64,000 nucleotides of DNA from positions 1,121,893-1,185,892 of the forward strand of contig NZ_BCUR01000001.1 of assembly GCF_003569005.1 (NCBI RefSeq), written 5' to 3'. The position numbers were made by a program, and so were the translations under genes. The notes beneath the pieces were generated by a model, which ran no database searches, was not told where the DNA came from, and worked only from the letters and a program-made list of their open reading frames with translations. This document shows, piece by piece, positions 1 to 64,000 of the stretch. The stretch's first letter is position 1; every line of letters begins with the position of its first letter. This DNA comes from Vibrio superstes (lineage in GTDB: Bacteria > Pseudomonadota > Gammaproteobacteria > Enterobacterales > Vibrionaceae).

Positions 1-485
1 TGAAATGATAGGCTAATGATTAAATTCTTGATGTGCCTCACAAGGTAAGGGCTGAAGTAAGCCTAATTTGAACATGGGTTGGTTATTTATTGTTGAGGGG
101 GATCACCTTTTTGTAGGTGTGTCTAAACCTAATAATAAAGCTTTCTATTTGTCGGAAGAATAATAACTCATTGGTGTGGATTATTATTCTAAGTGAGTTT
201 AAATATGATACTGGGGAATATTCAAGTTGTTGCATTTTCTCATGATGTTCAATAGAGAAAGCTGAACGTTACTGCTCTACGAACATAGTTTAATTATTTA
301 AGTACCTTTATTAAATTGCATATAAGGAGCAATAGAAGTTACCAAGCAATATAAGTGGCTATCACCTTTATATGTTGGGGAGGCCTATATAGCGTACTTT
401 TTTCCGATCCCAGAGTAACGCCTTGAGATTCAGAAGTCTCTCAGGGCGCAACTATTGAACTGGGGTTACAGTTTTTAAAGCTTGA
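1..485. other. Gene-free left end
   Basis: No convincing ORF is seen in this AT-rich stretch on either strand. The only structure I can support is an imperfect nested inverted repeat at 409-476, listed separately. The stretch may be the tail of an intergenic region whose neighbour lies outside the window. Confidence 0.5.
409..476 (+). terminator. Imperfect nested hairpin with a T tract
   Basis: CCCAG (409-413) can pair with CTGGG (460-464), and CGCC and GAGA inside can pair with GGCG and TCTC. TTTTT follows at 472-476. The arms are interrupted by mismatches, so this may be a weak terminator for a plus-strand transcript or a small structured RNA. It lies just beyond the 3' end of the convergent BLUF gene. 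Confidence 0.3.
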
Positions 486-905
486 TTATTCAGACGGTAA
501 TCTTTGCTTGAGTTCCAGTAACATCTGAAAAGCACTTTCGCCTGACATCTCGTACGGATTGAAATCTGGTGAGCTTGAGAACTGCATATTGATAAGGGCA
601 GTTAGGTAAGACTCAGGGATGTCTCCCATAGACCAATCACCAAAGACTCTGGTGTGGATCTCTTGGAAATAGAGAATCTGTACATTGTCGTGTCTTTCGT
701 CTTTCAAAATGCGGTTATAGGTCGAGTTCACAGCCTCTCTTGAGCCCTCTAAGCACTGTAAAAAATATTTGTTGTTGTGGCTTAAAAGACCAGTTAAATG
801 ACTCTGTTGATTGAATCTCCTAGAGGTAGTAAGAATGTCATCTAAGGTATGAGAATCACAGGTTGGAGATAGGGTACTGATATAAATTAATCGAGTTAGA
901 ACCAT
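486..905 (-). CDS. Stand-alone BLUF-domain blue-light sensor
   Basis: A short BLUF flavoprotein of about 139 residues, expected to bind FAD and sense blue light. The key residues sit at canonical spacing: Tyr8, Asn32, Gln50, Trp91 and Met93 match the spacing of AppA Tyr21, Asn45, Gln63, Trp104 and Met106. The LEG segment after the Gln and the DERH segment are also typical. There is no fused output domain, only about 40 extra C-terminal residues, so it must signal through a partner protein or its own oligomer. A TTG at 929 and an ATG at 911 are in frame, but AGAAG lies about 8 nt before the ATG at 905, which I prefer. The output partner is unknown and no neighbour suggests one. Confidence 0.9.
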   Translation of the reverse strand: MVLTRLIYISTLSPTCDSHTLDDILTTSRRFNQQSHLTGLLSHNNKYFLQCLEGSREAVNSTYNRILKDERHDNVQILYFQEIHTRVFGDWSMGDIPESYLTALINMQFSSSPDFNPYEMSGESAFQMLLELKQRLPSE

Positions 906-1070
906 AGCCATCACTTCTATTTTTATCAAAAGACATTATCAAATATACTCTATGTCGCTGAAATTCCTAGGTGATCCCCTATGAGTTGTGCAATTGTGAG
1001 CTCGCATCGTGACACAGAAACCATTTCAATCTATTATTCGTTGCCAAATGGCTAGTTCTGGCCAACCTCA

Positions 1071-1126
1071 GAGACAAATCACGATTATCGCTCCGCCGGA
1101 GACAAATTATGATTATCGCTCATTAA
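1071..1126 (+). repeat. Two 28-bp direct repeats before the glucosidase
   Basis: Two adjacent units, 1071-1098 and 1099-1126, share 21 of their first 23 bases. Each starts GAGACAAAT and contains GATTATCGCTC. They end 16 bp before the glucosidase start, so they could be a tandem operator or part of the leader. The function is inferred from position only. Confidence 0.6.
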
Positions 1127-1142
1127 TTTATGGAGCATGATT

Positions 1143-2726
1143 ATGAATACTTGGGTTAAAGATGCGATCGTTTATCAGATCTACCCCCGCAGTTTTAAAG
1201 ACTCAAACAACGACGGCATTGGTGACATCAATGGTGTTCGTTCGAAACTCGATTATCTTCAGCAGTTAGGCATTAATACCCTTTGGTTAAGCCCTGTTTA
1301 CGACTCTCCTTGTGATGACAACGGCTATGATATTCGTAACTATCAGGCCATTCTTGCGGAGTTTGGCACTGTGCAAGACTTCGACTTATTGCTGGAAGAG
1401 TGTCATCAACGGGGAATGAAACTGGTGATGGACTTGGTGATCAACCATTGTTCGGATGAGCATGAGTGGTTTGAGCAATCGAAACAATCAAAGACGGGAC
1501 CCTATGCAGACTATTTCTATTGGGCTGATGAGCCTAATGATTTGAGGTCTGTATTTGGCGGTAGTGCTTGGGAGTATTGTGAGTCTCGCCAGCAATTCTA
1601 TCTACATACCTTTAGTAAAAAACAGCCAGACCTTAATTGGGAATGTTCTGTTCTGGTTTCTGAAATTGAGCAGATGGTAGATTGGTGGCTAGACAAAGGC
1701 GTGGATGGCTTTCGAGTTGATGCGATTTCGTTTTTGGATAAATCAGGTATCGAAGATGCGCCGAATGGCACCTTTGCCACAGAAGCGTGCGTGAATAGAC
1801 CGAAGGGACATGCACATCTGCGTAAACTAATGAGCAAGATACACACTCGTGATGTTCTCAGTGTTGGAGAGATCAATGCCAGAGATACCGGTGAGTTGTT
1901 GGATTATGTGCTCCCTTCACGTAACGAGTTTCAAATGGCTATTGTATTCACGCCACCAGAAATCGAAGTATTTCATGAGAACCTGAACCGATATTACAAG
2001 GAGCAGGTTAAGACTCGTATTGAGGTTCAAAGGCAAGGCGCTTGGAATGCAAATTTCCTCTCTAATCATGATAAGCCGAGACAAGTATCGCTTTACGGTG
2101 ATGACGGAGAGTTTTGGTTACAGTCAGCAAAAGCGTTAGCCGTACTTAACCTTACTCAGCATGGCACCCCTTATCTATACCAAGGTGAGGAAATAGGGAT
2201 GACTAACTGCTATTTTGATGAGATCTCTGATTATGATGACATTGATACTGTTGCCAAATATCAAGAGCAGCTAGAGCTTGGTTTATCAAGTGATGACGCC
2301 TTGGCACTGGTAAGTAAAGCCAGCCGAGACACCAGTCGGACGCCAATGCAGTGGGATGACTCAACCTTTGCCGGTTTCAGTGAAGCAACGCCTTGGCTGA
2401 AGGTCAATGAGAACAAGAGCACGATAAACGTAAAAGCTCAGCAGCAGGATACTGAGTCTATATTGCACTTTTACCAACAGTTGATTGAATTGCGACTCAG
2501 CTCTGAGACGCTAAAAACGGGAGAGACGTCGCTGTACGATACAGAGGATGCGATTATTGCGTATCAACGTGAGAGTGATAGCTGCACCTATTCAGTGATT
2601 GTCAACCTAAGCCCTGCAAGGGTATCGGCGCCTAATCTTCCTGAACTTCAATCAGCGGAGTTGTTACTCGGAGAGGAGCTAAACGAGTCTCTAGCGCCAT
2701 ACTCTTTTGCGATATATAAAAGCTAG
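1143..2726 (+). CDS. GH13 alpha-glucosidase (oligo-1,6-glucosidase / trehalose-6-phosphate hydrolase type)
   Basis: A cytoplasmic GH13 glucosidase of about 527 residues with no signal peptide. It opens with the family hallmark DAIVYQIYPRSFKDSN. The catalytic set is visible: nucleophile Asp193 in GFRVDAISF, acid/base Glu243 in VGEIN, and transition-state Asp310 in SNHDKPR. The RTPMQWDDS segment is typical of the oligo-1,6-glucosidase, dextran glucosidase and TreC group. Which substrate it uses (isomaltose, maltose, sucrose or trehalose-6-P) cannot be settled from sequence. ATGs occur at 1137 and 1143; GGAG at 1132-1135 gives 7-nt spacing to the second, so 1143 is chosen. No transporter gene is adjacent. 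A hairpin follows the stop. Confidence 0.9.
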   Translation: MNTWVKDAIVYQIYPRSFKDSNNDGIGDINGVRSKLDYLQQLGINTLWLSPVYDSPCDDNGYDIRNYQAILAEFGTVQDFDLLLEECHQRGMKLVMDLVINHCSDEHEWFEQSKQSKTGPYADYFYWADEPNDLRSVFGGSAWEYCESRQQFYLHTFSKKQPDLNWECSVLVSEIEQMVDWWLDKGVDGFRVDAISFLDKSGIEDAPNGTFATEACVNRPKGHAHLRKLMSKIHTRDVLSVGEINARDTGELLDYVLPSRNEFQMAIVFTPPEIEVFHENLNRYYKEQVKTRIEVQRQGAWNANFLSNHDKPRQVSLYGDDGEFWLQSAKALAVLNLTQHGTPYLYQGEEIGMTNCYFDEISDYDDIDTVAKYQEQLELGLSSDDALALVSKASRDTSRTPMQWDDSTFAGFSEATPWLKVNENKSTINVKAQQQDTESILHFYQQLIELRLSSETLKTGETSLYDTEDAIIAYQRESDSCTYSVIVNLSPARVSAPNLPELQSAELLLGEELNESLAPYSFAIYKS

Positions 2727-2733
2727 AGCAGTG

Positions 2734-2771
2734 AAATTAGCGTTAAACATTAATACGTTTAACGCTAGTTT
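2734..2771 (+). terminator. Hairpin after the glucosidase gene
   Basis: Perfect 11-bp arms, TAGCGTTAAAC and GTTTAACGCTA, flank an 8-nt loop. Only GTTT follows, so it is a weak rho-independent terminator or an mRNA 3'-end stabiliser. Confidence 0.6.
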
Positions 2772-3175
2772 CAAGTTCAGCTACACTCACTCATCATAGC
2801 TTCATGCCTGAAACCTTGTTACAAAACAACTAACTGGGCGCAACTGTCCCCTCTCATTGAATTAAGCAATAAAGCCGTTTGGATGTGAAAGATGCGATAG
2901 CGTTCAGAAATATCTATAAAGTAGTTTGTAGAATGAACAATGAAAAAAGATGACAATAAAGCTTTACAGCCTGCTTTATTAGTGTACTATCCACTTTCAC
3001 TCTGTGATTCAGAGTTATTAATGAAATATAAAGTAAAAGCAAAACCCTCAGTATTCCATCGTTATTGTTGTCATCCTCAGTGTTTCCTTAGCTTCATCGT
3101 AGCATTCAATAATTCAAGATTTCAGCGTCTCGCAATATTGCGAAAATAAATGATTTAAAAAATAAGGGACAAATT
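2772..3175 (+). other. Leader region of the cold-shock gene
   Basis: About 400 bp without a gene I trust. A 69-codon ORF (2940-3149) reads through it, but the product is low-complexity and Cys/Phe-rich and has no recognisable domain. Long 5' untranslated regions that control translation by temperature are known for cspA-family mRNAs, so this is most likely the cold-shock leader and its promoter. Confidence 0.5.
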
Positions 3176-3388
3176 ATGTCTAACAAAACTACTGGTATCG
3201 TAAAATGGTTTAACGAAGAGAAAGGTTTCGGCTTTTTGACTCAAGACAACGGCGGTGCAGACGTATTCGTTCACTTCCGTGCTATCGCATCTGAAGGTTT
3301 CAAGACTCTAGCTGAAGGCCAAAAAGTGTCTTTCACTGTAGAGCAAGGTCAAAAAGGCCTTCAAGCTGCTGACGTAGTAGCTATCTAA
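3176..3388 (+). CDS. CspA-family cold-shock protein
   Basis: A 70-residue single cold-shock domain that binds single-stranded RNA and DNA and acts as an RNA chaperone. It carries RNP1 (KGFGFL, about residues 16-21) and RNP2 (VFVHF, about 30-34), preceded by the family start [10 protein letters not shown]. The whole protein is the domain, at the usual CspA length. GGGA lies about 7 nt before the ATG. Whether it is induced by cold or by stationary phase cannot be told from the coding sequence, but a long upstream leader fits post-transcriptional control. Confidence 0.97.
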
Positions 3389-3396
3389 GTTTTGTC

Positions 3397-3424
3397 GGCG
3401 CAGATAGCTTTGGCTGTCTGCGCC
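3397..3424 (+). terminator. Strong hairpin after cspA without a T tract
   Basis: Twelve-bp arms GGCGCAGATAGC and GCTGTCTGCGCC (one G-U pair) close a TTTG loop 8 bp after the cspA stop. No run of T follows, so it may be a 3' stabilising structure rather than a strict intrinsic terminator. Confidence 0.6.
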
Positions 3425-3628
3425 AACTTAATACCATTAACTCATAACCCAATAATTTATATCGTAACACCGTAAATAAAAACCTCTCTCACATCTGCAA
3501 AATGTAAATGTCGTCAAGTTAGTTATTTCCTTCGCTACATCAATATAAATATTAAATAAGCTTAACTATTTCCATGTTGAATTTAATTTCACAGGAAAGG
3601 TTCAGTCGTATAAAAATTAAGGATATTT

Positions 3629-3712
3629 ATGTCTCGTTCTATCGGTCGTAAGCGCTTTTGGTTCCAAAAAAAGTGCACAGAAAATAGTACCAAATTTAAA
3701 AAAGCTAGCTAA
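3629..3712 (+). CDS. Very small basic ORF (27 codons) after cspA
   Basis: A 27-codon ORF beginning MSRSIGRKRF with a well-placed ribosome binding site (AAGGA, 5 nt before the ATG). Nine of 27 residues are Lys or Arg with only one Glu, and it has one Trp and one Cys. A short cationic product like this could bind nucleic acid or membrane, or the ORF could be a leader peptide. I do not recognise a family. It stands alone in a 580-bp gap between cspA and the M42 peptidase gene. Real expression is uncertain, since the case rests on the start context and composition. Confidence 0.45.
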   Translation: MSRSIGRKRFWFQKKCTENSTKFKKAS

Positions 3713-3968
3713 TTATCAATACTTAGCTTCGCTGTAATGTCTTAGACTCAAGCCGTTTTCGTGATCCAGAACGCTTTGAGTTAATAAGAATCTCAATTTC
3801 TACACTACTCAATCCTCACAACAAACACGTATTACTCCCACAATCTTGCTCATCTCAACTATGAGCCTAGTTTCATTTCGCACCTACTAACATTTGTAAA
3901 TCCCTTGAATTCATTGGCTTCAGGCATTAGTTTAACTGCCAATAGTAAATGGATATGAGAATGACCAA

Positions 3969-5189
3969 ATGACTTCAGAAAGCAACAATGCTCAGCCTTG
4001 GGCACAACCAATGCCACAACACCAGTTTGAATTTATGTCTAAAGTACTGTCTGCGCCTTCCCCTATTGGGTTTGAAGCGGCGATGAGTTATGGCGTGATC
4101 AAGCCTGAGTTTGAATCGTTTATGCCTGAAGGTTGGGGTATTCATCAATTCAAAGGCAACGCGAGCATCGTGTTTGACTCTCACCCAGGTCGCGACGATC
4201 TTACGAGCGTTATGATCGTCGGTCATGCGGATAAGATTCGCATGCAGGTGCGCAAGATTGATAACGACGGCAAGGTTTGGATCAATACTGATTCTTTTTT
4301 ACCGACGACCTTGATTGGTCATGAAGTTCAAGTCTTCTGCCAAGACCCAGAAAAGCTAGGCGCTTATAAAGTAATTAAGGGTGGAACTGTTGAGGCACTC
4401 GGTGCTATTCACTTCTCTACACCATCACAACGTACTGGTGAGCAGGGCATTAAGCCTGAATCGATCTACCTAGAGCTGCAAATGCACGGTGAAGACCGCA
4501 AAGCACAAGTAGAGGCTCTTGGCCTGCGTGTGGGTGACCCCATTTTACTCGACCGCCCTATCAAACGAGGCGTTGGCGTGGATACCTTCTTCGGTGCTTA
4601 TCTTGATAACGGCCTTGGCTGTTTTTCTGTCACTGAAGTGGCTCGCACTCTTGCTTCTGAGGGCTTAGATAACGTACGAGTACTCTACACTATCGCGACT
4701 CATGAAGAGATTGGTCGCTTTGGTTCTACCCAAGTAGTGGGTGAGCTTAAGCCTGATGTATTAATTGCAACAGACGTAAACCACGATTATGAGGCGGCTC
4801 CTGGCATTGGTGCTCGTAATATGAACCCATTGAAAATGGGCCAGGGTTTTACGATTGGTCGTGGCTCGGTAGCTTCAGAATATCTAGTTCAGGTATTTGA
4901 TACCTTGTGTCGTGAGAAAAGTATCCCGTTCCAGTTGGATTTCTCTGGTCGTGATATGGGCACAGACGGCATGGCAGCGGCACTTGCTGGTGTTGATAGT
5001 GCATCAATCTCAATTGGTTACCCCATTCGTAACATGCACACTTCATCAGAATCTGCTCATACTGGCGACTTACTTGCTTCTATCGAAGCCATCACGGAAG
5101 TTCTGCGTCATTTCAATAGCATGAATGATGGAAAGGGTATTACTCGCGATGACTTGAAAAACAGCCATATTCGATTGGACAACCTTTGA
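3969..5189 (+). CDS. M42-family metallo-aminopeptidase
   Basis: A 406-residue peptidase of the M42 (glutamyl aminopeptidase, TET-like) family, predicted to be cytoplasmic and to trim free peptides. Expected metal and catalytic residues are visible: His86 and Asp88 in GHADKI, bridging Asp213 in YLDNGLGC, Glu246-Glu247 in THEEIGRFGS, Asp269 in ATDV, and His357 in RNMHTSSE. The insert between about residues 90 and 200 corresponds to the family's dimerisation/PDZ-like subdomain. Length is at the upper end of the family. It is a single-gene unit, closed by an intrinsic terminator 24 bp downstream. Confidence 0.92.
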   Translation: MTSESNNAQPWAQPMPQHQFEFMSKVLSAPSPIGFEAAMSYGVIKPEFESFMPEGWGIHQFKGNASIVFDSHPGRDDLTSVMIVGHADKIRMQVRKIDNDGKVWINTDSFLPTTLIGHEVQVFCQDPEKLGAYKVIKGGTVEALGAIHFSTPSQRTGEQGIKPESIYLELQMHGEDRKAQVEALGLRVGDPILLDRPIKRGVGVDTFFGAYLDNGLGCFSVTEVARTLASEGLDNVRVLYTIATHEEIGRFGSTQVVGELKPDVLIATDVNHDYEAAPGIGARNMNPLKMGQGFTIGRGSVASEYLVQVFDTLCREKSIPFQLDFSGRDMGTDGMAAALAGVDSASISIGYPIRNMHTSSESAHTGDLLASIEAITEVLRHFNSMNDGKGITRDDLKNSHIRLDNL

Positions 5190-5213
5190 TCTAAAGTGAT
5201 GTAACCATTGTTT

Positions 5214-5241
5214 AAAAGCGCTCCTATTGGGGCGCTTTTTT
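5214..5241 (+). terminator. Intrinsic terminator of the M42 peptidase gene
   Basis: AAAAGCGC and GCGCTTTTTT pair around an 8-nt loop and are followed by a T run: a classic rho-independent terminator. Confidence 0.85.
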
Positions 5242-5359
5242 GTGGGGTAAAGATACATTAAACACAGTTTTACAGCCTTGAGAGCAGTATTGGATGATCA
5301 ACCCCAAATGTCCTTGTATACTCTGCTAGAAAGATCCTAATTGAGACAAGGGAACAACA

Positions 5360-5932
5360 ATGCCTAAGGCAAGTGAAATCAAAAAAAGTGCTGCGATTGA
5401 GCACAACGGTAAAGTGTACTTCGTTAAAGAAATCAACAAACTAACGCCAAGTGGCCGTGCAGGTGCAAGCCTATATCGCATGCGTATGTATGATGTAGCG
5501 ACAGGCGCAAAGGCAGACGAAAGCTTTAAAGCCGATGAAATCATTAACCTAGCAGATTTCAGCCGTCACCCATCTACCTTTTCTTACATCGATGGCGATG
5601 AGTATGTGTTTATGGATAGTGAAGACTACACTCCATACAACTTCAACAAAGAGAGCATTGAAGATGAGCTTCAATTCATCAATGAAGAAACACAAGGCAT
5701 CTACGTATTGCTCGTTGATGGCAGCCCAGTAGCACTTGAGTTACCTTCAGTTGTTGAGCTTGAAATTGTTGAAACTGACCCGTCAATCAAGGGTGCTTCA
5801 GCTGCTGCTCGTACTAAGCCTGCAACGCTTTCTACAGGTCTTATTATTCAAGTACCTGAGTACATTGCTGGTGGAGAAAAGGTTCGCGTGAACACCACTG
5901 ACAAAGCATTCATGGGTCGTGCTGAGAAGTAA
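5360..5932 (+). CDS. yeiP: Elongation factor P-like protein EfpL/YeiP
   Basis: A 190-residue EF-P paralogue with the KOW-like, OB and C-terminal domains in order. It ends with [14 protein letters not shown], typical of YeiP. The tip of domain I reads [15 protein letters not shown], so it carries Arg rather than the lysine modified in classical EF-P; an Arg at the tip is the EfpL/YeiP hallmark. By analogy it helps ribosomes stalled at proline-containing motifs. GGGAAC lies about 6 nt before the ATG. It is a single gene between two terminators. Confidence 0.95.
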
Positions 5933-5953
5933 TCTCTCAAGCTTCCGAATTGA

Positions 5954-5987
5954 AAACGCAGTCGCTTTCTGGCCACTGCGTTTTTTT
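5954..5987 (+). terminator. Intrinsic terminator of yeiP
   Basis: AAACGCAGT (5954-5962) pairs with ACTGCGTTT (5975-5983) and a run of seven T overlaps the stem end. Confidence 0.85.
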
Positions 5988-5996
5988 ATGGGTGTT

Positions 5997-6096
5997 ATAC
6001 CAATCGTAGTAAATAACTAGTTATCAAAAAGTGCTGCCTTGTTATCCAGCGTTTTATCTACGTTATTTCTGACCACTTACTTACTGTGATTGGTAT
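5997..6096 (+). repeat. Palindrome-ended intergenic repeat, copy A (100 bp)
   Basis: Bounded by ATACCAATC and its exact complement GATTGGTAT. The left 22 bp and right 30 bp match copy C (58539-58642) and, inverted, copy B (48680-48841). It holds no ORF. The layout resembles a small non-autonomous element (MITE-like) or an extragenic palindrome family spread in Vibrio genomes. No clear target-site duplication is visible. Confidence 0.75.
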
Positions 6097-6193
6097 TGAA
6101 TCACAAATTGCGATTTTGATCTCATCGATTAGCTTTTGCATACATCTAATAGCGCTATGCTAGAGTGACGTTAATTAAATGGATATTTTCCTT

Positions 6194-6610
6194 ATGAATT
6201 TTCCTATTAAAGCTAGCTGTCAATGTGGACAGGTTTCTTACCTATTGAAGGCTAAGCCAAAGAAAGTAATGGCCTGCCATTGTACTGAATGCCAAAAGCT
6301 CGCCACTGCTCCCTATAGTGTTACTGCCGCAGTGCTTGCGGAGGATATCGACTTCAGTGGAGAGATGAATGAATGGCGACGCTCATCGGATAGTGGCAAT
6401 GTGAATGCCGCTAAATTCTGCCCGCAGTGTGGTAATCGTATTTATCATTACAATCCAGCGGAACCAACCCTTCTGAAGCTGAAGTTAAAGCCTATTGATG
6501 CTGATGTTATGGCACTGTTTGAGCCGACAGCGCATATTTGGATTAAGGAAAAGCAAAGTTGGTTTGAGGTTCCTGAGGGTGTGACTGCCTTTGATACTAT
6601 GCCGACATAA
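6194..6610 (+). CDS. GFA/CENP-V-fold zinc protein (DUF636)
   Basis: About 138 residues of the GFA family (glutathione-dependent formaldehyde-activating enzyme-like). Zinc-binding cysteines are in place: CQCG near the N-terminus, CHCTECQK about 20 residues later, and CPQCGNRIY in the second half. Most family members have no proven reaction; a role in handling glutathione adducts or aldehydes is only inferred. An ATG at 6179 is in frame but has no Shine-Dalgarno. GGAT precedes the ATG at 6194, so that start is preferred. It is a single gene with its own upstream region. Confidence 0.88.
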   Translation: MNFPIKASCQCGQVSYLLKAKPKKVMACHCTECQKLATAPYSVTAAVLAEDIDFSGEMNEWRRSSDSGNVNAAKFCPQCGNRIYHYNPAEPTLLKLKLKPIDADVMALFEPTAHIWIKEKQSWFEVPEGVTAFDTMPT

Positions 6611-6701
6611 GACTTCGATTAGCTTTCGAATTAGTGAGTGTTAGTTTTATTGAGATGAAAAGCACTTCATAAGGAAGTGCTATTTAGGTCTTGAATAATG
6701 A

Positions 6702-7319
6702 TTATAAATCGAGTGGCGTTAGGTCGTGATACTCCCACTTGTCCTCGTCTGTAATTTCTCGCATTACTTTACAAGGGTTGCCCACAGCGATGACGCCTGC
6801 TGGGATATCTTTGGTCACTACACTACCTGCACCAATAATGCTTCCCTCACCTATAGTGACGCCGCCACAGACGGTGGTGTTCGCTCCAAGCCACACGTTA
6901 TCGTGAAGGGTAATTGGCTTCGACGCATATAGGCCGACAGCGGAACGTTGATAAGGGTCTATAGCGTGCTCCACACAGGCAAGTACACTGCCAGGCCCTA
7001 TCATTACGTTTGCACCGATGTGCACAGTAGACGTATCTAAAATAACGCAATTGTAGTTGAGAAGCGCAAAGCCTTTGAAATGAATATTGAAGCCGTAATC
7101 GCAGCGAAAGTGAGGCTCGATGTTCATGAAGGAGGTCACTGTGCCAAACAACTCTTTGTATAGTGTTTGTCTCTGTTCCATGTCATCAGGATGAGAATTA
7201 TTGAGCTCGAAGCAGAGTCGCTTTGCCTTGGATTGAAGCTTTTTGTCATCACGAGCAAACTTATGGATGAACGGCTGATTTGAGGTGAGCTTGTCGATGA
7301 AGTTCATGTGTATAGTCAT
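6702..7319 (-). CDS. Maltose/galactoside O-acetyltransferase-like protein
   Basis: A 205-residue left-handed beta-helix acetyltransferase (hexapeptide repeats) of the Maa/LacA/NodL type. An N-terminal MAC domain (about residues 8-60) precedes the helix. Hexapeptide turns such as VHIGANVMIGPGS and VTIGEGSIIGAGSVVTKDIP are visible, as is the usual His in VEHAIDP. It would move acetyl from acetyl-CoA to a sugar hydroxyl; the acceptor is unknown. A second ATG (MNFIDKL) lies four codons in and may be the true start, because neither ATG has a strong ribosome binding site. It is convergent with the GFA gene. Confidence 0.88.
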   Translation of the reverse strand: MTIHMNFIDKLTSNQPFIHKFARDDKKLQSKAKRLCFELNNSHPDDMEQRQTLYKELFGTVTSFMNIEPHFRCDYGFNIHFKGFALLNYNCVILDTSTVHIGANVMIGPGSVLACVEHAIDPYQRSAVGLYASKPITLHDNVWLGANTTVCGGVTIGEGSIIGAGSVVTKDIPAGVIAVGNPCKVMREITDEDKWEYHDLTPLDL

Positions 7320-7638
7320 GTTGAAAAATCAAACTCATACTTTACCAAGTTAACGCCATAAAAAATCGGGTATTAGTCTAGGAAACATGAATTGAAGACG
7401 CTGGGATTGCTCTTTCTTTAAGCTAACTTTTGATAGAGGTATTTGAACTTTGTTGGGGAAAATGAGTAAAACTTAGTACTGCAAAGCTAGTTCAAAAAAG
7501 CTATATTTAAAGGTAAGCTCAGGTGCAGTTGCAATGAGACTGATTTAATAGCTAGCTGATGATACCCCTTATTAGTAAGGCTAAGTCACTGGGTAACGGA
7601 ACTACCTAGGCAGAGTGCACTAATTGATGGAGTAGGGT
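7320..7638. other. Intergenic region between divergent acetyltransferase and protease genes
   Basis: A 319-bp AT-rich divergent promoter region. I see no ORF and no strong repeat. GGAG lies 7 nt before the protease ATG. Confidence 0.4.
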
Positions 7639-8649
7639 ATGCATAAGGCGTTTAGATTGGCTGCATGTGCAGTCGTTTCACTCGGACCGGTTCACGCAGT
7701 GGCAACCGATGGAGGAGCGAGTACATACATCGTAAACGGAATATCCGTTTCAATTCAAACGTTCCCTTCGTTTTCTAGCCTTTACTTTGACCAACTAGAC
7801 ACCTCCGGCTTATATCAAAACTATTGCGGTGCGACGATTCTCGATGAATATCATGTGCTTACTGCTGCCCATTGTGTCGAGGGCGACTCTTACTACTATA
7901 CATACACTTCTATTGCTCCTCAGCTTGAAAACGAACAGCAGGTTCTCAGTGGTAGTGTGCAATTGATTCGCGCTAGTGAGTTCTATTATCCAGACACTTT
8001 TGTCGACAATGAAGCGCTGAGCTGGCCTGATGATATCGCTATCGTTAAGCTAGAAAACCCAATGCCAGTAGACCCTTCTGACTACGTTACCCTTGCTTCT
8101 ATGAATGACATCTTGGATTACGATGTGGTGGGAACAGAGATGGTGACCATTGGCCATGGTTACACGCGTTCAGGTACTGATGACTCAGATGGTTTACAAG
8201 GCACGACTCAAAGATTGCTTTCGAGATCTGGTTGTTCGTCGGCTGGAACGAGTAGCAAACAACTCTGCCTGATTGGCGACTACAGCCCTGAGACGGATTT
8301 ACTCAACTCTACCTGTGGGGGCGACTCAGGTGGCCCTTTATATTGGTACAACGGTAGTCAATACGTTCAGGTTGGCATCACCAGTTACGGTCCTACCCAA
8401 TGCGGAAACCCGGACTCTGACTACTCGTCAGCGTACACTGAAGTTGCAGAATATCGAGGCTGGATTGCTGACGTACTAGCGGGACGAGAGATACCTCAGG
8501 TTATCGTTACTGAGTTCGACCGAGAAAACTATACCCCTGACGAAGGAGATTCTGGCTTTGGCGATGAATCTGGCGGTTCTTTTTCTTGGGCTTGGTTGCT
8601 CGCTTTGATCGTTGGACGTGGCCTGCAATCTCATCGTTCTAGAAACTAA
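7639..8649 (+). CDS. Secreted trypsin-like serine protease with GlyGly-CTERM tail
   Basis: A 336-residue S1A serine protease. A signal peptide (about residues 1-22) is followed by a catalytic domain with His in TAAHC, Asp in DDIAIVKL, and Ser in CGGDSGGPL. The C-terminus has a Gly-rich linker, SGGSFSWAWLL hydrophobic stretch and basic end: the GlyGly-CTERM sorting signal that rhombosortase processes and that accompanies type II secretion. V. cholerae VesA/B/C proteases have this layout. It is predicted to reach the cell surface or medium. No rhombosortase gene is in the window. GGAG precedes the ATG at good spacing. Confidence 0.93.
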   Translation: MHKAFRLAACAVVSLGPVHAVATDGGASTYIVNGISVSIQTFPSFSSLYFDQLDTSGLYQNYCGATILDEYHVLTAAHCVEGDSYYYTYTSIAPQLENEQQVLSGSVQLIRASEFYYPDTFVDNEALSWPDDIAIVKLENPMPVDPSDYVTLASMNDILDYDVVGTEMVTIGHGYTRSGTDDSDGLQGTTQRLLSRSGCSSAGTSSKQLCLIGDYSPETDLLNSTCGGDSGGPLYWYNGSQYVQVGITSYGPTQCGNPDSDYSSAYTEVAEYRGWIADVLAGREIPQVIVTEFDRENYTPDEGDSGFGDESGGSFSWAWLLALIVGRGLQSHRSRN

Positions 8650-8696
8650 ATCGATTGATTCTGTTTGTTGCGTTATTAAGCGGCTGTAAACAACTA

Positions 8697-8717
8697 TTGT
8701 TGTTATAATTGCAACAA
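8697..8717. promoter_or_regulatory. Inverted repeat over a TATAAT box before the LysR gene
   Basis: TTGTTG and CAACAA flank 9 bp that contain TATAAT (8704-8709). The position, 24 bp before the start codon, suits an autoregulatory LysR site over the -10 box. No good -35 was found, so the promoter call is tentative. Confidence 0.45.
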
Positions 8718-8740
8718 TACCCACTGACTAATCTCATTTT

Positions 8741-9622
8741 ATGCTCACTCGTTCTGATGATCTCGAAATTCTTCTCACCGTTGTTGATAGTGGTGGCTTC
8801 TCTGCAGCGGCTGAGGCGCTAGATATCCAAGTTGCTAGAGTGTCACGCTCTGTTAGTAAGGTTGAGACACAATTGGGTGTATCTATACTCAACCGTACAA
8901 CACGCCGCGTCGAGCTGACGGATGAGGGGCGACAGTTTATTGAAGGGGTTAGGTTAGGGCTTCAACAATTGCAAAAAGCTGAGGACGATATTGTTTCTCG
9001 TGGTGAACTGCCAAAAGGACGTTTACGAGTTGATGCGGCAAGCCCGTTTGTGTTTCATCAGTTGGTGCCATTAGTAAAAGAGTTCAACCAAGCCTATCCG
9101 GATATTAAGCTAGAACTGACGTCCAACGAAGGCTTTGTCGACCTTCTAGAAAAGAAAACTGACATCGCGATTCGCATCGGGTCGCTGACCGATTCAACCC
9201 TTCATGCCAGACCTTTAGGCAAAAGCCCTCTATACATTGTTGCCTCGCCGGAGTACTTGGCTAGAAGAGGCATACCACAACAAACTAGCGACCTTTCTAC
9301 TCATGACATCATCGGCTTTGCGGGGGTAAAGGTACTTAATGATTGGCCGTTAAGAGGTTTTTCGCCCTTAGAACAAACCTCTACCTCAAGTAATGGAGAG
9401 ACAGTTAGACAGCTGGTACTTGAAGGAAATGGAATCGCATGCCTATCCGGGTTTATGGTGAACAAAGACATAGAGGCAGGACGCTTAGTGTCCTTACTGG
9501 ACGGTGACAAGATGAGCAATACGGGACGTGAGTTGGTGAATGCGGTTTACTACCGCTCTTCTAACGTGTCAAAGCGCATCTCAGCGTTTATTGATTTCAT
9601 TCAGCCCAAGCTCACCTTATAA
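8741..9622 (+). CDS. LysR-family transcriptional regulator
   Basis: A 293-residue LysR regulator. The N-terminal winged helix-turn-helix (about residues 1-60) includes GGFSAAAEALDIQVARVSRSVSKVE, and the C-terminal co-inducer domain follows (LRVDAASPFVFHQLVPLV onward). It resembles the group that controls small-molecule oxidoreductase genes, but the target is not evident: the upstream protease gene is on the same strand and the downstream small gene is convergent. It may act on itself through the inverted repeat over its promoter. Confidence 0.92.
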   Translation: MLTRSDDLEILLTVVDSGGFSAAAEALDIQVARVSRSVSKVETQLGVSILNRTTRRVELTDEGRQFIEGVRLGLQQLQKAEDDIVSRGELPKGRLRVDAASPFVFHQLVPLVKEFNQAYPDIKLELTSNEGFVDLLEKKTDIAIRIGSLTDSTLHARPLGKSPLYIVASPEYLARRGIPQQTSDLSTHDIIGFAGVKVLNDWPLRGFSPLEQTSTSSNGETVRQLVLEGNGIACLSGFMVNKDIEAGRLVSLLDGDKMSNTGRELVNAVYYRSSNVSKRISAFIDFIQPKLTL

Positions 9623-9638
9623 ACGGCCTAGCTGGGCG

Positions 9639-9800
9639 CTAAGATTCTTTTTGATCTACAGAGCAGTTAGAGAAAAGAGAGTGACTCTGTTTTGCGACCT
9701 TATCAGCCGCTCCTGCTTCTTGTGAGACGTGGTAAAGGTTATTCATAAAGAACCCTACGATAACGCCAAGAATAACAAATTGTATAGGCTTTAAATTCAT
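9639..9800 (-). CDS. Small single-pass membrane protein (53 aa)
   Basis: A 53-codon ORF on the minus strand. A start MNLKPIQFVILGVIVGFFMN gives a hydrophobic segment at about residues 7-20, followed by a hydrophilic tail with one Cys. GAGGG lies 7 nt before the ATG, a good ribosome binding site. It is convergent with the LysR gene, ending 17 bp from it. I do not recognise a family; it looks like a small inner-membrane protein. It could share a transcript with yegD upstream, 90 bp away. Confidence 0.6.
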   Translation of the reverse strand: MNLKPIQFVILGVIVGFFMNNLYHVSQEAGAADKVAKQSHSLFSNCSVDQKES

Positions 9801-9890
9801 TTCGACCCTCATAAATGATAACGACTTAGCCTTGAAAGTTAAGCGTAGACCGAATTTAGAGGGCTTTCAAAAGCGATTTGTACCGATAGA

Positions 9891-11243
9891 CTACCTGAAG
9901 CACACATCTGCCCAACGTGCTAAGCCGGCAGTAACAGAGCCAAAGTAGTTGCCGCTCACTACTGGTACATTCGGTAATATCGTTTGTACGGCATTTCTAA
10001 GTACAGTAGAGCGTGCAGAGCCACCAGTCATGAATATCGCGTCCGGAGTAGTCTGCGATTGTTGAACGGCTTCAAGCACTAGCTTAGTTATCTTCTCTTT
10101 CGGTACTTCAATGGCTTGCTCCATCTCTTGGCTCAACACTGGAATCTCGACTATCTCACTAAGAAGTTTGATCTTGGCAAGATAGCTTTCATCCTCAGAT
10201 AACGCGATCTTGGCACTTTCTGCTTGAGAAACGATGCCGTAGCCAAGAGCACCTTGGTGCACTTCGATCATTCTAGCCAATTTGGCTGGCTCACAAGCTT
10301 CGCGATGCAGTTGTCTGAGCAGGGCTAGGTTTTCTTTGCCGTAAAAGTCGCGTTGCGCCTGAACATTATTAATCAAAATAGAGTGCCAAAATTGGCTGAT
10401 AGGTATTTCAAGGCCTGATTGTTTGCGGCTTCCCTTACCGAACTCAGTCATAAATTGCTTATAAGCGATATGGATATCGAGATCGTTACCCCCTACCAGT
10501 TGGCCGGTATGACCAAGTAGAGTTTCTTTACGATCACTTTTACCCAGCCAAGATGGGCCCATTTGAATCATGGAGCAGTCGGTTGTACCACCGCCGATAT
10601 CAACCACTAACACGTTTTGGTTTGAAGTTAATGTGCTCTCGTAATCGAGTCCGGCGGCAACGGGTTCAAATTGAAACTCGACGTTTTTAAAGCCAGCTCT
10701 GGTAGCCGCTCTGAGTAATATGTCTTGTGCTTGCTGGTTTGACTCTTCTCCGCCACGGCCAAGGAAGTTTACAGGGCGACCAATTACCGTATCTTCAACG
10801 GCTTTTCCAAGGGACAGTTCAGCTTGAGATTTTACGTTCTCCATCATGGCGCAGACTAAGTCTTCGAAGAAGGCGAGCTGCACGTCACGTAGCCCTCTAG
10901 CACCTAAAAAAGACTTGGGTGATTTGATGTAGTAAACATCTTTTGGATCTTCTAGGTACAGATCCAGAGCCGGCTGCCCAAACAGGATTTCCTCTTCCAT
11001 AACGTCAATGCCTTCCTCGCGGTTGGCACGAATTGCACGCTGCAACACCGCCTCACCGGGCTGAGTCATTGGCGTTATCTTCTTACGACGGTACAGGTAT
11101 TCAGATACTGATTCAGAGGTGGGAGCGCACAAGGTCGAAGAGATGTACTTATCGCCATTACTGAATGGAATTTGGATTGCTTGGTTATCGATAATGTGTG
11201 CCACGGAGCAGTTTGCCGTACCGTAATCAAAACCTATTGCCAT
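9891..11243 (-). CDS. yegD: YegD-type Hsp70-like chaperone
   Basis: A 450-residue member of the Hsp70/actin ATPase superfamily lacking the C-terminal substrate domain of DnaK, as in E. coli YegD. Phosphate-binding signatures are MAIGFDYGTANCSVA at the N-terminus and VVDIGGGTTDCS near residue 210; MTGGSARSTVLR near residue 405 is the adenosine motif. It is predicted to be a cytoplasmic ATPase or chaperone of unknown client. GGAGG lies 5 nt before the ATG. No DnaJ or GrpE partner is nearby. Confidence 0.93.
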   Translation of the reverse strand: MAIGFDYGTANCSVAHIIDNQAIQIPFSNGDKYISSTLCAPTSESVSEYLYRRKKITPMTQPGEAVLQRAIRANREEGIDVMEEEILFGQPALDLYLEDPKDVYYIKSPKSFLGARGLRDVQLAFFEDLVCAMMENVKSQAELSLGKAVEDTVIGRPVNFLGRGGEESNQQAQDILLRAATRAGFKNVEFQFEPVAAGLDYESTLTSNQNVLVVDIGGGTTDCSMIQMGPSWLGKSDRKETLLGHTGQLVGGNDLDIHIAYKQFMTEFGKGSRKQSGLEIPISQFWHSILINNVQAQRDFYGKENLALLRQLHREACEPAKLARMIEVHQGALGYGIVSQAESAKIALSEDESYLAKIKLLSEIVEIPVLSQEMEQAIEVPKEKITKLVLEAVQQSQTTPDAIFMTGGSARSTVLRNAVQTILPNVPVVSGNYFGSVTAGLARWADVCFR

Positions 11244-11558
11244 GTGTCCTCCAAAGATCAGTGAGTGCTACGAAAAAGGGGCGCAATTAAACCTTGTTTA
11301 GGTAGGGGAGGTCAAGGCAGTTAAAAGAAAATAAGTAGGGCAATCCAAATGCCACTTAAATGGCTGCGTTATGTCGTATTCTAATAGATACAAAACTGAG
11401 ATTGATTTGTTAATTTGGTTAATGATTTCTATGTTATTTTGTAGTTAGAAGTTATAAAAAACGGCGAATTAATCAAAGATTTAGTTTTAATAGTCATGCT
11501 GCTTCTTTCTCTATTGCATCAGTTGTTTTCTGTCTTTAATATAGCCGACATTATTGCA

Positions 11559-11577
11559 AATAAAAGTGCTTCTCATT
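11559..11577. promoter_or_regulatory. Predicted Fur box before the TonB2 operon
   Basis: The 19-mer AATAAAAGTGCTTCTCATT matches 13 of the 16 fixed positions of the Vibrio Fur consensus (AATGANAATNATTNTCATT). It also lies inside a longer dyad whose outer arms are GCAAAT and ATTTGC (11557-11581). It sits about 175 bp upstream of the first gene of the TonB2 cluster. Iron repression by Fur is inferred from this and from the known iron role of TonB2. Confidence 0.6.
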
Positions 11578-11751
11578 TGCGTTGTCGTTGTTTGTTTACA
11601 TTAGCGCACGCTTACAATGTGTCATTGTGAGTGTATAGGGCATGAAGAGTTTGTCTCATCCGTCAAATGTACCAAGCGCCAATTTGAGAAACAGCCTTTG
11701 TTTGTATTACCTTATTCATTAATAGCTAAATCACAGATTTATGAGAAACCT

Positions 11752-12561
11752 ATGAATCACACAAAAATGCGATATCTGCTTGTTGCGGGACTATCGATGA
11801 CGAGCTCTCTGGCTATGGCTAATGAGCAAGCGACATTGCAAAAATCTCAGAATATCGAGACGCAGATAACGCAAGGTGCAGCAAAGACCCAAAATAGCGT
11901 TGTTAAGAGTAGCGACAAGGCGATGCAACTAGAAGCAGACATCGCTGGGCTTAAGCAAGAAGTTCATAACCTCTCTGTCTATAACTCACACCTTGAAGGC
12001 TTGATCGCAAGCCAAGGTAAAGAGCTTGAAGGGTTTGATGCGCAGCTTTCTCAAATCGATGATACTCGCCAAAGCATTGTTCCTTTGATGTACGAAATGC
12101 TAGAAGGTCTTGAAAAACTTAATGCTGAAGATCGCCCAATCCGCACTGAAGCAAGAGCTAAGCGCCTAGATAGCTTGAATGAAATGATGACTCAAGCCGA
12201 CGTTAGCGACGCTGAAAAGTACCGTCGTATTCTAGAGGCGTACCAGATTGAAATGGACTACGGCACCAAAATGGGCGCGTATTCTGGCACCATTGAAGTC
12301 GATGGAAAGCCTATCATTGCTGAACTGCTATACCTTGGCCGCGTATCTTTAGTTGCACGTTCAAATGACCGCCAACGTTACTGGGCGTGGGATGACAATA
12401 GCAACCTATGGGTGTCACAAGATGGCGGTGTGGGTCGTGAGATTGATAAGGCGTTTGATGTAGCGGCTAAGCAAGCATCACCCACTCTTCTTCAACTGCC
12501 TATTTCTCTGACTTTTGTTGAGCAGAACAAGGTCGAAACAACACAGGGTGAGGAAAAGTAG
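11752..12561 (+). CDS. DUF3450 protein of the TonB2 cluster
   Basis: About 269 residues. A signal peptide (about residues 1-22, ending AMA) is followed by a long coiled coil (about 40-115) and a C-terminal globular part with the WAWDDNSNLWV segment. This is the DUF3450 family that opens TonB2-type clusters, as in V. cholerae VC1548. It is a periplasmic partner of the TonB2 complex with no assigned biochemical role. The reading frame extends upstream to 11617, but the signal peptide and GAGAAAC before the ATG at 11752 mark the true start. The next gene follows after 3 nt. Confidence 0.88.
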   Translation: MNHTKMRYLLVAGLSMTSSLAMANEQATLQKSQNIETQITQGAAKTQNSVVKSSDKAMQLEADIAGLKQEVHNLSVYNSHLEGLIASQGKELEGFDAQLSQIDDTRQSIVPLMYEMLEGLEKLNAEDRPIRTEARAKRLDSLNEMMTQADVSDAEKYRRILEAYQIEMDYGTKMGAYSGTIEVDGKPIIAELLYLGRVSLVARSNDRQRYWAWDDNSNLWVSQDGGVGREIDKAFDVAAKQASPTLLQLPISLTFVEQNKVETTQGEEK

Positions 12562-12564
12562 TCG

Positions 12565-13926
12565 ATGAAACATCACCTAGTAAAGTTAAGTCTAGTGTTA
12601 GCGTCAGTACTGTGTGTACTTCCGGCTCATGCTAGCCAAACGCTTCTCAATGATACCGCAGATGCAAAAACAACCGAGCAGCAACACAACACGCAGCGAG
12701 AAGCTGAGTTTGCGTCTCAAGAGGCTAAGCTTCAAAGCCAATATGATGCTCTGGTTAAGCAGCGTGCCAATCTTAATAAGTCGATAGACTCACTCAGTAC
12801 ACAATTTCAAGATAATGAACAAAAGCTTTCTGAAAAAGAGAAAGAGCTGACTCTAGCCACAGGCAGTTTGGGTGAAATATTTGGTGTTGTTCGTCAATCT
12901 GCAAAAGATGTTCAATTAGAGCAAGAGCGTTCGGTTGCCTCTATTGGTCTTGAGCAAGATGTAACGACCATCAATGACATCATTGAAGCAAAGTCTATCC
13001 CTTCTAAAGATCAGCTATACGGTCTTTGGCAGTCTTATGTTCATCAGATCAAGGTAAGCTCACAAGCCTCAATCATTGGTGTGCCTTTTGTGGGTGGCTC
13101 AGGTGAGATTGAGCAGAAGCAAGTGTTGCGCATGGGCGCATTCGCCTTGGCAGATGACAATGGCTACCTAGTGTGGAACACAGATAAGCAGATCGCTACG
13201 CCATATACAGTACAGCCAAAACAAGCTCTGACTATCAATGCAAATATGGGCGCTGAAATGCCAGTGGTTGCCATTGATGCTACACGCGGTGCGCTGCTGG
13301 AACAACTAGCCAATAATCCAACCTTGATGCAACGTATTGAGCAAGGTGGCCTAGTGGGTAAGATCATTCTTGGCTTGCTACTAGTGGGTCTTTTAATTGG
13401 TCTATATCGTGCCGTGGTACTGATGTCTATCAAGTCTAAGATTGCCAAGCAGCTAAAAGATGTAGACTCACCATCAGATGACAACCCGCTTGGTAGGGTT
13501 ATGTTGGTTCACAAGCAAGACCAAAGCCCAACGGTTGAAGCGCTAGAGCTTCGTTTGTTAGAAGCGGTAATGGATGAACAAGAAACGCTAGAGCAAGGTA
13601 TTTCTACCATCAAGTTGTTGGCGGCGCTTGCACCTATGCTTGGCCTATTGGGTACAGTGACTGGCATGATTGATACCTTCCAGACCATTACTCAATTTGG
13701 TAATGCCGACCCTCGAATTATGGCGGGTGGTATTTCAATGGCCTTGATCACAACCGTACTTGGCTTGATCGCGGCAATGCCACTACTGCTAGTGCATAAC
13801 TTACTATCGAGCCTATCTGAAGGCATTCGTAATGTGGTTGAAAAACAAGGTGTGGGCTTAGTTGCTGAGCGTGCTGAGCGTAAACACACAACGGACAGCC
13901 AAATTGCACAAGAGGCAACGGCATAA
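12565..13926 (+). CDS. ttpC: TtpC, large ExbB-like protein of the TonB2 system
   Basis: A 453-residue MotA/TolQ/ExbB-family protein with an unusually long N-terminal half. A signal peptide (about 1-23) precedes a periplasmic coiled coil (about 40-105), a periplasmic domain, a membrane segment near residue 265-288, and then the ExbB/TolQ core (about 330-440) containing LAALAPMLGLLGTVTGMI. TtpC is required for TonB2-dependent iron uptake in Vibrio. Its stop overlaps the exbB start by one base, indicating translational coupling. Confidence 0.92.
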   Translation: MKHHLVKLSLVLASVLCVLPAHASQTLLNDTADAKTTEQQHNTQREAEFASQEAKLQSQYDALVKQRANLNKSIDSLSTQFQDNEQKLSEKEKELTLATGSLGEIFGVVRQSAKDVQLEQERSVASIGLEQDVTTINDIIEAKSIPSKDQLYGLWQSYVHQIKVSSQASIIGVPFVGGSGEIEQKQVLRMGAFALADDNGYLVWNTDKQIATPYTVQPKQALTINANMGAEMPVVAIDATRGALLEQLANNPTLMQRIEQGGLVGKIILGLLLVGLLIGLYRAVVLMSIKSKIAKQLKDVDSPSDDNPLGRVMLVHKQDQSPTVEALELRLLEAVMDEQETLEQGISTIKLLAALAPMLGLLGTVTGMIDTFQTITQFGNADPRIMAGGISMALITTVLGLIAAMPLLLVHNLLSSLSEGIRNVVEKQGVGLVAERAERKHTTDSQIAQEATA

Positions 13927-14480
13927 TGAACGACATTGCGTCAATTTGGGCGATGCTATCAGACGTACCCCTTGTCGGTTCTATTGAAGAGCTGATGTTT
14001 CGAGGTGGTCCGGTTCTGTGGTGGCTCGCCATTGTGATGCTGGTCTTTTGGGTACTTGTTCTAGATAGAATCTTGTATTTCTTTTGGGCATTTCCAAAGA
14101 GTCAACATGACTGGGTGCTTAAGTGGCAACAACGTACAGACCGTCATTCTTGGTACGCTCTATCGCAAAGAAGCGCATGGCTATCTGCATCAGAATCTGG
14201 CCTTAAGCGTTCACTTTCTTTGATGAAGGTGTTGGTAGCTCTGTTCCCAATGCTTGGGCTATTGGGAACAGTAACGGGCATGATTTCGGTGTTTGATGTG
14301 ATGGCAGCCCAAGGAAACAGCGAACCGCGCCTAATGGCGGCAGGCATTTCTATGGCCACGATTCCAACGATGGCAGGCATGGTTGCCGCACTCGTTGGTA
14401 TGTTTGTTTATTCAAGATTATATGGTTTGGCAGAACGTAAACAGTTGCATTTAGAGCGTCTGCTGCGAATCCATAGCTGA
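13926..14480 (+). CDS. exbB2: ExbB-type proton-channel subunit of the TonB2 system
   Basis: A 184-residue inner-membrane ExbB/TolQ protein with three membrane segments (about 28-50, 100-122 and 140-162). The family core ALFPMLGLLGTVTGMISVFD is present. With ExbD it forms the proton-driven motor that powers TonB. Overlap with ttpC and an 11-nt gap to exbD show it is part of the operon. Confidence 0.94.
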   Translation: MNDIASIWAMLSDVPLVGSIEELMFRGGPVLWWLAIVMLVFWVLVLDRILYFFWAFPKSQHDWVLKWQQRTDRHSWYALSQRSAWLSASESGLKRSLSLMKVLVALFPMLGLLGTVTGMISVFDVMAAQGNSEPRLMAAGISMATIPTMAGMVAALVGMFVYSRLYGLAERKQLHLERLLRIHS

Positions 14481-14491
14481 AGGTTAATATT

Positions 14492-14896
14492 ATGAGATTA
14501 GGACGCCGCCGCGAGCGTAATGAAGAGGCACAGGTGGACATGACTTCGATGCTAGATATCGTGTTCATCATGTTGATCTTTTTCATTGTAACAAGCTCTT
14601 TTGTGCGTGAATCTGGCGTTGAGGTTAATCGACCTCAAGCTGCTCACGCAACCAGCCAAAAAGATGCGGGTATTTTCATTGCCATTACAGACACCAACCA
14701 AGTGTATATTGATAAGCGCTTGGTCGATGTTGAGCGAGTGCAAGCCACGCTAGAAAGTATGATCATTGACAAGCCCGATGCCTCAGTGGTGATTCAAGCC
14801 GACAAATTTGCCTTTAATGGCACGGTTGTTGAGGTGATGGATGGAGCAAAAGGTGCTGGTATTGAAAAAATCGCACTGGCTACTGCAGCGAAGTAG
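14492..14896 (+). CDS. exbD2: ExbD-type subunit of the TonB2 system
   Basis: A 134-residue ExbD/TolR protein. A short cytoplasmic N-terminus is followed by one membrane helix (about 23-43) that carries the essential proton-path Asp in DMTSMLDIVFIMLIFF, and then a periplasmic domain. Length is normal for the family. It lies between exbB and tonB with gaps of 11 and 9 nt. Confidence 0.94.
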   Translation: MRLGRRRERNEEAQVDMTSMLDIVFIMLIFFIVTSSFVRESGVEVNRPQAAHATSQKDAGIFIAITDTNQVYIDKRLVDVERVQATLESMIIDKPDASVVIQADKFAFNGTVVEVMDGAKGAGIEKIALATAAK

Positions 14897-14905
14897 AGAC
14901 CTTTG

Positions 14906-15529
14906 ATGAAACGACTATTCATTGCACTGCCCGCTGCTATTTTGATGACCTTTTTTGTCTTCGGCTTTATGACCTGGCTGGTCAATATGGGCAAGTCGCC
15001 TTTGCCTGATCAAAAGCCAATGGTCAGATTTGATATGTTACAAGTCGAGCAAGATAGCCAAACGCAGCGTCGTCAGCGCCAATTGCCAGAACCACCGGAG
15101 AAGCCTGCGCAACCACCAGAAACTCAGGTCAGTAACTCAAGTAACGTATCGGAAAATTCAATCTCGCTAGACAGTTTAGATTTGCCTCAGGTTGCTTTGG
15201 ATACAGCCGTTACTGGGCTAGCTATTTCAAATCCAGGCCCGATGAAGATTGCGCAAAACCAACAGGTGATGCCATTACATCGTATGGAGCCGCGATATCC
15301 GGCAAGAGCGCTGAGCCGCAAGATAGAAGGCTATGTTGTAATGAGTTTTACCATCAATGAAGTAGGAAACCCTATCGATATTGAGGTAGTGCAGAGTGAG
15401 CCTAGCCGCGTGTTTGATAGAGAAGCAACAAGAGCGCTACAACGCTGGAAGTACCAACCCTTGGTGGTGAATGGCAAGGCGACGCCTCGAGAAGGTCAAA
15501 CCGTGAAGCTGGAGTTTAAACTGCAATGA
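14906..15529 (+). CDS. tonB2: TonB energy transducer, TonB2 type
   Basis: A 207-residue TonB: an N-terminal membrane anchor (about 1-25), a short Pro-rich linker (PEPPEKPAQPPE, about 52-63), and the C-terminal TonB domain with MEPRYPARALSRKIEGYV and LQRWKYQP. The linker is short compared with TonB1 proteins, as is usual for TonB2. An in-frame TTG sits directly before the ATG at 14906; the ATG is preferred. It transmits energy from ExbBD to outer-membrane receptors. The stop overlaps the next gene by 4 nt. Confidence 0.94.
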   Translation: MKRLFIALPAAILMTFFVFGFMTWLVNMGKSPLPDQKPMVRFDMLQVEQDSQTQRRQRQLPEPPEKPAQPPETQVSNSSNVSENSISLDSLDLPQVALDTAVTGLAISNPGPMKIAQNQQVMPLHRMEPRYPARALSRKIEGYVVMSFTINEVGNPIDIEVVQSEPSRVFDREATRALQRWKYQPLVVNGKATPREGQTVKLEFKLQ

Positions 15530-16695
15530 TGAACAGGCAATTTGTAACTCTCGTGCTGATGGCTCTTTTATTTGGTTCAAATGTGAGTGCTCAAGAGCTT
15601 AGCCGTTCTACTGCCAATCGGGTGCATCAAGCCTATGAACTGCAAAACCAAGGCGATGATGCAAAGGCGATTGAGGTTCTAGAGAGCGTAGATTCTAGTA
15701 GAGCCTTTGACACCTCTTATGTGCAGCGAATGCTTGGTATCTTGTATTGGCAAGAAGAACAAAGTGAGAACGCAGAAAAGGCGCTATCACATTCTGTTGA
15801 ACTGAAAGGGCTGCCTGCTGAGCAGCATATCGAAACTCAGCGTATGCTGGCGGATATTCAGTTATCAAATGGAAAAATGAGCCATGCACTAGACAACTAC
15901 CATCAAGTTATTGCCCAGAATAAAACTCAGAAATCTTTGGGTACAGAGACGATTCAGCAGATCTGGCTTCGCGTCGGGCAAGCTAACTATCAGATGGAGA
16001 ACTGGCCTTCAGTATTAACTGCATCGAAGAGCTATTACTTTGCAGGTGGCAAAACGACCACGTCAGTATTGAATCTGCGTTTGGGCGCGGAGCTATCCTT
16101 GAAGCAATGGAACAATGCTCTTAAAACGACTTTGGCATTGAGAGGGTTAGAGCCAGAAGCCGAACGCTGGTGGACACAAACACTCAACCTATATTTGAGA
16201 ATGGGTAACCATCAGCAAGCGCTGTCAACACTTAAGCAGTATGAAAGAGCTGGGTTTGAGCTAACCAAAGATCAGTATCGAATGATGGCTCAGCTTTATT
16301 CCAAGCAAGGTGTGCCAGAAAAGTCTGCTCAAATATTCCATGATTTGAACAAAGGCAATGAGACGAAAGCGAAGGATCTCGCTATTGAAGCGCAGTATTG
16401 GCAACAGGCGAGAGAGTGGGATCAGTCTCTTAATGCTTGGGCTAGAGCATCCAGCAAAGATAGCGACTATCGTTGGTCTTACATTCAGTTGCTTATGCAA
16501 AACAAGCAATATAAGACAGCGATATCCCAGTTAAACAAGGTTGAAGAGAGCTCAAGAAGAGAGCTAACGAGTGTCGAAGCGTATTATCGCTTAGGTGAGC
16601 GAGAGCAGGCGCTGAAGCATGCTCAAAAAGCCAATCAGATCAAATCAGACCGAGTGGCGCTGAATTGGATTCGATATTTGAATCAACCACAATAA
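15526..16695 (+). CDS. TPR-repeat protein of the TonB2 cluster
   Basis: A 389-residue periplasmic protein with a signal peptide (about 1-23) and at least six TPR-like helical repeats over residues 30-385, for example the segments from TSYVQRMLGILYWQEEQ and YRMMAQLYSKQGVPEKSA. A TPR protein ends the TonB2 cluster in V. cholerae (VC1543) too. It may scaffold the periplasmic part of the complex; no activity is known to me. ATGA overlap with tonB indicates coupling. A terminator closes the operon. Confidence 0.88.
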   Translation: MMNRQFVTLVLMALLFGSNVSAQELSRSTANRVHQAYELQNQGDDAKAIEVLESVDSSRAFDTSYVQRMLGILYWQEEQSENAEKALSHSVELKGLPAEQHIETQRMLADIQLSNGKMSHALDNYHQVIAQNKTQKSLGTETIQQIWLRVGQANYQMENWPSVLTASKSYYFAGGKTTTSVLNLRLGAELSLKQWNNALKTTLALRGLEPEAERWWTQTLNLYLRMGNHQQALSTLKQYERAGFELTKDQYRMMAQLYSKQGVPEKSAQIFHDLNKGNETKAKDLAIEAQYWQQAREWDQSLNAWARASSKDSDYRWSYIQLLMQNKQYKTAISQLNKVEESSRRELTSVEAYYRLGEREQALKHAQKANQIKSDRVALNWIRYLNQPQ

Positions 16696-16702
16696 ATAAC
16701 CA

Positions 16703-16726
16703 ATGCTGCCTTCGGGCGGCATTTTT
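16703..16726 (+). terminator. Intrinsic terminator of the TonB2 operon
   Basis: ATGCTGCC and GGCGGCAT close a stable TTCG tetraloop and are followed by TTTTT. Confidence 0.9.
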
Positions 16727-16960
16727 ATGCGTGTTACCTTCTGCAAAGTCAGTTAACAATGCTTAGGTCTATTTATGCCACATCAATAGAAGCCTTTTCA
16801 TTTTCTTGCAGAGGATTTCGTTTAAAATGCGAACAGTATCAATGTGTTGGTGGGTAACTTGTTGCATAATAATGATGCACCCGAAAAGCATGATGGATAC
16901 GCCCAACGTTTAGCCTATTGACCCACTTTGTTAGTCTTCTCTGCAAATAGGTGGTGGGGT

Positions 16961-17107
16961 ATGAACAAGAAAATGATGTTTTGGGGTAATCACGGAGGCA
17001 CTGTTGTAGCGTTTACCATTGCGATGATTGCATGGGCGTTTAACCTGCATGTGCTATTTGGCGTTTTTATCTTAGCAACATTGGTCAAAGCCGCACAAAG
17101 TCACTAA
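16961..17107 (+). CDS. Small membrane protein (48 aa)
   Basis: A 48-codon ORF starting MNKKMMFWGNHGGTVVAF. Two hydrophobic stretches (about residues 13-28 and 30-42) suggest a small inner-membrane protein. A purine-rich GGTGGTGGGGT runs up to the ATG. It stands alone between the TonB2 terminator and a convergent hypothetical gene. I do not recognise a family. The leader upstream contains a small perfect hairpin (TGCAT/ATGCA near 16863-16879) and GTGGGT/ACCCAC segments that could pair around it. Confidence 0.55.
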   Translation: MNKKMMFWGNHGGTVVAFTIAMIAWAFNLHVLFGVFILATLVKAAQSH

Positions 17108-17226
17108 AGAGCTGTGATACAGTTTGATCATCAACGCACATTTTAATTGATGTTTTGGGTCGCTATAGCGTTGTTCTCAACGCGAACTGGCTGACCCGTA
17201 GGCTACTTTTACATTGCGCAAGTGGG

Positions 17227-17481
17227 CTATTTTAAGATATCGACTCTTAACTTACGTTTATCTAATTCTTCTTCTAGAAACTTCAGTAACAGTTGTGTAT
17301 CTGATTCAAAGTTCTCTTGATTGTTGCGACTATCTTTCCCTAAGTCAGTCAGCTCTATGGCGTTATTTATCAATTTTTGGCTATCCCTAACGGCTACTTC
17401 ACCGGATGTTGCTCGTAGCTTCTTTGCTAAATTCACATAGTTGTAGATTGCGGAAAGAGTGTTAAGAGACACTTTAGACAT
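17227..17481 (-). CDS. Hypothetical helical protein (84 aa)
   Basis: An 84-residue soluble protein predicted to be mostly alpha-helical, with charged segments and no signal peptide. It has no cysteine or membrane segment. I recognise no domain. It is a single gene with its own upstream region. Its length, absence of frame problems and normal codon use favour a real gene, but the ribosome binding site (AAGG, about 10 nt before the ATG) is modest. Confidence 0.65.
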   Translation of the reverse strand: MSKVSLNTLSAIYNYVNLAKKLRATSGEVAVRDSQKLINNAIELTDLGKDSRNNQENFESDTQLLLKFLEEELDKRKLRVDILK

Positions 17482-17654
17482 TAAGGAAAACCTTTGGTAG
17501 TAAACACAGAGGCAGTCTATAGGATGAACTTTAACTTAGTGTGATCACTTTACGACAATACAGATAAATAGTGGGTTTTGGCCTTCCGCTTTTAATGTGT
17601 TTCTTCTAGGGCTTCCACTACACAATGCAGCGTTCACGATAGTGGGGGAAAGCT

Positions 17655-17687
17655 AAAAGGCCCGCTAAATTGTGTATTTAACGGGCC
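17655..17687 (-). terminator. Intrinsic terminator of the potABCD operon
   Basis: On the minus strand GGCCCGTTAAAT and ATTTAGCGGGCC pair with one mismatch around a 5-nt loop and are followed by TTTT, directly after potD. Confidence 0.85.
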
Positions 17688-17696
17688 CTGGTTTTT

Positions 17697-18731
17697 CTAT
17701 TCTACTTTAAGTCTTTGGAAGTACTCTTCATACAGCACGCTGGCTTCGCCAACTTCATCCTGCCAAGTACCAGACTCTAAAGCTTCTTTTGGTGGATAAA
17801 CGTTAGGGTTCTCAGCGAACTCTTTTGGAAGTAGGTCATGTGCGGTAGCAACAGGGGTTGGGTAGCCAATCTCCAATGCAATTTTCGCCGCGTTTTCTGG
17901 ACGTAGTAAGAAGTCGATCATTTTGTGAGCCGCTTCGGTATTTTTTGCTCCTGACGGAATGGCTAGGCTATCCATCCAGAATATAGTGCCTTTTTCTGGC
18001 CAGATGATATCGATTGGCGCACCTTCTTCACGAGCCATATAAGCCGAGCCATTCCACAGCATACCTAGGGAGACTTCGCCAGCCATGTATGGGTTAGCAG
18101 GGAAGTCGGAATTGAATACCAATACGTTTGGCATCAGTTTTTTTAGTTCTTCGTAAGCTGCTTTGATTTCATCAGGGTTAGTAGTGTTTGGCGAGTACCC
18201 CAGTTTAGTCAGTGCAATATGGAATACCTCGCGAGAGTCATCCATCAGCATTAATTGACCTTCCCACTCAGGGTTCCATAGATCATCCCACTTGGTGACT
18301 GTTGAGCTATCAACCATGTCGGAGTTTACACCAATGCCAGTTGCGCCCCAGATATAAGGGATAGAGTAATTGTTGTTGGGATCAAATGGCTTGTTTAGGT
18401 AGTTAGGATCTAGATCGGCAAAGTGAGATAGCTTGGTTTTGTCGATTTCTTGAAGCATGCCTTCTTTACGCATTTTTGATACGAAGTAAGTGGATGGAAC
18501 CACTAAGTCGTAACCAGAGCCTTGAGTTTTTAGCTTGGCATACATGCTTTCGTTTGACTCGTAGGTGGAGTAAATCACCTTGATGCCAGTTTCCTTTGTG
18601 AAGTCTTCTAGCACTTGATTTGGAATGTATTCAGACCAGTTGTAGAAATACAGCTCTTTATCTGCAGACAGTGCAGGGAAAGAGAACAGTGTCGCCGCAC
18701 AAAGGGCGCTAGCATAGAGTTTACTTTTCAT
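17697..18731 (-). CDS. potD: Spermidine/putrescine-binding periplasmic protein PotD
   Basis: A 344-residue periplasmic binding protein with a signal peptide ending in ALSA (about residue 22). ELYFYNWSEYIPNQVLEDF at the mature N-terminus is the PotD hallmark. Family-conserved residues for polyamine binding lie in YESNESMYAK and in the LLMDDSREVFHIAL region. It delivers polyamines to PotBC. GGAAG precedes the ATG. A 122-bp gap containing a hairpin separates it from potC. Confidence 0.95.
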   Translation of the reverse strand: MKSKLYASALCAATLFSFPALSADKELYFYNWSEYIPNQVLEDFTKETGIKVIYSTYESNESMYAKLKTQGSGYDLVVPSTYFVSKMRKEGMLQEIDKTKLSHFADLDPNYLNKPFDPNNNYSIPYIWGATGIGVNSDMVDSSTVTKWDDLWNPEWEGQLMLMDDSREVFHIALTKLGYSPNTTNPDEIKAAYEELKKLMPNVLVFNSDFPANPYMAGEVSLGMLWNGSAYMAREEGAPIDIIWPEKGTIFWMDSLAIPSGAKNTEAAHKMIDFLLRPENAAKIALEIGYPTPVATAHDLLPKEFAENPNVYPPKEALESGTWQDEVGEASVLYEEYFQRLKVE

Positions 18732-18803
18732 TACGCTTCCATTTTATTATCGCTCGAAGACTTTGCCTTCACGGTTAAGTCGGTATGAGCAATGTAAACT
18801 TAT

Positions 18804-18827
18804 CTGCTGGCCATATCTGACCAGCAG
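18804..18827 (-). other. Intercistronic hairpin between potC and potD
   Basis: Perfect 7-bp arms CTGCTGG and CCAGCAG surround a 10-nt loop. No T run follows on the minus strand, so it looks like an RNA-processing or stabilising structure that could set different potC and potD mRNA levels. Confidence 0.5.
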
Positions 18828-18853
18828 GGTTTTAAATACCCGATAATTTTAGA

Positions 18854-19624
18854 CTATTTCACTTTTTCTCGTGCGAGAAGCTGGGAAATAATTACCAGTA
18901 TTAGAGAGACAATTAGCATCACCGTTGCCAGCGCATTCACCTCAGGAGAGATGCCCACTTTTACCATAGAGTAGATCTTAAGGGGTAAAATCTCGTAGGC
19001 AGGGCCGGTAACAAAAGAGCTAATAATCACGTCATCGAGTGATAGTGTGAAGCTAAGTAACCAGCCCGCAGCAACCGCAGGCATGGCAAGGGGCAGAATG
19101 ATTTGCTTTAGGATCACCCACTCGCCTGCGCCAAGGTCCTTGGCGGCTTCCAGCATTTTCACATCAAAGCCATTTAGGCGACTGTATACAGTGACCACTA
19201 CAAACGGCAGGCAGAAGGTAATATGGGCTATCAACAAGGTAAAGAAACCGAGCTGCGCACCAATCACCAAAAACAGCGCGAGTAAAGAGATCGCCATGAC
19301 AATATCGGGAGACATCATTACCACAAACAACATGCCGTTCACCGCTCGCTTACCCTTGAACTGATAGCGAAACAGCGCAACGGCGGTCAAGCTACCAATA
19401 ATAGTGGCTGCGGTTGCCGAAAATACGGCAATGTTTAATGAATGCCATGCCGCCTGCATCAAGCTGTCGTTATTGAGTAAGCTTTCATACCATTTAGTCG
19501 TGAAGCCTCCCCATTTCATACCAAATTTGCTGGCATTAAAGGAATTCGCGATCAGCACAATAATCGGCAGGTATAAGAACGCATACACCAAGGTCATAAA
19601 ACTAAATCTGAGTGTGCGCCCCAT
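18854..19624 (-). CDS. potC: Polyamine ABC transporter permease PotC
   Basis: A 256-residue inner-membrane permease with six predicted helices. The EAA loop ([28 protein letters not shown]) contacts PotA. The ATG at 19624 shares one base with the potB stop (TGATG), so the two are translationally coupled. A TTG one codon earlier is in frame but less likely. Confidence 0.95.
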   Translation of the reverse strand: MGRTLRFSFMTLVYAFLYLPIIVLIANSFNASKFGMKWGGFTTKWYESLLNNDSLMQAAWHSLNIAVFSATAATIIGSLTAVALFRYQFKGKRAVNGMLFVVMMSPDIVMAISLLALFLVIGAQLGFFTLLIAHITFCLPFVVVTVYSRLNGFDVKMLEAAKDLGAGEWVILKQIILPLAMPAVAAGWLLSFTLSLDDVIISSFVTGPAYEILPLKIYSMVKVGISPEVNALATVMLIVSLILVIISQLLAREKVK

Positions 19625-20484
19625 CAATCCAGCTCCACTTTTCTATTTAACAATTTGCCAGCGCGATAATATGCATAAAGCATAATGGCCATCGCTAGAG
19701 TAAGGGCGATACTGGTCGCCGCTCCAAACGGCCAATCTCGAGCATTGAGTACCTGACTCTTAATCACATTACCTATGAGTAGGTTCTTCGCTCCGCCCAG
19801 TAGATCGGAGACATAGAACATACCGAGTGCAGGTAGTAGAACTAACAAACAACCACCGATAATGCCTGGCATCGTTAGCGGTAACACAACACGAGTAAAC
19901 GTTTGTAGCTTGTTCGCTCCTAAGTCTTTAGCCGCTTCTATATAGGTATCATCAAGCTTCTCTATGGCTGAATAGAGAGGCAGTATCATAAAGGGCAGGA
20001 GTATGTAGACGAGGCCAATCATTACTGCGGTTTCTGTGTACATGATGCGCATCGGCTTATCTATGATATCGATCGCCATCAGAGACTTATTTAAGATGCC
20101 TTGAGTGCCTAACACTATCTTCAATCCATAGGTGCGAATTAGAGAGTTAGTCCAAAATGGAACGATAACTAAGAACAGCATAAAGGGGCGCCACTTAGGA
20201 GGCATCTTAGCGACGATATAAGCAAACGGGTAGCCGATGATCAAGCACATGAACGTCGCGATTATCGCCATGTAAAACGAGTGCCACAACACCTTGGCGT
20301 ACAAGGGGTCCATTAGACGAGCATAGTTGTCTAAGGTAAATGTCAGCTCAATTAGGTTGGCTTCATCACGAGTTAGAAAACTGGTACCAATGATCATGAC
20401 ATTGGGTACAAGAACAAACAGTGTTAACCAACCAACGATCAGCGCAATGATCGCGTTCTGAAGATTAAACCTCTTGCTCATCAT
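19624..20484 (-). CDS. potB: Polyamine ABC transporter permease PotB
   Basis: A 286-residue inner-membrane permease with six predicted helices and the EAA loop [25 protein letters not shown]. The frame is open to 20523, but GGGAGG lies 9 nt before an ATG pair at 20484/20481 and the following [10 protein letters not shown] matches a short cytoplasmic N-terminus, so the start is placed at 20484. It overlaps the end of potA by about 20 bp. Confidence 0.94.
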
Positions 20485-21580
20485 GCAGGACGACCTCCCA
20501 ACTCTCCACCCAAGTAATAGCAACCTTTTGGCCTAATGAGTGGTCGACATCTGGGTCGTCTTCATTAAAGAATTCACTGATCATCACCTTAAGTCCAGAC
20601 TCTAGCTCAATCACTGAGTCTAAGGTCATTCCCTTGTAGGTGCGTTCAATGACATGGCCAACAATGCCTTTTTGCTCTGATTCGCGAATTTCTTCCAGTC
20701 GTAAATCTTCGGGGCGAAGTAGCACTCGCAGTTTTTCATTCTCAATGATGGGTTGATCAAAGTAGACGACAGAATCGACCCCCTCGATCGTGGCACGGAT
20801 ACGTTTCTCGTCTAGGCGCTCTTTGGCGATAGCATCAAAGACATTAATTTCGCCGATAAAGCGAGCCACAAATAGGTTCTTTGGCTCTTCGTAGATTTCA
20901 CGCGGCGTTCCATCTTGTTCAACCACGCCGTCTCGCATAACGATAATGCGATCTGACATAGACAGCGCTTCTTCTTGGTCATGGGTAACAAAAATGAAGG
21001 TAATGCCAAGTTGACGCTGAAGTTGCTTAAGCTCCATTTGCATCTGCTTTCTTAGCTTGTAGTCCAAAGCAGATAGAGACTCGTCCAACAACAATACCTT
21101 GGGTTTATTGACTACTGCGCGGGCAATGGCTACACGCTGCTGCTGACCACCTGATAATTGGCTGGGTTTGCGCTGGCTCATAGCGCCTAGGCGAACCATT
21201 TGCAGAGCTTCCATCACGCGAGGCTCAATGTCGGCTTCGGCAACTTTTTGCATGCGTAAACCAAACGCTACATTTTCAAATACCGTCATGTGTGGGAATA
21301 GTGCATAGCTTTGAAAAACCGTATTTACGTGTCTTTGCTCTGCAGGAACGTCGGTAACATCTTGCTCAGCAAGAAGGATGTTGCCATTGTCGACGGTTTC
21401 AAATCCCGCAATCATGCGTAAAACAGTCGTCTTTCCGCAGCCTGATGGACCGAGAATGGTAAGGAACTCACCGTGGTTCACATCTAGGTTTAGATTTCCG
21501 ATGATTTCTTTACCATCAAAACTTTTACTTACGCCTGTTAAACGGATTACAGGTTGTTCATTGTGTTGTTGAGCGTTCAA
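20465..21580 (-). CDS. potA: Polyamine ABC transporter ATPase PotA (TTG start)
   Basis: A 371-residue ATPase of the spermidine/putrescine importer. Walker [10 protein letters not shown] (residues 44-52), the Q-loop VFQSYALFP, signature LSGGQQQR (142-149) and Walker B VLLLDE (162-167) are intact, and a C-terminal TOBE domain follows (about 280-360). The start is unusual: no ATG or GTG lies between the in-frame upstream stop and Walker A, leaving the TTG at 21580. GGAG lies 11 nt before it, a long spacing. Weak initiation may limit expression of the whole operon. Confidence 0.94.
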
Positions 21581-21664
21581 CGTCTGTATTTCTCCTACGC
21601 ACCTAGTTGCCTAGGCTAGATACTTTTATTTTCGATGTGAATAAGTCGAAAGGATAATAATATC

Positions 21665-21707
21665 AATAAGTTAAAATAAAAAACCGTCTGAATTTTCAGG
21701 CGGTTTT
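21665..21707 (-). terminator. Terminator-like hairpin in the potA leader
   Basis: On the minus strand AACCGCCTGAA and TTCAGACGGTT pair (one mismatch) around two bases and run into TTTTTT. It lies about 90 nt before the potA start with no minus-strand gene upstream, so it is either an attenuator or the end of a short non-coding transcript. Confidence 0.65.
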
Positions 21708-21964
21708 AGGCCCTAATAAACGTAATGATTTGCTAGGGTCATTGATGGCCCTAAGCTTAATCGAAACTATTGAAAAATTGCATTATTTTTTAACGATAAG
21801 CCCTTGTTTTTCATCGTTGCTTCTAAACACAGGGAAATTAAGGGTACGCTGAAGTTGAGTATAGATGACGCGGTGAATAAATGTGAGTTAACAAGACGCT
21901 TCTTCTTGAGATACCGTCTATATATATCTATGATTTAATTATAATTCTTTGTCTTGTTGAATCG

Positions 21965-22807
21965 ATGGATCTTAATCTTCTTACTACGTTTCTCACGGTT
22001 TATCGCTGCCGCTCTATAACTCAAGCGTCTGAACAACTCGATCTTACTCAACCAGCGGTAAGTGCAGCCCTAAAGAGATTAGAGGGGGTAGTTGGTAAGG
22101 CTCTGTTTGTGCGTGAGGGGCGCGGTATTGCGCCAACGGGCGCCGCTGTAGCCCTCGCCAACAAGATAGAGTCTCCATTATCAGTTTTAGAAACTGTTGA
22201 GGCTCAGGATGATGCGCTCAAAGTACACTGCAGTGAAACGGTGTTACATCTACTCAAAGATCTCCCAGGAATGGAATTCTCTGATGCTCCTCTTGATGAA
22301 GAGGAGGTCTTCGACGATTTAATGAGTCAAAAGGTAGACCTACTTATTGATGTCTTGCATAGCAAGCGTCATTCATTTGTGGTGGAAGAAGTCTTTACTG
22401 AGGAGCCCACGTGCCTGACTCGTATAGATCATCCAAGAATTGGAGAAACTCTGACGTTTGAGGATTACTATAGAGAACAACATATTGCTCTTAAGATTCG
22501 TCGAAGTGAGATGAATACGATTGACTTTCTTTCTGATAAACCAGTGGCACCGCGTTCTGTCAAAGTGGAAACCAGCTCGATTTCAGGAATGCTAATGCTT
22601 GCCTCGGATAGCGATTATATAGCATCAGCTAATCGCAGTTTGGCTGAAAGAGTAGCTCCAATGTTGGGTCTTAGAATACACAAATACCCGATACCGCTAA
22701 ATAACCTTCACTATCGAATGATCTATCATAGACGTTACCTCAATGATGAAAATCATAAACAAAAAAGAGAGCAAATAAAGGCAATCTTTAAACAGCATCA
22801 AAAGTAG
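21965..22807 (+). CDS. LysR-family transcriptional regulator
   Basis: A 280-residue LysR regulator with a normal helix-turn-helix (residues 1-60, with SITQASEQLDLTQPAVSAALKRLE). The effector domain is shorter and more divergent than usual. It is divergent from potA, with 384 bp between, and precedes the CPBP protease gene by 18 bp, so it may regulate either. GATTGAATCG-type context before the ATG gives no clear ribosome binding site. Confidence 0.9.
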   Translation: MDLNLLTTFLTVYRCRSITQASEQLDLTQPAVSAALKRLEGVVGKALFVREGRGIAPTGAAVALANKIESPLSVLETVEAQDDALKVHCSETVLHLLKDLPGMEFSDAPLDEEEVFDDLMSQKVDLLIDVLHSKRHSFVVEEVFTEEPTCLTRIDHPRIGETLTFEDYYREQHIALKIRRSEMNTIDFLSDKPVAPRSVKVETSSISGMLMLASDSDYIASANRSLAERVAPMLGLRIHKYPIPLNNLHYRMIYHRRYLNDENHKQKREQIKAIFKQHQK

Positions 22808-22825
22808 CTTGTAATAGCTCATATC

Positions 22826-23656
22826 ATGACTTTTGATGCCTCCATCTGGATATGGCTACCCCTAGCAGTCGCTATAACACTTGCTTTGATTGGTAAAAAG
22901 CGCGCAGCTTTTACCACTCTTGCTGTTGCTTTATTCGGGGCTTGGTTTGAGGCTCGCCTTTCAATAATAGGGCTGTTCGTTACTGTGCTTGGCTTTGCTA
23001 TTGCTTCTCAAGTACTTAGAAATAAGGGTTTTAAAAAATACCTTGCCCTAGCTGTGACGATTACTTGGTCACTGAGTATGGCGCTGCATTGGCTCCCCGG
23101 TTTTTCCAATTTATTGGTCTTGGATAAGGTGCAAACAGGCCCTGCGAGTATCCCATTTACCATGTATCTTAACCTCGACAAGCCTCTTATCTTGTTTGCT
23201 TTACTGTTGGCCTTTCCTGGGTTACTAGGTAAAGCTAAGTCCGTTGAGTGGGGGGTGTTAGTTAAGCCCTTGCTCGTTTTGGCTAGCTTATTACCTATTG
23301 CCGTTCTATCTGGTGGGCTAGAGTATGAATTGTCATTACCGAGTTGGTGGTGGCTGTTCTTGTTAAACAACTTACTGTTAACCTGTGTGGCAGAAGAAGC
23401 TATATTTCGTGGTTTCATACAGCAAGAGATAAGTAAGCAATTGGGCTGGAAAATTGGCTTAATTATCGCAAGTATTTTGTTTGGGATTGCTCACCTTGCC
23501 GGAGGCTGGCAGTTGATTGTCTTTGCGGCTATCGCTGGCGCCTGTTATGGAATGGCCTTCTATCTTACTGGCCGCCTTTGGGTTGCTGTGCTGGTTCACT
23601 TTGTATTTAATTTCATGCACTTAATCTTTTTTACTTATCCTATTGCCATTAGTTAG
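22826..23656 (+). CDS. CPBP-family intramembrane metalloprotease
   Basis: A 276-residue multi-pass membrane protein (about eight helices) of the CPBP/Abi (CAAX protease-like) family. The three signature motifs are intact: EEAIFRG (about residue 190), FGIAHLAGG, and HFVFN near the C-terminus. Family members cleave prenylated proteins in eukaryotes; in bacteria some give bacteriocin self-immunity. No bacteriocin-like ORF is seen nearby. It is probably co-transcribed with the LysR gene 18 bp upstream. Confidence 0.9.
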   Translation: MTFDASIWIWLPLAVAITLALIGKKRAAFTTLAVALFGAWFEARLSIIGLFVTVLGFAIASQVLRNKGFKKYLALAVTITWSLSMALHWLPGFSNLLVLDKVQTGPASIPFTMYLNLDKPLILFALLLAFPGLLGKAKSVEWGVLVKPLLVLASLLPIAVLSGGLEYELSLPSWWWLFLLNNLLLTCVAEEAIFRGFIQQEISKQLGWKIGLIIASILFGIAHLAGGWQLIVFAAIAGACYGMAFYLTGRLWVAVLVHFVFNFMHLIFFTYPIAIS

Positions 23657-23799
23657 CCAAGCATCATTGCTTTCAATAAATATAATTTCAGTTTATGTAT
23701 TAACCCAAAATAGCTTTATATATCTAATGTGACCTTTATCTCATAATCCCCTCCATGTTCTGAGCACATCGCTCATCGTACCAAACACTGGAGATTCCA

Positions 23800-24507
23800 A
23801 TGAAAAAACTTACCGTTCTATCTGCTTCAATTGCAGCACTTCTTTCTACTACCGCTATCGCAGCACCAGTTGAAGTTTACCTAGAACAAGACGTAGCATC
23901 GAACGCAGCCGACAACGGTGATTATGTAACAGAAGCAGGCGCAACCATTCAAACGTCTGAAGATGGTTATGTAAACATTGCTTTTGATGATCAAGGATAC
24001 TTGGCTGCTGGTTACGGTTATGACTTCCATATGTCTGATCAAGTAGAGCTGAACCTTTATGGTGAACTAAGCAAGTGGGACGAGGGTGGTGATGCATTGG
24101 CGGAAGCTGTGCTTACTTATAACGTAAGCGACAACTTCAATGTATTTGGTGGCTACGCATACAAACGCTCTGAGTCGAATGACAGTGATATTGACCATGG
24201 TATTAACAGCAATCAGTTCATTGCCGGTTCATCTCTTTCTTATGGCGCGATTAGCCTAGACTACACCTACACACATGAAAACAGTGACGGTTCTAAAGAT
24301 GGTTACGTTCATATCGGCAACCAGTCTTTTTACACAACAGGTGACTACCATACTAACCAACACGAAGTGGTACTATCTGCAGAGATGGACAACTGGAAGC
24401 CGTACGTTAGCTACACTTACCTGAACACTAGTGATCTAGAAGATCAATACAATAACACTAACAAAAACGACAACATCGTTACTCTAGGTGTTGCTTACCA
24501 ATTCTAA
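23800..24507 (+). CDS. Outer-membrane beta-barrel protein
   Basis: A 235-residue exported protein. The signal peptide (about 1-21, ending AIAA) is followed by alternating aromatic and polar strands and a C-terminal Phe in VTLGVAYQF, the sequence recognised by the Bam machinery. About eight to ten strands would fit. An acidic surface and many Tyr and Asp residues are evident. I cannot name the substrate or family. GGAG precedes the ATG. It heads a stretch of three exported proteins on the same strand. Confidence 0.82.
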   Translation: MKKLTVLSASIAALLSTTAIAAPVEVYLEQDVASNAADNGDYVTEAGATIQTSEDGYVNIAFDDQGYLAAGYGYDFHMSDQVELNLYGELSKWDEGGDALAEAVLTYNVSDNFNVFGGYAYKRSESNDSDIDHGINSNQFIAGSSLSYGAISLDYTYTHENSDGSKDGYVHIGNQSFYTTGDYHTNQHEVVLSAEMDNWKPYVSYTYLNTSDLEDQYNNTNKNDNIVTLGVAYQF

Positions 24508-24513
24508 TTAAAT

Positions 24514-24555
24514 ACTAGCAACAACACTTGGCTAGGTGTTGATTTACATGCTAGT
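24514..24555 (+). other. Nested hairpin after the beta-barrel gene
   Basis: Outer arms ACTAGC and GCTAGT enclose inner arms CAACAC and GTGTTG. No T run follows, so it may be a 3'-end or processing structure between the barrel gene and the small ORF at 24601. Confidence 0.5.
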
Positions 24556-24600
24556 ACATAAAGCAAATGGATTTGCTTCTAATTATTCTAAGGTTTACCC

Positions 24601-24768
24601 ATGAATAGAAGCACTCGAAATAACTACCTCATTAACACTCTTGCTATTATTGGCTTATTGCTTTTTTCCGCGCTTCCTACTGTTTCAGCAAATATTGATA
24701 CAACCTCTTATCCTGTTATGGATAAAAAACTATCTGTAACTCTTGGGCTTTATATAAACGACGAGTAA
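24601..24768 (+). CDS. Small secreted peptide (55 aa)
   Basis: A 55-codon ORF. Residues 1-30 form a clear signal peptide: basic start, then LAIIGLLLFSALP, then VSA before the cut. The mature part would be only about 25 residues, acidic to neutral and without Cys. AAGGT lies about 8 nt before the ATG. It lies 93 bp after the beta-barrel gene and 117 bp before another exported protein. I recognise no family; such short exported products can be accessory subunits or signalling peptides. Confidence 0.6.
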   Translation: MNRSTRNNYLINTLAIIGLLLFSALPTVSANIDTTSYPVMDKKLSVTLGLYINDE

Positions 24769-24885
24769 TTCTAGTTACTTTGTTTACCAATAAGTTATTT
24801 ACGTCTGCATAGTTTTTTAACGTTAGGTATCTACATCTAATTCTCGTTCGTAGGTGTGTCAATGACATCCTCTGGGAGCAATCAT

Positions 24886-25269
24886 ATGAAAAAGTCACTC
24901 TCATCACTATTGGTTATCATCGCAACTTCCGTATCTGTGCCTGTAACTGCTGAGGATTTTGACAGTGAGTCATTGTTTAGCCGTAACAACGCTGTTATGG
25001 CGGTAGGAGCAATAGATACAATCAATCAATACTGTGTTGAACTTGGCAAAATGCCAGCAGAGCTTTTTGAAGAGTTGACCTTAGATATGCGTGAAAATAT
25101 AGAGAGATTATCAATTCAAATATCTGGTGAAGAATTTACCTTTAGTGAAGAGCATGAGATGTATATCGAGGGCATATCCTTAGGTGAACGCTTGATCCGC
25201 GATGCAGAGGAAGAAGGCTATGTTAAGCAAATGTGCGATCTGCCTGAATCTAGACAGATGATTCTATAA
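24886..25269 (+). CDS. Periplasmic hypothetical protein (127 aa)
   Basis: About 127 residues with a signal peptide (1-22, ending VTA before EDFD). The mature protein is helical and strongly acidic, with two cysteines (in INQYC and KQMC) that could form a disulfide. The frame is open from 24856, but GGGAGC lies just before the ATG at 24886 and the signal peptide starts there. It is followed by nearly 700 bp without genes. No family recognised. Confidence 0.78.
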   Translation: MKKSLSSLLVIIATSVSVPVTAEDFDSESLFSRNNAVMAVGAIDTINQYCVELGKMPAELFEELTLDMRENIERLSIQISGEEFTFSEEHEMYIEGISLGERLIRDAEEEGYVKQMCDLPESRQMIL

Positions 25270-25962
25270 CAATGCATCGACTCTATTTCTTTAAATAACG
25301 AACAGAAAGGAAATATAAATATCATTAATGTATGCTCTTAAGCTTACTTTATATATTTATGACAAACAAGTAAGTAAACTTCTCCGCACTAGAACGAGAT
25401 AGTTTCTGATAATTAACTGAAACGCAGCATTATTTAATAGCTTTGCGTTGATCAGTATATTAGATTAATTATAAGTCAAACAGGCGCAGTAGTTACTAGA
25501 GGTTTTTGTTTGTTGGTGTAATAAAAATCTATAGATAACTTGCCTTGTTTGTTTATCTGTAGGGGATAAACAAATACGAACAACACTAAAAACAACAATT
25601 ATTAAGCAGCAATATAAGCTGCAAAATTACATATCTACTACAAGTCCTAGTATGTGATTATTTTCTCAATATTGGATATTGATGCAGAAATGCTACTAGA
25701 TTTGCAGCACATGGAAGTGTCTTTTTTTCTTAGACTCCAGTCCAATTCCCCTTTCTTTTTAAACCTTTCTTGCTGATGTTTTATATACGTTCAACTAGCC
25801 CGCTCATGAGCATCGCATAGAGTACAGCCAGCAGATTGAGTAGATCGGCTGATATCAACGCCTTAATCTAGAAAATCTTGGGAAAAGTAACGTATTGATT
25901 TTTCTTTGAAACACAAATAGTTCATTATCTAGGTAGTGATAGTTTGGTAAAGGAAAACAATA
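25270..25962. other. Large gene-free AT-rich region
   Basis: A 693-bp stretch with no ORF I can support on either strand. It contains a perfect 10-bp inverted repeat (TTTGTTTATC/GATAAACAAA) at 25548-25574 with a 7-nt loop, plus weaker AT-rich palindromes. It may hold a promoter for the downstream PHP gene or a non-coding RNA. Confidence 0.5.
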
Positions 25963-26706
25963 ATGACCTATAAGCTAGAGGTGGACCTACACACGCATAC
26001 GTTGGCGAGTGATCACGCTTACAGCACCATACATGATTATGTCAGGGAAGCGCCCAAGCGCGGTATTCGATTGTTTGCCAATACTGACCACGGTCCCGAT
26101 ATGGAAGACGCCCCCCACCGATGGCACTTTGTAAATAGCCTGACCTTTCCTCGCATGGCTGATGGCGTGGGCATTCTGCGTGGAATCGAGAGTAATATCA
26201 AAGATTTGCAGGGAAACATCGATCTTGATGAGCCTACGCGCGCCAGCCTAGATATTATCCTCACGGGTTTTCATGGTCCTGTATTCGCTCCGCAAGATAT
26301 AGACTCGAATACTTTAGCAATGAGTAATGCGATAAAGAGTGGCAAGGTACATGTGGTCACTCACCCTGGTAACGTCAATTTTCCTATTCATATTGAAGAG
26401 ATCGTAAAAACCGCGGCGAAGGAAAACGTTGCCTTAGAGATCAACAACAGTTCGTTCCTTTTCTCTCGTAAAGCCAGTTATTCCAACTGCCACAAGATTG
26501 CTGAGTTAGCTAAGAAATATGACGCACCACTGAGTGTCGGTTCTGATGCACATAACGCCTGGGATCTAGGACGCTTTGATAAAGCCAAAGCTCTGATCAC
26601 TGACGTAGATTACCCAGCGGATCGTATTATCAATAACACGGTTGATTCGCTGTTTGCTTATCTCGCTTCCAAGGGAGTTGATATAGCCGATGAGTTTGAA
26701 TTTTAA
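25963..26706 (+). CDS. PHP-domain phosphatase, YcdX family
   Basis: A 247-residue PHP (polymerase and histidinol phosphatase) domain protein of the YcdX type, with a trinuclear metal site. Visible ligands include His in DLHTHTLASDH, Asp-His in NTDHGP, Glu in GIESNI, His in TGFHGP and VTHPGN, and Asp-His in VGSDAHN. It is predicted to be a cytoplasmic phosphoesterase of unknown physiological substrate. AAAGGAA precedes the ATG. It is a single gene with a terminator 16 bp downstream. Confidence 0.92.
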   Translation: MTYKLEVDLHTHTLASDHAYSTIHDYVREAPKRGIRLFANTDHGPDMEDAPHRWHFVNSLTFPRMADGVGILRGIESNIKDLQGNIDLDEPTRASLDIILTGFHGPVFAPQDIDSNTLAMSNAIKSGKVHVVTHPGNVNFPIHIEEIVKTAAKENVALEINNSSFLFSRKASYSNCHKIAELAKKYDAPLSVGSDAHNAWDLGRFDKAKALITDVDYPADRIINNTVDSLFAYLASKGVDIADEFEF

Positions 26707-26721
26707 TCTCTAATCTCATAG

Positions 26722-26749
26722 AAGCTCAGTCGTTATGCTGAGCTTTTTT
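26722..26749 (+). terminator. Intrinsic terminator of the PHP gene
   Basis: AAGCTCAG and CTGAGCTT pair around 8 nt and lead into a run of six T. It ends 19 bp before the next gene's ATG, so that gene either has its promoter inside this region or depends on read-through. Confidence 0.8.
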
Positions 26750-26767
26750 CTTTGAAGCGCATTTATT

Positions 26768-27247
26768 ATGAATCTAATAACTAGAATAATTTCAATTTTT
26801 TATGTCATGGCATTGACCGGCGTGATTGCCTTTTCATTGTTTGCTGGCGCGGTGGTTGCTCCCGTGATCTTCAATTCTTCTTCGTGGTTAGGCGAATCAG
26901 TACTTAACCGCTTTCAAGAAGGCTTAATGATGACAGAGGTCTTTGTAAGGTTGTCTTATCCGTTGATCGCTGTTTGCTTATTTTCTATGGCTTACGAGTT
27001 GCTCAACTATTGGAAGAAAGACTCCGATTGGATAGCACTCATTAGCATGAGTTTGATGGTAGGCACGGGTTTGCTTTTTGGCTTCTATTTCATTCCCGAA
27101 ATCTTGCACCTTCAATCACAAGGCCCGGCGGTCACGCAAAGTCCTGTGTTCGCTTCAATCCATAAAACTTCAGAGATCTGCTTTAAAATCACAGTGCTGT
27201 CTGGGTTAGTTCTAGTGCTCCGCAATATACTGAAAATGAGTCGATAG
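26768..27247 (+). CDS. DUF4149-like membrane protein
   Basis: A 159-residue inner-membrane protein with four predicted helices (about 8-33, 59-80, 88-108 and 132-152). The layout and the GVIAFSLFAGAVVAP segment in helix 1 resemble the DUF4149/TMEM205 group, whose role is unknown. It is read in the same direction as the PHP gene but separated by a terminator. No clear ribosome binding site is seen. Confidence 0.7.
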   Translation: MNLITRIISIFYVMALTGVIAFSLFAGAVVAPVIFNSSSWLGESVLNRFQEGLMMTEVFVRLSYPLIAVCLFSMAYELLNYWKKDSDWIALISMSLMVGTGLLFGFYFIPEILHLQSQGPAVTQSPVFASIHKTSEICFKITVLSGLVLVLRNILKMSR

Positions 27248-27332
27248 ACTGTTTATTTTTGCAATCATAGTTCAGTTTTCAAGTTCTCAAATCTTCGTAC
27301 AAGATATTCAACAGAACGCAATAAGCCGTATC

Positions 27333-27373
27333 AAAAAGTGCCTCAAGCTAGATGAATAGCTTGAGGCACTTTT
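27333..27373. terminator. Bidirectional intrinsic terminator
   Basis: AAAAAGTGCCTCAAGCTA and its complement flank 6 nt, with A and T runs on both sides. It serves the convergent DUF4149 and nuclease genes. Confidence 0.92.
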
Positions 27374-27402
27374 ACGTTTGAAAACTAAATCTGATTAGTT
27401 AA

Positions 27403-29964
27403 CTATTTGCCATTGCCATTGCCATTGCCATTGCCATTGCCATTGCCATTGGTTTTGAACTGGAATACAACAATCGCAGGATCATGATCTGAAGAGCGGT
27501 ATGGGTCGCCATACTTTGGTAGGTCACCACTGTATTGAGTCGAGTATTCAAATAGCGTCGACTCTACCGCATTGATTGGCCAAACTTGGGCATCAATAAC
27601 AAAGCCCTTCAGATCTGAATCCACCAAAACATAATCGAGTGTACCTACAGTGTCGTTGTACGAGTAGCTGTAGGTGTGTGGCTTCATTTCTTCAACGATA
27701 TCTAGGTAACCATATGAATGCTCGATAAGGGCACCTTCTGCACCATGAAGTGGTGTACCGTCGGTTTCATCACCACCAATGTAGGTATTGCGTGCTGCAC
27801 GAGTCTCATAGCCAGAAGGTGCATGGTCACGATTGGTTAGAACTAGCATTGGATCTTCTAGACCGTAGCTGTTTAGGTCACCCATTAGTACCTTGTAGCC
27901 GTCGATTTTCTCTAGCTCTTCCGCCAGTTGGTACGCCGCAGAGACACGGAAGTGTTCACAGCTACCCTGCAGATTGACGTCATTCTTTTGATCGTCAGTT
28001 TGCTCATCTTCCCAACAAGTAGATCCCTTAGACTTAAAGTGGTTGGTGGAGATAACTAGGTTTTCTTTGGCATGGTTTACTTTGAATGAAGCGGTAAATG
28101 CATCACGCTGGTACGCACGCTTAAAGCTTCCATCTTCAAGTTGTACGTGTTGTTGAGGTAGTTCAATGATGTGAATATCACGCAATTTCGCAGCTTTATC
28201 ACGATAGATCATCTTGTTAGTGATGGCGTCTGTGCCGACATAACCTTCGCCTTCCAGCTTTGAAGGCATTGCGATTTCATACTGCTCTTTCTTGTCTAAG
28301 CGACTGTTCAGCTCTTCGACAAGGGTATGGATGGCAGATTGCTCATCAAAGCCGTTGTTTTCTATCTCAATTAAGCCATAGATATCAGCATCGATAGCAA
28401 TGAGAGCAGAAACAACCTTCTCCAACTGAATCTCATACTCTTCAATACTCTCAGCACCTCGGTTTTGACTTAGCGGGTTATCACGACCACCAAATGGTGA
28501 GGTGAAGAAGTTCTCCACATTAAAGCTTGAAACAACGAGTTCACCTTCTTTGAGTGTTGGTGTCGTTGGACGTTCGTTCGCAGTGAAGGTTGTGTTATCG
28601 GCTTCACCAAGTACATACAAACGATACTCTGAATATGAGTAACCTAGTACACCGGTTAGGCCTTGCTCACCAAGTTGGGCGCCAACACGAATGTAATCGT
28701 CGGTTGTTCCTGTACCATTGTCTTTGGCAAAGTCAGGATACCAAGGCACGACACCATCGGCAGCTTTTGTTGGAGATTCAACGAATAGACGTCGGTCCGC
28801 ATTGCTTTCATCTTGGGCTATCGCACCGTCTGTTAGAGGGACGTTGAATTGATTAGGATGGTAGTTGACCGTGTTGTTGCTCAATACCATGTTGTTACGA
28901 TAAGTGCTGTAATCGAAACCAAAAGTACGCGCAACGTGCATGTCTGTTTGATCATTTACACGAACTAACATGCCTTCATAACGTTCCAGTGTTTGTTCGA
29001 AGCTTTCATCACTCCCAATAGGGGCAATAGCAGTTGCAGAAATCGTTGCACTATTGCCCGTGATTTCTACATAAGCAGGAGTGCTACTTGAGCCAAGTTG
29101 AGTCCAGCTATAATGCTCGTGAACCTTTGCCGTGACTATGACTTCATCACCGACCTCGATACCGCTTGTGCTCGCGTTAACAAAGATACCGTCTGAGGTT
29201 TTAGGGTTCCCGTCACCTTGTTGATCTTGCATAAAGAAGCCAGTGAGCAGGTCATTACCTAAGCTTGATTTCTGTACGTGGGTAACAATACCCGTAACCT
29301 CAAAGGTCTCGTCCGATTCGTATTTATGATTTTCTGGGTCGGTATAGGGTGACCACATTCCCTCACCCTGAAGACCCATGATAGTCTCAGGCTCACCGAC
29401 TGGTGGCTCTGGGGGTTCAGGAAGTTCACAGACCTCTTCAATATTGCCTAGGTCACTCCAGTCGTTTGTTGGAAGAGTGAACCACTGTGATTCATCCCAG
29501 TTCGTAGTGGCTTGATAGGTGCAACGAACAAAAGTGATGTCCTTATTGAAATCGTGGCGGTCCGTTACAGCCGAATTAGGGCCAAACATATCGACGACTT
29601 CACCGTTCAACAATAAGCGAAGGGGGTCGTCACCATTGAAGTTAGTGATGTTACCGTTGAAGTCATCAACCCTACCTTTGAGGTCGTCATCAACAGCTGA
29701 GTTGTTGTGTCCTACGACATAAGTCTGAAAAGGTAAAAGAGTGATACCAGCAAGTGAATAGTCACTTGCCCAAACGCCACCAAAGTTGGTTTCTTTTTGG
29801 AGTATATAGCCATCAAGAGTAATCTCTTGGTCACCTATATTGGCTATTTCAATCGCTTTATTATAACCAGTTCCTTCTACAACCTCAGATATAATGATAT
29901 CCGCACTCGCATTCCCTGCTAATAAGAAGCAAGGCAATGTCCAAGCTATTTTTAATTTACTCAT
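27403..29964 (-). CDS. ExeM/NucH-family extracellular endonuclease
   Basis: An 853-residue secreted nuclease. A signal peptide (about 1-21, ending ASA) precedes a lamin-tail-like domain (DIIISEVVEGTGYNKAIEI, about 22-170), an OB-like domain (about 210-330), and an endonuclease/exonuclease/phosphatase domain (about 470-840) with VVSSFNVENFF, YGLIEIENNG, STNHFKSKG, LMGDLNSYG and SSDHDPAIVVF. It would degrade extracellular DNA for biofilm turnover or nutrients, as V. cholerae Xds and Shewanella ExeM do. The C-terminus is an (Asn-Gly)7-Lys tail encoded by seven GCCATT units, in place of the GlyGly-CTERM common here. It is divergent from a 5'-nucleotidase gene. Confidence 0.93.
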   Translation of the reverse strand: MSKLKIAWTLPCFLLAGNASADIIISEVVEGTGYNKAIEIANIGDQEITLDGYILQKETNFGGVWASDYSLAGITLLPFQTYVVGHNNSAVDDDLKGRVDDFNGNITNFNGDDPLRLLLNGEVVDMFGPNSAVTDRHDFNKDITFVRCTYQATTNWDESQWFTLPTNDWSDLGNIEEVCELPEPPEPPVGEPETIMGLQGEGMWSPYTDPENHKYESDETFEVTGIVTHVQKSSLGNDLLTGFFMQDQQGDGNPKTSDGIFVNASTSGIEVGDEVIVTAKVHEHYSWTQLGSSSTPAYVEITGNSATISATAIAPIGSDESFEQTLERYEGMLVRVNDQTDMHVARTFGFDYSTYRNNMVLSNNTVNYHPNQFNVPLTDGAIAQDESNADRRLFVESPTKAADGVVPWYPDFAKDNGTGTTDDYIRVGAQLGEQGLTGVLGYSYSEYRLYVLGEADNTTFTANERPTTPTLKEGELVVSSFNVENFFTSPFGGRDNPLSQNRGAESIEEYEIQLEKVVSALIAIDADIYGLIEIENNGFDEQSAIHTLVEELNSRLDKKEQYEIAMPSKLEGEGYVGTDAITNKMIYRDKAAKLRDIHIIELPQQHVQLEDGSFKRAYQRDAFTASFKVNHAKENLVISTNHFKSKGSTCWEDEQTDDQKNDVNLQGSCEHFRVSAAYQLAEELEKIDGYKVLMGDLNSYGLEDPMLVLTNRDHAPSGYETRAARNTYIGGDETDGTPLHGAEGALIEHSYGYLDIVEEMKPHTYSYSYNDTVGTLDYVLVDSDLKGFVIDAQVWPINAVESTLFEYSTQYSGDLPKYGDPYRSSDHDPAIVVFQFKTNGNGNGNGNGNGNGK
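27409..27450 (-). repeat. Seven tandem hexanucleotides at the end of the nuclease gene
   Basis: GCCATT is repeated exactly seven times (42 bp) just inside the stop codon, encoding alternating Asn-Gly. Slippage would change copy number in steps of two residues without breaking the frame. Confidence 0.95.
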
Positions 29965-30331
29965 GTTATTCCTTGTAATATATATGCATTATTTTGAAAC
30001 GAATTTTAGAGATATATTTCGAAAGTTAAACATGCTCATGCTAAGAGATGCTCATAGTGATATTAAATGTGTAATGCTTTGGTAATAAATCTGTTCATTT
30101 ATTATCCTGCCGTTAATTCCCAAGCGGTTCTTATCACATTTTATTGAGTTTTAATCTTTGGTTTAAATAAAAAATTCACAATAAGTAAATGTAAGAGATT
30201 GTTACTATTTGTTTTTATTCAATAATATTCATTTTTTTATGAAAATGACGTATTTCTTTAATTTTTTACCATTAGTATTCTCCCCCTCTACTGACTATCG
30301 GCAGTCGCAATCAAAAATACATGGGAATAAA

Positions 30332-32335
30332 ATGAATAAGAAAATTCTAGCAGTGGCAATCGTTGCAGGTTTAGTAGGATGTAATTCTTCTAACTCTGAC
30401 AACGACAATCAAGATCGTCCTATCAAGCAGGAGTTAAAGCTTTCTATTGCTCATATAAATGATACACACTCTGCTTTTGATGAAGTTAAATCGAGCTTTG
30501 TAAGCGACTACCTAATGCAAGGTAAACCAGTGTATACCTCGTTTGGTGGTCACCCACGTCTATTGGAAGCCGCAAATGTATATAAAGAACAGGCGGAACT
30601 AGAAGATCGAGCAATGCTATTTCTACACGGTGGTGATGCATGGCAGGGGAGTGCCTACTTCAAGATAAATAAAGGGCAGATGAATGCAGATATCCTAAGC
30701 CAAATGGGCTTGGATGCTATGGCAATGGGTAACCACGAATTTGATCTAGATAACGCAACGCTTGCTGAATTTCTTAATAACATTAACTTCCCTGTCCTTG
30801 GCGCGAACATGGACGTATCGTTGGATGCCGACCTTAGTGACGCTAATAACCTGCTCCCATACACTTTGTTTGCATTTGATGGCTCGAAAAAAGAGCAAGT
30901 GACTTTAGACACAATGCCGATGGATAAGCCAGTAGTCGCTGTTGTGGGCATGGTTTTGGAAGACATGCCTGCAATTTCACCTGAAACTGGGGATGTAGAA
31001 TTTCATGGTGAGGTAGAAACGGCTCAATTGATTGTCAACGAACTCCAAGATAGTGGAGTAGATAAAATTGTGCTTTTGACTCACTTAGGCTTAGCAAGAG
31101 ATGTAAGAATTGCCGAAAATGTTGATGGGATCGATGTGATTGTAGGTGGCCACTCTCATACATTAATGGGGGATTTTACCAATCTAGGTATGGCTGAGAA
31201 TGCTGAATACGCTCAGATTATTGAAACACCAAATGGCGGTAAAACCTGTATCGTACAAGCTGGAGAAAAAGCGCAAGCAATTGGCCATGCAAATGTTCAT
31301 TTTGGGTTGAACGGAGAGATCGTTTCATGTGAGGGAGGTAATACCTTGCTTTCGTCGGATATTTTCTACGCGGATAACATTAGAGATGAAGATTCATTGC
31401 TCAGTACAGAGCAAACTGATGAAGTGGCTGGATTTATTGATGATCAAGACAACATCAATATTACCAACGAAGATCAGGACCTTAGATCTCACATCGATGT
31501 CATCTATAAACCAGCGTTAGAAGAAGCGTACGGCGCTACAATTTCTTATGTTCCACAAGACATAATCCATGAACGTAGGCCGAACGATGGTGGTACGGAT
31601 GAACATGGATCTAGAGTCGCCCCAATTGTTGGTGAAGGCTGGCTGCAGTGGGCAAATTCAGACGCAGTATTAAGTGAAATTCCATATAGTTCGGTTGATT
31701 TTGCCCTAGTAGGTGCTGGTGGTGTGCGTAATTCGTTGGAGGTGGGTGACTTCCGAGAAGGTCATGTTTCTCTGGAATTGCTGCCTTTCTCTAACTACAT
31801 GTCTGTAATGCAAGTGAAAGGTTCAGTAGTCAGAGACCTTTTAACCGAGACTATCACTACTAGCCTTAAAGATGATGAGCATATGGGTAAATTCCCTTAT
31901 ACAGGAGGCTTGCGCTATGTATTCAATGAGCAGGTTGCACAAACATCAGGTTCGTTTGAGGTACTAGAAGTTCGTAATCTCACTGGTGAGTGGGTTGCTT
32001 TAAGTGATAGTCAAACCTATACCATCACGACTACAAACTACAATGCCAATGGAAACGATAATTGGGATGCTCTTTATGAAGCTCAATCGGATTCAGCTGA
32101 CCGTTATGACTTAGTTATTCAAGGAGATACGGTCGTCGCGTACCAAGTGGATCGAGTAGAAAAAAATGGAGACTCGTTAAAAGCCATTTATACAAATGGA
32201 GAGCCAAACTGTGATGATTCTAATGTACAGTGCAATACTGATGCTCAAGCAGTGATTGATTACATTGCGCAAGAGCATCCAGTGCTAGAGGAGCTTCAAG
32301 AGCCTCAAGTTACGTTAAACTTATTGGACAGATAA
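30332..32335 (+). CDS. 5'-nucleotidase lipoprotein (UshA/NutA family)
   Basis: A 667-residue surface or periplasmic lipoprotein. The lipobox LVGC sits at about residue 19, followed by an Asn/Ser/Asp-rich linker. The N-terminal metallophosphatase domain shows AHINDTHS, HGGDAWQG, MGNHEFDLD, LLTHLG and VGGHSHT. The C-terminal 5'-nucleotidase domain carries GAGGVRNSL and the TTTNYNANGNDNW substrate loop. It dephosphorylates extracellular nucleotides for uptake of nucleosides and phosphate. The frame is open from 30209, but the lipobox requires the ATG at 30332. It is divergent from the nuclease gene, sharing a 367-bp promoter region. Confidence 0.93.
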   Translation: MNKKILAVAIVAGLVGCNSSNSDNDNQDRPIKQELKLSIAHINDTHSAFDEVKSSFVSDYLMQGKPVYTSFGGHPRLLEAANVYKEQAELEDRAMLFLHGGDAWQGSAYFKINKGQMNADILSQMGLDAMAMGNHEFDLDNATLAEFLNNINFPVLGANMDVSLDADLSDANNLLPYTLFAFDGSKKEQVTLDTMPMDKPVVAVVGMVLEDMPAISPETGDVEFHGEVETAQLIVNELQDSGVDKIVLLTHLGLARDVRIAENVDGIDVIVGGHSHTLMGDFTNLGMAENAEYAQIIETPNGGKTCIVQAGEKAQAIGHANVHFGLNGEIVSCEGGNTLLSSDIFYADNIRDEDSLLSTEQTDEVAGFIDDQDNINITNEDQDLRSHIDVIYKPALEEAYGATISYVPQDIIHERRPNDGGTDEHGSRVAPIVGEGWLQWANSDAVLSEIPYSSVDFALVGAGGVRNSLEVGDFREGHVSLELLPFSNYMSVMQVKGSVVRDLLTETITTSLKDDEHMGKFPYTGGLRYVFNEQVAQTSGSFEVLEVRNLTGEWVALSDSQTYTITTTNYNANGNDNWDALYEAQSDSADRYDLVIQGDTVVAYQVDRVEKNGDSLKAIYTNGEPNCDDSNVQCNTDAQAVIDYIAQEHPVLEELQEPQVTLNLLDR

Positions 32336-32358
32336 AACTCTCAACCAATATTTCTACC

Positions 32359-32384
32359 AAGCCGGCTTTCATAGCCGGCTTTTT
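32359..32384 (+). terminator. Intrinsic terminator of the 5'-nucleotidase gene
   Basis: AAGCCGGCT and AGCCGGCTT pair around 5 nt, followed by a T run. Confidence 0.9.
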
Positions 32385-32636
32385 GGTTTCAACGTAAGTG
32401 GTCTCTACTCCAATCTAAGCTTGCAGTTTTGTTGTGCCTTTCTATTTATCGTCACTCTAAAAGTGTTATCCCCTTAAAAACAGCTAGTTAATTATCTTCG
32501 GTCGTCTTTTTTATAAGGCAACACTTTGACTTTATGCGTTATTGCTATGAGTTATAAGCGTTTGGATTATTACTAATTGGGTTTGCGCATTACTATCTTT
32601 CTCCTTATTTAGTTTGCTGTGATTAGAGGAATAGCT
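32385..32636. other. Promoter region of the YedE-like gene
   Basis: About 250 bp without an ORF. A GAGGA ribosome binding site lies at its right end. I see no recognised operator. Confidence 0.4.
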
Positions 32637-33893
32637 GTGCAAGGAGAAACACAAACACGTGTTGGCATCGTCCTAGGTTTGGGAATTGTGATCATTGGAG
32701 CACTCGCTCTGCAACAAGACATCTTTTTAAGATTACTATTAGGTCTTGGGTTGGGCGTTGCTTTGACCAAGGGTTCGATTGGTTTTGCTGGTAGTGTTAA
32801 CCGTGCATACCGCAGAGGTTCAACTCAGCTGATTCAAACCTTGATGCTGATGTTTGTGGTGACCGCTATTATCAATGCCGGCCTGCTTCTTTGCGGTGGT
32901 ATTGAGCAATATCAGCTTTGGATAAACCCTATTAATCTAGGCTTGATCGTGGGCGGCTTGATGTTTGGCTTTGGCATGACCTTATCTAGTTGCTGCGCTT
33001 CAGGGGTCATGGTTGAGATGGTCAGTGATGTCCCTCGTGCTCTAGTGACTTTGCTTATGTTTGGTGCTGGGGTATTCATAGGTTTACCTATTCAATCTTC
33101 TTCGTCGATTGTTCAACAAACCTGGATTTCTACCTCATCCTTTGAAGGACAAGGCGTGTTTTTACCTGATCTTTTCTCATGGGGACCGCTAAACGGTTAC
33201 TTGATGTCAGTGGTTTTCACCATCGCAATGGCGAGTTTGGTTATCTACATTGCCCGTCGCTATGAGAACAGTCGTAAAAAAGAAGGCTCTTATCTTGGTG
33301 TCGATGGAGAGAAAGCGCGAGAGCAGATTGTTTCTAGCTCTTCTCCGTTAGGTATGCTGAGCGGCCTGTGGACTATGAACTTTGCAGCTATCGTGATTGC
33401 GATTATTTTTGGCATCATGATGGCAACGACTTCGGCAGGGTGGGGCGCTTCTACCCCATTTGGATTGTGGTTTGGTAAATTACTCATTGCCCTAGGATTG
33501 GATTCGCATTCCGTTGCTTCCTTTACACAACGACCAGAACACCTATTTACGATGCCATTTTTTGAGCACGGCGTATCAGTACAAAACCTAGGTATCTTGC
33601 TCGGTACCTTGATTGCGGTCTTTTGGTTGGGCAAATGGGCTTCACCGTTTAAGTCTCAATACACACTTAAACACTATGCGCTCTTTTCAATCGGCGGTTT
33701 GTTGATGGGTGTGGGTACGCGCTTTGCCAATGGCTGTAACGTTGGTGCACTGTATACCCCCATCGCCAATTTTTCTCTATCAGGTTGGATTTTCTTCGGT
33801 GCCCTAGTTGCCGGAGGCATATTGGGAAATCAGTTTGCTCGCAAGGTCAAACTGATTGCGACTGCACCAACGCCACAACCAATAATGCAGTAG
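32637..33893 (+). CDS. YeeE/YedE-family (TsuA-like) sulfur-compound transporter
   Basis: About 418 residues with ten or so membrane helices in two homologous halves. Each half has the family's Cys motif: TLSSCCASGV near residue 115 and FANGCNVGALYTP near 375. TsuA uses such cysteines to relay thiosulfate across the membrane, so uptake of thiosulfate or a related sulfur compound is likely. A GTG at 32619 is in frame, but AGAGGA lies 6 nt before the GTG at 32637, which I choose. No partner TsuB-like gene (a separate small Cys protein) is adjacent. Confidence 0.88.
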   Translation: MQGETQTRVGIVLGLGIVIIGALALQQDIFLRLLLGLGLGVALTKGSIGFAGSVNRAYRRGSTQLIQTLMLMFVVTAIINAGLLLCGGIEQYQLWINPINLGLIVGGLMFGFGMTLSSCCASGVMVEMVSDVPRALVTLLMFGAGVFIGLPIQSSSSIVQQTWISTSSFEGQGVFLPDLFSWGPLNGYLMSVVFTIAMASLVIYIARRYENSRKKEGSYLGVDGEKAREQIVSSSSPLGMLSGLWTMNFAAIVIAIIFGIMMATTSAGWGASTPFGLWFGKLLIALGLDSHSVASFTQRPEHLFTMPFFEHGVSVQNLGILLGTLIAVFWLGKWASPFKSQYTLKHYALFSIGGLLMGVGTRFANGCNVGALYTPIANFSLSGWIFFGALVAGGILGNQFARKVKLIATAPTPQPIMQ

Positions 33894-33916
33894 ACCGACA
33901 GTTCTAGTTATTGAAT

Positions 33917-33945
33917 AAAAATGGGCGTATACGAGCCCATTTTTT
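33917..33945 (+). terminator. Intrinsic terminator of the YedE-like gene
   Basis: AAAATGGGC and GCCCATTTTT pair around a 9-nt loop with a continuing T run. Confidence 0.85.
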
Positions 33946-34024
33946 AGTTATTTATGAAGCCATTTGGCTAACTAAATGGTTTTTTTACTTTCAAACTTGA
34001 AACCTTCGGTTCTACCTATTGCAC

Positions 34025-34040
34025 GCGCAATCGTTTACCT
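34025..34040. promoter_or_regulatory. Predicted PurR operator before the purine permease gene
   Basis: GCGCAATCGTTTACCT differs from the PurR consensus ANGCAANCGNTTNCNT only at the first base. It lies 88 bp before the start codon of a predicted purine permease, the expected kind of PurR target. Confidence 0.7.
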
Positions 34041-34127
34041 GTATTTTCCTGCAACTGAAATATTTACTCACATTTTGAAGAAAATTACTCTTTTTCGAGA
34101 TGTTTTAGACCAAATAAAGGAAATAGC

Positions 34128-35474
34128 ATGTCCGAGAATACATCAACTGCAACCGGTAGTTGGCTTGATAGGTTCTTCTTGATTTCACAGCGTGGCAGTA
34201 ATGTACGTCGTGAAGTTGTCGCAGGTTTAACCACCTTCTTGGCTATGGTTTATTCTGTGATTGTTGTACCAAGCATGCTTGGTGCTGCGGGCTTTGATCA
34301 AAATTCTGTATTTATCGCCACCTGTTTAGTAGCCGCATTTGGCTCACTATTGATGGGTCTTTGGGCGAATCTTCCAATGGCAATTGGTTGTGCAATCTCA
34401 CTGACTGCCTTTACTGCTTTTAGCTTAGTGCTAGGGCAGGGCATTTCCATTCCTGTTGCGCTAGGTGCGGTATTCCTTATGGGTGTGATTTTCACAGCCA
34501 TTACGGTGACCGGTGTTCGTCAGTGGATTTTAACTAACCTTCCAGCAGGCATTGCGCACGGAACGGGTATTGGTATTGGCTTATTCTTGCTTCTAATCGC
34601 AGCAAGTGGTGTAGGCCTAGTCATCAAAAATCCTTTTGAGGGCCTGCCTGTTACCTTAGGTGAATTCACTTCGTTCCCTGTGATTATGTCGATGCTTGGC
34701 CTGGCTGCTATTTTTGGTCTAGAGAAACGCCAAGTTCCTGGTGGTATCTTGCTAGTGATCATCGCGATCTCGGTATTTGGTTTAATCTTCGACCCTGCCG
34801 TTCAATACCAAGGTTTCTTCGCATTGCCAAATATTGGCGGCGAAAACTCGCTGTTTGGTACTATGGATATCATGGGCGCACTTAACCCAATCGTATTGCC
34901 AAGTGTGCTTGCTCTGGTGATGACAGCAATCTTTGATGCGACAGGCACTATTCGCGCAGTAGCAGGACAAGCTAATCTTTTAGACAAAGATGGCAACATT
35001 ATTGATGGTGGCAAAGCGCTGACCTCAGACTCTGTTTCAAGTATTGTTTCTGGCGCTGTAGGTGGCGCACCTGCAGCGGTTTACATTGAGTCAGCAGCAG
35101 GTACAGCTGCGGGTGGCAAAACGGGCTTAACCGCTGTAGTGGTAGGTGTGCTTTTCTTGTTCCTACTTTTCTTGGCGCCAATTAGCTACCTAGTCCCTGC
35201 ATACGCAACAGCTCCGGCGCTAATGTATGTTGGTTTGCTGATGCTAGGCAACGTTCGCAAACTGGATTTTGAAGACTCTGTTGATGCACTTGCTGGTCTT
35301 GTTTGTGCTGTGTTCATTGTACTGACGGGTAACATAGTAACGGGCATTATGCTTGGCTTCTTGTGCTTGGTTGTAGGTCGTGTATTCGCTGGAGAATGGA
35401 AGAAACTAAACCTTGGTATTGTGCTGATCACTATCGTTCTAGTTGTCTTCTATGCAGGCGGTTGGGCTATCTAA
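34128..35474 (+). CDS. NCS2-family purine permease (hypoxanthine/guanine/adenine type)
   Basis: A 448-residue inner-membrane permease with about fourteen helices. It shows family motifs of the AzgA-like NCS2 branch: [20 protein letters not shown] in helix 1, [15 protein letters not shown]-like [18 protein letters not shown] near residue 270, and [22 protein letters not shown] near 320. It imports nucleobases with protons. Which purine cannot be fixed from sequence, but a PurR-like operator lies just upstream. GGAAATAGC precedes the ATG. It is a single gene with a strong terminator. Confidence 0.92.
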
Positions 35475-35498
35475 ACCTTGTAGCCAAATAGTTTTCTT

Positions 35499-35529
35499 AA
35501 ATACCTAGCCTTTGGCTAGGTATTTTTTT
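35499..35529 (+). terminator. Intrinsic terminator of the purine permease gene
   Basis: ATACCTAGCC and GGCTAGGTAT form a perfect 10-bp stem with TTT loop, then seven T. Confidence 0.93.
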
Positions 35530-35676
35530 GCCCGCTGCTTTTGAAAAGTTCCTTTCGTATCTGCACACTTAAATCTCATTCAGCTCTTCACTCTCAGAAT
35601 TTCCTATAGTTCTATGCATGCTGTGCATCTGCTTGCAGACACATGATTTATCGACATAGTACTTAGAGGAAAGAGT

Positions 35677-37134
35677 ATGAACGTCAAAACATCTAGATTT
35701 AAGCTTCCCACCGTTTACACCATACTTTTTATAATTATTGCTCTTGTAGCTGCAATGACTTGGGTTATTCCGGCAGGAAAGTACGATTATAAAACTGCTG
35801 ATACTCATCAGTTGATCAAGGCTGCTGATGTGGCTGATTATTCTGGTGGAGAGCGTTTACTGCCTATCCCTGGATCTTACACAGAATTAGAGTCTTCTCC
35901 TCAGGGTGTGGGAGACGTTTTACTTGCCCCTATCAAGGGCTTCCATGAATCAGCAGATGTCGCATTGTTTGTGATTATCATCGGTGGCTTTCTTGCGGTA
36001 ACCATGCGCACAGGCGCTATGGACGCGGGTGTGGCCGCGGTAGTCGATCGTTTTAAAGGTCATGAACAGTTTCTAATTCCCATTCTTATGACCTTATTCG
36101 CCCTTGGTGGTACTTCATTTGGCATGGCCGAAGAAACAGTCGCATTCTGGGCGTTAATACTGCCGGTGATGAGTGCGGCAGGTTATGACCGTATGGTAAC
36201 TGCAGGTGTTATTTTGCTTGGCTCAGGTGTTGGTGTTTTGGCATCAACCGTCAACCCGTTCGCTACCGGTATTGCATCTCGCTTTGCAGGTCTGCCCATA
36301 GGCGAGGGTGTCGTGCTTCGTCTCGCTATTTGGGCTACTTTGCTACTTATCGCCATTGTCTTTGTGATGCGTTATGCGGCAAAAACGAAAGCGGATAAAT
36401 CTCTATCCATACTCGATGGCGTTGAGTTTGATGATGAATTCAGTAAAGAGCCTCAAACGCTAGAGTTCACTCCCATTCGAAAACTCACAATGAGTGTGTT
36501 TTTTGGTACCTTCTTAGTCATGATCTATGGCGTGATCCCATGGTCAGATATGGGGATCACCTTTGTTCCTACTTTGGGTTGGTGGTTCGATGAACTCTCT
36601 ACCTTGTTCTTTACTGCCTCTATAGTGATTGCTCTCATTAACCGTGTTCCCGAGGCAAAATATATTGAGACCTTTATCGAAGGGGCTCGAGATCTTATTG
36701 GCGTTGCCTTAGTGGTAGCAGTTGCTCGCGGCATATATGTCGTTATGGGTGACGGGCAGATTATTGATTCTATCTTGAATTGGTCGGAGGGTATGGTTCA
36801 AGGGCTTAACGGTGGCGTATTTACCGTAGTTGCCTACATAGTACATATCGTACTGGCTTTCTTTATTCCTTCAACCTCAGGGCTTGCGACAGTTTCCATG
36901 CCACTGATGGGCCCACTTGCCGACTTCTCGAATGTCAGTCGTGACATTATGGTGACGGCTTACCAATCAGCGTCGGGATGGATCAACCTGTTTGCACCAA
37001 CGGCGGGTCACTTGGTTGCGGGTCTAGCTTTGGCCCGAATCCCTTATGGACGATTCCTCAAATGGGTGATGCCTTTCATTGTCATTTCTTTCTTCGTTAC
37101 GTGCGTGTTGCTTTATATAGGGGCCACGATTTAA
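35677..37134 (+). CDS. YfcC-family membrane transporter
   Basis: A 485-residue inner-membrane protein with about twelve helices of the YfcC/DcuC-like (C4-dicarboxylate or arginine/ornithine antiporter-like) superfamily. Helix 1 ends in MTWVIPAGKYDY, as is typical, and paired re-entrant motifs GGTSFGMAEETVAFWAL and FIPSTSGLATVSMPLMGPL are visible. The substrate is unknown; annotations for relatives range from amino acids to peptides. GAGGAAAG precedes the ATG. It is a single gene flanked by terminators. Confidence 0.88.
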   Translation: MNVKTSRFKLPTVYTILFIIIALVAAMTWVIPAGKYDYKTADTHQLIKAADVADYSGGERLLPIPGSYTELESSPQGVGDVLLAPIKGFHESADVALFVIIIGGFLAVTMRTGAMDAGVAAVVDRFKGHEQFLIPILMTLFALGGTSFGMAEETVAFWALILPVMSAAGYDRMVTAGVILLGSGVGVLASTVNPFATGIASRFAGLPIGEGVVLRLAIWATLLLIAIVFVMRYAAKTKADKSLSILDGVEFDDEFSKEPQTLEFTPIRKLTMSVFFGTFLVMIYGVIPWSDMGITFVPTLGWWFDELSTLFFTASIVIALINRVPEAKYIETFIEGARDLIGVALVVAVARGIYVVMGDGQIIDSILNWSEGMVQGLNGGVFTVVAYIVHIVLAFFIPSTSGLATVSMPLMGPLADFSNVSRDIMVTAYQSASGWINLFAPTAGHLVAGLALARIPYGRFLKWVMPFIVISFFVTCVLLYIGATI

Positions 37135-37140
37135 CGTTGA

Positions 37141-37168
37141 AAAATGCGCTTATATGAGCGCATTTTTT
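37141..37168 (+). terminator. Intrinsic terminator of the yfcC-like gene
   Basis: AAAATGCGCT and AGCGCATTTT pair around 6 nt, followed by TT. Confidence 0.85.
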
Positions 37169-37261
37169 CTCTGCTTGATTATTACTTGAGTCACATATTG
37201 AAATTTTCTGAGCGTCTATCATTTCTATATTGAGGACAGTAATTGCTCAGAGGGAATAATC

Positions 37262-37717
37262 ATGAGACTAAAGGGGTTGCTTCAACTACTTAGTGCGTTT
37301 GTTTTGGTGTTTATGCTGATTCGTCCTGCGCTGGCTGTTGAGCCGGTGTACAGTGATTTCTTTGGTAAAGCGATTCAGGGTTATGATCCCGTTGCTTATT
37401 TTACGGAGCGCAAACCTGTAGAGGGAAGTAAACAATACAAGTATGAATGGAATGATGCGACTTGGTACTTTTCCTCAAGTAAAAATAAAAGTGCCTTTAT
37501 CGATAATCCTGAGAAATACGCACCGCAATATGGTGGCTATTGTGCTTGGGCTGTGAGTCAGGGGTACACCGCTAAGATAGACCCGAGTGCTTGGTATATC
37601 CACGACGATAAGCTGTATCTAAACTATAACAAATCCATTCAAGCTAAATGGCAAAGAAACGTTCCCGAAAACATCGCTAAAGCGGATGCTAGTTGGCCAA
37701 GTTTGTTAGCCAATTAG
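37262..37717 (+). CDS. Exported YHS-domain protein
   Basis: A 151-residue protein with a signal peptide (about 1-25, ending ALA) and one YHS domain (about 35-100) containing GYDPVAYF, YFSSSKNKSAF and YGGYCAWAVSQG. YHS domains are thought to bind metals, and stand-alone exported members are found near copper or other metal genes, but no such neighbour exists here. AGAGGGA lies 9 nt before the ATG. Confidence 0.9.
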   Translation: MRLKGLLQLLSAFVLVFMLIRPALAVEPVYSDFFGKAIQGYDPVAYFTERKPVEGSKQYKYEWNDATWYFSSSKNKSAFIDNPEKYAPQYGGYCAWAVSQGYTAKIDPSAWYIHDDKLYLNYNKSIQAKWQRNVPENIAKADASWPSLLAN

Positions 37718-37790
37718 CTCAGAGCAATGATATTCCCTCAAGAGCATGGCTCTTCGAGTAGGGTTAAGAGCTTTTGGTGTGGAACATAAG

Positions 37791-37961
37791 TCAATCAGGT
37801 TTGTCCGTATTGAGCCAGAAACGGCTTAGACGATTTACAACATGCTGAACAAAAGAGTTTAAAGCATACGTATGCCTTGTTTCGTTGCAATCTCTTACGT
37901 TGCATCGCAACTCTTCAATAAAAGCTTCTTCGGTTTTGTTTTCTAAAAACATCTGATACAT
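37791..37961 (-). CDS. Small hypothetical protein (56 aa)
   Basis: A 56-codon minus-strand ORF starting MYQMFLENKTEEAFIEELRC. It is soluble and predicted helical, with two Cys (about 20 and 25). AAGAGA lies about 7 nt before the ATG. It is convergent with the YHS gene and divergent from the siderophore-interacting gene, whose Fur-box-like site lies 142 bp away. I recognise no family, and coding status is only moderately supported. Confidence 0.5.
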   Translation of the reverse strand: MYQMFLENKTEEAFIEELRCNVRDCNETRHTYALNSFVQHVVNRLSRFWLNTDKPD

Positions 37962-38105
37962 GCTGTTCTCTTATCAAAATGGTTTATTCAATGATGTATT
38001 AGATAGAGCAAATGTCATGCCAAGAAAACAATGGGCATAATTTCAATTGGTTAAGTTAGTTGCACTAAGAGCATTGTCATATAGATAATCTTTCTTGTTA
38101 TCGAT

Positions 38106-38124
38106 AATACAAATAGTTATCATT
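38106..38124. promoter_or_regulatory. Predicted Fur box before the siderophore-interacting gene
   Basis: The 19-mer AATACAAATAGTTATCATT matches 13 of 16 fixed positions of the Vibrio Fur consensus. The overlapping GATAAT...GTTATC at 38103-38121 is nearly the classical palindrome. It lies about 140 bp before a gene for siderophore iron release, the expected type of Fur target. Confidence 0.65.
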
Positions 38125-38264
38125 TGGGTAATCCAATGAGAATTTGATGGAGCGAAAAGGTGAGAAGGTATGTTTTGAGTCAATCAAGATTACTTATTCT
38201 TTCTCGCCTGTTTGTGAAACAAGCTCTAATCTAAAAGAATTAGGTCGTTAACCGAGTAGTGAAT

Positions 38265-39041
38265 ATGAGCCGAAAAAAACCAACACCAAAGCGCGTCACT
38301 GTAATCAGTTCTGATCAAGTATCCCCAAATATGCAGAGAATTCGATTAAAGGGTGAAGCGTTAGCAGCGTTTCCCGAGGATTGTGAGGGGAGCTATATAA
38401 AGTTCTTATTCGATTCTGAAGGCAACACGATTGCAGCTATGGTGGAAGGACAAAGACCTGTTATGCGAACGTATACGATACGTCGCTTTATCCCTGATGA
38501 AAGTACCATTGAGGTCGATTTTGTTCGCCATATTACCCACGACTTACAATGTGGTTTTGCGGCTCGCTGGGCCAATTCCGCTATGGTCGGAGATGAAATC
38601 AGCATCATGGGGCCTGGCCCAATAGCTGATATTAACTTAGAGGCCGATTGGTTCTTCATGGTCGCGGATATGACAGGCCTTCCGGCACTATCTGCAAAGG
38701 CTCGCACTCTGCCTTCTGATGCTAAGGGCTATGCTGTAATTCAGGTTCATGAGAAAGATGATATTCAGTCCATTGAACTCCCTACGAATATGCAAGCGGT
38801 ATGGATCCATGCAGGAGATTCACTAAGTGAACATGCGCAAGCACAGACATGGCTTGATGGAAATCCATTTGTCTGGGTCGCTACAGACTTCGACTCTATG
38901 CGAGAGCTGCGACAGTACTTCAGAAATGATAAAGAAATCGATAAACAAGATATCTATATCAGTAGTTACTGGAAGCAAGGCGTGTCAGAAGATGGCCATA
39001 AGGCTATCAAGAAACAAGATGCTGAAGAGAGTGGTTTTTAG
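38265..39041 (+). CDS. Siderophore-interacting protein (FAD-dependent ferric reductase)
   Basis: About 258 residues of the SIP/ViuB family, which reduces ferric siderophores in the cytoplasm to release iron. The FAD-binding barrel has MRTYTIRRF (about 67-75) and the RNA-like loop GFAARWANSAMVGDEISIMGPG. The C-terminal NAD(P)H domain ends with ISSYWKQGVSEDGHKAIKK, the SIP signature. A GTG at 38259 is in frame; GAG 8 nt before the ATG at 38265 favours the latter. No siderophore synthesis or receptor gene is adjacent, so it probably serves receptors coded elsewhere, powered by systems such as TonB2. Confidence 0.93.
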   Translation: MSRKKPTPKRVTVISSDQVSPNMQRIRLKGEALAAFPEDCEGSYIKFLFDSEGNTIAAMVEGQRPVMRTYTIRRFIPDESTIEVDFVRHITHDLQCGFAARWANSAMVGDEISIMGPGPIADINLEADWFFMVADMTGLPALSAKARTLPSDAKGYAVIQVHEKDDIQSIELPTNMQAVWIHAGDSLSEHAQAQTWLDGNPFVWVATDFDSMRELRQYFRNDKEIDKQDIYISSYWKQGVSEDGHKAIKKQDAEESGF

Positions 39042-39060
39042 CAGTCGTAATGAGATTATC

Positions 39061-39091
39061 AAAAGCCCTGCATTTGCAGGGCTTAGTTTTT
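39061..39091 (+). terminator. Intrinsic terminator of the siderophore-interacting gene
   Basis: AAGCCCTGC and GCAGGGCTT close an ATTT loop, followed by AG and five T. Confidence 0.85.
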
Positions 39092-39101
39092 ATGGGGTTG
39101 T

Positions 39102-39119
39102 TAGGGTCAACAGACCCTA
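39102..39119 (-). terminator. Hairpin after the amylase gene
   Basis: TAGGGTC and GACCCTA form a perfect stem with a 4-nt loop 5 bp after the amylase stop. No T run follows on the minus strand, so it is a weak terminator. Confidence 0.5.
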
Positions 39120-39123
39120 GCTT

Positions 39124-41196
39124 CTATTTGCCGGAGTAATAAATAATCACAGCGTCATCATCTAGGGCTCTAGAGAATCCATAGCCACGGTCTTGCTTGA
39201 TGTCTTTATGCACTCCGCCACCAATAGCTGGGTGGCGTTGGCGGAATTGCCCCAAAGTTTGCCAGTGTGCAAGAAGCGCTTGTCGCTCGGCATCTAGCGC
39301 CCAAACCATATCGGAACGAGTTCCTTGGTGAAAGTCATCGGCATATGGGCCAATGTCACGTGCCACCTCATCACCGTAATAGATCTGAATCGCCCCAGGA
39401 GAAAGCAATAAGGCATTAGCGGCGTTGCGTTGCATCTCTAACGATTTAAATCGAGCAAAGAACAATTCAGTGTCATGTGAAGACATATAGCTTACTGGGG
39501 TATAGCCAGGGTTATCTTGAATTTCTACACTGTAATTGGTGTAGGTTTTTCGCATATCAGAGAAACAAACCGCTCCACGGTCTAGCTGCTTTTGCATATC
39601 GAAGTTAATCAACGCATCAAAGCCTTCATCGGCATAAGGTGAGCGATAAGCAGAATGAGCCCATACTTCACCCATCATCCAAAAGGCTTCTTGCGGTCGG
39701 TTGTTCTCTTTTTGCCATTGAGCAAGATTCTCACTGGCCTTTGCCTTGAGGTCGAGCCACACATCACCCTCAACGTGTTTTACTGTATCTACACGAAATG
39801 CATCAATACCAAAGCGCTTAACCCAGTCGGTTTGCCACTCTACCAAGTAGTCAGCCACACGATAATCGTCTTTCTTAACCACTCGTGTGCCAGGGTTATC
39901 CAACAACCATTGTGGTGGTGTTACAGTCTTATCCGACTCGGTTTTAAAGTCAGGCAGTCCAGCTAGGGTGAGTGTTTTATCGCTGCTTCCCGGGCTGTCA
40001 TAACCAGGTAAGCCAGAGCGAACCCAATCGGCTCCCCACCACTGCGACCAGTTCTCACTCTTGTAGTCGACAAGATCATGTGAAGAGTGCCAGTTTTTGC
40101 CAGGCTCAGGCTTCCATTGTGTCAGGTCTTTACCTTGAGCATCAGGGGTGAGTACTTGCAAATTATCATGCTGAATATCCGCAAGCGTAGCGTAGCCTGG
40201 GTGGTTGATGACCGCATCGAGCATGACCTTGATGCCACGCTTATGTGCCTCTGTGACTAATGTTTTTAGGTCTTCATCGTTGCCGAAATTTTTGTCAATC
40301 TTGGTAAAGTCTCGGGCCCAGTAGCCGTGGTAGGCATAAAATGGAAATGAGCCTTTGTCGCCGCCACCGACAAAGCCGTGTACTTGCTCAACAATAGGCG
40401 ATAGCCAAATGGCATCCGTGCCTAGAGATTGAATGTAATCTAGCTTTTCTATAACGCCTTTTAGGTCACCGCCATGGAAAGTGCCGACTTCTTGTTGGCC
40501 ATCCTTAAGGCGACCATAGCTGTTATCGTTACCTTGCTCTCCATTGTTAAATCTATCCACCATGACGAAGTAGATATTGGCGTTGCGCCAGTCTAGTGCT
40601 TTATCTACTTTCGGTTTGCTGACAAGCTTTTCGATGAGCATGACAGCGCCAGTCTCTCGAGTGGGGTTGAAAGTGACGGTGCCATTTTTCACTGTTGCGG
40701 TTTGCCCACTAAAGGTTTCTTTAAGCTCAGTGCCATCTGCAAAGGTGCCTGCAACGTTAATTACGGCTGGCATGTCGGTATAGGTTTCACAGCCTACTTT
40801 AGGAAGTGGGCGAACGAACTCTTTCTTGGTGGACTTCTTAGGTTGACGCTTTATGGACAGCGTTTGCTCTTGGTCGTCATAGGCTATGGCGTAATCGCCG
40901 GAAAAACGTATCTTAATGGGCAGTTCTGTTTCTGCATTACAGTTCAAACCAAGGGGGGTATTAAAACGAATACGTTGCTCTTCTGGTGCAACACACTCCC
41001 CATCAATGCCGGTGACCTTAAATACGTAACTGTCTTTATTGAGAGTGACAACGAGAGGCTCGTTCGCATTTAGTGGATAATCTCTAGCGGTGGTTGTGGT
41101 GGCAATGGAGACATTTGGATCTGCATACGCAAGGCTACTTGAGAGAGTGATGGCTGATAATACAGCGCAACAAGTGAGGCTTTTGTTCATGGTCAT
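39124..41196 (-). CDS. Exported GH13 alpha-amylase (MalS-like)
   Basis: A 690-residue alpha-amylase with a signal peptide (about 1-25, ending AYA). An N-terminal all-beta region with four Cys (about 26-200) precedes the GH13 barrel. Catalytic motifs are DAVINHPG, GIDAFRVDTVKHV (nucleophile Asp), MGEVWAHS (acid/base Glu) and YMSSHDTELFF (transition-state Asp). Length and Cys-rich N-terminal part resemble E. coli periplasmic MalS. It would cut maltodextrins or starch into maltose-series sugars that the cytoplasmic glucosidase at 1.1 kb could finish. ATG at 41190 (MNKSL) is an alternative start. Confidence 0.92.
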   Translation of the reverse strand: MTMNKSLTCCAVLSAITLSSSLAYADPNVSIATTTTARDYPLNANEPLVVTLNKDSYVFKVTGIDGECVAPEEQRIRFNTPLGLNCNAETELPIKIRFSGDYAIAYDDQEQTLSIKRQPKKSTKKEFVRPLPKVGCETYTDMPAVINVAGTFADGTELKETFSGQTATVKNGTVTFNPTRETGAVMLIEKLVSKPKVDKALDWRNANIYFVMVDRFNNGEQGNDNSYGRLKDGQQEVGTFHGGDLKGVIEKLDYIQSLGTDAIWLSPIVEQVHGFVGGGDKGSFPFYAYHGYWARDFTKIDKNFGNDEDLKTLVTEAHKRGIKVMLDAVINHPGYATLADIQHDNLQVLTPDAQGKDLTQWKPEPGKNWHSSHDLVDYKSENWSQWWGADWVRSGLPGYDSPGSSDKTLTLAGLPDFKTESDKTVTPPQWLLDNPGTRVVKKDDYRVADYLVEWQTDWVKRFGIDAFRVDTVKHVEGDVWLDLKAKASENLAQWQKENNRPQEAFWMMGEVWAHSAYRSPYADEGFDALINFDMQKQLDRGAVCFSDMRKTYTNYSVEIQDNPGYTPVSYMSSHDTELFFARFKSLEMQRNAANALLLSPGAIQIYYGDEVARDIGPYADDFHQGTRSDMVWALDAERQALLAHWQTLGQFRQRHPAIGGGVHKDIKQDRGYGFSRALDDDAVIIYYSGK

Positions 41197-41382
41197 TAAT
41201 ACTCAATCCCTGATTTATCGATTGGGCCTAGAATGACCAAGGCTAGGATGGAGCTCAATTAAAGTGATTAGATTTTGTAAGCGAGATCATCAACTGTGCA
41301 AAGGTTGAGGCTGTTTGAGGGATTATTTGCGCCTCACTTTTTGTTATAGTATCAACCCACTTATGCCATCAAGTTCACATCT

Positions 41383-41928
41383 ATGCGTCTGTTTCGGTTG
41401 TCTCTTTTTGCTAGTTTATTCTTATTGTCTTGGCCGTTACTAGCAGCGACCAGTCCCACTTGGTATTACCCCTTTATTTCAGAACAGTACTCATCTTGGA
41501 GTGAGACTGATTTTCGCCAATCCGGTGAATGGTTTGATTGCGCAGAAAACGATAAACCACTGTTTTGTACCGATGAGGTGAAGATTCACCATACCCCGAT
41601 GTACGCAGAAGTTACCTTTGACCATGCCAAGGAACCTGTTTTAGAGCTCAATGGTGAGTTTAGCCTCACCTATTTCAATAATCTGCAATTAGGGCTTCGA
41701 CAAGATGGCTTTCAATTGATGAAAGTAGTGATTGATGGTGTGACGCTCGATGTTGAATTGGCGTTGATCAACAAATCTGAAACTGAGGTAGATAGAGAAG
41801 TACTGCAGCTGATTAACCGCTATCCAGCGACCGAGCCAAGGGCCCTTTCTTGGCGAAGTGCTGATCAGAAGCGCTTTGTTGAGTGGCGCAGTGATGGCCG
41901 TTCGATTGAGATTGTTTATCAGAGGTAG
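41383..41928 (+). CDS. Exported hypothetical protein (181 aa)
   Basis: A 181-residue protein with a signal peptide (about 1-22, ending LLAA). Two Cys (in WFDCAEN and LFCTDE) could form a disulfide in the periplasm. The mature part looks mostly beta. No domain recognised. It is divergent from the amylase gene with 186 bp between, so a shared promoter region is possible. A short hydrophobic-core pattern but no lipobox or barrel end argues for a soluble periplasmic protein. Confidence 0.8.
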   Translation: MRLFRLSLFASLFLLSWPLLAATSPTWYYPFISEQYSSWSETDFRQSGEWFDCAENDKPLFCTDEVKIHHTPMYAEVTFDHAKEPVLELNGEFSLTYFNNLQLGLRQDGFQLMKVVIDGVTLDVELALINKSETEVDREVLQLINRYPATEPRALSWRSADQKRFVEWRSDGRSIEIVYQR

Positions 41929-42090
41929 GGTGTGGCTATGAGCCTTCTGAGGCACTGAAAATGTGGTGCTTAGTTCACACTTTGTCATTTAAACACCCCA
42001 ATTGAAAACTCTGCAATTGAGCCCAACAAGCTCTGCGAATAGGATGGGCAACAAAGGTCTACGGACTTAACTTATCTCTTGGAGTTTTTC

Positions 42091-42999
42091 ATGGTACAGA
42101 AAGTATCTATAGCCCCTCAAGGGCCAAACCTATCCGAACTTGTTCAAGGTTATTGGCGTGTTGGTGATTGGGGGATGAACCCTCATCAGCGCCTTGATTT
42201 CTTGAAGCAACATGTGGATCTCGGTGTAACGACGGTTGATCATGCGGATATCTATGGCAACTATGAGTGTGAGCGTTTGTTTGGTGAGGCGTTAGCGCTA
42301 GATAAGAGCATCCGTCAGCAGATTGAGATCGTTACTAAGTGCAATATTATGTTGTGTGGCGATAAGACACCTGAGCGTAAGGTTAATCACTATAACTCGT
42401 CAAAGCAGCATATTGTTGCTTCTGTTGAGAATTCACTGCGTAACTTGCAAGTGGAAAACATCGATGTGTTGTTATTGCATCGTGCTGACGCTTTGATGGA
42501 TGCAGACGAAGTGGCTGATGCATTTGCTGATCTTAAGAGCTCTGGAAAGGTCTCACATTTCGGCGTGTCGAACTTTACGCCTCGTGGTTTTGAACTGCTT
42601 CAATCTCGTTTAGACGCACCACTGGTGACTAATCAGGTTGAGATTAACCCACTCAACTTTGATGTGACTGAAGACGGCACCTTAGATCTGATGCAAACAT
42701 TGCGCACTCGACCAATGGCATGGTCTTGCCTCGGCGGTGGCAGCATCTTTAGTGGTACTAATGAACAAGCGGTGCGTGTTAGAGAAGAGCTGGAAGCCCT
42801 GAAGGAAGAGCTAGGTGCAAGTAGCATCGATCAGGTTATCTATGCTTGGGTTCGCAAACTGCCTTCTAAGCCACTAGCGATTATTGGCTCTGGTAAAATA
42901 GAGCGTGTTGAGTCTGCCGTTAAGTCCCTTGAGCTAACGATGACCAACGAGCAATGGTACCGAGTCTGGATCGCTTCAAAAGGGCACGGGGTGCCATAG
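42091..42999 (+). CDS. Aldo/keto reductase, YdhF type
   Basis: A 302-residue NADPH-dependent aldo/keto reductase. The catalytic tetrad is visible: Asp and Tyr in TTVDHADIYGNYECE, Lys in IVTKCNI, and His in LLLHRAD. The GSGK loop near residue 264 binds the cofactor phosphate. It most resembles E. coli YdhF; the natural carbonyl substrate is unknown. The open frame reaches a TTG at 42079, but GGAG 6 nt before the ATG at 42091 fixes the start. Confidence 0.93.
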   Translation: MVQKVSIAPQGPNLSELVQGYWRVGDWGMNPHQRLDFLKQHVDLGVTTVDHADIYGNYECERLFGEALALDKSIRQQIEIVTKCNIMLCGDKTPERKVNHYNSSKQHIVASVENSLRNLQVENIDVLLLHRADALMDADEVADAFADLKSSGKVSHFGVSNFTPRGFELLQSRLDAPLVTNQVEINPLNFDVTEDGTLDLMQTLRTRPMAWSCLGGGSIFSGTNEQAVRVREELEALKEELGASSIDQVIYAWVRKLPSKPLAIIGSGKIERVESAVKSLELTMTNEQWYRVWIASKGHGVP

Positions 43000-43023
43000 G
43001 CCAACCCTCATCTTAAATTTAAG

Positions 43024-43047
43024 ACCACGCCTCGGCGTGGTTTTTTT
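43024..43047 (+). terminator. Intrinsic terminator of the aldo/keto reductase gene
   Basis: ACCACGC and GCGTGGT close a CTCG tetraloop and run into seven T. Confidence 0.92.
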
Positions 43048-43177
43048 ATGCTTACGACTTATTTGAGCCCCAAGCTAGCACAATGTTAAAGGCTAATTAA
43101 TACTGAAGGGTAAAGATCCAAGCAATCTTTGCTCGGTATAAAGAGCATGAGTTGTTGAATTAGGAGCAGGACGCGCG

Positions 43178-44053
43178 ATGCAGCAGTTAAGCAGTATGAT
43201 CATGCAAAGACAGCGGTGGCTGAAAACACTATTGGTGAGTGCACTGTTGCTGACGCTTACAGCATGCACAGCCAAGCTTATGTATCGTAATTTAGATTGG
43301 GCCGTTTTGGAATTCATTGAGGACTATGTCAGCTTGGATGGCGATCAAGAAGAGATACTCGAACTTCAATTGAAGCAATTTACCCAGTGGCACAAAACCG
43401 AAGAGCTTCCGCGCTACGAAGCACAATTACAAACTCTCTATGATGCAGACCTATCGCTCGTCGATGAAGATTTCTTAATTGAGCAACACCAGATGTTTAG
43501 AACGCACATCAAACGCCTGGCTAATGAGATCACACCAGAGCTCTATTCTTTGTCTAGATCTATGTCAAAAGAGCAAATAGATGAGTTTTTGCGGAATTTA
43601 ACCGAACAGCATCAGGACTATTCTGAAAAATATTCTCAAACAAGCGAGCGGAAGACGAGAACCCGTTACAAGGAGCGAATTGAGAAAAATTTGCGTAGAT
43701 GGTTGGGAACTTTATCGATCGAGCAAAAAAACATCGCTTATGAGTGGTCGTCAAGCATAGAGCGAACACATCAGGACTGGGCGGTCTATCGGATAGAAAC
43801 TCGAGATCGTATCAAGACCATGTTCGCTCGTAGAGACGACCCGTTTTTTTATCAAAAAGAGTTAACAACCCTTATAAACAATCCAGAGCAAGGTTATTCA
43901 AGTGAGCTCATAGGCAAATTGGAGCGCAACAGAGCATTAGCCAATCAAAGTATATTAGCCATCATATCTACCGCCTCTGCGGAGCAAAAGCAGCACTTTA
44001 AAGAAGAGATAAAAGATTGGTTAGAATTGGTTCAAGAGCTGCAATCTGACTGA
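43178..44053 (+). CDS. DUF6279-family lipoprotein
   Basis: A 291-residue lipoprotein with a lipobox LTAC at about residue 30. The segment after it, YRNLDWAVLEFIEDYVSLDGDQEE, matches the DUF6279 pattern. The rest is almost entirely charged helix, suggesting an elongated periplasmic protein. Function unknown. An ATG at 43199 (MIMQRQ) would shorten the signal peptide and is possible. It stands alone upstream of the RND efflux pair but is separated by about 220 bp. Confidence 0.83.
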   Translation: MQQLSSMIMQRQRWLKTLLVSALLLTLTACTAKLMYRNLDWAVLEFIEDYVSLDGDQEEILELQLKQFTQWHKTEELPRYEAQLQTLYDADLSLVDEDFLIEQHQMFRTHIKRLANEITPELYSLSRSMSKEQIDEFLRNLTEQHQDYSEKYSQTSERKTRTRYKERIEKNLRRWLGTLSIEQKNIAYEWSSSIERTHQDWAVYRIETRDRIKTMFARRDDPFFYQKELTTLINNPEQGYSSELIGKLERNRALANQSILAIISTASAEQKQHFKEEIKDWLELVQELQSD

Positions 44054-44273
44054 ACCTAAAAATCAAAAGACCTTTATTTGCCTTTTTTTAGTTATTGCGC
44101 TCAAAAAACTTCGTGCTGATTTCTAAATTACACCATGATTGAAATAATTAGTTACATATCACTGGTTAAGGTCGTTGATTTTCGCGAATACACTGAACGA
44201 CTATTCATCTGTTTGATATGTTGAAATGAAGTCCTATATCGAAAAGATTATTGATTTAGAAAAAGGTTGTTCA

Positions 44274-45404
44274 ATGAAAAAATCTTTACTTGCAGCGAGC
44301 TTGGCAAGCACCTTGCTTTTAGTTGGTTGTGGCGAGGCTCAGAAGCCTATGCAATCTGCAACTGCACCAACTGTAATTGTGGAATCGGCAGCACTTATCG
44401 CCCATCAGCCAAGTAAGGCTTACGTGGGTCGCGTAGAAGCGGTCGAGGATGTAGACATTACTGCACAGGTTACTGGCTACTTAAAAGAGCGCCACTTCCA
44501 AGAAGGCCAAATAGTAGAGAAAGGACAGCTTCTTTATACAATCGAACCTTCGTCGTTTGAAGCTCAAGTAGCGAGTGCTAAAGCATCTGTTGCGCAGGCA
44601 ACCGCGAATTTAAAGCGCGCAGAAAACGATTATAAGCGTGCGAAGAATCTATTACCGAAGGGCAATATCTCGCAGTCAGAGTATGACGCTCGTCAAGCAG
44701 AACAATTAGGTGCGGCTGCGCAACTTGAAGCGGCTAAGGCGCAATTGTTACTAGCAGAAGTTAATCTCTCATATACCAAGATTACAGCTCCTTTCTCTGG
44801 ACGTATCGCCGATACCAAGGTGAGTATTGGTGATTTGCTGTCTGCTTCTTCTGGCACTTTAACAACCCTAGTTAGCCTTGACCCTGTGCATGCTTCTTTC
44901 CAATTGAGCGAGCGAGAGCGTCTACAACTTGGCGTCGATAAATACGAAGGCGACGGCGAGTCTAATAGTGGTGAAGTAGAGGTAACGCTGAACCTTGAAG
45001 ATGGCCAGCAACACCCTGAGAAAGGCACATTAGATTTCGTGGGTAACCGTATCGACCTAACCACAGGTACCTTGGCTGTGCGTGCATCAGTACCAAACAG
45101 CAAGCATACTTTATTACCGGGACAACATATCAATGTTGTTATTGCCTCGACAGAAAGCCAACCTGCAGTAGCAATCCCACGTCGTGCGGTTCAGACTGAT
45201 ATTGCTGGTGATTTTGTGATGATCGTAACCGACGGCAACGTAGCAGAAAGACGTAATGTCGAACTAGGCGTACAAACACCAGAGGGTGTGATTGTTAAGA
45301 CGGGTCTTGGAGAGGCCGATAAGGTTATCGTTGGCGGGCTTCAGCGGGTACGTAATGGCTTGGCTGTGCAAATAGCTGACGCGAAACCAGAAGCGTCGGA
45401 GTAA
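44274..45404 (+). CDS. RND efflux periplasmic adaptor (AcrA/MexA family lipoprotein)
   Basis: A 376-residue membrane-fusion protein. A lipobox (LLLVGC, about residue 19) anchors it to the inner membrane. Barrel-sandwich halves flank a coiled-coil hairpin (about 95-165, [26 protein letters not shown]-type), followed by beta-barrel and membrane-proximal domains. It links the RND pump to an outer-membrane channel. The frame is open from 44226, but the ATG at 44274 starts the signal peptide and has AAAGG before it. Only 4 nt separate it from the pump gene. Confidence 0.94.
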
Positions 45405-45408
45405 CGAT

Positions 45409-48400
45409 ATGCTGAGTCGATTTTTTATCCAGCGCCCTAAGTTTGCGCTGGTTATCTCCATTATCTTGACGCTGGCGGGTGCGATTTCACTGGCGGTATT
45501 GCCTGTGTCTGAGTACCCAAGAATCAGTCCACCTTCGGTAAGCGTAACGGCCTACTACACAGGTGCAAGTGCCGAAACCGTTGAGCAGGCCATTGCCGAC
45601 CCAATAGAAACTTCGGTGAATGGCGTAGAGGGCATGATTTACATGTCTTCAAAGAGTGCTAACGATGGTTCGTATAACCTTAACGTGACGTTCGAGGTCG
45701 GTACAGACCCTGATATGGCACAGGTAAACGTGCAAAACCGTGTCACGCAGATAGAGTCTAAGCTTCCTCCTGAAGTCCGCGCTGTGGGTGTGACGGTTAA
45801 GAAACGCTCTCCTGATATGTTGATGGTATTGAACTTCTATTCACCTGAAGGTACCTACGACGATCAGTTCTTGATCAACTATATCAACCTTAATGTTAAA
45901 GACCAGCTGGCGCGTGTTAAAGGCATCAGTGAGGTGAGCGTTGTTGGTGGTGGTGAATTCTCAATGCGTGTTTGGCTAGATCCAGAGAAGCTAGCAAGCT
46001 TGGGTCTCACTACGCCGGATGTCTACGCAGCATTGTCAGAGCAAAACATACAGGTAGCAGCGGGTAAAGTAGGCGCACCACCGTATGAAGCGGCGACAGA
46101 TGTTACCTTTAACTTGGTAACTAAAGGCCGACTAGAGAGCGTTGAAGAGTTTGAAAATGTCATGCTTCGCGCTAACCAAGACGGTTCAGCTGTTTACTTG
46201 AAAGATGTGGCTCGTGTTGAACTCGGTAAGAAGTTTTACGACGGCTCTGGTCAGTTCCGTGGCCAAGATGCTTCTATCGTTATTTTGAACCTTCAATCTG
46301 ACGCTAACGCCCTTGAAAGTGGCGGCTTAGTTATGGAGATGCTGGACAACCTCAGCGTTAACTTCCCTGAGGGAATGGAGTACGAGAGCAGCTACGACAC
46401 CACTATTTTCGTTGAAGAATCTATCAAAGGGGTGGTAAAGACCCTAATTGAAGCGATCTTGTTGGTAATCGCTGTAACCTACCTGTTCTTGGGTAGTGCG
46501 CGTGCAACCTTGATTCCTGTGGTTGCGATCCCTGTATCTCTTATCGGTACGTTTGCGGTTATGCAAATCACCGGATTTACTATCAATACAGTAACCTTGT
46601 TTGGTCTCATACTCGCCATCGGTATCGTGGTAGATGATGCGATACTGGTTATCGAAAACGTTGATACTACGATGGGTAAGGACCCTTCTCTCACGCCACG
46701 CAAGGCTACCTTGATGGCAATGAAAGAGGTAACCGGTCCGATTGTCACCTCAACCTTGGTATTGCTCGCGGTATTCTTGCCGGTAGCTATGTTGCCTGGT
46801 ATCACCGGGATCATGTATCGCCAGTTCGCACTGACCATCTGTATCTCAGTGGTGATCTCGTCGATCAACGCATTGACTCTATCTCCAGCATTGTGTTCAT
46901 TAGTACTGAAGCAAGGCGGTGGTAACACCTCTAACTGGTACAAGGCATTTAACAATGGCTTAGACAAGGTTACAGCAGGCTATGGTCGCCTTGCTGGCTT
47001 CTTGGTGAAGAAAGCGATCTTGTTGTTCGTGTTCTTCATTGCAGCGGTGGCAGCGGTAACTTACTTTGGTAAAAACACCTCAACAGCATTCGTACCTCAA
47101 GAAGACAAAGGCATCTTGCTAGTCAACGTGCAGCTTCCTGATTCCGCGTCTCTGTCTCGTACCGAGGCTGTAACTGATGAGTTAGTCGCGCTAATTGAGC
47201 AAGAGCCAGGTGTTGAAGGTATTACAGCCGCAACGGGCTACGCGTTTATGACAGGTGCAGCTGCTTCTAACGGTGCTTCTCTGTTTATCAAGTTGAAGAC
47301 ATGGGATGAGCGTGCTGCGTTGGATGGCGAGCATTCGTCGTTTGCTATTTCGAATCGTATCAATGGCATTGCCGCAAACAAGATCCCGGATGCAGTAGTA
47401 TTTGCGATGGGTCCTCCAGCGGTTCCTGGTATGGGTTCGGCGTCTGGATTTGAGTTTGTACTTGAGGATACGCTGGGTCGTAGCCGTACGGATTTGGCAC
47501 AATTGATGAACGATGTGATTCAAGAAGCCAATAAGCAACCAGAGATTGCGTATACCTTTAGTACCTTCCGCGCCAATGTGCCGCACTACTATGTGGACAT
47601 TGATCGTGAGAAAGCGAAACAGCTTGGTGTATCTCTAACGGATATTTTCCAAACCCTTCAGGGTAACCTTGGTTCAATGTACGTGAATGACTTCACTATG
47701 CTAGGTAAGAACTTTAGGGTAACCATGCAGGCTGATAGTGAATATCGTGGTTCGATGGATGATCTAGGTCGTTTCTTCGTACGCAGCAACCAAGGCGTAA
47801 TGGTTCCGTTAAGCACTTTAATTACCCATGAGCAGGTGTTTGAGCCAGATGTCGCTTGGCGTTATAACATGTATCGCTCTGCGGTCATTCAAGGCCAACC
47901 AGGCCCAGGGTATTCTAGTGGTGATGCTATTGCGGCAATGGAGCGCGTAGCAGAAGAAATGCTACCACAGGGCTACCAGTACGAATGGACTGGCATGGCA
48001 TACCAAGAAAAATTGGCAGGTAATCAGGCAATCTACGCGTTTGCGTTAGCTCTGATCTTTATCTACCTATTCATGGTGGCTCAGTATGAGAGTTGGACTA
48101 TTCCGATTGCGATTATCCTAGTGGTACCTATCGCAACCTTGGGCTCATTCTTGGCGCTGAACTTGGCGGGAATACCTTTGAACTTGTATGCACAGATAGG
48201 CTTGGTTCTACTCATAGCGCTCGCCGCAAAGAACGCAATCTTGATTGTGGAATTTGCAAAGAATGAACGTGAACAGAACGAACTAGAAATCGATAAAGCA
48301 GCGGTTATGGGTGGTATCCTTCGCTTCAGAGCGGTGAACATGACTTCTTGGTCGTTCATCCTAGGCATCTTCCCACTGGTGTTTGCGGCAGGCGCAGGTC

Positions 48401-48561
48401 ACATCAGCCAGAACTCGCTGGGTATTTCCCTGGTCGGCGGTCTGTTGTGTGTACTTCTAGCGGGTACTTTGTTGATCCCTGGCTTCTACGCACTAATTCA
48501 AAAACTACGTGAAAAAGCCCACGGCGGTAGCACCAAGCTTGTAGACCTTGATGACGAATAA
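45409..48561 (+). CDS. RND multidrug efflux pump inner-membrane transporter (AcrB/Vex family)
   Basis: A 1050-residue HAE1-family pump with twelve membrane helices and two large periplasmic loops. Proton-relay residues are intact: Asp-Asp in [15 protein letters not shown] and Lys in [13 protein letters not shown]. It starts with [20 protein letters not shown], typical of the family. It exports drugs, bile salts or dyes with the adaptor upstream. No TolC gene is adjacent, so a shared outer-membrane channel is presumed. It resembles Vibrio Vex pumps but cannot be assigned to a particular one. Confidence 0.95.
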
Positions 48562-48589
48562 CCGATAGGGTTGAATCGATAATGAATTG

Positions 48590-48620
48590 AAGAGCCACAT
48601 GAAAATGTGGCTCTTTTTTT
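48590..48620 (+). terminator. Intrinsic terminator of the RND operon
   Basis: AGAGCCACAT and ATGTGGCTCT form a perfect stem with a GAAA loop, then a T run. Confidence 0.93.
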
Positions 48621-48679
48621 GTTTAGAGGACGTCATACTGCCATTTCTATTGCCACTGCGACTGTCATGCCGCGGAATA

Positions 48680-48841
48680 ATACCAATCACACTAAGTAAG
48701 TGATCAGAAATAGCGTAGGAAAAATTCTCGAGGACGAGGCAGAATTTTTCGATAAGTAGTTATTCTACAATCAAAAATTCTAACGCAGTCATCGAGAACT
48801 TTAACAAGCTAGGATGACCAGTTATATAGTACGATTGGTAT
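48680..48841 (-). repeat. Palindrome-ended intergenic repeat, copy B (162 bp, inverted)
   Basis: The longest copy, in the opposite orientation to A and C. It begins ATACCAATC and ends GATTGGTAT. Its ends match those of A and C after complementing, and an internal extension of about 60 bp with further pairing potential accounts for the extra length. It lies between the RND terminator and the end of the dld gene. Confidence 0.8.
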
Positions 48842-48857
48842 AAGGTGGCGTATACCG

Positions 48858-51695
48858 CTATTTCGCCACCGAAACCTCATCGAGCAAATACAAAATGGAT
48901 TGATACGAGACGCCGCTGTGATGGGATAATCCTATCTCACAGGTTCTGCTGTTGCTGAAGCCTCTAGTGCAACCCTTTGGTACCTGCTCTTTAAGTGGGT
49001 GAACGGCTGCCGCATTAAGCTCGGGTGTGGTAAAGCCTTTATCTCCTGCCCAGCCACAGCACTGAATGTGTTCAGGCACAATTACCTTTGATGTGCAGGC
49101 ATTCGCCAGTGTCATCATAGTCTGCTCGAGCCCCATTCGTCTTGAGCTGCAGGTGACATGAAGCATGACGGGTTCGTTGAGCGGTTTGATATTTAGATGC
49201 TCTAGCAAATAAGCTTCAGCAAACCCCGCGGGCTCAAGGATTTCTAATGGCCTTGAGAAGTGCTCAATGCTGCGCTTGGCACAAGGGCTGGTATCCATTA
49301 GTACTGGGTATTTTCCTTGGTCACTTGCCTGCCAAAGAACAGCCTCGAGCTCATTAGATTTTGAATGGGCAAGGTCATTCATCCCTTTGCTCTCATAGGG
49401 CATGCCACAACATTGCTCATCAAGCTGTTGTGGAATAACTATTTCAAAGCCTGCTTTGTTTAAAAGGGATAGCGTCACCTCGGTGAGCGACCTTTGATCT
49501 TGGGCGTCATTTTGCTGCCCCATGTTGCGACTAGCGCAAGAGGGCATATAGACGACTTTTTTGTTTGAAGTCTGTTGTGCTGAGGCTTGCTTCGCCAAAT
49601 CAAAACGGTTGGCTTGTGGGTATTCTTTTAACCAAACCGGTGTGGCCTGCTTAGTGAGTTTGCGAAGTCCGTTAGTTAATTTTTCAACGGTGTTTTCGCC
49701 CATCAATTTTGAAGCGGTTTGATTGGCAGAGAGTCCCGTCTTTGCCAGTTTACTGGTGGTGGTAAAGTGATCGGCTGTCCATTTAGCGATAGAAGTATAT
49801 TTTGCGTACTTCTCAATGCGTAATTGCTTAATAAGGTCGCCAGTATTAATGCCAACAGGGCAGCGGTCAGCACAAAGCCCAGTTGCTGCGCACGTATCTA
49901 TGCCTTGATAATTAAAGGTTTCTTCCAGCTCTGAGGCGCTAGTATCTTCTCCGGCATCTCGTCTGCGCTGAAGTTCGCGATACAACACAATGCGTTGTCT
50001 TGGGGATAAGGTAAGCGTCCTTGAAGGACAAACGGGCTCACAAAAGCCACACTCGATACAGCGATCAATCAAGGAGTCTGCAGCAGGCATCGGCTTAAGA
50101 TTTTCTATGTGTGAGTGTGGGTTGTCATTGATGATCACTCCAGGGTTAAACAGCCCTTCAGGATCAAACAGGGCTTTTATCTGCTGCATCAAGGCATAGC
50201 CTTCTTTGCCCCATTCAAGCTCTACATACGGAGCCATGTTCCTACCGGTGCCGTGTTCTGCCTTAAGTGAGCCTTGGTATTTGACTGCGACAAGGTCGGC
50301 AACATCATCCATAAATTGACCATAGCGTTTAATTTCTGATTGAGAATCAAAGCCTTGAGTAAACACAAAGTGCAGGTTGCCTTCTAGTGCATGACCAAAA
50401 ATAATCGCCTCACTGTAGTGATATTTATCGAACAAGGCTTGAAGGTCGCGAATTCCATTAGCCAAATTTTCAACAGGGAAGGCCACGTCTTCGATGATCA
50501 CGGTTGTTCCCACTTCGCGCACAGCGCCCACGGCAGGGAACATTCCTTTGCGTATACCCCAAAGGGTCGCAACGGTGGCGGACTCGCTGGTGAAAGGTAC
50601 TGATTCTATGATGTTATAGGTTTCTAAGCCTTGCATGACTTGCGAGCATTGTTCATCAAGTTGTTGTGGGTTATGGGCGTGAGATTCAATCAAGATAGCC
50701 GTGGCATCTAGATCTAGATGCCTAATGAACTCTGGCATTCCTGATTTGTCAGCCACAGAGCGAAGTGCTCGTCCATCCATTAGCTCAACCGCTGCGACTG
50801 GCAGTTTCGATAGCGTTGTTACCGCCAGACTTGCCTCTTCAATGGTAGGCAATACAAGCAATGCTGAGGCCTTGTTCGGATGTTCTGCTACGGTGTTGTA
50901 GGTGATCTCTGAGATAAAGCCCAGAGTTCCCTCTGAACCTATCATTAGGTGTTCGATGACGTCGATAGGATCGAGATAGTCCACTAGAGCATTAAGGGCG
51001 TAACCTGTCGTGTTTTTGAGGCGGTACTTATGTTTAATCTTTTCTGATAGCTCAATGTTGTTGTACACATTCTCACATAGTGCGGTGATTCCTTGAATGA
51101 GCTCAGGGTTAGCAGATTTAAATGCTGCGATACTTTCAGAACTGCCGGTATCAAGCTGAGTACCATTACTAAACACCAGCTTCATGCTAGCAACGGTTTT
51201 ATAAGAGTTCTGGGCAGTACCACAACACATACCACTGGCATTATTCGCCGCGATACCCCCTATTTTGCAGGTGTTAATGGAGGCAGGGTCAGGGCCAATC
51301 TTTCGCTGGTAAGGGGCGAGATACTTATTAGCATCCGCACCAATAACGCCAGGTTGCAGTACAATCTGCTCACCATTATTAACGATCTCGTGCTTTCTCC
51401 AGTCATCGGTTAAAGTAATCAAAACAGAATCCGACAACGCCTGACCAGATAAGCTCGTACCGGCCGCACGAAAGGTGCAGTGAATACCAAACTCGCGACA
51501 GCTATTAATGGCAAAAATCACTTCATCTAGGTCATTCAGCTGCAACACTATCTTCGGAATCAAGCGATAAAAGCTGGCATCAGTACCATACGCAAGGCGT
51601 TTGGCTTCCTGAGTAATGATGCGTTCGGGCGCAATTTTTGATGCCAGCAAGGCTTCGAGCTGTTGAAAAGAGTCAGAGGAAGGTAATTGGGTCAT
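48858..51695 (-). CDS. FAD and Fe-S D-lactate dehydrogenase (Dld-II type)
   Basis: A 945-residue oxidoreductase that combines an FAD-binding PCMH domain (about 35-215, with GTSLSGQALSDSVLI), an FAD-linked oxidase C-terminal domain (about 260-530, with FGHALEGNLHFV), two 4Fe-4S motifs (CIECGFCEPVCPS near 540 and CAATGLCADRCPVG near 605), and CCG domains (CCGMPYES and CCGWAGDKG). This matches the quinone-linked D-lactate dehydrogenase of Shewanella and Vibrio rather than the E. coli enzyme. It is last in an operon after lctP and lldD, with a 33-bp gap. Confidence 0.92.
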   Translation of the reverse strand: MTQLPSSDSFQQLEALLASKIAPERIITQEAKRLAYGTDASFYRLIPKIVLQLNDLDEVIFAINSCREFGIHCTFRAAGTSLSGQALSDSVLITLTDDWRKHEIVNNGEQIVLQPGVIGADANKYLAPYQRKIGPDPASINTCKIGGIAANNASGMCCGTAQNSYKTVASMKLVFSNGTQLDTGSSESIAAFKSANPELIQGITALCENVYNNIELSEKIKHKYRLKNTTGYALNALVDYLDPIDVIEHLMIGSEGTLGFISEITYNTVAEHPNKASALLVLPTIEEASLAVTTLSKLPVAAVELMDGRALRSVADKSGMPEFIRHLDLDATAILIESHAHNPQQLDEQCSQVMQGLETYNIIESVPFTSESATVATLWGIRKGMFPAVGAVREVGTTVIIEDVAFPVENLANGIRDLQALFDKYHYSEAIIFGHALEGNLHFVFTQGFDSQSEIKRYGQFMDDVADLVAVKYQGSLKAEHGTGRNMAPYVELEWGKEGYALMQQIKALFDPEGLFNPGVIINDNPHSHIENLKPMPAADSLIDRCIECGFCEPVCPSRTLTLSPRQRIVLYRELQRRRDAGEDTSASELEETFNYQGIDTCAATGLCADRCPVGINTGDLIKQLRIEKYAKYTSIAKWTADHFTTTSKLAKTGLSANQTASKLMGENTVEKLTNGLRKLTKQATPVWLKEYPQANRFDLAKQASAQQTSNKKVVYMPSCASRNMGQQNDAQDQRSLTEVTLSLLNKAGFEIVIPQQLDEQCCGMPYESKGMNDLAHSKSNELEAVLWQASDQGKYPVLMDTSPCAKRSIEHFSRPLEILEPAGFAEAYLLEHLNIKPLNEPVMLHVTCSSRRMGLEQTMMTLANACTSKVIVPEHIQCCGWAGDKGFTTPELNAAAVHPLKEQVPKGCTRGFSNSRTCEIGLSHHSGVSYQSILYLLDEVSVAK

Positions 51696-51728
51696 TAAAT
51701 GCGTCCTAGTCGAAGTGTTTTCTAGTGA

Positions 51729-52868
51729 TTAAACGGTTTTAACTAAAGAGTCTTGAGAGAGATCGTGGATAGTTTTTGCTCCAGTGAGGGTCATGGCAAC
51801 GCGCATCTCCTTATCATAGAGATCCAATAAATTCTCGACGCCTTGCCCTCCTTGAGCCGCCAGCGCATAGACGAAAGAGCGACCCAGCAAAGTGCAATCA
51901 GCGCCGAGCGCCAACATGCGAACTACATCAAGACCGGTACGAATCCCTGAGTCTGCCAAGATCTTTAGATCGCCTTTTACTGCATCAGCGATTGCGGGTA
52001 GTGCTTTAGCACTCGATAGCACGCCATCCAATTGGCGACCGCCATGGTTTGAAACCACAATTCCATCGGCGCCAAAACGCACGGCATCCTTTGCGTCCTC
52101 TTCATCGAGAATACCTTTAATGATCATCGAGCCTTCCCAGCTATCGCGAATCCATTCGAGATCCTTCCAAGATATTGACGGGTCAAAGTTAGCCCCTAAC
52201 CAGCCAATGTAATCTTCAAGCTTGGTTGGCTCACCTCTGTAGGTTGAGATATTGCCTAGATCATGAGGTTTACCCAAAAGCCCCACATCGAGCGCCCAGC
52301 TCGGATGAAGCATAGATTGTGCAATGCGGCGTAAATTCGCGTTAGGACCACTCATACCCGAATGCATATCTCGGTAACGCGCTCCGGGCACTGGCATATC
52401 AACGGTAAAGACGAGAGTCTTAACCCCAGCGGCTTTGGCACGCTCTAGAACATTTTTCATAAAGCCACGATCTTTTAATACGTAGAGTTGGAACCACATC
52501 GGTCTATTGATGGCAGGCGCGACCTCTTCGATTGGGCACACTGACACCGTTGACATGGTAAAGGGAATGCCTTTTTTGTCGGCAGCTTTCGCCGCTTGTA
52601 CTTCACCGCGACGCGCATACATTCCCGTTAATCCCACCGGAGCTAGGGCAATGGGCATTGCTAGTTTTTCCCCAAATAGCTCGGTCTCTAGGTTGAGCTC
52701 AGACATGTTATTGAGCACTCGCTGTCTCAGTGCGACATCACCTAAGTCTTGGGTGTTATTTCTTAGTGTTCGCTCGTCATATGAGCCACCGTCAATGTAA
52801 TGAAACAAAAAGGGAGGCAGCTTTCTTTTTGCTGCAGCTCGGTAATCGGTAGAAGCGGAAATGATCAT
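51729..52868 (-). CDS. lldD: L-lactate dehydrogenase (FMN, quinone-linked)
   Basis: A 379-residue FMN-dependent alpha-hydroxy-acid oxidoreductase. The catalytic His lies in [11 protein letters not shown], with Arg in the same motif, and [21 protein letters not shown] binds FMN phosphate. The N-terminal [22 protein letters not shown] is typical of LldD. It oxidises L-lactate to pyruvate and passes electrons to the quinone pool at the inner membrane. It is flanked by the lactate permease and D-lactate dehydrogenase genes. Confidence 0.95.
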
Positions 52869-52956
52869 ATGTCAGCTCTTTTTTGTCTTTGTTCTTGGAT
52901 CAAAAATGGGTTGTTGACGGCTTAGATTAAAGGAGCGGAAAGCCGGTACGTATTGG

Positions 52957-52992
52957 GTAAGTACTCAACAAAATTAGTTGCTAAGTACTTAC
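52957..52992 (-). other. Intercistronic hairpin between lctP and lldD
   Basis: Perfect 9-bp arms GTAAGTACT and AGTACTTAC enclose a further CAAC/GTTG pairing. No T run follows, so it is likely an mRNA-processing or stabilising element. Confidence 0.6.
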
Positions 52993-52996
52993 TTTA

Positions 52997-53020
52997 GCTC
53001 ATGAAAATTATTTCATGAGC
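52997..53020 (-). other. Perfect hairpin over the lctP stop codon
   Basis: Ten-bp arms GCTCATGAAA and TTTCATGAGC surround a 4-nt loop that contains the TAA stop codon of lctP. It could influence termination of translation or mRNA decay between permease and enzyme. Confidence 0.7.
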
Positions 53021-54702
53021 ACATCTGTAAAGTGAAATCCATAAATGAGAGTGAGGCCAATAATCCCTGTCATTACAAGGTAATAAATGGTGGGAATAAT
53101 TGTCTTGCGCAGGGTGGCGCCCTCGCGACCTAAAAGGCCCACCGTAGCCGATGCCGCTACCACATTATGAATCGCTATCATGTTGCCAGCCGCCGCGCCA
53201 ACCGCTTGTAATGCCACCACTACCGCGCTAGAGATAGTTAACGTCTGCGCTACCTCAAATTGGAACTGGCTAAACATCATGTTTGATACTGTATTAGAGC
53301 CTGCAATAAAGGCTCCCAGCGCACCTACGGTAGCACTAAGCATAGGGAAGGCAGAGCCAACAATATCAGCGGCAAAATTTGCTGTTGTGACAGGCATGCT
53401 GGCTAGGTCGGCACCGTTAACGCCAGAGTTAATAAAGATTCGCACCATAGGGATGGTGAACAACAAGACAAAGCCTGCACCTATGAGTGTTTTGCTTGAT
53501 TCTCCAAAAGCGCTTGCTAATGGCTTTAGATTTCCAGATTGTAGAATGACCGCGAGTAGGGCAACCAAGACTAAGATGCCTCCCGGAAGGTAGAGCGGTT
53601 GAATCGCTGTGCTAATGCCTGTCTCACCAAGGATATTACCGAAGGATAGGCTGACGCTCTTTAGCATGCCTTTGAATTCAGGGCTAACGCGACTCCCCAC
53701 AAGGATCACCGCGAGCATTACATAAGGTGCCCACGCCTTTGTTAAACTCATTGGCTTGCCAGTGGTCTTTTGATTGAGTTCAATCTTTAGAGAGCCTAAC
53801 CATTCTGCTGGCCACTTGTCTTCACTCTCAAAATCCCATTGCTTTTTGGGTACTAGGAATCCCTTCTTCGCCGCCGTAACGACAATGGCTAAGCCAAGCA
53901 AACCGCCAATCAATGATGGGAACTCAGCTCCAAGAAATACGCCTGTTAATGCATAAGGAATGGTAAACGCAAAGCCTGCAAATAGGGCAAACGGCAGAAT
54001 ATCTAATCCCTCTTTCCAACTCTTATTTTTACCAAAGAAGCGAGTGAGCATCATCGCCATTAGCACAGGAATAAGAGTGCCTACTACCGCGTGTATCAGA
54101 GCAACACTTGAGGTGATTTGCTGTAGATAGGCATCCCAAGTAGAGCCGTGGGCGATAAGTGATTCACCTATGTTGTGCGTATCTAGTCCTTTGTTGACAC
54201 CTACGATGATAGGCGTGCCAACCGCGCCAAATGACACAGGCGTAGACTGGATCATCATCCCCATAAGGACCGCAGCCAAGGCAGGAAAACCAATAGCGAC
54301 TAGCAGAGGCGCGGCAATAGCCGCAGGCGTACCAAAGCCCGATGCGCCCTCGATGAATGAGCCGAAACACCATGCAATGATGATGGCTTGTATACGGCGA
54401 TCGCTGGAGATATCTGTAAAGCCGTTACGAATGACTGTTATGGCACCGGTGTGCTTTAGAGTGTTGAGTAAGAAGATGGCACCGAAGACAATCCAAAGCA
54501 CCGACACCGTAATGCCAAGCCCTTGAAAGATAGAAGCAAGCACCCTGTTTACAGACATGTCCCAGAACGCTAGCGCTATTACCACAGTTAATGTAAATGC
54601 CACGGGCATGGCTTTTTTAGCGGGCCAGTTGAGGCCGACCAGTAATATCGCCGCCACAACGATTGGCGAGAAGGCCAACAAGGCCAATAATGTTTCACTC
54701 AT
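53008..54702 (-). CDS. lctP: L-lactate permease (LctP family)
   Basis: A 564-residue inner-membrane permease of the LctP/GlcA family with about twelve to fourteen helices. Signature segments include [19 protein letters not shown] and [16 protein letters not shown] near residues 115-170 and [17 protein letters not shown] near 470. It imports L- and D-lactate with protons. GAGGATG precedes the ATG. It is first in the lactate operon, and a LysR gene is divergent 163 bp upstream. Confidence 0.95.
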
Positions 54703-54846
54703 GGGTACATCCTCGTACTCTGATTTTATTTTGGCTGTACTGCTACATCAGCTCAGGAAAGTGTTTTTGTAATGGTTTTGTTAAGCGAGTGTGAATTTAG
54801 CCCTTTATTTTTTATGGATATAGCGAAATAATGAAAATGATTAATT

Positions 54847-54856
54847 CCAAAATTGG
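54847..54856. promoter_or_regulatory. Short palindrome between the lactate operon and a LysR gene
   Basis: CCAAAATTGG lies 9 bp before the LysR start codon. LysR proteins often bind such dyads near their own promoters, but the site is short and the call tentative. Confidence 0.3.
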
Positions 54857-54865
54857 CATAATAAA

Positions 54866-55765
54866 ATGCGAGCAGATGATCTTATTCTCTTTTCTCAGGT
54901 CATAGAACTGGGGAGCTTTAGTAAGGTGGCAGAGGAAAATAACCTTACAAATTCGGTGGTTAGCAAACGAATCGCCCGATTAGAGGAGGATGTAGGCGCG
55001 CAGTTATTATATCGAACAACGCGTAAATTGAGTCTGACGGAAGCAGGGAAGACTTTGTGGCATAAAGCAAAAAATGTGACTCAAGCCACCCAAGAAGCAA
55101 AGGACGCAGTTTCTGGTTTTGGAGAAAGTATCTCTGGACATCTTAAAATGTCAGTCCCCACGATATCGGGGGATTTGATCTTGGCAGATGCGATTGCTGA
55201 GTTCTGCAACTTGCATCCAGGGCTATCAGTAGACATGTCTTTAGATAACCGATTTGTGGACCTGATTTCTGGTGGATACGACTTGGTGATCCGTACCGGT
55301 TATCTTGAAGACTCAAGCTTGATTGCTCGCCATATCATTGATTCTCAATGGGTTGTTTGTGCTTCTCCCTCCTACATAGCCAAGCATGGCAAGCCAATTA
55401 AGCCCATTGACCTCACTGAGCACAACTGCTTGCAATATGCCTACCAAACTACAGGCGCGAGTGAGTGGGAGTTTAAGGGAGATAAGGGCAACTACATTGT
55501 GAAGGTCTCAGGAAGTTTCTCTACCAACAATGCTACTGCGCTGCGCAAGTCTGCGTTAGGGGGGCATGGTATAGCCTATGTGCCGAGGTGTTTGGTTTAT
55601 CATGATTTTCGTAACGGGCAACTGGTAGATATTTTTCCTGATTTGGTGGGAAAGAAATTAGGCATATATGCTGTGTACCCCTTTACGAGGCAGCCACCAA
55701 ACAGGGTCAAGCTATTGATAGAGCACATTAGGCAGCGTTACTTGACCATCTCGCACTATTTTTAG
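54866..55765 (+). CDS. LysR-family regulator divergent from the lactate operon
   Basis: A 299-residue LysR regulator. The helix-turn-helix is at about 1-60 (GSFSKVAEENNLTNSVVSKRIARLE), with the effector domain after. It is divergent from lctP-lldD-dld, and no other candidate regulator is nearby, so control of lactate use is the leading inference; other bacteria use GntR-type LldR or other regulators for this. The downstream LysR gene is separated by a terminator. Confidence 0.92.
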   Translation: MRADDLILFSQVIELGSFSKVAEENNLTNSVVSKRIARLEEDVGAQLLYRTTRKLSLTEAGKTLWHKAKNVTQATQEAKDAVSGFGESISGHLKMSVPTISGDLILADAIAEFCNLHPGLSVDMSLDNRFVDLISGGYDLVIRTGYLEDSSLIARHIIDSQWVVCASPSYIAKHGKPIKPIDLTEHNCLQYAYQTTGASEWEFKGDKGNYIVKVSGSFSTNNATALRKSALGGHGIAYVPRCLVYHDFRNGQLVDIFPDLVGKKLGIYAVYPFTRQPPNRVKLLIEHIRQRYLTISHYF

Positions 55766-55820
55766 CCACACAAAGCTGGCTTACATTGTCCAGTGTCGGT
55801 AACAAGCAAAGATGGGTTAT

Positions 55821-55848
55821 ACTTCTGTTTTTAAACAAGAAGTTTTTA
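55821..55848 (+). terminator. Intrinsic terminator between two LysR genes
   Basis: ACTTCTGTTT and AAAC(A)AGAAGT pair with one bulge and are followed by TTTT. It ends only 13 nt before the next ATG, so the second LysR gene must start its transcript close by or depend on read-through. Confidence 0.65.
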
Positions 55849-55861
55849 GGTAGGGGCCTGC

Positions 55862-56809
55862 ATGTCACTGACCACACAACTGGCGCTGTTTCGAGACGTG
55901 GTGCAGCAAGGCTCTTTTTCCAAGGCCGCTGCTCTGCATGATATGGATAACTCATCGCTGTCGAAACAGATCAAGAAGCTAGAGGTGACCCTTGGCGTAC
56001 AGTTACTTAACCGCTCAACACGCTCGTTCTCCATTACCTCGGCTGGGGAGGAGATCCTAGAGCAAACACACACCCTGCTTGATACCTTGGCGCACATTCA
56101 TAGCATCGCGGATAGTTATCAATCTGTTCCTAAGGGCTCGCTTCGCATTACCTCACCTATCTTCTTTGGGCAGGAATATCTGCAACCGGTAGTGACTCGA
56201 TTTATGAAACAGTATCCCGATGTTCAGGTCACTCTTTCTTTAGATGATAAACGAGTGGATATCATTGCTGATCACTTTGATCTTGCGTTTCGCATTAGCA
56301 AACTAAGAGAGTCCAATTTGATTGCGAAGAAGATTGCCAACACCAATTTTGCGGTGGTGGCCTCAGAGCAATTTATCGAGCAATACGGAGAGCCAAAAAC
56401 ACCACAACAGCTGTTGGAATTGCCAGCCGTGGTGTACAGCAATGGCAGTGTGACTTTAGATAGGATTCGTATCAGTGAGACTGCTCACTCGACCAACATG
56501 GTAACGCTAAGGATGCAGGGGAATTATAAGGTCAGTGACGTGCGCACTATGATGGGCGCGGTAAAGGATGGCCTAGGCTATGCGCTCATCGACTTGTTTA
56601 ATCTTGACCAACCTATCTCTGAAACTAAGCTGGTGCCACTGCTGACAGATCATAAGCTCTCGACCATGGAGACAGGGATCTACGCCATCTATCCTCACCG
56701 AACACAGACCCTGCTGGTGAGTGAATTTATCCAATATGTCCAGCAACACATTGGCTCTCCGGCACTATGGGAAAGCCATATCCCAAACTACAAAGACTTA
56801 TATCAATAA
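55862..56809 (+). CDS. LysR-family transcriptional regulator
   Basis: A 315-residue LysR regulator with its helix-turn-helix in GSFSKAAALHDMDNSSLSKQIKKLE (about residues 16-40). It is distantly related to the regulator directly upstream, and the two may have arisen by duplication. It precedes the FAD oxidoreductase gene by 168 bp on the same strand, which could be its target. AGGGGCC lies just before the ATG. Confidence 0.9.
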   Translation: MSLTTQLALFRDVVQQGSFSKAAALHDMDNSSLSKQIKKLEVTLGVQLLNRSTRSFSITSAGEEILEQTHTLLDTLAHIHSIADSYQSVPKGSLRITSPIFFGQEYLQPVVTRFMKQYPDVQVTLSLDDKRVDIIADHFDLAFRISKLRESNLIAKKIANTNFAVVASEQFIEQYGEPKTPQQLLELPAVVYSNGSVTLDRIRISETAHSTNMVTLRMQGNYKVSDVRTMMGAVKDGLGYALIDLFNLDQPISETKLVPLLTDHKLSTMETGIYAIYPHRTQTLLVSEFIQYVQQHIGSPALWESHIPNYKDLYQ

Positions 56810-56977
56810 GGCGTTCGCGAAGATCTCTGCGAATACATTAAGATGTTTTACAATGTAACGCACTGACATGGTTCCAATAATCGACTATCGCCTGTAGAGT
56901 ATGCAAAAATTTGGTAGAGAGCTAATTCATCTAGTAAGTCGAATTAGTGTGCATTAAGAATAAAGGATAGATAGGTC

Positions 56978-58438
56978 GTGGCTGAACAAGGGCAAACTTC
57001 GCTCCGTGTTGCTGTAATTGGTGGCGGAATCGCGGGTTCTACGGCAGCGTTACATCTCGCTGAACAAGGTATAGAGGTCACTTTGATTGAACAAAGTGAT
57101 GGCTTAGTCAATGGTCCACCTATCTGTCATCTTCACGCTGGTGGCAACCTTTATCGCGAGATTTCTCAGCAGCAATGTGTAGATCTACTTAAGCAGTCCA
57201 TTGAGACGGTTCGCCTTTTTCCCAATGCGGTTAATGCTCGCCCAACGGTTATTGCGACGCCACTCACTGACAGTAGCGATCCCCAGTCTTTGCTACCTCG
57301 TCTATCCGTTATCCAAGAAAGTTATCAATATTTGGTCGAGCAAGACCCATTGAATTGTGTGCTAGGTGATCCTAAACACTATTACTCTCAATACAGTCGC
57401 GCACAACTAAACGCGCTTCGCGAGAGTGAGCAACCTGAAAATCCATCGAGTCATGATGACTGGATGATTCCGTTCGCTCAGCATGTGGACCTAGATAACC
57501 TCAAATACCCTGTATTGGTGGTTCAAGAGTTTGGTCTTAGCGTTTTTCGTCTGGCAGCCAGTGTTACCCTGACCTTAGAGCAACACCCTAAAGCGCACCT
57601 GATGACAGGATGTCGCTTAGAAGATGCACGCTATGTAAATAATCAATGGCATTTAACTTATCAACTAAAACAGGGTGATAAGGAACAATTAGTCGTAGAC
57701 TATTTGGTCAATTCCACTGGCTATAAAACGGGTACCATTGATGATTTTACCCACCAGTCGCAAAAGCGTTTAGTGGAATTTAAATCCGCATTTATAACGC
57801 ACTGGGAGAATAGTGGCATCCATTGGCCTGAGGTGATCTTTCATGGTGAGCGAGGCACTCCTCAAGGAATGGCACAGCTGACGCCTTACAGCAATGGCTA
57901 CTTTCAAGTCCACGGTATGACTGAGTCCATTACCTTGTTTGATAAGGGCTTAGTTGCAAGCGAAGAGCCAAGTTCACAGCCTAGGTTACCGTTAGAGCTT
58001 GAAGCAAAGATCACTCATGGCTGGCCTGAGTCTGCGATTCAACAGCGCACCCAAAACGCAATAGGGCATATGAGTCAGCATATTCCTACCTTTACGAAGG
58101 CGACTGTGGGTGGGAAACCGCTTTTTGGCGCTCAGCAAATCCCAGGTGAAGACCCAAGGCTACGTGTAGCAGACGTCTCATTTACCGAAAACAACTATGC
58201 GCGTATCGAGTTGGTAAAAGCTTCTTCGGCTTACCAAGCGGCGAGAAAGATCAAAGACCAGTTGCAACGTATACATAGCTCTGAGCAAACGCTAATGGTA
58301 TCGGGTGTCAGTGTCGAGCAGGCTCACCCGAACCTGTCAGCTTTATCTCCTGAAAGAATTGAAGTGCGAGCTAAACAGCTGGCTCGAGATAGGGGGTATC
58401 CTGAAGCTCTGGCGATTCAAACCGGAACTAATAGCTGA
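56978..58438 (+). CDS. FAD-dependent oxidoreductase of unknown substrate
   Basis: A 486-residue protein with a GTG start (AAAGGA about 10 nt upstream). The N-terminal Rossmann motif VAVIGGGIAGSTAALHLAEQ and a Glu about 10 residues later bind FAD, and VDYLVNSTGYKTG at about 250 is a typical second FAD-contact segment. The rest does not match a family I can name; C-terminal residues 400-486 contain a helical region absent from the usual DAO fold. It is a single gene between a LysR gene and a repeat element. Its substrate is not predictable from context. Confidence 0.8.
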   Translation: MAEQGQTSLRVAVIGGGIAGSTAALHLAEQGIEVTLIEQSDGLVNGPPICHLHAGGNLYREISQQQCVDLLKQSIETVRLFPNAVNARPTVIATPLTDSSDPQSLLPRLSVIQESYQYLVEQDPLNCVLGDPKHYYSQYSRAQLNALRESEQPENPSSHDDWMIPFAQHVDLDNLKYPVLVVQEFGLSVFRLAASVTLTLEQHPKAHLMTGCRLEDARYVNNQWHLTYQLKQGDKEQLVVDYLVNSTGYKTGTIDDFTHQSQKRLVEFKSAFITHWENSGIHWPEVIFHGERGTPQGMAQLTPYSNGYFQVHGMTESITLFDKGLVASEEPSSQPRLPLELEAKITHGWPESAIQQRTQNAIGHMSQHIPTFTKATVGGKPLFGAQQIPGEDPRLRVADVSFTENNYARIELVKASSAYQAARKIKDQLQRIHSSEQTLMVSGVSVEQAHPNLSALSPERIEVRAKQLARDRGYPEALAIQTGTNS

Positions 58439-58538
58439 TTGGTGAAAGCATTTAAAGAATTGTTTTACTAACATCCGCTGGACGCATTGACCCTCTCACC
58501 GACATAACATAGAGCGAACTTATAGCTCGCTCTATGTA

Positions 58539-58642
58539 ATACTAATCGTAGTAAATAACGGGTCATCCTAGCTTGTTAAAACACTCGATAACGGCGTTTT
58601 TCCTACCCTATTTCTGACCACACTACTTAATGTGATTGGTAT
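58539..58642 (+). repeat. Palindrome-ended intergenic repeat, copy C (104 bp)
   Basis: Starts ATACTAATC (one change from copy A) and ends GATTGGTAT. It shares GTAGTAAATAAC at the left and CTATTTCTGACCAC-like sequence at the right with copy A. It lies between the FAD oxidoreductase and CMD genes. Confidence 0.78.
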
Positions 58643-58658
58643 ATTTTAGATCGCTGGA

Positions 58659-59210
58659 TTATTTTTTAGACCAAGCAAACTTTTCAAATACCTTGTCTAC
58701 TGGCGTGTGAGCAACATGGTTTACGTAGTTACTGATCACTTTTTGCGAAAGACCAAGGATCACCTCAAGTACCTGCTGCTGACCGTAACCTGCACTAAAG
58801 AATGCCGCTAGGTCTGCTTCTGATACATTGCCACGCTCACGTACTACTGCAAGAGTGAAGTCTTTTAGTGCTTGAAGTTTAAGTGTTGGCATTGCTTCAT
58901 CGTTACGCAGTGCTTCAGTCAGTGCAGGATCAACCTTCATTGAGTGTGCGATACCAGTGTGTGCAGGAACGCAGTAGTGACACTCGTGCTCAACGTTGAT
59001 GGTTTGCCATACAACTGTTAGCTCTTCAGCATCAAACGAGGTGTTAGTGAATTGCTGATGCAATTGCGTGTATGCTGTTAGGATTTGAGGAGATTCAGCC
59101 ATTACCGCGTAAAGACCTGGAACCATACCCATTTGTTTTTGTGCGCCTTCAAGGATTGCTTTGCTTTTCTCAGGTGCTGACTCAACAGTGTGTAGTTTAA
59201 ATTCGCTCAT
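58659..59210 (-). CDS. Carboxymuconolactone decarboxylase/AhpD-fold protein
   Basis: A 183-residue CMD-family protein. The AhpD-like redox motif is complete: Glu-His-Glu-Cys-His-Tyr-Cys-Val-Pro-Ala-His near residues 74-84, giving CxxC plus the downstream His. Such proteins reduce peroxides or act as thiol-dependent reductases. GGAAAGAG lies before the ATG. It follows the DUF2798 gene by 39 bp on the same strand and is probably co-transcribed with it. Motif-bearing sites upstream of the pair and a divergent LysR gene suggest inducible control. Confidence 0.92.
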   Translation of the reverse strand: MSEFKLHTVESAPEKSKAILEGAQKQMGMVPGLYAVMAESPQILTAYTQLHQQFTNTSFDAEELTVVWQTINVEHECHYCVPAHTGIAHSMKVDPALTEALRNDEAMPTLKLQALKDFTLAVVRERGNVSEADLAAFFSAGYGQQQVLEVILGLSQKVISNYVNHVAHTPVDKVFEKFAWSKK

Positions 59211-59249
59211 TTTCTCTTTCCTATTCTCTAACTTATTAACTTTACTTAC

Positions 59250-59495
59250 TTATTTTACTTCTGGCTCTAGTAGAACTTTGGTTACAAACAGGCGAACCAT
59301 CGGTGCTACAAGGGCTAAAACTAACAGTGCAGCTGGCACCATTTGTGACACTGCGGTTAACCATGCATCGAAGAACACACCGTTTGTTGGTAATGTTTTA
59401 GCAACCATGATAGCTGGCATGCTAAGAAGCATAGTAGGTAGAACCATAGAAACCATTAGTGGGTACTGGAACTTACGTGGGAATTTTTTCATCAT
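59250..59495 (-). CDS. DUF2798 membrane protein
   Basis: About 81 residues with two membrane helices (about 12-34 and 48-72), matching the DUF2798 family of unknown role. The reading frame is open to 59564, but AGAGAGAG lies directly before an ATG pair at 59495/59492, and the protein from there (MMKKFPRKFQYP) has a typical short basic N-terminus. It is the first gene of the pair with the CMD gene. Confidence 0.82.
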   Translation of the reverse strand: MMKKFPRKFQYPLMVSMVLPTMLLSMPAIMVAKTLPTNGVFFDAWLTAVSQMVPAALLVLALVAPMVRLFVTKVLLEPEVK

Positions 59496-59560
59496 GCTCT
59501 CTCTTATGCTTAACAGTGATTGGCTAACTGATGGGGCTATATTAGTCCCTATCCTTGAAA

Positions 59561-59605
59561 TCAAAAATAGGCAACATTGAACTTGAATCTTTCATATTTG
59601 AATGA
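59561..59605. promoter_or_regulatory. Pair of operator-like motifs between DUF2798 and LysR genes
   Basis: Site 1 (59561-59580) is TCAAAAATAGGCAACATTGA; site 2 is 59583-59605. Both recur upstream of the DoxX-like gene (61209-61258): site 1 matches its partner at 16 of 20 bases and site 2 matches the complement of its partner at 19 of 23. They lie 66 bp from the DUF2798 start and about 35 bp from the LysR start, as expected for LysR binding. Confidence 0.55.
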
Positions 59606-59640
59606 TTAACTCAGGGGGCAATCCTCAAGGGTGATCAAAT

Positions 59641-60561
59641 ATGAAAGCAAAGGATATCTCCAACCTCTACTTGTTTTGCCAATCTGTCGAGTGCGGCGGT
59701 TTTGCAGCGGCGAGTCTTAAAACTCACGTTTCAGCCCCAACGTTATCAAGGGCTGTGGCAAGTCTTGAAGATAAACTGGGTGAAAAACTGGTACATCGAA
59801 ATGCCAAGCAGTTCCAACTCACGACGGCAGGCGATGAATACTATCAACGCTTCGCTGCTCTATTTATGCAGCTTAATGATGAATGGACACAGCTTTCTAA
59901 CAGTCAGCCAGTATTAACGGGTGAGATCCGAGTATCTTGCCCTGAGCCATTTGCGGATAATTTCCTGCAAAAGATGGCGATTGAATTTATGCAGCTTCAC
60001 CCAGAAGTCTCCGTAACCATTCAATTTAGCGCAGGCACAGAGCGTTTCTTTAATGAGCAGATTGACCTTGCGATTGTGACGACTCCACCTCATGCCAATC
60101 ATTTAGTTCAGCGTCAGTTGTTTGAATCATCATTAATGCTAGCAGCATCGCCAAGCTATATTGAAAAACATGGTCAGCCAAAACGAGCAGAAGAGTTGAT
60201 TAATCATCAGCTACTTTCAGGTAATAACTTGCCATATTGGGAGCTAAAAGAAGATGGCAACGCGATCCGTATTCCTTATCAGCCTCGCTACTCAATCAGC
60301 AGTCTACGTCTAAATATTGACGCGACATTGGCAGGAGCTGGGATCTGTATGATGCCAAGAGCGGCATTTGAAAAGCGTGCAGAAAAAGAAGAGTTAGTAG
60401 AGGTATTGCCAGATGTTGAATACCCAACGGGTAAAGCATTCTTGGTATGGACAGACAGAAAACTGATAGCGACCAGAGTGGTTGCTTTTAGAGACATGAT
60501 TTTTGAGCGTTTTGGGCAATCAACTGAATTTTTGGCTTCGATTAACTCAGAGCGAGATTAG
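59641..60561 (+). CDS. LysR-family regulator, probable controller of the flanking loci
   Basis: A 306-residue LysR regulator with its helix-turn-helix in GGFAAASLKTHVSAPTLSRAVASLE (about residues 18-42). It is divergent from the DUF2798-CMD pair and convergent with the DoxX-like gene. A repeated motif occurs in both promoter regions, so one regulator for both is inferred. GGGTGAT lies about 7 nt before the ATG. Confidence 0.92.
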   Translation: MKAKDISNLYLFCQSVECGGFAAASLKTHVSAPTLSRAVASLEDKLGEKLVHRNAKQFQLTTAGDEYYQRFAALFMQLNDEWTQLSNSQPVLTGEIRVSCPEPFADNFLQKMAIEFMQLHPEVSVTIQFSAGTERFFNEQIDLAIVTTPPHANHLVQRQLFESSLMLAASPSYIEKHGQPKRAEELINHQLLSGNNLPYWELKEDGNAIRIPYQPRYSISSLRLNIDATLAGAGICMMPRAAFEKRAEKEELVEVLPDVEYPTGKAFLVWTDRKLIATRVVAFRDMIFERFGQSTEFLASINSERD

Positions 60562-60582
60562 GGGCTGTATTGATGAAATGAC

Positions 60583-60619
60583 AAACGCCAGACTAGACGA
60601 ACTAATCTGGCGTTTTTTT
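60583..60619. terminator. Bidirectional intrinsic terminator
   Basis: AAACGCCAGA and TCTGGCGTTT form a perfect 10-bp stem; A and T runs on either side serve the convergent LysR and DoxX-like genes. Confidence 0.9.
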
Positions 60620-60632
60620 GTTACTTTAACGA

Positions 60633-61148
60633 TTACTTCTTACGAAAATATAGGAATGCATTCAACCAAGCTAATCCAAGAATAATCAGCGTCATTACCG
60701 GTGGCTTTGACTGAAGTGGCAATACTTCCGCTGGCACACTTGGCAATAGGTGAACATACACCGCAACAATCATAATTGCCGTTGTTAATAGTGTTGATAG
60801 CTGCATTGCTTTATCTTTAATCGATGTTGCTAGTGCCTTATAACCCATCATCACCACAAGCAGTAGTAAACCGGCAAAAATTTCACCTAATTGCCCCATC
60901 CATCGAGACAAGGTAGGGAAAGGCAGTTCACTCAGCGCAATCTGTTTTGCAAACATAGTAGTGAACGGGTCAAAGAATTTAACTGTTCCCGCCATAACCA
61001 TAAAGGCACCAAGCAGTCCTGTTAGGATTTTCTGAACCTTAGTCCCAATACTATCGGTTTTGTCATAGCTGCGAACTAAAAAAATACCAGTGATTAGCAG
61101 CATTGTGCCGATAAGAGATAACTCAAGAATTAGTTGTGATGTGCTCAT
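60633..61148 (-). CDS. DoxX-like membrane protein
   Basis: A 171-residue inner-membrane protein with four or five helices. The GTVKFFDPFTTMFAKQIALSEL segment between helices and the LGEIFAGLLLLVVMMG helix are reminiscent of DoxX-type proteins. Function unknown; DoxX relatives are linked to redox and quinone metabolism. Motif copies upstream (61209-61258) resemble those before the DUF2798-CMD pair, implying co-regulation. Confidence 0.7.
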   Translation of the reverse strand: MSTSQLILELSLIGTMLLITGIFLVRSYDKTDSIGTKVQKILTGLLGAFMVMAGTVKFFDPFTTMFAKQIALSELPFPTLSRWMGQLGEIFAGLLLLVVMMGYKALATSIKDKAMQLSTLLTTAIMIVAVYVHLLPSVPAEVLPLQSKPPVMTLIILGLAWLNAFLYFRKK

Positions 61149-61208
61149 AGCAAACCTTCATTACGTGTTAGCAAGTTGATGTCGCTATTCTACGAAACAC
61201 AAACGAAT

Positions 61209-61258
61209 TCAAAAATAGACAGGTTTGATTGATATCCATTCAAAAATGCAAGATTGAA
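61209..61258. promoter_or_regulatory. Pair of operator-like motifs before the DoxX-like gene
   Basis: Site 1 (61209-61228) is TCAAAAATAGACAGGTTTGA; site 2 (61236-61258) contains ATTCAA and TTGAA arms around a 10-bp spacer. Both resemble the sites at 59561-59605. They lie about 60-110 bp upstream of the start codon. Confidence 0.55.
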
Positions 61259-61387
61259 TTGTATATGGATTTGCCTCCTAGACCACTTTGGGGGGAGAAG
61301 TGAGCTAGGAACATCATTTTTGAAAGTCTGCCAATCCTGCTTTTGAGCACCCTTTAATCAATCCTCACTAAGCATCAACTCCAGCGC

Positions 61388-61978
61388 TTAATCCACCAAC
61401 TCAATGTTAAGACTTTCGAGTAAATTCAGCGCCTCAAAACGAGAGAATTTAGCTCCAGATAAACGGTTATTGTTTAAGTCGATGCCAAGGTTTGATGACT
61501 CAGTGAAGTCGACTTGTTCTAGGTTGGTGCGCATAAATAGGCTGTGTCTAAAGTCACAGTAGGTCATGCTTGATTGGGAAAAATCTCCCTCTCGGAAGTC
61601 TGCATCGTGCAACTTACATTCTGTGATGGTCAGTTCTTGGAGGGTAAGTCCAAACCAAGAGCAGTCGTTGAGGATGCAGTGTTTGAAGGACAGTTCGCAG
61701 TCGGCATGGAAGCTAGGCCAGTGGGCTGTCGTCCAGTCTATACCGACCAACTTACTCTCGTTAAAAGCAACCTGATACCAACGGCTGTTAGGGATCTTGA
61801 TAAGGCTAAGGTTACAGCGAACAAATGAGCAATTAATGAAACGGCAATTGGAAAGCTTGGCTCCAGAAAAATCGCAGTCTACAAACTCACATTCTTCAAA
61901 TTCAATATTACTGAACTCTTCATAAGCGAACGTCTGCTTAGAAAAGGATTTGTCGTAATATTGCTCGTTATTTTTCAT
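61388..61978 (-). CDS. Pentapeptide-repeat protein
   Basis: A 196-residue protein built of pentapeptide repeats (A/C-D/N-L/F-X-X) across most of its length, for example FEECEFVDCDFSGAKLSNCRF. This folds as a right-handed quadrilateral helix. Qnr and MfpA proteins of this fold protect gyrase from quinolones, but this protein is shorter than Qnr (about 218 residues) and fits a broad family of unproven role with IDLN...AKFS near the end. It lies 26 bp after the MFS transporter gene on the same strand and is probably co-transcribed with it. Confidence 0.88.
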   Translation of the reverse strand: MKNNEQYYDKSFSKQTFAYEEFSNIEFEECEFVDCDFSGAKLSNCRFINCSFVRCNLSLIKIPNSRWYQVAFNESKLVGIDWTTAHWPSFHADCELSFKHCILNDCSWFGLTLQELTITECKLHDADFREGDFSQSSMTYCDFRHSLFMRTNLEQVDFTESSNLGIDLNNNRLSGAKFSRFEALNLLESLNIELVD

Positions 61979-62004
61979 TCCGTAATCCGTATATAGGTCA
62001 TTGT

Positions 62005-63201
62005 TTAGCAGGCGTTTGATAGCTGCAGATGCCCATGCCTTAGATAAATTCTATGCATGGCAAGGCTGGCGATAATCAATACCATAGACAATATCATGAA
62101 GCCCAGGCTAATCGCATCGTAGTAGCTGAGTATTGCGATCATGACGTAGCTAATACTCTGTGAAAAGGTAGAGAAAAGCTTGAGACCGCCATCAATTCGA
62201 CCACGATAGTTGTTATCTACTTCTAAGTTCATCTTATAAGTTCGCGCGATGCGATTGTAGCTAGAGAAGAAGCCAACTAACAAGGTCAATCCCACTATCA
62301 TCTGAGGTGAAGGTGACAGTGCCATAGCTAATACGAGCAATCCAACGCTGAATAGACACGCCATCATCGCCTTCTCCGTGGCAAATTTGCTAAGCAATAC
62401 CTTGACGAAGAAGCCACACATCAATGCCCCAAGGCCATAACTTAGGCTCCAACTTGCAAACCAAGAGGCTGAAATGACTTGCTCGCTAAAGTGTATTGGG
62501 ATCAGTTTAGAGAGATAGGTGAGCGCTGGGTATCCAAGACAAGAGAGTGCCAAGAAGGCATAGAATCTTGGTTGCTTAGAAAATACCTTCTTACTTTCAA
62601 TCAGTTGTGATGAAAACGAAGGCGAGGATTCTTGTCTAGGGCGACGATGATAAGTGGTAAGAGAAAAGCTAAGCAGTGACAGTGTGGATGCGACTGCGGC
62701 AAAGGTCGCAAATTGAGCCATTCCCCAGAGCTCTAGGAAGACAATACCTAATGAACCCGCACCTAGTGAAGTGGCTTGGAATACAATCTCTTGGTAACTG
62801 GAGTAGGAGGCATACTCATGCTGTTGGTAATTCTCTTGGGTAAAGGCGTTGTTGGTGCACCAGGCAAGATCGTTGGTTAACCAGAATACCAGCTGGGCAA
62901 AGGCCAAAACCCAGACGGAGATAGCCGGCTCTTGGGAAAATAAAAGCAATATCAATGCTGTCGTTACCTGGATACCTTGCACCAGCATTAAGATGGCTTT
63001 ACGAGAATAGCGATCAATGAAGGTGGCAAATATTGGGGTTAAGAAAAACGATGACAGTGTGCAGGCTAGAGTAGTCAGAGCAACGAAAAGCCCCATGTCG
63101 CCTTGTTGCAGTAGAAACCAGGGCAGAGCCATCATGACTAAGCCTGACGATATTCCATCCCAAAATAACCCGCTTAGGTGTGGTAAGAATTTTTTGTTCA
63201 T
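62005..63201 (-). CDS. MFS transporter
   Basis: About 398 residues with twelve predicted helices. The layout resembles MFS_3-type exporters (macrolide Mef, EntS-like), with FATFIDRYSRKAILMLVQG as the helix 2-3 loop motif. Export of a small molecule is likely; the substrate is unknown. The frame is open to 63231, but AAGGAAC lies 7 nt before the ATG at 63201. A pentapeptide-repeat gene follows and a LysR gene is divergent. Confidence 0.9.
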   Translation of the reverse strand: MNKKFLPHLSGLFWDGISSGLVMMALPWFLLQQGDMGLFVALTTLACTLSSFFLTPIFATFIDRYSRKAILMLVQGIQVTTALILLLFSQEPAISVWVLAFAQLVFWLTNDLAWCTNNAFTQENYQQHEYASYSSYQEIVFQATSLGAGSLGIVFLELWGMAQFATFAAVASTLSLLSFSLTTYHRRPRQESSPSFSSQLIESKKVFSKQPRFYAFLALSCLGYPALTYLSKLIPIHFSEQVISASWFASWSLSYGLGALMCGFFVKVLLSKFATEKAMMACLFSVGLLVLAMALSPSPQMIVGLTLLVGFFSSYNRIARTYKMNLEVDNNYRGRIDGGLKLFSTFSQSISYVMIAILSYYDAISLGFMILSMVLIIASLAMHRIYLRHGHLQLSNAC

Positions 63202-63240
63202 TGTTGTTCCTTGCAAGTCCATTTGCCACAAGCTTAATAG

Positions 63241-63256
63241 TTAAAGTTAACTTTAA
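63241..63256. promoter_or_regulatory. Perfect 16-bp palindrome between MFS and LysR genes
   Basis: TTAAAGTTAACTTTAA is its own complement and lies 40 bp before the MFS start. Close by, a TAAGT..ATGCTTATT sequence occurs twice, at 63254-63269 and 63320-63334. These are candidate binding sites for the divergent LysR protein. Confidence 0.5.
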
Positions 63257-63344
63257 GTCAATGCTTATTTCGTCTGTTTTTGGGACAAGAGAAAATAGCA
63301 ATAACTGTGTTATTATTGATAAGTGATGCTTATTAGGTGGGACT

Positions 63345-64000
63345 ATGGCAAAAGACTTAGCGGCTAATCTAGATCTTAATTTATTGCGTGTGTTTGTGGT
63401 GCTGTTTCAAGAGAAGAACACTCGTCGTGCGGCAGAAAGGCTGCATGTTACCCAGCCTGCGGTAAGTCAGTCTCTAAAGAAACTCCGTCACCACTTTGAT
63501 GACCCTTTGTTCGTGAAGGTGACGGGTGGACTAGCTGCTTCAGGTTACGCTGAGCGGCTATATGATGTTGTGGCTCCAAACCTAGAAGTTCTGTTTAGCG
63601 GTTTGTCGTATCTTGATTCTTTTTCACCACAAGAAGTAACGCAGTCAGTAAGAGTCGCTCTTTCGCCACCTGCCATGATGGCGATATCGGGTTCTTTAAT
63701 TCTTAAATTTAAAGAGTTAGCACCGAATGCAGAACTATCGATAGTATCTTGGTCTGGTCAGACGATAGAAGAACTATCTAACGGCGATACTTTAATAGGG
63801 ATTCATTATGGGGATATTGCTTATCCTAAGAATATTCACCGCCATCAAATCGCTATGTTGACAGCCGGTGTTGCTGTTAGAAAGGGACATCCCTTACTTA
63901 AGGAACAAAAAGTTTTCCAACAGCTAGCAGACTATCCAATAGCCTCACAAATCATCCCCGGTTGGAATGATAAAAAAGTTGTTGCTGCGGAAGTCATGGG
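63345..64000 (+). CDS. LysR-family regulator, cut by the window end
   Basis: The first 218 or so codons of a LysR regulator; no stop occurs before the window ends. The helix-turn-helix is in NTRRAAERLHVTQPAVSQSLKKLR (about residues 24-48), followed by LFVKVTGGLAASGYAERL, which resembles the NodD/SyrM-like start of the effector domain. GGTGGGAC lies about 4 nt before the ATG. It is divergent from the MFS and pentapeptide-repeat genes and probably controls them. Confidence 0.9.
   Translation, partial: MAKDLAANLDLNLLRVFVVLFQEKNTRRAAERLHVTQPAVSQSLKKLRHHFDDPLFVKVTGGLAASGYAERLYDVVAPNLEVLFSGLSYLDSFSPQEVTQSVRVALSPPAMMAISGSLILKFKELAPNAELSIVSWSGQTIEELSNGDTLIGIHYGDIAYPKNIHRHQIAMLTAGVAVRKGHPLLKEQKVFQQLADYPIASQIIPGWNDKKVVAAEVM

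Follow-up and report, generated by a model that had tools for sequence, protein, structure and literature searches.

The question raised by this locus is why two promoter regions, 1.6 kb apart in a 64,000-nucleotide stretch of Vibrio superstes DNA (the window, to which positions refer unless another locus is named), resemble one another. One region (A) lies between a DUF2798-like gene and a LysR-type regulator gene, the other (B) upstream of a DoxX-like gene (Table 1). The initial annotation had recorded four sites in the two regions, with site 1 matching at 16 of 20 bases and site 2, compared as complements, at 19 of 23, and had taken them to mark one small regulon, which, given its AhpD-like and DoxX-like products, was suggested to respond perhaps to quinone or peroxide stress. 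The shared motif is present in both places, and the observation is real and stronger than was first stated. Site 1 of A and B agrees at 17 of 22 bases, in line with the first count, and site 2, as complements, at 18 of 22 in one register and 19 of 22 in the best; the best ungapped segment shared by the two regions scores 16 on the complement and 15 on the same strand, compared with a mean of 9.3 and a maximum of 15 in dinucleotide shuffles (n = 400), none of which reached 16.

The shared sites thus stand, but their reading as four separate sites, with a flip of strand, does not: it is replaced by two copies of one two-site composite operator in the same orientation. A gapless alignment in a single orientation covers 78 columns of the two regions, the -10 element included, and the sites have the same order and spacing relative to the gene downstream of each region. 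Within the window the complement gives the better match for site 2, at 19 of 22 bases compared with 14 of 22 on the same strand; across relatives site 2 is nevertheless close to a dyad, and in A the operator model also finds a match to it on the opposite strand, at 16.3 bits.

Table 1. Positions in the window of the operators, genes and block borders discussed in the text.
Feature	Position	Strand	Basis or remark
Promoter-operator A	59533..59610	-	Precedes DUF2798-CMD, abuts LysR; R1 model 64.6 bits
-10 element of A (TAATATA on - strand)	59538..59544	-	Fixed spacing to site 1, conserved
Site 1 of A (ABS-like, centre about -38.5)	59560..59581	-	Mean pairwise identity 0.84 vs 0.36 in adjacent spacer (diverged copies)
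Site 2 of A (RBS-like dyad, centre about -64.5)	59589..59604	.	Alignment of copies
Promoter-operator B	61181..61258	-	Precedes DoxX-like gene; R1 model 59.2 bits
-10 element of B (TAGAATA on - strand)	61186..61192	-	Alignment of copies
Site 1 of B	61208..61229	-	Alignment of copies
Site 2 of B (dyad)	61237..61252	.	Alignment of copies
LysR-type regulator (306 aa), predicted to act on both operators	59641..60561	+	Pfam HTH_1 E 4e-15, LysR_substrate E 7e-31
Small DUF2798-like protein (81 aa), first in divergent unit	59250..59495	-	PF11391 E 0.012
CMD/AhpD-like protein (183 aa), second gene of unit	58659..59210	-	TIGR01926 peroxidase-related; PDB 6e8l AhpD E 1.7e-30
DoxX-like membrane protein (171 aa)	60633..61148	-	DoxX_2 in relatives; AF2 model pLDDT 84
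Homologous block, unrelated flanks	58647..61293	.	Single blastn alignment each, 8/15 named loci
Degenerate right end of mobile unit (consensus CCTAGACCGTTTTGGGGCA)	61277..61293	+	Homology with other-genera copies stops about here

Read on the minus strand, both promoters run from the site 2 dyad through site 1 and a variable 15-bp spacer to a predicted -10 box, TAATAT at 59539-59544 in A and TAGAAT at 61187-61192 in B. Counted from this conserved box, taken as -12 to -7 (so that the start site is a predicted one), site 1 spans -28 to -49 and site 2 spans -57 to -72, in A and B alike. The layout published for LTTRs has an RBS near -65 and an ABS near -35 (PMC11602165). As judged from the sequence, the window offers a divergent target, a dyad near -65 and a second site near -35, and both regions are predicted to carry the usual LysR ABS/RBS operator layout. 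In its divergent pair, in the places of its two sites and in its probable autorepression, the locus resembles the LysR-type divergent regulons as described in the available part of that account; it differs from them in having a second full composite operator at another promoter 1.6 kb away, and in that site 1 is the better conserved half.

The initial annotation had proposed comparison of related Vibrio as a check, with lack of conservation between species counting against the regulon. The footprints have been kept in different species, and within the genus the operator follows the presence of the LysR gene; both can be read directly from the DNA. In the alignment of 40 copies from LysR-linked loci, from which the operator model was built using sequence only, 16 of the 78 columns are invariant. 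Among diverged copies (12 of A, 9 of B) the mean pairwise identity for A and B, respectively, is 0.84 and 0.84 in site 1, 0.74 and 0.69 in site 2, 0.78 and 0.65 in the -10 element, 0.62 and 0.51 in the gap between the sites, and 0.36 and 0.32 in the spacer. In the V. superstes genome there are only two strong sites, those of the window (64.6 and 59.2 bits), the next scoring 16.3 bits. A simpler consensus, TTCAAAAATNNNNANNTTGA with up to two mismatches, was too loose for a genome-wide search: it gave 134 matches, and its reversed control 58.

Of 227 Vibrio genomes, 26 have a match to the LysR protein at E ≤ 1e-60; neighbours were mapped in 29 loci of the genus and 16 named loci, some genomes being in both sets. 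An operator of at least 41 bits is present in all 26 LysR-positive genomes, a figure that is partly by construction, since the model was trained on LysR-linked loci, and in 1 of the 201 LysR-negative genomes, a figure that is not. In a genus scan with stricter filters, 27 genomes (the 26 plus G258) together have 56 sites that reach 41 bits, the next site having 26.3 bits. In G258, the sole exception, an orphan operator precedes a truncated DoxX gene, no LysR match being found within the stretch fetched; by eye, the upstream gene that these adjoin is the same as in G005. Five sites held out of the model, and likewise free of its construction, lie upstream of DoxX genes (G179, G258) or of a repeat protein (G007, G008, G126), the site in G179 serving a second DoxX gene 4–5 kb from its LysR. 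The repeat protein has, by eye, a signal-peptide-like start, followed by repeats of about 26 residues with the core EKTGGGFTYDEDEQRTSERFAYLDPS. It thus appears that other genes join the regulon in some species.

The repeat proteins behind this operator (L127:3662-4168, L128:3013-3363 and L130:4619-5002) are made up of near-identical repeats, and that of L127 has no Pfam family at E ≤ 1e-5; relatives in the V. superstes genome (C1:693912, C4:1369461) are without a strong operator. In favour of the regulon, DUF2798 with its operator is followed by DoxX on one strand in G145 (L133) and in one Photobacterium rosenbergii locus (L071). No such operator was recognised in G100 (L037; LysR 50% identical), and in V. 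amylolyticus (L053, L072; LysR 64% identical) no A operator, only a weak site-2-like match of 12.8 bits at the start of its own LysR gene.

The position of the LysR start is also informative. In nine Vibrio genomes with a short A region of 87–88 bp (L034, L036, L047-L052, L055), and in both P. rosenbergii loci (L065, L071), the LysR start codon is within site 2. Because the start lies in site 2 in many relatives, and beside it in the window, LysR is predicted to repress its own gene. In L034, L036, L047, L065 and similar loci, where LysR starts in the operator dyad, no Shine-Dalgarno sequence is obvious by eye, and the LysR message of these loci is possibly leaderless or has a very short leader.

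It might be argued that the sites are bound by another regulator, LysR being a carried-along neighbour. Co-inheritance is to be expected from linkage on one small block, and the binding of LysR is something that we infer; against this, 200 of the 201 LysR-negative genomes have no site that reaches 41 bits, sites off the block (in G007 and G008, and at the second DoxX of G179) occur in LysR-positive genomes only, apart from the decayed locus of G258, and the geometry is that of a LysR operator, all of which makes such a regulator quite improbable. The gapless alignment of A and B, extending to the -10 element, could also have arisen had B been a duplicate of A, the likeness then reflecting duplication and not shared regulation. 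This seems a very remote alternative, as among diverged copies site 1 is 84% identical and the adjacent spacer only 32–36%, in A and B separately; moreover, had selection preserved an old duplication, the two promoters would still be co-regulated. The reading in which both promoters answer to LysR is thus supported.

The explanation that we favour, with good though not full confidence, is that a LysR regulon controlling a thiol/electrophile-stress module has been moved by a compact integrative element. LysR would bind, probably as a tetramer, across the two adjacent sites at each of the two promoters, the dyad near -65 anchoring it and the second site near -38 overlapping a weak -35 region; a tetramer is the typical LTTR binding form, according to the available part of one account (PMC7382281). 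Upon a switch of its effector domain, probably by cysteine oxidation or alkylation or by an electrophilic ligand, LysR would activate DUF2798-CMD and, 1.6 kb away, the DoxX-like gene, and via site 2 of operator A it would repress its own gene. The products, an AhpD-like enzyme and two membrane proteins, may form a small thiol/electrophile-stress module, and the set would travel as cargo of an integrative element of about 3.4 kb, some copies of which encode their own tyrosine recombinase of about 205 residues; the window copy would have lost the recombinase and the left end. The binding, activation, autorepression, signal and movement in this scheme are what we infer from the sequence.

The assignment of the regulator itself is clear, with an N-terminal HTH_1 and a C-terminal LysR_substrate domain, both above the gathering score. 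Its residues Cys13, Cys100 and Cys236 are invariant in 15 aligned members of the family, one of them at 50% identity, and nine other LysRs of the same genome have no cysteine at these positions. Its closest solved relatives include PDB 3szp (164.8 bits by profile), 3t1b and 3hhg, which have LysR-family titles and of which we take the first two to be AphB and the third to be a CrgA-type LysR. In the alignments compared, however, the invariant cysteines are not shared with these AphB and CrgA-type proteins, and the AphB-type redox cysteine has no counterpart at the equivalent position. Together with the AhpD-type motif of the CMD protein, the family-specific cysteines fit with thiol/electrophile stress, and sensing of thiols or electrophiles by LysR is the reading that we favour, at about even confidence.

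The target products are less readily classified. The CMD protein scores 56.8 bits with TIGR01926, below the cut-off of 81.8, and has no Pfam match, but has an AhpD-type CxxC...H motif, CHYCVPAH in all 12 of the copies listed. In V. lentus-type loci no CMD match was found near DUF2798, and the three-gene set is thus not universal. The DUF2798-like protein of the window, with 16 bits, is below the PF11391 gathering score of 23.5; the family is nevertheless found at E ≤ 0.05 in 12 of 16 aligned members, the best being 2e-4. For the DoxX-like protein, DoxX_2 (PF13564) is found in 15 of 17 members at E ≤ 0.5 (best 0.0011), the window protein being below the gathering score (11.4 vs 26.3 bits) and having its own best Pfam match, also below cut-off, in DUF3185 (E 7e-4). 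The best structural match of its AF2 model is NACHO/TMEM35A, presumably DoxX-like as well (Z 13.3, rmsd 2.2 over 120 residues, next 9.9), although for a helical bundle a Z of 13 can be chance, and a Foldseek search of the PDB had no match at E ≤ 0.001. Of the 227 genomes, 28 have DoxX relatives at E ≤ 1e-10: 25 of the 26 LysR-positive ones (all but G126), G258 with its fragment, and two with distant relatives (G123 and G251; 35–37%).

The name CMD, and the haloacid-dehalogenase-like genes near LysR or DoxX in the more distant loci L131, L132 and L134, might suggest that the regulon serves the catabolism of aromatic or halogenated compounds and not stress defence. We consider this somewhat unlikely, as the nearest relatives of the CMD protein are AhpD-type, peroxidase-related proteins that have the CxxC...H motif and the window block is without a haloacid-dehalogenase-like hydrolase.

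A role in stress defence has precedents among systems with AhpD-like proteins. RclR is a regulator of the AraC family. In the available part of the work on RclR-RclX of Pseudomonas aeruginosa, AhpD-like RclX has a role in HOCl/HOSCN defence; as here, a dedicated regulator adjoins the AhpD-like gene, but RclR is not called a LysR there and no DUF2798 or DoxX partner is described (PMC7950407). The allicin-resistance islands of Pseudomonas PfAR-1 carry ahpD within horizontally acquired redox gene sets, and the recombinase-linked loci considered below similarly have DsbA-, OYE- and AhpC-like genes; by contrast, the gene content of the islands is otherwise different, and the part of that report available describes no LysR/operator pair (PMC7119367). 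A search of a limited open-access collection gave no paper on LysR together with DUF2798.

How the set came to its place in the window is suggested by its borders. When positions 54501-64000 are compared with 15 named loci, alignment is confined to 58647-61308, and in 8 of the 15 it consists of one alignment of 2605–2670 bp with 86.7–88.7% DNA identity. Copies with unrelated flanks occur in Shewanella sp. 1CM18E, Photobacterium pectinilyticum, Grimontia celer and other Vibrio, LysR being 94–95% identical in the first three and 79–86% in V. maritimus CAIM 1455, V. lentus and Vibrio sp. RE86. The bounded block is directly visible in these alignments, and the LysR/DUF2798-CMD/DoxX-like set most likely forms cargo moved among different marine bacteria. 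The right-end consensus is found with at most one mismatch in 11 of the 15 loci (8 distinct copies), each distinct copy continuing, by eye, into a different flank; the window has four mismatches, and 2 of the 15 have no match within five. Of 13 loci, 10 (8 distinct copies) have a left-end motif with no more than 4 mismatches in 22 positions, and the window copy has no recognisable left end and no recombinase remnant. One near match to the end motif within LysR of L208, together with a few that fell in further genes, was taken as chance.

In L057, the block shared with each of L058, L062 and L068 is about 740 bp longer, and the addition encodes a tyrosine recombinase of about 205 residues (Pfam Phage_integrase E 8e-20); its frame is open in L057 and L058 but broken in L062 and L068, and the window has no such gene. 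A recombinase gene inside the block, as in these four loci, is what characterises a tyrosine-recombinase integrative element. Close matches are open in G021 and G044 (97%), have a stop in G271 and G178, and are in two pieces in G059 and G148; relatives at E ≤ 1e-10 occur in 105 of the 227 genomes. By eye, in 30 recombinase loci, the stop codon is followed by a GCCCC end motif in 13 and by TGTCCA in 8. G001 has a sister unit of about 6.6 kb with matching end motifs at both borders, in which the recombinase accompanies a different LysR-headed operon with, by Pfam, a divergent LysR and genes for Fe-dependent alcohol dehydrogenase, Dabb, thioesterase, aldehyde dehydrogenase and alcohol dehydrogenase. 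Other relatives stand beside DsbA-, flavodoxin-fold-, OYE- and AhpC-like genes with LysR or HxlR regulators (Pfam), their borders being putative: G253 (at 9884) and G153 (at 3280, just past a putative TetR gene) have one candidate right-end-like match each, and none was found in G251.

In G153 (652-3290) a recombinase, a flavodoxin-fold gene and the putative TetR gene, for which Pfam gives nothing at E ≤ 1e-5, are followed by the right-end-like motif; at about 2.6 kb, this may be a still smaller element. In V. superstes itself, a recombinase relative (60%; G000:C1:1334269-1334841, L216) lies beside type I restriction-modification genes (HsdM).

That these borders are not those of an element, the block having spread by homologous or illegitimate recombination with the recombinase gene as an unrelated passenger, is unlikely. 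It would accord with the window copy being without recombinase and left end, other copies being broken or deleted there, with the right ends of three other candidate elements being putative, and with the failure to find an empty site with both flanks: the joined flanks of five insertions gave no flank-to-flank match, the junction being crossed by at most about 14 bases, in a search that scored two candidates per genome and so may have missed some. It accords less well with a recombinase inside the shared block of four loci, with end motifs recurring at both borders, and with G001, where the recombinase and both end motifs surround different cargo.

On the view that the block is an element, it may have preferred targets. 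The DNA forming the right flank of the G059 copy directly follows GGGGCA in 7 of 11 aligned loci of other genomes, with, by eye, different DNA before it, which hints at an insertion hotspot; but in only 1 of 9 of these loci checked is a recombinase relative present, and there on the other side. In L227-L240 this flank lies beside what we take to be a DUF1456-like gene, and GGGGCA and different DNA precede it in several genomes.

As tyrosine-recombinase elements, the units proposed here resemble the strand-biased circularizing integrative elements (SEs), GInts, RITs and Tn554, and SEs, which have a 6-bp spacer at their ends, prefer marine gammaproteobacteria; those elements differ, in the available part of the description, in having three or four recombination proteins, with a median SE size of 15.7 kb, compared with one recombinase of about 205 residues and about 3.4 kb here (PMC10214605). 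Membership of the SEs or GInts was rejected, as the four core genes were not seen and, by eye, the L057/L058 block has one recombinase-like ORF. Among the titles and starts of abstracts listed from a limited open-access collection, none matched small recombinase elements in Vibrio.

More generally, and tentatively, compact elements of about 3–7 kb with a single tyrosine recombinase of about 200 residues may move "portable regulons" in Vibrionaceae and relatives, and the LysR subgroup with three invariant cysteines may be a new thiol-based switch; we hold this broader proposal at somewhat under even confidence. If true, a stress-enzyme operon would bring along the divergent regulator and the operators that belong to it, and its control would reach a new host intact. 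The locus would then be a complete small regulon, with one regulator, two operators findable with one model and three targets, and would illustrate how regulation can pass between genera as one unit. Given how common the recombinase relatives are, such units may offer marine bacteria a more general way of exchanging stress genes that bring their own control.

The surroundings of the block in the window deserve brief comment. Outside it, to the right, 61388-61978 (minus strand) encodes a pentapeptide-repeat protein, the likeness of which to the Qnr type is far below the cut-off (56.7 vs 240 bits). Directly to the left of the block (54866-58438) are two further LysR genes and a gene for an FAD-dependent oxidoreductase.
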